Below are positions 1 through 23,434 of a DNA stretch of 23,434 bases, piece by piece. The notes beneath the pieces were generated by a model. It worked only from the letters and a program-made list of their open reading frames with translations. It did no database searches and was not told the origin of the DNA. Location: IMG/VR virus record IMGVR_UViG_3300044675_000112, positions 1 to 23,434 of that record, one strand, 5' to 3'. Position numbers and translations under genes: made by a program. Each line of letters starts with the position of its first letter. The first letter of the stretch is position 1. Source of the DNA: a virus.

Positions 1-85
1 TGTTGACAAATGCAGCAATCTGCTCATCAGTAGCCGTGGCAGGGAAGCTAAGTTCCCCAATGCCTTCAATGGTGATTTTTTTCAT
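1..85 (-). CDS. N-terminus of a probable internal virion/ejection protein (3' end cut by window edge)
   Basis: The ATG at 85 opens a frame that stays open to the window edge, giving 28 residues that begin MKKITIEGIGELSFP and continue with ATATDEQIAAFV. It lies 6 nt after the stop of the 486-aa gene, with AGG from that stop region as a weak ribosome site. Short N-terminal segments of the type 'I-x-G-x-G-x-x-x-F-P-...-T-D-E-Q-I' are, from memory, common at the start of large phage ejection proteins. The position after two other ejection-type genes fits this. The body of the protein is outside the window, so any lytic transglycosylase or membrane domain cannot be checked. The gene start is well supported; the function is inference. 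Confidence 0.6.
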   Translation of the reverse strand, partial: MKKITIEGIGELSFPATATDEQIAAFVN

Positions 86-91
86 ACGGCC

Positions 92-1552
92 TCATTGAAA
101 AACAAACTTCGTGCCATCCCAAACCATTTTTTTATTGGATGTTACAGCGGCAGGTGGTGGGGGTGGTGGCACATATGGCTCGTATGCTTTGCCGGCAGAC
201 TTGCCCATGCCTATGGTGACCACGCGCCGTGCTTCAGCTTTCTGTGCAATTTTCTCTGCCGTATCATTGACCATGGGGAAATAGGTTGCATATTCTTGCT
301 TCATCTCATCCGCGCCAATGGCCGCACCAGATTCTTTGCGCAGCTTGGCACGAATCCAATCTTGCGCCGCTTGGTCGTATTGCTGAGTGGCTGGGCTTTG
401 GCCTGAACGTGCCAAAGCACCGCCAACAAATGGCACGGCCTCGGCCATGCGCGTGCCAGCACCTGGTTGCGAGTTGGCAGGCAGGCCACCAATGATGCTT
501 TGCGCCAACTCCATACGCTGGGCAAAGCCAGCAGCGTTGGATTGACCTTCAGTTGGGGCGCTGCCTGTGCCGCGCAATGGTTGACCACCGGGGCCAGTCA
601 ATGGGATGGCCGCGCCGCCTGGGGTCTTGGGCACATACATCAAGCCATCAGCAGTTTCAACACGGTCAAAAGCACCACGGTCAAACTCTCTTCCACGCAA
701 AGCCAAGCCTCCTCTGGCCACGCCAAGCTGGCCCTGAGACACACCAAGCTGGCCTTGCGACACAGCCAAGTTACCTTGCGCAATGATGTTGGAAGCAGTC
801 TCGCCAGGTGTCATGGTCATCTCAAATGACTCACCGCCCTTGAGGCCAGCCTTGTTCACAGCAACTGTGCGGCCACCCAAGTTCTGCAACACCACTTCAC
901 GCTTAGGGCCAAAGCCCTGCAATGTTTGCAGCTTGCCAGACTTCATCTGTTGCACCAGCAATGGGTTGCCAGATGCATCAGTGACCTCAAAAGGCTGGCC
1001 TGTCACTTCGTCCCGAGGGTTCAGCTTCTCGGCCATGGCCTGATACTTTTCAGCATCACTCACACGGCCAGCAGCCGCCAAGATGTCGGCAGCGTTTTGG
1101 TATTGGGTGGCTTTAATCTGGTTGGGCGTCATCTCTGCCATAGAGTCCATCATGTCTGCACGCGCATTAGTCGGGCCAAGCTGACCGGGTGCGGCCAAAG
1201 CCTGCTGCGTTGGCGACAGCACCGATGGTGTAGTGATCAATGCACCAGAAACTTGCTTCTGTAATGCACGGGCCTGCTCGGCCTCCTTCAGCTTCTCACC
1301 CAGCATCAGGTCTTGCAGCGATCCAGCACGGGCTTGGCTGTAACCCTGCTGACCAGCCTGCAAAGCAGCGCCAAGGGCTTGGCCAAGGCCAACACGCTGG
1401 CGGCTGGGGCCACCAGCTTGCAGCAGCGCAGCAGCAGCCGACAAGTTGGCGTTTCTGCTCATCAGTCGGCGCTGGTCATCATTGAACAGCGCATCAAGCC
1501 CTGTCGGTGTGCCCCGAGGAGCAAACATATTCATGAAGTCAAATTCAGCCAT
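92..1552 (-). CDS. Putative DNA-ejection / internal virion protein (486 aa)
   Basis: This 486-aa protein is rich in Ala, Gln and Gly, as expected of a protein packed inside the capsid and ejected with DNA. The N-terminal third is mostly helical with low complexity. The middle (about residues 255-290) contains short near-repeats SQGQLGV / SQGQLGV / ARGGLAL. The most recognisable part is C-terminal (about 395-445): a helical stretch with RAKLRKESGAAIGADE followed by a YFP motif and an Ala/Lys/Glu helix ending in RRV. I recall this 'LRKESGAAI...YFP' module from podovirus-type ejection or DNA-transfer proteins. A run of seven prolines interrupted by one Tyr/Val segment precedes the last 20 residues. 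The start is the ATG after AAGGGGG at good spacing, 9 nt downstream of the previous gene. The structural role is likely; the exact function is inferred. Confidence 0.72.
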   Translation of the reverse strand: MAEFDFMNMFAPRGTPTGLDALFNDDQRRLMSRNANLSAAAALLQAGGPSRQRVGLGQALGAALQAGQQGYSQARAGSLQDLMLGEKLKEAEQARALQKQVSGALITTPSVLSPTQQALAAPGQLGPTNARADMMDSMAEMTPNQIKATQYQNAADILAAAGRVSDAEKYQAMAEKLNPRDEVTGQPFEVTDASGNPLLVQQMKSGKLQTLQGFGPKREVVLQNLGGRTVAVNKAGLKGGESFEMTMTPGETASNIIAQGNLAVSQGQLGVSQGQLGVARGGLALRGREFDRGAFDRVETADGLMYVPKTPGGAAIPLTGPGGQPLRGTGSAPTEGQSNAAGFAQRMELAQSIIGGLPANSQPGAGTRMAEAVPFVGGALARSGQSPATQQYDQAAQDWIRAKLRKESGAAIGADEMKQEYATYFPMVNDTAEKIAQKAEARRVVTIGMGKSAGKAYEPYVPPPPPPAAVTSNKKMVWDGTKFVFQ

Positions 1553-1561
1553 AGTGCCCCC

Positions 1562-2503
1562 TTAACTACCAAGCAAGCCAAGAATGCCGCCAGCAACTGC
1601 GCCATATGGGCCAAACATTTGGCCACCAGCCAAAGCACCGCCCAATGCACCAGATGCCGGGTTGCTGTAAGTTGGTGTGGATACAGTGCCGCCAAGGTTG
1701 GCTGGTGTTGCACCCAATGAAGACTGCACAATGCCAAGGCGCTGCAAGCCAATGTTGCGGATGGCGTCCATCTGCTGCTGGTCCATAGCCTGACGCGCAC
1801 CACCAGCGCCCATAACAGCCTGCGCACCGCCAAGGCGCAAAGCCTGCTGCTGTGCGGCCAAGCTGCCAAGCTGACCTGCACCACGCAGGCGCAACTCAGC
1901 ACCAGACAGGCCAGCAGCCTGGTTGGCCGCCGCAGCTTGCTGTGTGCGTGCCAAGTCAGCAGCCTGCAATTGCACGGCCTGATTAAATGCGTTCTCGTTC
2001 AGTTGTGTGCCCAGCGTGCCAGCCTGCTTGGCAAAGCCCAGGTTGGTGATGCCCTCGGCCACACCTTGGCGTGAGCCGCCAAAAGCCTTGGCCTGCATTG
2101 CACGCTCACCCGTGTTTTGGATTGCCATCTGGCGCGAGGACTCCAGGTCAGCCAATGCGTTTTGGCGCACTTGGCTGGTGTATGGGTTCATGTAAGAAAC
2201 AATGGACCCCGGCCCGGTCATGCCGAGGTTGGCTTGGCCAGCAGTCTGCATGGCTGGCTGGTACACACCGCCATACGCAGCCATTTGGGCTGCAAGGTCA
2301 GTGCCAGTGATGCCTGGGCCAGCCAAGCCAGTGTTGACCAAAGCCTCTTCACCCGCCTGATAAGTTGGGTTAAGGCCAGCAAACTGTTGGACGGGCAGCG
2401 CACTGGCCACCCCTTGAGCGTTTTGGAAGTTTGAAAGAAATGCTCTTTTGATATCTGGATCGACCGCATTGGTCGTAACATCTGGTGCGCCGCCTTTTGA
2501 CAT
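1562..2503 (-). CDS. Putative internal virion / ejection protein (313 aa, T7 gp14-like position)
   Basis: This is a 313-aa protein rich in Ala, Gly and Gln. Around residues 100-150 it has a segment with YMNPYTSQVRQNALADLE, then an AFGGSRQGVAEG motif. The combination 'MNPY...A-D-L-E-x-x-R-Q...FGGSRxGV' recurs in podovirus internal or tail-associated proteins that I know as ejection proteins. A long Gln/Ala-rich helical region follows (about 165-250). The C-terminus (about 283-313) is a Gly/Ala-rich hydrophobic segment with a glycine-zipper look that could insert in a membrane during DNA delivery. The ATG has a strong AAGGAG site six nucleotides upstream. It sits between the triple-repeat protein and the 486-aa ejection-type protein, 8-9 nt from each, so the three are probably co-translated. 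The gp14-like role is inferred from position and composition. Confidence 0.72.
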   Translation of the reverse strand: MSKGGAPDVTTNAVDPDIKRAFLSNFQNAQGVASALPVQQFAGLNPTYQAGEEALVNTGLAGPGITGTDLAAQMAAYGGVYQPAMQTAGQANLGMTGPGSIVSYMNPYTSQVRQNALADLESSRQMAIQNTGERAMQAKAFGGSRQGVAEGITNLGFAKQAGTLGTQLNENAFNQAVQLQAADLARTQQAAAANQAAGLSGAELRLRGAGQLGSLAAQQQALRLGGAQAVMGAGGARQAMDQQQMDAIRNIGLQRLGIVQSSLGATPANLGGTVSTPTYSNPASGALGGALAGGQMFGPYGAVAGGILGLLGS

Positions 2504-2512
2504 ATCTGCTCC

Positions 2513-3754
2513 TTAACCCAAAAGGGATTTCATTTTTTTGGCTGGAATCTTGCCATCATTGATCATGTCCAGCAAACCCTTGCCATACTTTTTGACCGAT
2601 GATTTTTTGACAACGTATTCGCCACGCTGAATGTTGATTTGCCCCTCATCAGGGCCAGAGGGGTCAGTGCCAAAAACCTTGGTGATTAGGCCGCCCATAT
2701 AGTTGTCTGCGCCACCGCCACTTCCAGGGCCACCAGCATTCGCTTCGCCCGTAGCAGATACGCCAGTTTCACCAACAGCATTGCCATCGCTACCAACCCC
2801 ACCATCGTTGCCAATGCCACCAGCACCACCAGCATTTGTTCCTGATGCATTGGCCGCAGCCGCAGCCGCAGCCGCCGCCGCCGCCGCCGCTGCATCAGCA
2901 GCAGCAGCAGTTCGTACATCTCGGGCATAAATGCCGGGGTCATATCCACCCATGACCTGACCAGATTGAAAGTTGGCGTAAGGGTTGCCAAGTGGCCGCG
3001 TCTGCGTCTGAATTTGGCTGTAAGGCGATTCACCAAAGGCAGTGACGTTGGGGTTGTACTGCGCACCAATAGGGATTGATCTGTAATTCTGAAAATTTTG
3101 CTCAAATCCTTGTGTGGCGTTGGCAAATGGTCGGCGGCCTGCTGTGTAGCCGTTGTTCATCATCCAATTAACGTCCTCTGCTGGAACACCAGCAGCAGTT
3201 AATTGGCTTGGCACTATATTGTTGGCGTTAAACCAAGAAATCTTTTGCTCGGGCGTGAAGCCTGTCCAGCCTTCTGGCAGCGTGTAGCCTGGCAAAGAGG
3301 TTGCAGGGGGTCTGCCAGTGGTTGTGCCAGTGTTGACTGCACCAGGGGGCACTACTCCAGTAACACCAATTCCACCGACACCCATACCTGGCGTGTTGGC
3401 AATTTGTGCTGGGGTAAGCCCTGTTCCGGTGTAGCCTTGCGTTCTCATCCAATCAATGTCACCCGCTGGCACGCCCAAATTCAATAAATCAGTGCTGGTG
3501 ACTTTGTTTGCATTGAACCAAAAAATTTTCTGGTCTGGCGTGTAGTTTTGCCAGCCTTGGGGTAGCGTCAATCCAACACTTGAGCCAGCGGCTTGGCCGC
3601 CAGCGTTGTAGCCGTTTTGCAGCATGTAGTTGATGTCAGACGCTGGCACACCTTCACCCAGCAACTGAGCAGGCGTGATCCTGTTGGCGTTGAACCAAGA
3701 AATCTTTTGCTGCGGCGTGTAGCCTGTCCAGCCTGTTGGAAGTGCAATTGCCAT
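2513..3754 (-). CDS. Virion-associated protein with three 45-aa WFNAN repeats and a poly-Ala tract (413 aa)
   Basis: The N-terminal half carries three copies of a ~45-residue unit at about residues 5-49, 64-108 and 158-203. Each reads LP-x-GW-x-x-(Y/F)TP-x-QKI-x-WFNAN, then a Leu-rich helix, (G)VPA-x-D(I/V)-x-(Y/W)M and a closing x-GY. Residues 283-301 are 18 Ala interrupted by one Asp, then a long Gly/Ala/Asn linker follows. The last ~55 residues form a distinct Lys-rich segment with INIQRGEYVVKKSSVKKYGKG, which I recall as a recurring C-terminal module of phage internal proteins. No enzyme motif is seen. The location beside ejection-type genes suggests an internal or tail-associated virion protein. 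The start ATG follows AGGGG at 6 nt. The repeats are directly visible; the function is unknown. Confidence 0.75.
   Translation of the reverse strand: MAIALPTGWTGYTPQQKISWFNANRITPAQLLGEGVPASDINYMLQNGYNAGGQAAGSSVGLTLPQGWQNYTPDQKIFWFNANKVTSTDLLNLGVPAGDIDWMRTQGYTGTGLTPAQIANTPGMGVGGIGVTGVVPPGAVNTGTTTGRPPATSLPGYTLPEGWTGFTPEQKISWFNANNIVPSQLTAAGVPAEDVNWMMNNGYTAGRRPFANATQGFEQNFQNYRSIPIGAQYNPNVTAFGESPYSQIQTQTRPLGNPYANFQSGQVMGGYDPGIYARDVRTAAAADAAAAAAAAAAAAAANASGTNAGGAGGIGNDGGVGSDGNAVGETGVSATGEANAGGPGSGGGADNYMGGLITKVFGTDPSGPDEGQINIQRGEYVVKKSSVKKYGKGLLDMINDGKIPAKKMKSLLG
2852..2908 (-). repeat. GCN trinucleotide tract encoding poly-Ala
   Basis: Nineteen codons, eighteen of them Ala (GCG, GCT, GCA, GCC) and one Asp, lie inside the triple-repeat protein. 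The central part is a nearly pure run of GCG codons followed by alternating GCT/GCG. Such a tract can gain or lose codons by strand slippage without breaking the frame. At protein level it would form a helix or flexible spacer between the repeat half and the Lys-rich C-terminal module. Confidence 0.85.
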
Positions 3755-3763
3755 GATTTACCC

Positions 3764-4132
3764 CTAAAGTGTCTTTGCCAATACAGTCCACTGTGGACTG
3801 TATCCTTCATCTTTTAAAAATGTCTTGGCCCAGCCCCTTCGGCCTGCCAATGACACCCTGGTGCAGCCCAATGACTTGCCCCAGGATTCGATCATCGGTC
3901 GCATCCGTGAGAGTTCATCTAGGTCGCCACCAGCCAAGAAGTAATGCAAATTCTTCAGCCTGGGATAGACAATGATCTCAGTTAGCACCACAGAATCCAC
4001 CGCAGGCCATACCTGCAACTTGTTCTGCTTGACCATTTCGACGACATCAACAAAATGGTGTGTGCCTCCAGAGTATTCTAATGCGGCCTCCACATGGTGG
4101 CGCAGTCTCTCCAAATGCTCAAGGTCGCTCAT
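3764..4132 (-). CDS. Conserved phage protein, possible GNAT-like fold (122 aa)
   Basis: This is a 122-aa soluble protein. An N-terminal helix is followed by an SGGTHHFVDVVEMV segment, a Gln-Val-Trp-Pro strand, and a hydrophobic strand ending in TEIIVYPR. Near residue 66 is FLAGGDLDEL, and the C-terminus has IESWGKSLGCTRVSLAGRRGW with a final short strand. The order of strand, 'LAGG', helix, 'GC...GRRGW' and a C-terminal strand resembles small acetyltransferase-like phage proteins found near internal virion genes. I do not see a clear acetyl-CoA P-loop, so the fold assignment is weak and activity is doubtful. The ATG overlaps the stop of the nozzle-like gene as ATGA, so translation is probably coupled. 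The gene is well supported; the function is not. Confidence 0.6.
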   Translation of the reverse strand: MSDLEHLERLRHHVEAALEYSGGTHHFVDVVEMVKQNKLQVWPAVDSVVLTEIIVYPRLKNLHYFLAGGDLDELSRMRPMIESWGKSLGCTRVSLAGRRGWAKTFLKDEGYSPQWTVLAKTL

Positions 4133-5613
4133 CTCTTGCCAGAGGCCACAGCGTCAAGCCGCATCACGCCAACTCGCCAATCGGCCAAAGTGTTGCCTGT
4201 CACCTTCATGTTGACCTGCCTGCCCGAAAAGCGCACGCTGGTCGGGTTGGATGCCGAATAAGGCCCATATGAGGATTCAGCCCCTGTTGGGTACATACGG
4301 GCAGTAAATGACACCACAGCCTCACCCAGCGTTTGCTCGTCTGGAATTACCCCCAGCACGCTCATCACCTGGTCGCCGTTGCCAATTTGCACGGGTCCAG
4401 ACTCGGCAAAAACTGCCGCACCGTCATAGGCGAAACCAACTTCATGCTCGTAGATGTAACCGTCACTGGACACCATCAAGGGGTAAGTGAACACGCCAGA
4501 ATCGACACCCGCTGTGCGCGACAACGTGCCAATGTTCCAGTGGTTTTCACGATAGTTAAACGTGACATAGCTGTCGTTTTCGTTGCTTTCGCTGCTTGGG
4601 TAGTACCACCAGATTTCGCCAAACTTGCTGACATGGACCGCATAGACCTTTGACAACTGCGCGATGTTAATGTTGTCAAACACGTAGTCAGACACATCAC
4701 TGGGCAGCGGCTTGACGTAACCGTCATAAATCCAAAAGCCTGATTTGCTCATCCAAATGGCAGCAGTGTCAATGGCGGCCACAGCCTGAGCAGAAATCAA
4801 GCCGCAGCCAGAGCCAGCCTTCTCAAAGCCGTAAACGAATGGCGCACCCACATACTGAGCCGTGTGGACATCGACATCTGTAAACAGCAGGTTGACGCCT
4901 TTGACTCGCTTGCCAGCAATCAATGAACCGGGTGTGGCCAGGTCATAGTCACCCGCCAAGTTGTCAGTGTTGGGTGTCCATAACGTGTTGTTCTCTTGGT
5001 CGCACCACTGCACCTTGCGAGGGTTGCCACCAGCGCCCAGAGCAAAGATGATGCGCTCTTGCGTGACCAGCACAGCCTTGTTGCCTGTTGGCGCGTTGGC
5101 AATGGCGGCTGCCAGCGTTGGTGTGGAAAACCCAAGCTGCCACTCGTACAGTTTGCCGTCATAGCTGGAGCAGGCCACCAGGTACTCGCCCCATGTATCC
5201 ATGGACCATGTGGTCGCTGCGGTTGGTTGACCCGTATCAGGTCGCGCCACGCCATACGCATAAGCCCCATAGACGTTTGTGCCATAGCCCACCAATGTGG
5301 TGGAACTTGCAAATCCAGTAGAAAAGCCAGTGGGGGTAATGTCTTTCAAAACGCCCAACTCGTTCATGGCATACAGCTTGGAGTGAGTGCCAGCCGAAAT
5401 CCAGCGATCACCGCCGTTGGCACGCCATGTGATGATGCCTCGGCACAATCCTGTCATCTGGCTTTCAGACCGCTTGCGCCACCCGTTGATAGGCCGCAGC
5501 GTGTTCTCGTACCAGCGTACAAGGTTGGCATTGTTCCAGCGGCCAGCAGACTGGTAGGTTGTGCCGTTCTTGTAAACACCTGGTGGCAGTTTGATTGGAA
5601 TGTACATGGTCAC
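4129..5613 (-). CDS. Tail nozzle / head-stabilisation protein (P22 gp10-, T7 gp12-like) (494 aa)
   Basis: The 494-aa length is close to P22 gp10 and SU10-type nozzle proteins. It opens with IPIKLPPGVYKNGTTYQSAG and RWYENTLRPINGWRK, a start I recognise from podovirus stabilisation or nozzle proteins that dock below the portal-adaptor. The body is beta-rich with repeated Gly/Trp/Tyr turns (for example TWGEYLVACSSYDGKLYEW and AIWMSKSGFWIYDGY), consistent with a beta-propeller. In P22 and T7 such proteins form the lower tail tube that holds the DNA in. The frame begins with GTG at 5613, giving a GTGA overlap with the preceding gene. An ATG at 5607 is an equally possible start; neither has a clear ribosome site. 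The C-terminal stop overlaps the next ATG. The role is inferred from family resemblance and context. Confidence 0.78.
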   Translation of the reverse strand: MTMYIPIKLPPGVYKNGTTYQSAGRWNNANLVRWYENTLRPINGWRKRSESQMTGLCRGIITWRANGGDRWISAGTHSKLYAMNELGVLKDITPTGFSTGFASSTTLVGYGTNVYGAYAYGVARPDTGQPTAATTWSMDTWGEYLVACSSYDGKLYEWQLGFSTPTLAAAIANAPTGNKAVLVTQERIIFALGAGGNPRKVQWCDQENNTLWTPNTDNLAGDYDLATPGSLIAGKRVKGVNLLFTDVDVHTAQYVGAPFVYGFEKAGSGCGLISAQAVAAIDTAAIWMSKSGFWIYDGYVKPLPSDVSDYVFDNINIAQLSKVYAVHVSKFGEIWWYYPSSESNENDSYVTFNYRENHWNIGTLSRTAGVDSGVFTYPLMVSSDGYIYEHEVGFAYDGAAVFAESGPVQIGNGDQVMSVLGVIPDEQTLGEAVVSFTARMYPTGAESSYGPYSASNPTSVRFSGRQVNMKVTGNTLADWRVGVMRLDAVASGKR

Positions 5614-6266
5614 ACCGTTGGTAAATTGGAGACAAACGCCATTGTCGCAATAGCGGATGGTACGGCTGGTCTTGTTGGGCTGGTGCTTGTGCCAAAAGCC
5701 TCAATGGAAACGCCTGTGTTTTCTGTGCGCCACATTATCTCAACGTAGTCGCCAGCCCCAAGGTTAATGAAGAAATTTAAGGCGGCAATGATGTGACTTG
5801 GATTACCAGAACCCTTTCGGGCTGGCGGATGAAATCTGCTGTTAGATGCTGGCACGTTGGTCCCATTCTTACGGAACCAAATATCCACATCTTGCCCATC
5901 GTTGGTGGTGTTTTTGAATTGAATGGAAAACTGGATGTTCCACAGGCCATCAACTGCCACCGTCATGCGACTGCCGCTGACCATGGTGACGCCGTTTGTG
6001 AAGTCTGTGGTGTTGAATGTGACAGGATATGCAACAGTGGTGCTGGCAGCAGTTTGATTTGTGGAGTCTTGAAAAGCACCATATGGGTTGTTCAAGAACT
6101 TGCCACCCCTTGGGCCGAACAGCGATCCAAGGCTAAAGACCAGCTTGAAAAAGAAATTGTTGAGCGCACCGTAATTCTCATTAAAGTGCCTGCGCTCGTA
6201 CCCGTCCGGGGGGAAACCCAGACTTGGTACAAAGGGCGTTTCTAATTGCTGTTTGACGTTGGCCAT
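5610..6266 (-). CDS. Jelly-roll-type virion surface protein (218 aa)
   Basis: The N-terminal ~75 residues (VKQQLETPFVPSLGFP, then a Phe-rich helix) look like a docking segment. From about residue 76 the protein is beta-rich: a VTFNTTDFTNG turn, VDGLWNIQFSIQFKNT, VDIWFRKNGTNVP and GDYVEIMWRTENTGVSIEAF. This succession is typical of C1q/TNF-like jelly-roll domains found in phage decoration, tail-spike or structural proteins. No catalytic motif is present. It lies between the 3TM holin (18 nt upstream) and the nozzle-like gene (4-nt overlap), so it is likely a tail or head surface component placed next to the tail hub. The ATG has only a weak upstream GGA. The domain call rests on pattern memory rather than alignment. 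Confidence 0.68.
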   Translation of the reverse strand: MANVKQQLETPFVPSLGFPPDGYERRHFNENYGALNNFFFKLVFSLGSLFGPRGGKFLNNPYGAFQDSTNQTAASTTVAYPVTFNTTDFTNGVTMVSGSRMTVAVDGLWNIQFSIQFKNTTNDGQDVDIWFRKNGTNVPASNSRFHPPARKGSGNPSHIIAALNFFINLGAGDYVEIMWRTENTGVSIEAFGTSTSPTRPAVPSAIATMAFVSNLPTV

Positions 6267-6284
6267 GGGTGCATTATTCCAGCT

Positions 6285-6722
6285 TTACTTGGTGGCCACG
6301 CCTTTGGTCTTCTCAAAACTTCTCATGCCAGCAATCCCCAGAATGCCTGACAAGATGACCCAAAGCTGGTCGGCGTCTAGCACCGGGGGTGGCTCCAAGC
6401 CTGCTGGAATCCAGTTGGTGGCCTGCGCCCACTTCCAGCCCCACTGAAATAACGGGTAGGCCAAGAACTGATAGCCCATGGCCGCAACACCGATCCAGCC
6501 GATGGCAGGCCGCCAGCCAGAAACAAACACGCTGGAACTTCCCGCCTCGATTTTGTTGACCTCGATCTGGGCCAAGTCGGTGGCCTGGTCGATGCGCTTT
6601 TCCTCAAGGTCCAGCTTGCGCTGCTCGACCTCCATCTCCAGCCGTTCCTTGTCGGTGGTGATTAAATCCCCGGCAACCTTGCCGACCGCCTCAATAATTG
6701 ATCCCACGCCAAGTAAGCTCAT
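6285..6722 (-). CDS. Holin of the 3TM family (145 aa)
   Basis: Phage holins permeabilise the inner membrane so that endolysin reaches peptidoglycan. Here a short amphipathic N-terminus (GVGSIIEAVGKVAGDLI) leads into a charged helix (about 24-58, Glu/Lys/Arg/Gln-rich, probably coiled coil). Hydrophobic segments follow at about 66-95 and 118-133. The junction SGWRPAIGWIG at about 68-78 is characteristic of the GTA/3TM holin family. A positively charged tail (EKTKGVATK) ends the protein. I place the start at the ATG at 6722, which overlaps the endolysin stop as ATGA. The frame is open 23 residues further upstream, but that extension would lie inside the endolysin gene. Pairing with the endolysin immediately upstream supports the call strongly. 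Confidence 0.88.
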   Translation of the reverse strand: MSLLGVGSIIEAVGKVAGDLITTDKERLEMEVEQRKLDLEEKRIDQATDLAQIEVNKIEAGSSSVFVSGWRPAIGWIGVAAMGYQFLAYPLFQWGWKWAQATNWIPAGLEPPPVLDADQLWVILSGILGIAGMRSFEKTKGVATK

Positions 6723-7234
6723 TTCAGACCTTTCAGTGTGCGGTTCAGCCAGCCCTTGAGGAACTTGACCTGCACGGGGTTCTTGTTGCAAATCTCCACA
6801 TACCGGGCGATCTTAGCCAAGGCGTACTGCTCCTTGAACCGCTGGCCGTCAGGTATCTGGTTCAGCTTCTCGACCGTCTTTGCGCCGACTCCACCGTCAG
6901 GGGTAGCCCCAACGACAAGCTGCGCCAGCTTGACAGCCATGCCCATGCCAGCGTTGACGCCAAAGTTGAAGATCGTGTTGGCAACATCCTGGTTGTTGAT
7001 CTCGTTGCCGCGCATCTTGTCCCAGAACTCGACACGGTAGAACTCCCGCACCATGGGGGTCAAAGAGCCGCCAAACTCTTTCTTGTCCACCAGCGCCCAA
7101 CCGGGCCACTGCGGGTTCTTGTTGCGTGCGATGCCTGCGTAGGTCATGCCGCCCGTGTCGCCGGGAACTTCGTGGAGGACATAGCCGCCCTCGTCGGCCA
7201 TCATGAGTTCAAAAGCAGGTTCAAACTGTGCCAT
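6719..7234 (-). CDS. Endolysin, glycoside hydrolase family 108 (N-acetylmuramidase) (171 aa)
   Basis: This enzyme cleaves the glycan backbone of peptidoglycan at the end of infection. The N-terminal domain has the GH108 hallmark ADEGGYV with the presumed catalytic Glu at residue 15. It is followed by PGDTGGMTYAGIA, which contributes the conserved Asp/Thr/Gly cluster, and by a Trp-Pro-Gly-Trp loop. The second half (from about 85: INNQDVANTIFNFGVNAG, then TPDGGVGAKTVEKLN) matches the C-terminal PG_binding_3-type domain normally fused to GH108. The length is typical. The ATG at 7234 shares its A with the TGA of the upstream gene and has AGAGG six nucleotides before it. There is no signal peptide, so export must depend on the holin encoded directly downstream. 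Confidence 0.92.
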   Translation of the reverse strand: MAQFEPAFELMMADEGGYVLHEVPGDTGGMTYAGIARNKNPQWPGWALVDKKEFGGSLTPMVREFYRVEFWDKMRGNEINNQDVANTIFNFGVNAGMGMAVKLAQLVVGATPDGGVGAKTVEKLNQIPDGQRFKEQYALAKIARYVEICNKNPVQVKFLKGWLNRTLKGLK

Positions 7235-7851
7235 CAATTACCTCTCTTGGTAAGCATTGCTGAAGCAATCTCCAGCATGAAACGAACTTGGTCAAGGTTT
7301 TGCGGAGGCTCTGCCCATCCCACTGTGATCTGGCCAACAAAGCGATGGCTGTCAGGTGGAACACTTACCCGGCAAGTAAACGTGACGCCTTTGTCCAAGT
7401 ACCACAAACCCACTTCAGACTGTGCATAGCGGTACTCTGAGCATGGAATCTCATTGGTCATCAGCTTGACCACATCCGCATTGTTGGCGGTGTTTTGGGA
7501 AAACAGCCCAACGTCAATGTCCTCAATTTCCTTGCCCCTGCCATCCTTAGTGTATGCCCGGTACAGCACCCGGCTGTTAAACAGCGGGTTGACCTTAAAC
7601 ACCGCCACCACCGTGGCCCCCGTCTTTTTCAGCAGCATGGAACTGGCGTCATCTGCCCTGGCCGTGTTGATCTCCGGCAGCTTCTTGGATTCCTTGTAAG
7701 CATCAAACATGAACTCTTGGTTTTGCCAAAGAAAGTACCCGGCAAAGGCGACCACGCCCATGACCAGGATGGCGAACAGCTTGAATGGGCTGTCCACATA
7801 CCCAAGCACCTTGTCGAGGGCTGAGTTGGCGTTTAGCTTTTCGTCGCTCAT
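7234..7851 (-). CDS. Single-pass membrane protein of the lysis island, N-terminal TM and periplasmic domain (205 aa)
   Basis: Residues 1-22 are polar. Residues 23-42 form one clear membrane helix (FKLFAILVMGVVAFAGYFLW), and about 160 residues follow, probably in the periplasm. The soluble part has alternating strands and two Cys (about 137 and 160) that could form a disulfide, in contexts IPCSEYRY and TFTCRVSVPP. A conserved-looking FVGQITVGWAEPP follows. The position between other membrane proteins and the endolysin suggests a lysis-related or envelope role. It has the topology of an inner-membrane spanin, but it is not a coiled coil and no lipoprotein partner is embedded or adjacent, so I do not call it Rz. 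The start ATG overlaps the upstream stop (ATGA). Function unknown. Confidence 0.72.
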   Translation of the reverse strand: MSDEKLNANSALDKVLGYVDSPFKLFAILVMGVVAFAGYFLWQNQEFMFDAYKESKKLPEINTARADDASSMLLKKTGATVVAVFKVNPLFNSRVLYRAYTKDGRGKEIEDIDVGLFSQNTANNADVVKLMTNEIPCSEYRYAQSEVGLWYLDKGVTFTCRVSVPPDSHRFVGQITVGWAEPPQNLDQVRFMLEIASAMLTKRGN

Positions 7852-8294
7852 CTCAGGTGCTTCATGTACAAAATGATGCCGCCAATCAAAAGGGCAGCAA
7901 GCACGATTACGCCCAAACCGATGGCAATGTATTCCGCAAGGTCTTCAAGCTGCTGCTTGCGCCTCTGCGCCTCTTTGGCTGCTGCTTCTTTGTCTTCCCT
8001 GCGCCTGCGTGCTGCTGCGGCCTGGAACTTTTGCCAATCACCCCACATGCCAGGGCGACCTGCGTAGACCATGCGTTCGCGCAGTTCGACCTCTTGAGCG
8101 TTGAGCTTCTCAAGGGCAAAGAATTCTTCAATGTCTGAACGGTTGCCTTTTTCGGTGACCTTCTGCTGAATCTTGGCCTTGTTGTCAAAGTAGTCAAAGA
8201 CGCGAGAGCCAAGATCGGACAGGTCTTTGCCATTAGCCAGCGCAGCCTTGATGACTGCAAAAGCTGCGTTCGCCGCCGCGATTTCTGCAAGCAT
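7848..8294 (-). CDS. Tail-anchored membrane protein of the lysis island (148 aa)
   Basis: The N-terminus is an Ala-rich helix (AAANAAFAVIKAALANGKDL). A charged region follows with EEFFALEKLNAQEVELRERM and then YAGRPGMWGDWQKFQ, a block I recall from phage proteins lying near lysis genes in several aquatic phages. A strongly basic coiled-coil-like helix (about 92-118: RRRREDKEAAAKEAQRRKQQ) leads to one C-terminal membrane helix at about 122-143 and a four-residue basic tail. This gives a C-tail-anchored topology with the bulk in the cytoplasm. That is the reverse of an i-spanin and could suit a holin regulator. The ATG directly abuts the stop of the 32-aa gene. Function unknown; the gene itself is certain. 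Confidence 0.72.
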   Translation of the reverse strand: MLAEIAAANAAFAVIKAALANGKDLSDLGSRVFDYFDNKAKIQQKVTEKGNRSDIEEFFALEKLNAQEVELRERMVYAGRPGMWGDWQKFQAAAARRRREDKEAAAKEAQRRKQQLEDLAEYIAIGLGVIVLAALLIGGIILYMKHLR

Positions 8295-8393
8295 TTACAG
8301 GCTCCATACGAATGGCACGATTATGCTGGTGGACCAAACAATAAAACAAACCAGGCTGGCCGCTGCAATAAAGCTAACGGCCCAATCTTTCAT
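8295..8393 (-). CDS. 32-aa single-helix membrane peptide
   Basis: A very short frame runs from ATG at 8393 to TAA at 8295-8297. It begins MKDWAVSFIAAASLVCF and ends in a second hydrophobic stretch (IIVPFVWSL). Nearly the whole peptide is hydrophobic after the first three residues, so it should form one membrane helix. It is supported as a real gene because its ATG overlaps the stop of the 68-aa gene (ATGA), its TAA is immediately followed by the ATG of the 148-aa gene, and without it a gap of about 95 nt would break an otherwise gapless operon. Size and position are compatible with a small holin or antiholin. There is no family match I can name. Confidence 0.65.
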   Translation of the reverse strand: MKDWAVSFIAAASLVCFIVWSTSIIVPFVWSL

Positions 8394-8596
8394 AAGCCAA
8401 ATATCTTTTTGACCAACTCAGCAGCCACACCTGGGCCAAGCAATACCGCAGCGATCACCGCATAAAGCAGGTACTCAATCTTTGCCATCCGCTTAGAGCC
8501 TGATTCAAAAGACTTTTGAATGCCTTCATAACGATGGGCGCAAACCTGTTCATGGGTGGTCAATCTAGCCTCCGTTGCATCGATCTGCTCCGACAT
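8390..8596 (-). CDS. Small membrane protein, XhlA/holin-like (68 aa)
   Basis: A polar helical N-terminus (about 1-38, SEQIDATEARLTTHEQV onward) is followed by one membrane helix (about 42-59, YLLYAVIAAVLLGPGVAA) and a basic end (KKIF). The layout, an amphipathic charged helix then a single C-terminal membrane span in ~70 residues, resembles XhlA-type haemolysin/holin accessory proteins that associate with lysis cassettes. It is 3 nt downstream of the tail-fibre chaperone gene, and its stop overlaps the start of the 32-aa peptide. The membrane topology is visible; the XhlA comparison is by layout only. Confidence 0.7.
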   Translation of the reverse strand: MSEQIDATEARLTTHEQVCAHRYEGIQKSFESGSKRMAKIEYLLYAVIAAVLLGPGVAAELVKKIFGL

Positions 8597-8599
8597 GGT

Positions 8600-9097
8600 T
8601 TATTCCGGTTGTGTTGGCCATGTGATAGTCCAAGGAAAACCTTCTTGGCCAGTGACATCACGCAAGGCTTGGCGGTATGTAGCCCATGCAGCTTTGTCCA
8701 CAGGGGCATCAGCCACCTGAGTCCAATCGCTGTCCTTGAGCTTCTCGCTACGGCTTGTGCGTACAGACTTAGCCTGTTCAGCATCTTTGGCGGCCCTGTA
8801 AGCAGCCTCATTCTCAGCAGCAGTGGTTGTCACGCCATCAACTGTTGTGTCTGTAAAGACAGGACCAAGGATGTGCTTGGTGTACCACTTGCCATCGATC
8901 TGCTCAACACCGTCAGCTTGAGAGTATTGATACACCGTACCGCCTGTGGCTTGTGGGCCTTCAAAGACGACATCAGCACCCAAAGCCTCTAGGACTTCAG
9001 GAGTTGTTGTATCCCATGATGGGCCACCGTTGGCTTTGATGTGTGTACGGAACTCTACCTCGTACATTACTCGACCGTCATTTGTTCGAATTTGCAT
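8600..9097 (-). CDS. Tail-fibre assembly chaperone-like protein (165 aa)
   Basis: The C-terminal half (from about residue 105) reads SRSEKLKDSDWTQVADAP, then VDKAAWATYRQALRDVTGQ and a final FPWTITWPTQP. The pattern 'R-x-x-x-L-x-x-(S/T)DW-x-x-x-x-D...W-x-x-YRQ-x-LR-D-(V/I)...FP-x-x-x-x-WP' is the hallmark of the phage tail assembly chaperone family (Phage_tail_APC type). Such proteins are encoded directly after the fibre they help fold. Here the 644-aa modular fibre is immediately upstream, 16 nt away, which fits. The N-terminal ~100 residues are less conserved and contain VDGKWYTK-like strands; they may bind the fibre tip. The start ATG follows AAGGAG at six nucleotides, one of the strongest ribosome sites in the window. 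Confidence 0.85.
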   Translation of the reverse strand: MQIRTNDGRVMYEVEFRTHIKANGGPSWDTTTPEVLEALGADVVFEGPQATGGTVYQYSQADGVEQIDGKWYTKHILGPVFTDTTVDGVTTTAAENEAAYRAAKDAEQAKSVRTSRSEKLKDSDWTQVADAPVDKAAWATYRQALRDVTGQEGFPWTITWPTQPE

Positions 9098-9113
9098 TTG
9101 TTACTCCTTAAAT

Positions 9114-11048
9114 TTACGCTATGGCAAGGAACACGAATGTTCCACCGCTGGCATTGATAGCTGCGGGCGCTGTGCTGCTGATCTCAAAGCCAGTAGCCGA
9201 TGTGTCGATGTAGTCCGTACCCGTCACTTGAGCGGCTGTGCTGTTGAGCAGGAGGTATGGATCATTGCCAGCCACAATTCCACGGGCAGAATCCCACACG
9301 TACCAATCACCCGTTGAGTCTGTACGCTTAATGAGAACAAACCTTGCACCGCCAGTGAAGCCGCAAGCAATAGCCTGTGTTGTGCCGGTGCCTGTGTAAC
9401 TGCCGACCTTGCTTACGCCGGGGCAGGTTGCAAAGAGGTAGGCTACATATGTCTGAGCAGATGCATTGGGAACATTACTACCAAGACTAAACACAGATGT
9501 AGTTGGTAATGTGTTATTCCAATATGTGTTGCTTGGGTCGCCTTGTTCTGCGTCTGTGAGATTCAGAAACAATAGTTTATTTATGCCTGTTGGCGCTGAA
9601 TATATGGGCCAACCGGCAATGCCACTTCTACGCTTCACAATGATCAACTCAGGCACTGCTGCCAAGTTGTGCGCCACAGTCCTTGCACTTCCAGTCCCCG
9701 TATAGCAAACCACATCAAAGAAGCCGGGAGCGCGGCGATACATCCAGCCAATATAGTCGCTAAGATTTATGCTTGACGTTGAGCCAACCCCCGTCTGTCT
9801 GTCCCAGACAACCACGCCGGTAGTCAGTTCAGCCGCAGTAGATGCTGTTTGCAAATATCTACCGTTTCCTTGCAGCCGAGATTCTTCGTATCCCGTGCTT
9901 CCAGTCCTTGCTTGGTATATTGTTCCGTCCACTGTAAATGATGTATTAAAGGTTGTAAAAGGTGCTGATGAACTAGCGTTACCGATCACAGGCGCAAACA
10001 CACTCGTCCCCGTAGTAGGCACTTTCATCGGGCCACGGCGTATGGCGATGTAGATGTAGGTGCGCCCCGTTGTGATTGCCGCTGTTGAAAATCCGGTTGC
10101 TGTCGGGCCTATGTACGGGTTTAAATTTACTTCGGCGGCAGATGAATTTGGATAAAGTATCTGGTCATCTTTGTCTGCCGAAAACCCTCTCATGTTGTCA
10201 ATGATTCGCCAATCATCTACCCCATCCGTTCTCTTGACTAACAAAAACTGCGGCTCATAACCCAAAGTAACGTTAACAACTGCTCCAGTGGTCGTAAACG
10301 ACCCACACGAAATCACATTGTCCGTACCAGTTAGGCCAAAGCCTCCTGCGTTGTGGGCGAATAGGTAGGCTACGTAAGTAGAGCCAGAAGCGTTTACTTC
10401 AGATTGATCGCTGACAAAAAAAGCTGTGCTGGTTGGTGCAGACGGCCACATCGTTGCAACCGATGTATCGAAAGCAGCCTGTGTTGCGTTCAGGCTCATA
10501 AAGTAGTTCTGAGCAGGGCTACCCATTGATCGGTGGTAAACGCGCCAGTCGTTAGAAGAACTTGTTCTCTTGACGATAATACAGCCGGGAGCAGACGTTA
10601 AACTGTGGGCAATTGCCCTGTTGTTTACGCCATCCCCCGTATACGTCACCACATCAAAAAATTTACTTTGCTCTCGGAATGTCCATGAGGCGTAGGTGGC
10701 TGCGTTGACGTTAATGCCAGCAGCACTCCCCAAAGAAAAACCGTTAGAGTTAAACGCTGTCAGGCTATTTGCAAGAGATGCTTGAGCTTCTGTGGTGTTG
10801 CTGTTGATTTCGTTTAACGCGCCCCGTGTCGTGTCAAACAAGAAATTGTTTGTTGCGGCAGAACGAGATTTAAGCCACGTAAGCCCACCCTTACCCGCCA
10901 GATCAATCCCGTTAGTGATCGTCTGTGTAGAGCCGTTGCCTGTGTACAGCCAAGTCTGGAACACATCCTCAATGTAGTTAGGCACAACAGGTACGCCGCC
11001 ACCAAAAGCATCGTAACTAGCCGCACCACTTGTTGCTTGTAATGGCAT
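9114..11048 (-). CDS. Modular tail fibre / tail spike with repeated DUF7483-type beta modules (644 aa)
   Basis: A probable receptor-contacting tail protein. After a short N-terminus (~1-28, possible attachment point) the chain is made of repeated beta modules. One starts near residue 33 (LYTGNGSTQTITNGIDL). Two long modules, at about 131-232 and 443-540, share FFDVV-x-YTG-x-G, then (A/T)(I/V)AH-(S/N)L, P-x-x-IIVKR, a W-x-x-Y, and end in TYVAYLFA. Two related halves follow each of them (about 249-335 and 547-644), with LLVKRTD or LIKRTD, DDW/GDW and a final TYIYIAI or TFVFLAI strand. The 'GKGGL-x-W-x-K-x-R' start is the one I know from DUF7483 phage proteins. No lyase or hydrolase residues are recognisable. 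The tail-fibre chaperone gene directly downstream supports the call. Confidence 0.8.
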   Translation of the reverse strand: MPLQATSGAASYDAFGGGVPVVPNYIEDVFQTWLYTGNGSTQTITNGIDLAGKGGLTWLKSRSAATNNFLFDTTRGALNEINSNTTEAQASLANSLTAFNSNGFSLGSAAGINVNAATYASWTFREQSKFFDVVTYTGDGVNNRAIAHSLTSAPGCIIVKRTSSSNDWRVYHRSMGSPAQNYFMSLNATQAAFDTSVATMWPSAPTSTAFFVSDQSEVNASGSTYVAYLFAHNAGGFGLTGTDNVISCGSFTTTGAVVNVTLGYEPQFLLVKRTDGVDDWRIIDNMRGFSADKDDQILYPNSSAAEVNLNPYIGPTATGFSTAAITTGRTYIYIAIRRGPMKVPTTGTSVFAPVIGNASSSAPFTTFNTSFTVDGTIYQARTGSTGYEESRLQGNGRYLQTASTAAELTTGVVVWDRQTGVGSTSSINLSDYIGWMYRRAPGFFDVVCYTGTGSARTVAHNLAAVPELIIVKRRSGIAGWPIYSAPTGINKLLFLNLTDAEQGDPSNTYWNNTLPTTSVFSLGSNVPNASAQTYVAYLFATCPGVSKVGSYTGTGTTQAIACGFTGGARFVLIKRTDSTGDWYVWDSARGIVAGNDPYLLLNSTAAQVTGTDYIDTSATGFEISSTAPAAINASGGTFVFLAIA

Positions 11049-11051
11049 AGA

Positions 11052-11867
11052 TTAAGCCTTGAATTGTGTGTTGCTTGCCAAGACGGTAAAGGTTGCACTG
11101 CCTGTCTTGATGATGAGATAGCGGTAGCTGTCAATGCCGCTTGCATTACCCGCTGTCGGAGCGCCGCCCAACCAGCGCGTAGTCACGCCAGAAGTTGTAC
11201 CGTCAATCTGCACAGCACTGTTGTAGTAAGCAGTTGAGCCTTGAGTCACCAAGAAAGCCACGGTCATGGATTGGCCTGTGGACATCAGTGTGTCCAATGA
11301 TGTGCCGCTTGAGCCTCGAAAGTTCACTGTCCAGTTAGCTGATGCGTTGCTGGTGTAGTACAGCACCGACTGTGTTGTGATGTCGTAAGCAATAGTGCCT
11401 GTAGCTGCTGTGGCAGAGACTGTGGTGACTTCTGCTGCATCGTTCAGGATGATTGCTTGGGCAGAGGATGTGCCAGCAAAGGTCTTTGTGCCTGTAAAGG
11501 TCTGAGCGCCAGCAAGAGTTACATCGCCTGTAGCAGCAGCCGCAAAACCCAATGTGCCAGAACCGTTTGTCTTCAGCACAAAGTCTGCTGTGCTATCGGC
11601 TGTGGGCAACGTAAACGCAGTGACAAAACTCTGGAGGTTTGAGTCATAAGCTAGGACATCAGTACCGATGGCAACACCAAGGGCAGTCCGTGCAGCAGAG
11701 GCTGTAGCCCCACCAGTACCGCCCTTTGTCACCTTCAGCACTGGACCCGCATCAAACAAAGCGTCAATGGAGTCCAGATCAGTATTGATCTTGGTTCCCC
11801 AGGTGTCAGTCGATGCACCGACCTCGGGTTTGGTCAGTAATAGGTTTGTGGTCGTGGTATCAGCCAT
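11052..11867 (-). CDS. Tail fibre protein (271 aa)
   Basis: The N-terminus [21 protein letters not shown] followed by [10 protein letters not shown] is a widely shared opening of phage tail fibres and probably binds the tail. Residues ~45-60 have the [19 protein letters not shown] motif, also a classical fibre repeat element. The middle carries [15 protein letters not shown], another fibre collar-like sequence. The C-terminal ~130 residues are beta-rich ([42 protein letters not shown]), consistent with a receptor-binding or trimerising head domain. The ATG has GAGGTG four nucleotides upstream. It lies 3 nt before the 644-aa modular fibre and 8 nt after the 20-residue-repeat protein, so several surface proteins are made together. 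The call is strong for 'fibre'; the receptor is unknown. Confidence 0.85.
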
Positions 11868-11875
11868 TTTTCACC

Positions 11876-12688
11876 TCATGCGGCAATTTGCCAAGTTTCT
11901 GAATTATCCGCGATTGGCGTCCAGCTTTCACTGGTGTTTGCAATCGCTTCCCATGTTTCTGTCGTGTCAGACACTGGTGTCCATGATTCGTTTGTGTCGG
12001 CAATTGTGTCCCAGGTTTCTGGCGTGTCACCCTCTGGAACCCATTTCAGGTTTGCCGCCACCGTCATGCTGGACACACCAGTAAAAACAACCGCAGCACT
12101 TTGCCTGCGGGTGGCGCTGATCGTCATTGCAGATTGGGCCTGAATCAGCACAGCCTGGTTGACGATCACGCTGGTGCTGACCGTCATTGCGCCAAAGTCT
12201 TCAATCAGTATCTGAATCAGCGGCACTCGAACCGCATTGACCGTCATGGCGCTTACGTCCACCGCAGCAAAAGCAGCAAAAGCAAACCTGGTGGCACTCA
12301 CGCTGGCGCTAGATGCCGCCGCAAATGTGGATGCGCCAATGGCATACCGCAGACCAGAAATTGCCACGCTGCTGGTGGCCGCAATGGCAGCCGCCGCATC
12401 AAACAGCGCAACGACCCTCACCGTCATGGCGCTTTGGCTGGAAACCGTCAAACCTGCAAACGTAAACCTGGTGGCCGACACCGACATGGTGCTGGCAGAT
12501 TCGATCAATACAGATACGTTGGAGACAACACTTGCGCCAACTGACATGGCGCTTGTTGCAGAAATCGAGACAGCAGGCTCAAAGGAGCCTCTGGAATAAT
12601 TGCCGACCCCGTAGGAGCCGCCGCCGTACCCTACCCGTGGTTCAGAGTATTGCCCAACTCCATAACTGCCACGACCATATGCAGCCAT
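11876..12688 (-). CDS. Virion-surface repeat protein built on a 20-residue ruler (270 aa)
   Basis: Three regions are visible. Residues 1-40 are Gly/Tyr-rich with two GSYGVG(Q/N)Y elements. Residues 41-220 contain exactly nine 20-residue units with no insertion or deletion. Each has a core (S/G)-(A/S/T)-(M/V/A)-(S/T/A)-(V/I) at unit positions 6-10, usually followed by SATRF-like residues. Residues 221-270 switch to a 10-residue repeat E-(T/S)-W-x-x-(I/V)-x-(D/N)-(T/N)-x. The regular beta-type repeats suggest a solenoid or fibre shaft. The location among fibre genes supports a virion-surface role. Its ATG lies one base beyond the stop of the upstream gene with no ribosome site, so translation is probably by re-initiation. 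No named family is claimed. Confidence 0.75.
   Translation of the reverse strand: MAAYGRGSYGVGQYSEPRVGYGGGSYGVGNYSRGSFEPAVSISATSAMSVGASVVSNVSVLIESASTMSVSATRFTFAGLTVSSQSAMTVRVVALFDAAAAIAATSSVAISGLRYAIGASTFAAASSASVSATRFAFAAFAAVDVSAMTVNAVRVPLIQILIEDFGAMTVSTSVIVNQAVLIQAQSAMTISATRRQSAAVVFTGVSSMTVAANLKWVPEGDTPETWDTIADTNESWTPVSDTTETWEAIANTSESWTPIADNSETWQIAA
12029..12568 (-). repeat. Nine tandem 60-bp units inside the repeat protein gene
   Basis: On the plus strand a diverged motif of the form CCGTCATGGCGC recurs at almost exact 60-bp intervals (near 12061, 12121, 12181, 12241, 12421, 12481 and 12541, with weaker versions near 12301 and 12361). It encodes the SAMTV-type core of each 20-residue unit. 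The copies are diverged in sequence but perfectly in phase, so the length has been kept while sequence drifted. Confidence 0.85.
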
Positions 12689-12689
12689 G

Positions 12690-13088
12690 TCATGTCAGGG
12701 TAACGTCAAGGTCGCCAGCAGGGATGCGCAGCACATCGCCATCGTTGATGGTGCGTGATGTACTCAAAGCCGCCCAGGCCAGCATATTGCCGCCTGTGGA
12801 TGCGTCAAAAATGGCAGCCCAGCCGATGGCGCCCCAATTACCACCAGAGGCCGCAGCAAACTCAATAGCCGCAGCGTTGGTCGCGGTTGTCGGAGATGTG
12901 CCGGAAACCGTCATGGTCCCGGTGGCAACTCGGGCGTATGCGCTTCCCGACACCTCAGTGCCACCACCAGTGTCTGATGGCGCAGCCGTGAACAAGCCCA
13001 CATACCAAGCTGTTGGGCGTGTGGCCGTGTTGGTAGTCAACAAAAAGTTGAGAACCAGATTTTCTGTGTAATCGGTAAAAGATGACAT
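12690..13088 (-). CDS. Virion / tail-tip associated beta protein (132 aa)
   Basis: The protein begins with a helix (SSFTDYTENLVLNFLL), then RPTAWYVGLFTAAPSDTGGG, TEVSGSAYARVATG, ATNAAAIEFAAASGGNWG and GWAAIFDASTGGNMLAWA, and ends with a short strand after GDVLRIPAG. This order ('WYV-x-L(F/Y)TA-x-P-(S/T)D-x-GGG-TE(V/I)', then 'W-G-x-(I/V)-x-x-x-x-IFDA-x-(T/S)GGN') is a very common phage structural family, often labelled tail or fibre protein. The fold is presumably an immunoglobulin- or jelly-roll-like sandwich. The position directly after the head-tail adaptor is typical. Ribosome site is weak (AAGGG about 10 nt upstream). The family is familiar; the exact role is not established. Confidence 0.75.
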   Translation of the reverse strand: MSSFTDYTENLVLNFLLTTNTATRPTAWYVGLFTAAPSDTGGGTEVSGSAYARVATGTMTVSGTSPTTATNAAAIEFAAASGGNWGAIGWAAIFDASTGGNMLAWAALSTSRTINDGDVLRIPAGDLDVTLT

Positions 13089-13097
13089 ATCCAGCCC

Positions 13098-13721
13098 TTA
13101 TCCAAAAGTCTTTGCTCGGGTCAACAGCACACCACCAGATGTCGATGCACGATCATCTGCTGTACGCAAGTCATTCAAGGCACGCTCATACAGAGTTGCC
13201 CATGTTTGAATTCTCGCATCGTCTTGCAAGTATGGCGCAGCTTGCAGCAATGCCCCATACAAATAGATGTCAGGACTTGATGCTAAAAGCCAATTGCTGG
13301 CCACGCTGTTTGATAACTTTGTCAACTTTCCAAAGTAGATCAGTTCGGCTGTGTAGGTTGCATCAGGTGTTGGGCTGATTCGGAATTGCCCACCCACCAC
13401 ACTAAAGAACCGTGGCCGACCACTGGCCGTGTAATGCGACCGCGCCTCGTCCATGTCATCAATTGACAAGAATGCCAAGGGTGTCAGTGGGTTGGTGCTG
13501 GTCAGCTTCAGCGACTTGGTTTCCAAGAAGTCAGCAGGCACAGCGCCATACTCAGAATCAAAAGACGCATTGGCCCGAACAATCATTTGCCGGGTGCGCA
13601 GCGTGCGCTCAATCTGGGCCTCGGCCAAGCTGATGAAATCAGGGATGGTGGCCGACAGGTCAGACCTGTTAAGCCAATCCCCGATGGATGTCCTCAACTC
13701 TGCATAAGTGCTAAGTGCCAT
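13098..13721 (-). CDS. Head-tail adaptor (phage adaptor protein, SU10/P22 gp4-type role) (207 aa)
   Basis: Adaptors form a ring under the portal and start tail assembly in podoviruses. The N-terminal helices (STYAELRTSIGDWLNRSDL, then IPDFISLAEAQIERTLR) are the familiar opening of this family. A small beta section follows with VPADFLETKSLKL, FSVVGGQFRISPTP and TAELIYFGKLTKLS. A C-terminal helical bundle (SPDIYLYGALLQAAPYL, then WATLYERALNDLR) ends the protein. The length matches. Its ATG lies 11 nt inside the end of the glycosyltransferase gene with AGAGG at good spacing, so it is initiated independently while overlapping. Genes for fibre-type proteins follow. The family match is strong by pattern. 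Confidence 0.85.
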   Translation of the reverse strand: MALSTYAELRTSIGDWLNRSDLSATIPDFISLAEAQIERTLRTRQMIVRANASFDSEYGAVPADFLETKSLKLTSTNPLTPLAFLSIDDMDEARSHYTASGRPRFFSVVGGQFRISPTPDATYTAELIYFGKLTKLSNSVASNWLLASSPDIYLYGALLQAAPYLQDDARIQTWATLYERALNDLRTADDRASTSGGVLLTRAKTFG

Positions 13722-14370
13722 TTTTAGCCTCTTTTTCCATTTCCTCTTTCACCGCCCAGGTGTGAGGATGCCCAAATTCAAAGGTTCCGATGTGTCCGAT
13801 TTCGTGGGAAACGTCATGGTCGATGTAAATCTTGTGGCCAAGTTCCTGTGCCTTCTTGCAGAAAAACACATCCTCGCCCATGTACCCCCGTGTGGTCTGC
13901 CAAGGCATGTCAAACCATGGCTCAGACATCCCCTCAAACACCTCGCGCTTGATCAGCATTATGCCAGTGCCAATGCTGCCCACCTCTTCCAAGCCAGTGG
14001 ACTCGGGCATGGTGTAAACAGGGATGCGCTTGCCGTTCTCGTCATAGTTCTGCGCCGTTGGCCCTGTGGGCATTCTGCGCCTGGCGCAGTTGGCCGCCAC
14101 GATGGCTTTGTCGTGCTTAAGCAGCCGCTGCACCATGTCCTGGGGAAAGGTCATGTCGCTGTCGATAAACAGGATGTGCGTGCAACCCTCGGCCATTGCA
14201 TCCAAGCAAAGGTCTGCCCTTTGGTTTTGGAGAATCGTGCCCTGCATCAACTTCAGACTGATGGCGTCCTCTGTGCTGAGTGTGTGATACGCCACCATGT
14301 TGACTAAGCAATAGCAATAGTTGGTGTGTACCTGGTCGCGGGCTGGGGTGCATACAGCAATGGTGTTCAT
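13711..14370 (-). CDS. GT-A-fold glycosyltransferase-like protein (219 aa)
   Basis: The N-terminal strand TIAVCTPARDQVHT is the nucleotide-sugar binding start of GT-A enzymes. ILQNQRADLCLDAM follows, and the strand THILFIDSDMTFP carries the DxD metal site at residues 70-72. A helix with IVAANCARRRMPTGP follows, then GSIGTGIMLIKREVF, the GYMGEDVFFCKKAQELG acceptor-side motif with Asp 167, and a C-terminal SHEIGHIG. At 219 aa it is a minimal catalytic domain without membrane segments, so it should act in the host cytoplasm. Substrates could be virion proteins, host surface polysaccharide precursors or DNA; none can be chosen from sequence. It is expressed in the structural operon between the capsid-adjacent 104-aa gene (4-nt overlap) and the adaptor (11-nt overlap), which favours a virion-related target by inference. 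Confidence 0.82.
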   Translation of the reverse strand: MNTIAVCTPARDQVHTNYCYCLVNMVAYHTLSTEDAISLKLMQGTILQNQRADLCLDAMAEGCTHILFIDSDMTFPQDMVQRLLKHDKAIVAANCARRRMPTGPTAQNYDENGKRIPVYTMPESTGLEEVGSIGTGIMLIKREVFEGMSEPWFDMPWQTTRGYMGEDVFFCKKAQELGHKIYIDHDVSHEIGHIGTFEFGHPHTWAVKEEMEKEAKNGT

Positions 14371-14681
14371 ACTTTTCCTGGTCGAGTCCTGAAGAATTGA
14401 TTTTCACTTGAGTTCAACCAGCGTTTCATGTACTCCTGATCATCAATCTTTCCCTCGGCCTTCATCTTGTAAAACAAGGCTTCTGGAATGCTTGCGACCA
14501 AGTGCCATTCACCCGTCCAATTGGCTTTCTCGTCAACTGCATTGTAGATGGCTTTGTTCGCCTCAATTACCGCTGTAACGTCTTGTTCTGTCTCGACGGT
14601 CACATCGCCCTCGGCATTCTCATGCCAGAAACGTGTGATGCCCTGTTCTTTGTTTTGGTCAAAAATTCTTTTGTGGATCAT
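14367..14681 (-). CDS. Conserved phage protein of unknown function following the capsid gene (104 aa)
   Basis: This is a 104-aa soluble protein with a recognisable layout: a strand with ITRFWHENAEGDVTVETEQDV, an Ala/Asn helix (VIEANKAIYNAV), then WHLVASIPEALFYKMKAEG, and a C-terminal LNSSENQFFRTRPGKV. I recall a widespread small phage family with 'QDV-x-x-(I/V)-x-EAN-K', 'VASIP', and a closing 'N-x-x-(Y/F)-(L/F)RT-x-PG-x-(V/I)' near structural genes; no function is known to me. The ATG lies only three bases after the U-run of the capsid terminator, with no ribosome site visible. It is therefore the first gene read by transcripts that pass the terminator. The gene is supported by the 4-nt overlap with the glycosyltransferase and by the family pattern. 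Confidence 0.75.
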   Translation of the reverse strand: MIHKRIFDQNKEQGITRFWHENAEGDVTVETEQDVTAVIEANKAIYNAVDEKANWTGEWHLVASIPEALFYKMKAEGKIDDQEYMKRWLNSSENQFFRTRPGKV

Positions 14682-14684
14682 CTT

Positions 14685-14714
14685 AAAAAAAAGGCCAGGT
14701 TTCCCTGGCCTTTT
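14685..14714 (-). terminator. Intrinsic terminator after the major capsid gene
   Basis: Read on the minus strand, a 7-bp GC-rich stem (GGCCAGG / CCTGGCC) closes on a GAAA loop, a GNRA tetraloop, and is followed by eight T. Four A before the stem can pair with the first T residues. It lies 14 nt after the stop of the capsid gene and ends three bases before the start codon of the next gene. Read on the plus strand the hairpin is followed by only four T, so it is mainly a minus-strand terminator. It probably lets capsid be made in excess over downstream proteins. Confidence 0.9.
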
Positions 14715-14728
14715 CCGTTGGCTTCAAA

Positions 14729-15691
14729 TCAAGAAGTTACAAGGTCGGCTGCGAGGCCGTGGGCGTTTTCAGCCGACACTTTGTGACCCCATTCCACGAT
14801 CAGCATACGCTTTTCGGCATCGCCTGTCTTGGCCAATTCAACCTGGCTGTATGGACGCAGCACAGTCATTTTGGCGTAGTCAGGATCGATCACCCAGGCG
14901 TCACGCTCACGCTGGAATCGGTTGGCGATGACCTGCACGTTGCCGAAATCGGAAACGTAGATGTCAACAGCGCCGACCAAGGTCGCAGGCTTTGCACCGC
15001 CATCAATGTTGAATCGGCTGGAAGCAATGCCAGAGAAACCCGACACGCGCTGCTTGTTCACAGGACCGCACATCAGAATCTTTGGAGTGCCGCCTTGCGT
15101 CCACACTTTCTGAATCACATTCTTGAGAATGGTTTCAGTGAATGTGCGCACTGTGCCATCTGTACGGGCGCTGTTTGGCAGCGTTGTGTACGATGGGTCA
15201 GCACCGTCAGTGGCCTTGTCGGTGTTTGTTTTGACAAACGCGCCCAAGGATGCAGTGGTGCGTGATGTGGTGGTGTTGCCAGCCACAGCGATTGCGCCGT
15301 TCAGCATGGAGAACTCTTGGTCACGCTTAATCTCAGCGCCACGCTTGGCGATCTGATAAGCCAGTTCCGAACGACGACCAGCCTTGTTGACCACTTCTTC
15401 AGTGGCCGACAAGATGATTGTCTTGCGGCTAATCTGTGCGTAGTTTTGCAGACGCACAGTTGCGACGACAGCATCAAAGCTGCCAACGTCATCACCTTCC
15501 AACTGTGCGTTTGCAGCAGCAGCGGCCAGTGTGTCGGTTTGCCACTCATACAAGCTGTTGGACACGTTTTCACGGCCAATGTTGCTCATGTAAGGGGTTT
15601 CTTCGGGTGCAATGTTTGTGATCACATTGGACAGGTCTTCACGGATACCCTTTGCAGAGTAGGTCGTGAACGTGTTTGCTACGATAGTCAT
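14729..15691 (-). CDS. Major capsid protein, SU10 type (PF17236, formerly DUF5309) (320 aa)
   Basis: This is the main shell protein with an HK97-like fold. The N-terminus TFTTYSAKGIREDLSNVI followed by IAPEETPYMSNIGR is characteristic of the SU10/DUF5309 capsid family. So are EWQTDTLAAAAANAQLEGDD, QISRKTIILSATEEVVNKAG, the helix with LAYQIAKRGAEIKRDQEF, and the C-terminal AWVIDPDYAKMTVLRPYSQ with LIVEWGHKVSAENAHG. The length is normal for the family, and no delta-domain or protease gene is seen, consistent with use of a separate scaffold. Five bases separate it from the scaffold stop, and a GAGG site inside the end of the scaffold gene serves its ATG. The terminator immediately behind marks the end of the head transcription unit. 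Confidence 0.92.
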   Translation of the reverse strand: MTIVANTFTTYSAKGIREDLSNVITNIAPEETPYMSNIGRENVSNSLYEWQTDTLAAAAANAQLEGDDVGSFDAVVATVRLQNYAQISRKTIILSATEEVVNKAGRRSELAYQIAKRGAEIKRDQEFSMLNGAIAVAGNTTTSRTTASLGAFVKTNTDKATDGADPSYTTLPNSARTDGTVRTFTETILKNVIQKVWTQGGTPKILMCGPVNKQRVSGFSGIASSRFNIDGGAKPATLVGAVDIYVSDFGNVQVIANRFQRERDAWVIDPDYAKMTVLRPYSQVELAKTGDAEKRMLIVEWGHKVSAENAHGLAADLVTS

Positions 15692-15696
15692 TTGGA

Positions 15697-16674
15697 TTAC
15701 CTCAGTAAATGTTCAATTGCAGAAGCCGCATCATCGACACGGCCAGTTTTTGCAAGACGCTGCTTTGCCCTCGTACTTTCAGTTGTGGTCGAAACCCGTC
15801 CCGCTGCACCAGGCTTGGCGGTCCGAGGGCCATTGTGCACAGGCTTAATGCCCTGCGCCTTGCTCACCATCTTGTCATATAACCCTGCTTTGCGCAGAAT
15901 CAAAACAAGTCGATGGTCATAGACGCTCTTCAAGTCATCCTCGGTAAAACCTGCGGCCTTTGCAGATTCAATCACCAGCGCCTTCTCGGCTTTCGCCTGT
16001 ATAGGGTCTCGCCACTGGGGCAAGGCTTTTAAAAGGGCATCTTTCTGGCTAGAAAGATGCGCCTCCATAGAACGCTGCTGTTCATGCTCAGAGAGATGAG
16101 ATAACCGCTGCTGCTCGGCCTGAATAGCGTAGGCTTTCTCCTGTCTCTCTCGCATGACCTCCTTGGTCCGAACCCACTCAATAGGGTCTTCATGATAAAG
16201 ACGCTCTAAATCAACTTGTGGCTCGGTTGCTTGAAGTTGTGCTTGTAATGCACCCAACAATTGAGCGTACTGTTGACGCTCGGCCCGAATAGTTGCTGAT
16301 TCCTGTTCAATGTGCTTGCGCTCATCAACAATTTTTTGCACCTTTCGGGTGTAGTCTTGATGTCGTGAGTAGCCTTCTTGAAGTTCTTGCAAGGTCACAG
16401 ATACCTTCTTGCCGTCAACTTTGACGGTGAAAGTCTGCTCTTGCTCCTCCTCCTCATTCTCCTCATTCTCTTCGGACTGTTCCTCTGCGGATTCTTCCTC
16501 TGGCGCGTCTTCCACACCAGACTCATCCTCCGCAGAAGCCGCTGCCTCGGTGTCTTCTTCAGACTCCTCGGCTGGCTGCGCCTCGTCAATTTCCGACTGT
16601 CCCTGTTCGGGATTCATCATTGCCGAGATAGCAGTGGCCGCATCGGCCACATTCATTGCTTGTATTTCTGCCAT
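15697..16674 (-). CDS. Capsid scaffolding protein (325 aa)
   Basis: Scaffolds direct procapsid assembly and leave before or during DNA entry. This one has the usual architecture. A strongly acidic, disordered N-terminal region lies at about residues 20-82, almost all Glu, Asp, Ser and Ala. A short beta motif follows (TFTVKVDGKKVSVTLQELQ, then GYSRHQDYTRK). A long Gln/Glu/Arg-rich coiled-coil section runs from about 110 to 215, and a basic, Thr-rich C-terminus (TRAKQRLAKTGR) probably touches the capsid shell. The 'VKVDGK...VTL-x-EL-x-xGY-x-R-x-x-DYT-x-K' segment is familiar from podovirus scaffolds. It lies directly upstream of the capsid gene. No protease motif is present. No clear ribosome site is seen at the ATG, four bases after the 87-aa gene. 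Confidence 0.88.
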   Translation of the reverse strand: MAEIQAMNVADAATAISAMMNPEQGQSEIDEAQPAEESEEDTEAAASAEDESGVEDAPEEESAEEQSEENEENEEEEQEQTFTVKVDGKKVSVTLQELQEGYSRHQDYTRKVQKIVDERKHIEQESATIRAERQQYAQLLGALQAQLQATEPQVDLERLYHEDPIEWVRTKEVMRERQEKAYAIQAEQQRLSHLSEHEQQRSMEAHLSSQKDALLKALPQWRDPIQAKAEKALVIESAKAAGFTEDDLKSVYDHRLVLILRKAGLYDKMVSKAQGIKPVHNGPRTAKPGAAGRVSTTTESTRAKQRLAKTGRVDDAASAIEHLLR

Positions 16675-16678
16675 AGTC

Positions 16679-16942
16679 TTAAATCAGTTTAGGTGAACGA
16701 TCAATGGACTTCTGAGCAATCTTGCCATTGTCCATGACTTTGATTAGCTCTTGCCGCAGGCTATCAATAGCCTGCAACATGCACCACGCCGTTTCACGTT
16801 TTGCCGACTCTTCAGGTTTCGAGGATCGAAACAGCCAAAGCTGGTCGTTTTCTAATTTCGCAACTGCATCGCTCAAAATTTCATTTTCGAGAATCTGCTG
16901 GGCCTTGCGGCCCTTGCGCACTTGGTCTTCGTTTGTGCTCAC
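16679..16942 (-). CDS. Small helical protein between portal and scaffold (87 aa)
   Basis: This is an 87-aa, highly charged helical protein with KAQQILENEILSDAVAKLE, then RETAWCMLQAIDSLRQEL and GKIAQKS near the C-terminus. Small proteins of this kind, with 'A-x-x-(I/L)LEN-x-x-(L/F)' and 'RE-x-xW-x-MLQA', are common between portal and scaffold in podoviruses. Their role is not known to me. It starts with GTG, overlapping the portal stop as GTGA, so translation is coupled. No enzymatic motif or membrane segment is visible. Confidence 0.72.
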   Translation of the reverse strand: MSTNEDQVRKGRKAQQILENEILSDAVAKLENDQLWLFRSSKPEESAKRETAWCMLQAIDSLRQELIKVMDNGKIAQKSIDRSPKLI

Positions 16943-19146
16943 TGTGCCATTCCGTTAAGGTTGATGGGTGACATCATTGGCGCTGCTTGCTGCGGCTGCT
17001 GCACAAACTGTGCTGCTTGCTGCTGGGCAATCACCGCCTGCTGACGTATCGCTTCACGATCAATGTTTTGCGCAGCGTCAATTTCGGCTGTGCTGATCTG
17101 TGAGTTGTACTTTAACTCAATTTCGTACTTCTTGAGATACAGGTCTTGAGCCATCTGATCACGCTTCAAATCGTCATTCATGACCATCTGCTGGCGCTGA
17201 AGCTCCAAATCAGCCGCCTTTTTCTTGATGTCGGCCTTGATGCTTTCGACCTGCACCTGCGCCAGCACTTCCTCTGGCGTTGGCTTGGGGGCTGGTGGCG
17301 CAGGCGGCTCATAGTCGGATGGAATGTTTTGGAAGAAGCTGGACGCATCCTTGAACCCAGACAATTCCACAATCTTGCGCAGCGTGTTGCTGAACTGCTG
17401 CGGGGTCACCAGCGGGTTGGCTGGGCCAAGCTGCTGCAAGATTTGCTCTTGCTTGGCCATGATCATCATCAAGGCTTGAATTCGCTCATTGGTGTCGCCA
17501 TTGCCCAGCCCAATGTTGATGCTGGCATCCATGCCTGCATTCCAGTGCCGGGGATCAATAGCCACCCACTCATTGCGCAGGCGCACCATGCGCTCTTTGT
17601 CCTGGTGCGTTGTCACCAAGAACAAGATGCCCTTGAACAGCTTCTTCATGCCCTCGGCCAAGATGCGTGCTGTCAGTTCAATGCGGCCTTGGCTGGCGCT
17701 GATGGTGGCGTTCACCGCCGCCTTGGTGCTGGACTGCAAGGCATCGGCATTCAGGCCCATGGCCGCCTTACTCATGCCCGTGCGATCTTCCTTGATCTGG
17801 TCCATGTACTCCATCATTGGGAATGCCGCCTGGCCAACAAATGGAGTGGTCAGTGGCTGGACCATGCCAGGCGCACGCATACGAATGATTGCGCCTGTCT
17901 CGTTGTTCAGCACATCGTCAATGTTGACTTGGCCCTCAACCACCGCTGTGCGGGGGTGAATGCTTTGCGCCAGGCTGTCCAGTGTGTTGCGGAGAATCTC
18001 GGACTTGATCTCTTGCAGGTCGCGGGTGATGTCAAAAATGGACATCGCCTCAAGTGGCGAGGTGTGTGGCTCTGGGTCGCAGGGAAAGTCGGCAAAGGGG
18101 ATGTAAGACGCAGGCAGGTTGCGCACCACCTTGTAGCCGCCGCCCATGCAGCAGACCTTGCGCAGCTCGGGGATGCCATCGCCGTCATAGTCCACACGCG
18201 CATATGCTTCGATGTACAGAACTCTGCGCATCATCGGGTTGGCTGCGTCATTCGTGCCAAACGTGGTGGACAGCGGCTGCCGTGCCAAATACTCATCGTT
18301 GCTGTCGAGGTCAGTGGTTGACAGGTTTTCTTCAATCTCGTCCTGGTCATACCCCATCGCGATCAGGTCGGCCACAGTGGCCATCTGGCGATGCGCAATG
18401 ATGGTGGCGTCATCAAATGACCGGGCGCGTCTGTCCAGCAGCAACTCTTCAGGCGGCACGGCCATGATGCGAATCCGGCCATCCTTGGTGATGCGCTTGA
18501 TCTGCACATCATGGATCATCGGCGCAGGCATAGCCATGGCCGCACCCGTCACCGGGTCCACCGTGACCATCTGCATCTCGTCAACATTTGGGTCAGGGTA
18601 AGACACCACGATTTTGACTTCGGCATCAGGTTCTTGCATCAAGATTTCAAGGGTCTGGTCATCCAGCCCTGTGTATTCGTCAATGCTGACCTTCTCGTCA
18701 TCCTCCCACCAAAACTTGGCAATGCCGCATTTGCGCACCAAGGCATCTTTGAAAATTGCGTAACTGGTCAAAAACCCGTTGTTGTCATTTTGGAAAATGT
18801 AGTTTGCATAGTCTGTCGCCTGCTTTGCAGACTGCACATCCTCCGGCCCACGGGGTACAAACTCGACCACATTTTCGGTGCTGAAGAAAACACGCATCAG
18901 GCTGGGCAGCATGGCCGACACGGTATCCCGCACCTCCATCGCCACCACTTTGCTGTTGCCCTCGACCTCGTTGCCAAACAGGTCACCACGGTAATACTCA
19001 GTGCCCTTGGCCCGTGTTGGCGAAATGTCGCTGTCGATGTAGCTGACCGCATCGGTCAGGTCTTGCCCAATGATGCTTTCAAGCTCCGCATCGTCCATGG
19101 GTGTGGCCGCAGTCACATCGGTGCTGATGGTGTTGGTATCGTTCAT
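16939..19146 (-). CDS. Portal protein (735 aa)
   Basis: The portal forms the dodecameric ring through which DNA enters and leaves. The N-terminus has AVSYIDSDISPTRAKGTEYY, then GNSKVVAMEVRDTVSAMLPS and LMRVFFSTENVVEFVP, the family's opening. VRKCGIAKFWWE and VRIMAVPPEEL-like strands follow (here IRIMAVPPEELLLDRRA), then FADFPCDPEPHTSPLEAMSI with DITRDLQEIKSEILRNTLD forming the wing and stem. IKEDRTGMSKAAMGLNADAL lies near the crown side. After about residue 610 a Pro-rich hinge leads to a long helical tail rich in Gln, Lys and Ala (about 630-720), like the C-terminal barrel of P22-type portals. The 735-aa length fits that class. The ATG overlaps the preceding stop. Confidence is high from pattern and gene order. 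Confidence 0.93.
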   Translation of the reverse strand: MNDTNTISTDVTAATPMDDAELESIIGQDLTDAVSYIDSDISPTRAKGTEYYRGDLFGNEVEGNSKVVAMEVRDTVSAMLPSLMRVFFSTENVVEFVPRGPEDVQSAKQATDYANYIFQNDNNGFLTSYAIFKDALVRKCGIAKFWWEDDEKVSIDEYTGLDDQTLEILMQEPDAEVKIVVSYPDPNVDEMQMVTVDPVTGAAMAMPAPMIHDVQIKRITKDGRIRIMAVPPEELLLDRRARSFDDATIIAHRQMATVADLIAMGYDQDEIEENLSTTDLDSNDEYLARQPLSTTFGTNDAANPMMRRVLYIEAYARVDYDGDGIPELRKVCCMGGGYKVVRNLPASYIPFADFPCDPEPHTSPLEAMSIFDITRDLQEIKSEILRNTLDSLAQSIHPRTAVVEGQVNIDDVLNNETGAIIRMRAPGMVQPLTTPFVGQAAFPMMEYMDQIKEDRTGMSKAAMGLNADALQSSTKAAVNATISASQGRIELTARILAEGMKKLFKGILFLVTTHQDKERMVRLRNEWVAIDPRHWNAGMDASINIGLGNGDTNERIQALMMIMAKQEQILQQLGPANPLVTPQQFSNTLRKIVELSGFKDASSFFQNIPSDYEPPAPPAPKPTPEEVLAQVQVESIKADIKKKAADLELQRQQMVMNDDLKRDQMAQDLYLKKYEIELKYNSQISTAEIDAAQNIDREAIRQQAVIAQQQAAQFVQQPQQAAPMMSPINLNGMAQ

Positions 19147-19433
19147 TTCTTGTTCCTTGCAGATATTGCTTTGGCTTTTGCCTTTGCGTCAGCCTTGCTG
19201 GATGCACCCCATGCGTTCAGGGACAGCAGCAGCCGTGTCGGCTCCCCGCCCTTCTTCTCTGGACCAGGCATATTGCCCATGCGTGCCAAGAAGCTGGCAC
19301 GCCTTGGGTTGTCACCAGATTTGACCGGAGCCTTGAGGTCCATGCCCTCGGCCTTGGCGCTGGCCCTGCCCTTGGCATTCAAGCCACCGCTTGGGCTTTT
19401 GCCCTCTTTGCGCTGCCAGGCCGGGGTTTTCAT
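19143..19433 (-). CDS. Basic conserved phage protein, DUF6321-like (96 aa)
   Basis: The N-terminus KTPAWQRKEGKSPSGGLNAKGR is a motif I recognise from small phage proteins assigned to DUF6321 or its relatives. KAPVKSGDNPRRASFLARMG, a Pro/Gly-rich PGPEKKGGEPTRL stretch and a Lys/Ala-rich C-terminus follow. The whole chain is strongly basic and probably partly disordered, so nucleic-acid contact is possible but not shown. Its start overlaps the stop of the 51-aa gene and its stop overlaps the portal start, both as ATGA. Function unknown; the domain name is given from memory and should be treated as tentative. Confidence 0.75.
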   Translation of the reverse strand: MKTPAWQRKEGKSPSGGLNAKGRASAKAEGMDLKAPVKSGDNPRRASFLARMGNMPGPEKKGGEPTRLLLSLNAWGASSKADAKAKAKAISARNKK

Positions 19434-19585
19434 TTTTTCTTCACTGGCTTGGCCGTCTTGGCCGCCGCCTTAAAGTCGGCTGCACTTGGCGCACCCTTTG
19501 CGCCAGGCTTGCGCATCTTCTCTTTGGAGCCAGCGGCAATGCGTGCCTGCTTGGCGTTGATGTTGGCGTAAAGACCTGCTTTCAT
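19430..19585 (-). CDS. 51-aa basic phage protein
   Basis: A short frame runs from ATG at 19585 to TGA at 19430-19432. The peptide starts MKAGLYANINAKQARIAAGS, continues KEKMRKPGAKGAPSAADF and ends in AKTAKPVKKK. The pattern 'LYANI-x-AK-x-x-RI-x-AGS-x-EKMRKPG-x-KGAP' is one I have seen repeatedly in phage structural regions, so this is a real conserved gene despite its size. It overlaps both neighbours by 4 nt (ATGA). The net charge is strongly positive, which suggests DNA or capsid-interior contact; this is inference. Confidence 0.8.
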   Translation of the reverse strand: MKAGLYANINAKQARIAAGSKEKMRKPGAKGAPSAADFKAAAKTAKPVKKK

Positions 19586-20043
19586 GATTCGTCCTCCATA
19601 TCTTCACCGTCTTGCTCACCCGTATTGGGGCCGCCCACCACCCATGCGTCACAGGTCCGGCTGGCCGCACACTTGAAATCAAAAATCTCGCAGTAACCAA
19701 GGTCGGCCAGCTTGATCGTGCCCCACGGGTCAGCCTCCATGCCGATGCCCTGGGCAATGCACTTCTTCAGCTTGTCCGACACATTGAACGCCGCGCAGTT
19801 GCCGCACAGGCTTTGCTTGGCGTCATCGGTGGACACATCCCACTGGTCTGCCTTCTTCGCCCAAAACGCGCTGTTTGGCAGCTTGGGGTTCTCAGGACCG
19901 TACCCGGCACTGGTGATGGCCTTGGCCCGATTCTTCAGGTTCAGCGTAATGTCTTGGGTTGGCAAGGGGCAGTTCTCGCCCTCCATGTCCTCGCCCTCTT
20001 CCATGTCCATGGCTTGTTCCATGGTGCGCTGCATAGTGGCCAT
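19582..20043 (-). CDS. Cysteine-rich protein, possible metal or Fe-S binding (153 aa)
   Basis: The N-terminal ~25 residues are Met/Glu-rich. The conserved part starts near residue 55 (LPNSAFWAKKADQW), followed by SLCGNCAAFNVSDKLKKCI and GYCEIFDFKCAASRTCDAW, then VVGGP and an acidic tail. Cys residues lie at about 25, 80, 83, 95, 118, 125 and 131. The spacing C-x2-C-x11-C-x22-C-x6-C-x5-C could hold one zinc or an iron-sulphur cluster, somewhat like a high-potential iron-sulphur protein, but no specific family is claimed. It sits among small proteins between terminase and portal. Its ATG shares one base with the previous TAA, so translation is coupled. The gene is certain; cofactor and role are inferred. 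Confidence 0.75.
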   Translation of the reverse strand: MATMQRTMEQAMDMEEGEDMEGENCPLPTQDITLNLKNRAKAITSAGYGPENPKLPNSAFWAKKADQWDVSTDDAKQSLCGNCAAFNVSDKLKKCIAQGIGMEADPWGTIKLADLGYCEIFDFKCAASRTCDAWVVGGPNTGEQDGEDMEDES

Positions 20044-20228
20044 TACTTTTTGCTCCGGTTGGTTGCTGTGCGCTGGCCGCGCATGGGCATCTTGGCCTCG
20101 CTCATCGCAATGGCAATGGCCTGCTTGGGATTCTTTACCACCTTGCCAGTGCCACCGCTATGCAACTTGCCAGCCTTGTACTCGCCCATTACAGAACCGA
20201 TTTTCTTTTGCGCTTTGCTCATTGGCAT
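20043..20228 (-). CDS. DUF6496-like small basic protein (61 aa)
   Basis: I choose the ATG at 20228 because GGGGA lies five bases before it. The frame stays open further upstream, but that part would overlap the terminase gene and has no matching sequence pattern. The protein has SKAQKKIGSVMGEYKAGKLH, then SGGTGKVVKNPKQAIAIAMS and EAKMP, and ends with RTATNRSKK. The block 'VM-x-E(Y/F)K-x-GKLHSG-x-x-GKVV-x-x-x-KQAIAIA(L/M)SEA' is the DUF6496 signature as I know it, found in phages and bacteria. No function is established. It begins 31 nt after the terminase stop. Confidence 0.82.
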   Translation of the reverse strand: MPMSKAQKKIGSVMGEYKAGKLHSGGTGKVVKNPKQAIAIAMSEAKMPMRGQRTATNRSKK

Positions 20229-20259
20229 GGTATTCCCCATGTGATTGGTAATTCCCAGA

Positions 20260-21672
20260 TTATGCAACCCTTGACAGGTTTCGGCGCAGCGGCTGGCCCC
20301 ACTTGCTGCTGCCTGCCGACCCGTACATCCCGGCAATTGCGTCACTTGCAAACGTCAAGACAAACGCATCGGCCTTGTCAGGGCTGGGCAAACCCCTCTT
20401 CCTGATCTCGTCCTTGCCCTCAATCTGAATCTTGCCGTTGCTGGTAAACGTGTAGCGCACCGTGGCCAACTCACTGATCAGCACATCGTCTTTGGCCAGC
20501 TTGCAGTCTCTCGCCTCCAGCCACGCCTTGGCCCTGTACCAAAGTTCAGCCTTGAGGTTTCTATAAGTCCCGCCCATGGCTGGGCTTTCACTCACATTAA
20601 TCCCCCTGGCTGGCAGGCCAAGCTCTCGCAGCCTGTCCACCACCCCAGCCCCAAGGCCGATGCTGTCCACCAAAATCTCCTTGGGCTGCTGGCTTGGCGG
20701 CAGCACGTTGTACTCGGCCACCACCGCCCCCGTCAGTTGCATCAGGTCCAGATTCTTCCATGTCCGAATGCTCTCGGTCACCACGTTGCCCTGCCGTTTG
20801 CACAAGGCACTTCGGTCACTGCCGAACCGCGCCACATCCAGACCCCACACCATTGGCGCTGATTGGCTGGCCGCCACATCCCGGTGCAGCGCACTTTCCA
20901 GCAAATCCATCGCAATCACCGTATCGTCATCGCCCTTCGGAAACTCCCCGATCACGCGAATCCGATACACGTTGCTGTCCTCGCCGTACCTCTGCGCCAT
21001 CTCCTTCACATACTCGTCACTGACCCGTGGCGAGTCAGTACACGCCACCTGAAACGTGGTCCACTCCCCCGCCAGGCGCGTGTGCGTGTCGTAGAAAAAC
21101 CCGCTGGACCGCACCGGGTTGCCCAGCAGCAGCGTCACAGCGTTGTGGCCAGACATCGACCCAGCCGCCGCCTCAAACACCTGTTCGGGCACGCCTGACG
21201 CCTCATCGGCCACCAGCATCACATACTCAGAGTGAATGCCCTGCAAAGCCTCCGGCTGCTCGGCCCGGCTCGTCCTGGCTGAGATAAACATCTCAGTCGG
21301 CGCAGCGTTGAACTCAATCCTCTCTTGCTTAACCGTCAGCAGCCCCTGCAAAGGCAGCGGCATCGCATTGATCCACCGCTTCAGTTCCGCAAACATCGCG
21401 TCATAAAGCTGGCTGCTGGTCGGCGCAGTCACCACCACCTTGACCGGGCTGCGCGTCATGAAGTACCACAGCATGGCCCAGCTACTCGCCGTAGATTTGC
21501 CCACCCCGTGGCCGGACCTGACGCTAATCTTCCTGTCCCCTCGGGCAATCGCCTGGAGAAACTTCACCTGCCACGGGTCAGGGTCTACCCCCAGCACCTC
21601 CCGCACAAACAGCACCGGATCAGGGTGATACCGTGCCACCCACTGCTGGAATACATTTTCTGTTTTTGCCAT
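20260..21672 (-). CDS. terL: Terminase large subunit (packaging ATPase and nuclease) (470 aa)
   Basis: TerL pumps DNA through the portal and cuts the concatemer. The ATPase domain shows Walker A as SGHGVGKST (residues 53-61), an adenine-side VVVTAPTSSQ, Walker B VMLVADEA with Asp156 and catalytic Glu157, and the coupling motif LLLGNP (181-186). The RNase H-like nuclease has acidic residues in WGLDVARFG (Asp279), EILVDSIGLG (Asp336) and SPDKADAF (Asp432, Asp435). The N-terminal FVREVLGVDPDPWQ is family-typical. All catalytic positions are intact. A TTG at 21681 overlaps the upstream stop as TTGA and is an alternative start. ATG at 21672 is preferred on codon use, but neither has a ribosome site. 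Four small genes and the DnaA-box region separate it from the small subunit. Confidence 0.94.
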   Translation of the reverse strand: MAKTENVFQQWVARYHPDPVLFVREVLGVDPDPWQVKFLQAIARGDRKISVRSGHGVGKSTASSWAMLWYFMTRSPVKVVVTAPTSSQLYDAMFAELKRWINAMPLPLQGLLTVKQERIEFNAAPTEMFISARTSRAEQPEALQGIHSEYVMLVADEASGVPEQVFEAAAGSMSGHNAVTLLLGNPVRSSGFFYDTHTRLAGEWTTFQVACTDSPRVSDEYVKEMAQRYGEDSNVYRIRVIGEFPKGDDDTVIAMDLLESALHRDVAASQSAPMVWGLDVARFGSDRSALCKRQGNVVTESIRTWKNLDLMQLTGAVVAEYNVLPPSQQPKEILVDSIGLGAGVVDRLRELGLPARGINVSESPAMGGTYRNLKAELWYRAKAWLEARDCKLAKDDVLISELATVRYTFTSNGKIQIEGKDEIRKRGLPSPDKADAFVLTFASDAIAGMYGSAGSSKWGQPLRRNLSRVA

Positions 21673-21677
21673 AGGCG

Positions 21678-22250
21678 TCAATTATGACGCAGCATCTCAG
21701 CCCTGCAATCGTTCCAGCCTTGGATGTACTCGGGATGCTCACCCTCTCGCGTTCCAAACGCATCAGGCACGGCTGGCTGTGCTGCGGGTGGGGTGGTGAG
21801 TGGCCTGATCTCTGCATGTAAGCCTTTGAGGTGCGCCATGTTGTCTGCCTCCTCTCTAGTAAAAAACATGTCGTGTAGGTTGCCGCCCTCAAAAACGCCC
21901 CACGCCACAGGCTGCACAGGTGCTGGTTGTGCGGGTGGGGTAGCTTTCATCACGCTGTCTTGCCCAGAGCAATACGCAATTCGCAAGGCTTGCAGGAATC
22001 CGATTTCCTCCGGGTCGCCGTGCTGCTTGGCATTCCATTGCTCAAACGACTCAGGCTCCTGCACAGGTGCTGGCTGTGCTGCATGGTATTGCTCCCACAG
22101 GGATGGCTTTACAGGCTGCACAGGTGCTGCAAGGGCTTGCTTGATGGCGGCAATTGGCTCCGTTGCTTTTTGGCGAATGAAGCGACCTGTTTCTAAATTG
22201 GAAATCCATTCCAACGCCTCCAGCGCCATGCGTAGTGCTTCGTCTTTCAT
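21678..22250 (-). CDS. Accessory protein with Pro-Ala-Pro-Val-Gln linkers (190 aa)
   Basis: I start at the ATG at 22250, which overlaps the stop of the 81-aa gene as ATGA and has a purine-rich GGGGGAA upstream. The N-terminus KDEALRMALEALEWIS, ending in AAIKQALAAP, is a module common at the start of accessory proteins of Gram-negative phages. Linkers with APVQ recur at about residues 42, 61 and 110, with AAQPAVP near 157. They separate an EQWNAKQHGDPEEIGFLQAL block (about 70-100), a VAWGVFEGGNLHDMFFTREE block (about 115-150) and a closing EYIQGWNDCRAEML. This looks like a chain of small shuffled domains, as in Ea22-like phage proteins. Function unknown. Confidence 0.72.
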   Translation of the reverse strand: MKDEALRMALEALEWISNLETGRFIRQKATEPIAAIKQALAAPVQPVKPSLWEQYHAAQPAPVQEPESFEQWNAKQHGDPEEIGFLQALRIAYCSGQDSVMKATPPAQPAPVQPVAWGVFEGGNLHDMFFTREEADNMAHLKGLHAEIRPLTTPPAAQPAVPDAFGTREGEHPEYIQGWNDCRAEMLRHN

Positions 22251-22492
22251 GTGTTCCCCCTTGCTCGGATGGCAGCGGCGCAATCAAATGTGGCAACATC
22301 CCAAACGGATGCGTCATTTGCTGTGCGCGACATATCAGGAACAAGGTCAGAACACACCTTTGCACACGCCTCACGCTCATCAGCACGAACAAGGGCTTGA
22401 AAGGCTTTGAGTTTTTCAAGGTTGATTGGCTCACCCGTCACAAAGTCATAGGGCATCTTGACTTCTCGGGCCATGTCTATCGTGGTTTTCAT
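22247..22492 (-). CDS. Small accessory protein with VRADEREACAKV motif (81 aa)
   Basis: This is an 81-aa soluble protein with FQALVRADEREACAKVC, then CAAAIRARGNT at the C-terminus. 'LVRADEREACA...AAAIRARG' is a recurring motif of small phage accessory proteins, which I associate mainly with Burkholderiales phages. No function is known. Three Cys residues are present but without a metal-site spacing. The start overlaps the stop of the 46-aa gene and the stop overlaps the 190-aa gene start (both ATGA). The motif is the best hint of host group in the window, and it is only a hint. Confidence 0.78.
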   Translation of the reverse strand: MKTTIDMAREVKMPYDFVTGEPINLEKLKAFQALVRADEREACAKVCSDLVPDMSRTANDASVWDVATFDCAAAIRARGNT

Positions 22493-22629
22493 TTCTTCTC
22501 CCTCAAACAGCTACATGTAAACCCACTGCTGTCATAGCCAAGGCCGTAGCAGTTCGGACATTCCTGATCAGCCTCTGCGGATTTCTTGCGGCCAAACAGC
22601 CACTTCAAAAGGTCGTACAAAGGGGTCAT
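22489..22629 (-). CDS. 46-aa protein with a possible zinc knuckle
   Basis: A frame runs from ATG at 22629 to TGA at 22489-22491. The peptide begins MTPLYDLLKWLFGRKK, continues through a short acidic linker to ECPNCYGLGYDSSGFTCSC and ends in LREKK. The four Cys (C-x2-C-x10-C-x1-C) could bind one zinc, although the last pair is tighter than usual. A short amphipathic helix with Trp-Leu-Phe precedes them. Both ends overlap neighbouring genes as ATGA, which supports translation. No family is recognised. Confidence 0.68.
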   Translation of the reverse strand: MTPLYDLLKWLFGRKKSAEADQECPNCYGLGYDSSGFTCSCLREKK

Positions 22630-22790
22630 GCCCATCTCCCCGCTGCCTGCTCACGCAGCTTCTCTTGCGGCTGCGGCTGTCCCACCAGCCACCGCGCTCC
22701 AAGATGGCGAATGCTCTTGATCCACTGCCGTTGCAAATGACGGCTCTGTGGGTACAGGGTTCTCACCCTCGTCAGTAATGTCGTGTTCAT
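22626..22790 (-). CDS. 54-aa basic protein, first gene after the DnaA-box region
   Basis: A frame runs from ATG at 22790 to TGA at 22626-22628. The peptide begins MNTTLLTRVRTLYPQSRH, has a Trp/Arg-rich middle (QWIKSIRHLGARWL) and ends with a Gln/Arg-rich tail. It is strongly basic and may be helical. AGGAG lies seven bases before the ATG, the best ribosome site of this cluster, as expected for the first gene of a transcript. A possible promoter is just upstream. The stop overlaps the next start as ATGA. No family is recognised. Confidence 0.65.
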   Translation of the reverse strand: MNTTLLTRVRTLYPQSRHLQRQWIKSIRHLGARWLVGQPQPQEKLREQAAGRWA

Positions 22791-22819
22791 CGGTTTACTC
22801 CTGGTTAATAAGAATTGCA

Positions 22820-22848
22820 GTTTAAGGCAATTGGATGATGGTGGTCAA
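22820..22848 (-). promoter_or_regulatory. Possible sigma70-type promoter for the terL operon
   Basis: On the minus strand TTGACC (22848-22843) and TTAAAC (22825-22820) are separated by 17 bp. The -35 box matches five of six consensus bases; the -10 box is poor. A start about seven bases further on would give a ~20-nt leader containing AGGAG before the ATG at 22790. It lies just downstream of the A/T tract. Position supports it, sequence only partly. Confidence 0.35.
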
Positions 22849-22852
22849 GGTC

Positions 22853-22884
22853 TCATTTTTAACAAACTTAAAAAATTTTTTTCA
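22853..22884. other. A/T-rich tract with self-complementary A6T7 core
   Basis: About 30 bp are almost pure A/T, with AAAAAATTTTTTT at 22870-22882. It stands next to a GC-rich block and could act as an easily melted or intrinsically bent element. It does not form a normal terminator hairpin because it lacks a GC stem. It is about 100 bp from the DnaA boxes, farther than in the best-known bacterial origins. Confidence 0.5.
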
Positions 22885-22985
22885 GGGTTGTCAGGGATGT
22901 GGGTGGAGTACCGCAGCAGCCGCCCCCGCCTCGGCGGCCACCGGGGGGGGTCGCGGCCACGGTCCCAGGCTGGCGCGGCCTTGGC

Positions 22986-23074
22986 TTGTCCACAGGGTTT
23001 TGTCCACAGTTATCCACAAGAACCTGTGGATAACTTGCAAAGCAATGCTTGAGTATTCCTAAATCTGTGGATAA
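22986..23074. promoter_or_regulatory. Cluster of five DnaA-box-like 9-mers
   Basis: TTATCCACA, the canonical strong DnaA box, occurs three times without mismatch: at 23010-23018 on the plus strand, and at 23025-23033 and 23066-23074 on the minus strand. TTGTCCACA, one mismatch away, occurs at 22986-22994 and 23000-23008 on the plus strand. The first two perfect copies form an inverted pair with a 6-bp spacer. Five sites in 89 bp is far beyond chance. The natural reading is binding of host DnaA, since no initiator gene is in the window. Confidence 0.75.
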
Positions 23075-23116
23075 CTCAACATCGACTTTACATAATGAAC
23101 GTTGTAGGTAGTACTG

Positions 23117-23434
23117 TCAGGTATCGGTATGCATATCCACGCTGCGCTTGCGCAGTGCATCCAGTGCCATGCTGCCCAGGTCGATGTTGACCAAGGGCTG
23201 CTGCTTGTCGCCGTATTCCTCGTTCATCTTGCCGGCCAACCAGCGCCTGGTGTCCACCCTCAGCTTGGCCACCTGCGCCTCTTGCGGGGTCGCGCTGTCG
23301 GCAATCTCCAGCGTCTCCTCGGCTAAACTCTGACCACCCCGTGCGCGTGCACGCGCGAGAGCAGCAGCGCGTGCCTCACCTCCTCTGTCCACCCAATCGT
23401 AAAAAGCGGTGTGACTTATCCCCAGCGTCCTTGC
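23117..23434 (-). CDS. terS: Terminase small subunit (5' end cut by window edge)
   Basis: The frame is open from the right edge to TGA at 23117-23119, 105 residues visible. The first residues, ARTLGISHTAFYDWVDRGGE, are the second half of a helix-turn-helix as found at the N-terminus of small terminase subunits, which recognise the packaging site. An Arg/Ala helix and ETLEIADSATPQEAQVAKLR follow, then VDTRRWLAGKMNEEYGDKQ. The stretch 'A...A-x-x-x-x-LR-(V/I)-D-T-R-x-W-x-A-x-K-x-x-P/N-x-x-YGDK' is a strong signature of this family. A GTG at 23392 in the same frame is an internal codon, not the start, because the HTH residues lie upstream of it. The C-terminal tail is short, with a final VNIDLGSMALDALRKR. 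Confidence 0.88.
   Translation of the reverse strand, partial: ARTLGISHTAFYDWVDRGGEARAAALARARARGGQSLAEETLEIADSATPQEAQVAKLRVDTRRWLAGKMNEEYGDKQQPLVNIDLGSMALDALRKRSVDMHTDT

Follow-up and report, generated by a model that had tools for sequence, protein, structure and literature searches.

A freshwater phage locus with five DnaA boxes beside a dif-like site probably serves genome resolution and also binds host DnaA, rather than being a replication origin

A cluster of five DnaA boxes in a non-coding gap of a freshwater phage genome raises the question of whether the gap holds an origin of replication that depends on host DnaA, as was originally predicted, or serves some other purpose. The window, the whole stretch of DNA that was analysed, is a 23.4-kb virus record (23,434 nucleotides) whose nearest named relative, MW202879, has a circular genome of 36.5 kb and a terL product 74% identical to that of the window. 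Pfam searches of the window assign its portal and capsid to the SU10 type and its TerS to the Sf6 type. Comparison with relatives, which are metagenomic contigs and were compared at the sequence level, suggests that the locus is probably a genome-resolution site which also binds host DnaA, rather than a replication origin. The features on which the argument turns are collected in Table 1.

Table 1. Positions of the features discussed, in window coordinates
Feature	Position	Strand	Sequence or remark	Basis
DnaA box 5	22986..22994	+	TTGTCCACA	sequence and alignment
DnaA box 4	23000..23008	+	TTGTCCACA; degenerate in many relatives	sequence and alignment
DnaA box 3	23010..23018	+	TTATCCACA; inverted to box 2, 6-bp spacer	sequence and alignment
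DnaA box 2	23025..23033	-	TTATCCACA (TTATGCACA in many relatives)	sequence and alignment
DnaA box 1	23066..23074	-	TTATCCACA; 10 bp from XerD arm	sequence and alignment
dif-like XerC/XerD site	23085..23112	-	ACTACCTACAA-CGTTCA-TTATGTAAAGT, 11-6-11	dif weight matrix
XerD arm	23085..23095	-	part of the dif-like site	
Central hexamer	23096..23101	-	part of the dif-like site	
XerC arm	23102..23112	-	part of the dif-like site	
terS (terminase small subunit, 3' part)	23117..23434	-	Sf6-type	PF20901, E=2e-15
GC-rich block	22902..22962	-	CCGCGACCCCCCCC...GGCGGGGGCGGCTGCTGCGG; present also in array-less relatives	alignment
AT-rich block	22854..22882	-	A7T6-type; present also in array-less relatives	alignment
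Candidate promoter	22820..22848	-	TTGACC-17-TTAAAC, ahead of the small ORF leading to terL	by-eye consensus match
54-aa basic ORF	22626..22790	-	after the non-coding region	ORF translation
terL (terminase large subunit)	20260..21681	-	query for finding relatives	

The three copies of TTATCCACA and two of TTGTCCACA that the original prediction placed within 89 bp (22986-23074) are all present at their positions, and the inverted pair with a 6-bp spacer that it described corresponds to boxes 3 and 2. The cluster was also correctly located in the gap between terS (3' end at 23117) and the small ORFs before terL. The window contains six copies of the 9-mer TTRTCCACA where 0.68 would be expected, and none of 100 shuffles has as many; five of the copies lie in the cluster and one lies at 8694. 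The claim that the window contains no further perfect copy outside the cluster holds for TTATCCACA, and it is the copy of TTGTCCACA at 8694 that adds one more. Eighty relatives were gathered through TerS, from which 64 distinct array regions were aligned, and conservation, proposed at the outset as a check on the cluster, was indeed found: the boxes recur at fixed offsets in the relatives, which rules out chance. In mean column identity the XerD arm of the neighbouring dif-like site stands at 0.99 and boxes 1-3 at about 0.96, while the intervening positions have 0.70; the Xer arms and boxes 1, 2 and 3 hardly vary across some 64 relatives. A search that allowed 8-30 bp between the XerD arm and box 1 gave a gap of exactly 10 bp for 112 of 117 viral contigs. 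Across relatives box 1 reads TTATCCACA or ATATCCACA and box 2 reads TTATCCACA or TTATGCACA, the two forms of box 2 differing at the degenerate N of TTATNCACA. Given that box 2 varies at the degenerate position of the DnaA consensus, the cluster is very likely a DnaA-binding array; the boxes look like protein sites and, most simply, like DnaA sites.

Other readings of these repeats were considered and rejected. If the inverted pair formed a hairpin, as in an ABC-primosome, its arms would be expected to pair, and in 40 of the 63 rows boxes 2 and 3 set a G against a G, the change being left uncompensated. Terminase-binding repeats of the cosB type are contradicted by two relatives (L035 and L038) with TerS 82-83% identical and without the array. 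An IHF site between boxes 1 and 2 is found with at most one mismatch in 20 of 63 rows, against about 6.5% of shuffles, and is not general. No exact copy of TTGTCCACAGTTATCCACAAG turned up among the viral contigs searched, and phages and plasmids in the collections gave weak partial nucleotide matches to the array at most. In one contig, G018 (L202/L203), the box 2/box 3 pair occurs in opposite orientations near the contig ends (58-81 and 34606-34629), which reflects either an assembly fold-back or a genuine inversion. In another, L299, many tandem copies of TTATGTTAA surround the DnaA boxes near 2356-2403.

Directly after the stop codon of terS, 4 bp from it and 10 bases from box 1, lies an element that was overlooked in the first reading of the sequence, namely a dif-like XerC/XerD site. 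Sites of the dif type are used by bacteria to separate joined circular chromosomes. As in other sites of this class, 11-bp arms surround a centre within the 6-8-bp range and the whole matches the proteobacterial consensus. Scored with a weight matrix made from 32 published dif sites (PMC2731167), it reaches 22.9 bits, compared with 14.7-31.5 for the known dif sites and 1.9 for the runner-up place in the window. The best scores in shuffled windows ran from 1.4 to 17.5 bits and, as one of the ten reached 17.5, the matrix score alone is not decisive. The Xer site is also the top-scoring place in all 11 array-bearing circular genomes; it is non-coding, and its XerD arm is single-copy in each Xer-type circular genome, the apparent second copy in G002 and in G004 being the same position listed again. 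The typical site of the relatives reads ACTTTATACAA-CGACCA-TTATGTTAAGT on the coding strand. The XerD arm of the window, TTATGTAAAGT, is identical to the dif arm of Bordetella, and that of the relatives, TTATGTTAAGT, to the dif arm of Rhodoferax ferrireducens, identities that give a hint of a Burkholderiales host. The central region is private to the element, being CGTTCA in the window and other hexamers elsewhere, and is never TGTATA in the close or the wider family. With these features, it is highly probable that 23085-23112 is an Xer site. On its XerC side, the 3' end of terS holds a conserved sequence, GNATACCNA (coding strand), which is kept in or out of the terS reading frame, as seen in the first columns of the array-region alignment.

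In a minority of relatives the place of the Xer site is taken by a serine resolvase. Among the 80 relatives gathered through TerS, an Xer site without a resolvase is found in 72 and a serine resolvase in its place, without an Xer site, in the other eight; no relative combines the two or lacks both. The resolvases were counted by a short protein motif, which a Pfam match (PF00239) confirmed for L035, one of these eight, and for MW202879, which is more distant and is likewise of the resolvase type. In the terL tree the resolvase rows form one clade, and the exchange between Xer site and resolvase is consequently to be read as a single switch and not as many independent observations. A search for the two elements found neither array nor Xer site in MW202711, phiM5, MW202496 and C72C1.

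The Xer site also reaches further than the array. Scanning viral contigs for dif-like sites led to a wider family with terL 55-68% identical to that of the window. Its sites recur in the neighbourhood of terL and show over 20 distinct central hexamers, TGTATA not being one of them; at same-direction terL loci nearly all of them lie 113-195 bp before terL. No DnaA box is present within 250 bp at over half of these wider-family Xer sites, which indicates that not every site of this kind requires DnaA. Some lineages do have boxes around the site, arranged differently from those of the window: members of the CACCCA group carry 3-5 of them, either flanking the site or confined to its XerC side, and in a relative with 63% terL identity (L395) five boxes flank the Xer site, where no 50-bp stretch exceeds 54% AT. 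This pattern marks the Xer site as the shared core and the DnaA array as a lineage-specific, strongly conserved addition. Beyond the terL clade the boxes are denser near Xer sites (0.48 vs 0.023 per kb), a difference driven by few loci, among them L350, which is probably a clade member with its terL cut off. Two contigs of very large phages, L334 (155,508 bp) and L377 (154,976 bp), also have dif-like sites with private hexamers and several DnaA boxes alongside.

Detrended GC skew, computed for 15 complete circular genomes, reaches its minimum 1198-1787 bp upstream of the terS end, just behind a primase-helicase gene, at a place that holds iteron-like repeats; at the array itself, where the original prediction proposed to look for a skew inversion, there is none in any of these 15 circular relatives. 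The repeats differ by lineage (TAATCCGGTA, CGACCGGAC, GGTTGCAC and others, with GAGGATACC in resolvase types), and in many lineages the iteron locus has three TTATCCACA boxes. Iteron-like arrays were seen at 2900-3170 in L015, 2350-2640 in L018, 2900-3180 in L009 and 2920-3110 in L030. According to Pfam, the primase-helicase gene combines PriCT_2 with AAA_25 in some genomes and with a VapE-like domain in others. The GGTTGCAC array of L009 accompanies the VapE type and the CGACCGGAC array of L030 the AAA_25 type, and repeats and primase-helicase gene may move together. The iteron-like locus thus looks like a replication module that lineages can swap. It is most likely here, some 1.2-1.5 kb past the DnaA array and outside the window, that the true replication origin lies; for the window's own genome this place is extrapolated from the relatives.

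Given these positions, it is quite unlikely that the array is itself a host-DnaA-dependent origin, at which DnaA would bind the boxes and open the AT-rich block at 22854-22882. It is true that the five boxes and a 90% AT stretch occur in the same gap and are both conserved, and that no polymerase gene is among the early genes annotated in MW202879, so that host replication proteins would be used. Nevertheless, the skew minimum is 1.2-1.8 kb away in 15 of 15 genomes, and over 100 bp, including a GC-rich block, separate the AT block from the nearest box; the array-less resolvase types retain this AT block without boxes. Conversely, the boxes of the relatives with 63% terL identity, such as L395, have no AT-rich stretch alongside, and the resolvase-type phages replicate without any array. 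The original assignment of the cluster as an origin is thus not supported: the skew minimum lies elsewhere, and what the wider family shares is the Xer site, which many members carry with no DnaA box at all. A less direct part in replication, in which the boxes would assist in cis the iteron origin that lies 1.3 kb off, reached by looped DnaA, and would neighbour the Xer site only from sharing its gap, is doubtful. In every one of the 63 loci for which sequence could be read at the array and at the iterons, one or both of these carry DnaA boxes; those without iteron boxes have 2-5 at the array, and the array-less resolvase types always have three at the iterons. For this reason a helper role of the array is kept in consideration, although it leaves the fixed 10-bp gap to the XerD arm unexplained, the box counts follow lineages, such that the apparent compensation may be inheritance, and the boxes of the CACCCA group lie on both sides of the Xer site and not nearer the origin. 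In L395 the repeats behind the primase-helicase gene carry no DnaA box.

The remainder of the gap contains further elements. The GC-rich block has runs of C8 and G5 and is followed by the A7T6 block; judged against unwinding of the oriC type, the AT block is separated from the boxes by the GC-rich one. Both blocks are retained in resolvase-type relatives, which shows them to be separate from the DnaA array, and they could be a packaging (cos/pac) or a terminator element; contig ends inspected by eye do not cluster in the GC-rich block in the manner of a cos site. An inverted repeat, AATTGCCTTAAACTGCAATT (22814-22833, - strand), spans the possible -10 of the small-ORF promoter and is operator-like. 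A Pfam search with the 54-aa basic ORF (22626-22790) returned no match.

The candidate promoter is of relevance to a reading in which the array sets or senses host DnaA, be it as an element like DARS or datA acting on the nucleotide state of DnaA, as a titration trap or as a switch of the late operon. This candidate follows the array, and boxes 2-3-4 are like the core of E. coli DARS1 in orientation and flanks (AGTTATCCAC ... CTGTGGATAAC), box 2 being opposite to boxes 3 and 4. However, the spacing that DARS1 and DARS2 have in common (PMC5742627), seen in DARS1 as 5 and 3 bp, compares with 6 and 1 bp in the phage, and a DARS element was rejected on this difference in spacing. Moreover, box 4 is degenerate in many relatives, the candidate promoter is more than 130 bp from the nearest box, and five boxes are few for titration, which together make a DnaA-setting or DnaA-sensing role unlikely.

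The reading preferred here treats the non-coding locus between terS and the late operon as one unit, of which the boxes form one half and the 28-bp Xer site the other. The phage genome becomes circular in the cell and codes for recombination proteins, and can therefore give rise to dimers and multimers; among the products of these genomes are an exonuclease, an ssDNA-binding protein and a VRR-NUC nuclease and, given these and a circular form in the cell, multimers are to be expected. Host XerC and XerD would recombine two copies of the site on one molecule into monomers, as at plasmid cer and psi, and the private central hexamer (CGTTCA and not the TGTATA of dif) would restrict recombination to the site itself and away from the host chromosome. 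Host DnaA on the adjacent array would be an architectural or regulatory partner comparable to ArgR/PepA or ArcA/PepA, or would tie resolution to replication. From the sequence elements, their conservation and fixed spacing, the resolvase exchange and the position of the skew minimum, all of which are observed, we infer the binding of XerCD and DnaA, recombination and the accessory role of DnaA.

The Xer site could alternatively be an attachment site, used by XerCD to integrate the phage at host dif in the manner of CTXphi and other IMEX. Phage dif-like sites are known as attachment sites (PMC2731167, PMC5357621), and the early region of G015 showed no integrase. This is nevertheless very improbable: the usual TGTATA of dif is absent from about 72 close and 36 wider-family sites, the four terL relatives in 84,980 bacterial genomes include none shown to be integrated, and no repressor gene was seen in G015. 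Many private hexamers and no TGTATA are as expected of self-specific resolution sites and, given the Xer site, self-resolution rather than integration is likely. Given in turn both of these, a partnership with DnaA is a serious possibility that falls somewhat short of being probable. It is suggested more tentatively that host DnaA is the accessory protein of the Xer site, the array confining the resolution of phage multimers by XerCD to sites on a single molecule, or to a particular state of replication. Taken as a whole, a host-XerCD multimer-resolution site with DnaA as architectural or regulatory partner, the role of DnaA being partly open, is regarded as evenly balanced between acceptance and doubt. 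A search of the open-licence literature found no paper linking DnaA to an accessory function at Xer sites.

Many phages package from concatemers, and to our knowledge tailed phages are not usually thought to need host XerCD for genome separation. The family-wide presence of a dif-like site by the terminase gene, swapped for a resolvase in one clade, suggests that multimer resolution matters to these phages. It follows from the present locus that a dense cluster of DnaA boxes in a phage gap need not mean an origin. If the proposal is true, there would be a direct link of the replication initiator to site-specific resolution across a large family of freshwater phages, and a rigidly spaced DnaA array by an Xer site makes it testable whether DnaA regulates Xer recombination.

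Among known systems, the dif-like sites of phages that are used for integration as IMEX (PMC2731167, PMC5357621), such as those of CTXphi, VGJphi and TLCphi, are similar in being phage-borne and in that the present site, too, would use host XerCD; the locus described here differs in its private hexamers, in belonging to a circular tailed-phage genome and in showing no sign of integration. The dif sites of Burkholderiales have the same 28-bp 11-6-11 layout, with XerD arms (Rhodoferax and Bordetella) identical to those of the phages, but their centre is TGTATA where the phages have CGTTCA, CGACCA and others, and the phage XerC arm ends in ACAA instead of ATAA. The cores of E. coli DARS1 and DARS2, which share one spacing (PMC5742627), resemble the array in one box facing two opposite ones with very similar flanks; the phage spacing is 6/1 bp in place of 5/3 in DARS1, the third box is not conserved, and an Xer site is attached. 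Origins of iteron plasmids and of the P1 type resemble the iteron-like locus of the relatives, with its direct repeats, often three DnaA boxes and a primase-helicase gene beside it, but that locus is about 1.3 kb off, outside the window, and distinct from the reported cluster. Plasmids resolve multimers at cer and psi by means of XerCD together with ArgR or ArcA and with PepA, over about 200 bp of accessory sequence (PMC5357621, PMC11724359). The phage locus differs from these in residing in a tailed phage, in a 6-bp centre where that of cer has 8, in having DnaA boxes and not ArgR or ArcA sites and, as evidence counter to the proposed role, in that its array is on the XerD side whereas the accessory sequences of cer and psi are on the XerC side. 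In their overall plan, however, cer of ColE1 and psi of pSC101 are alike to the phage locus: an XerC arm, a private centre and an XerD arm, with sites for host proteins in the adjacent 100-200 bp or so.
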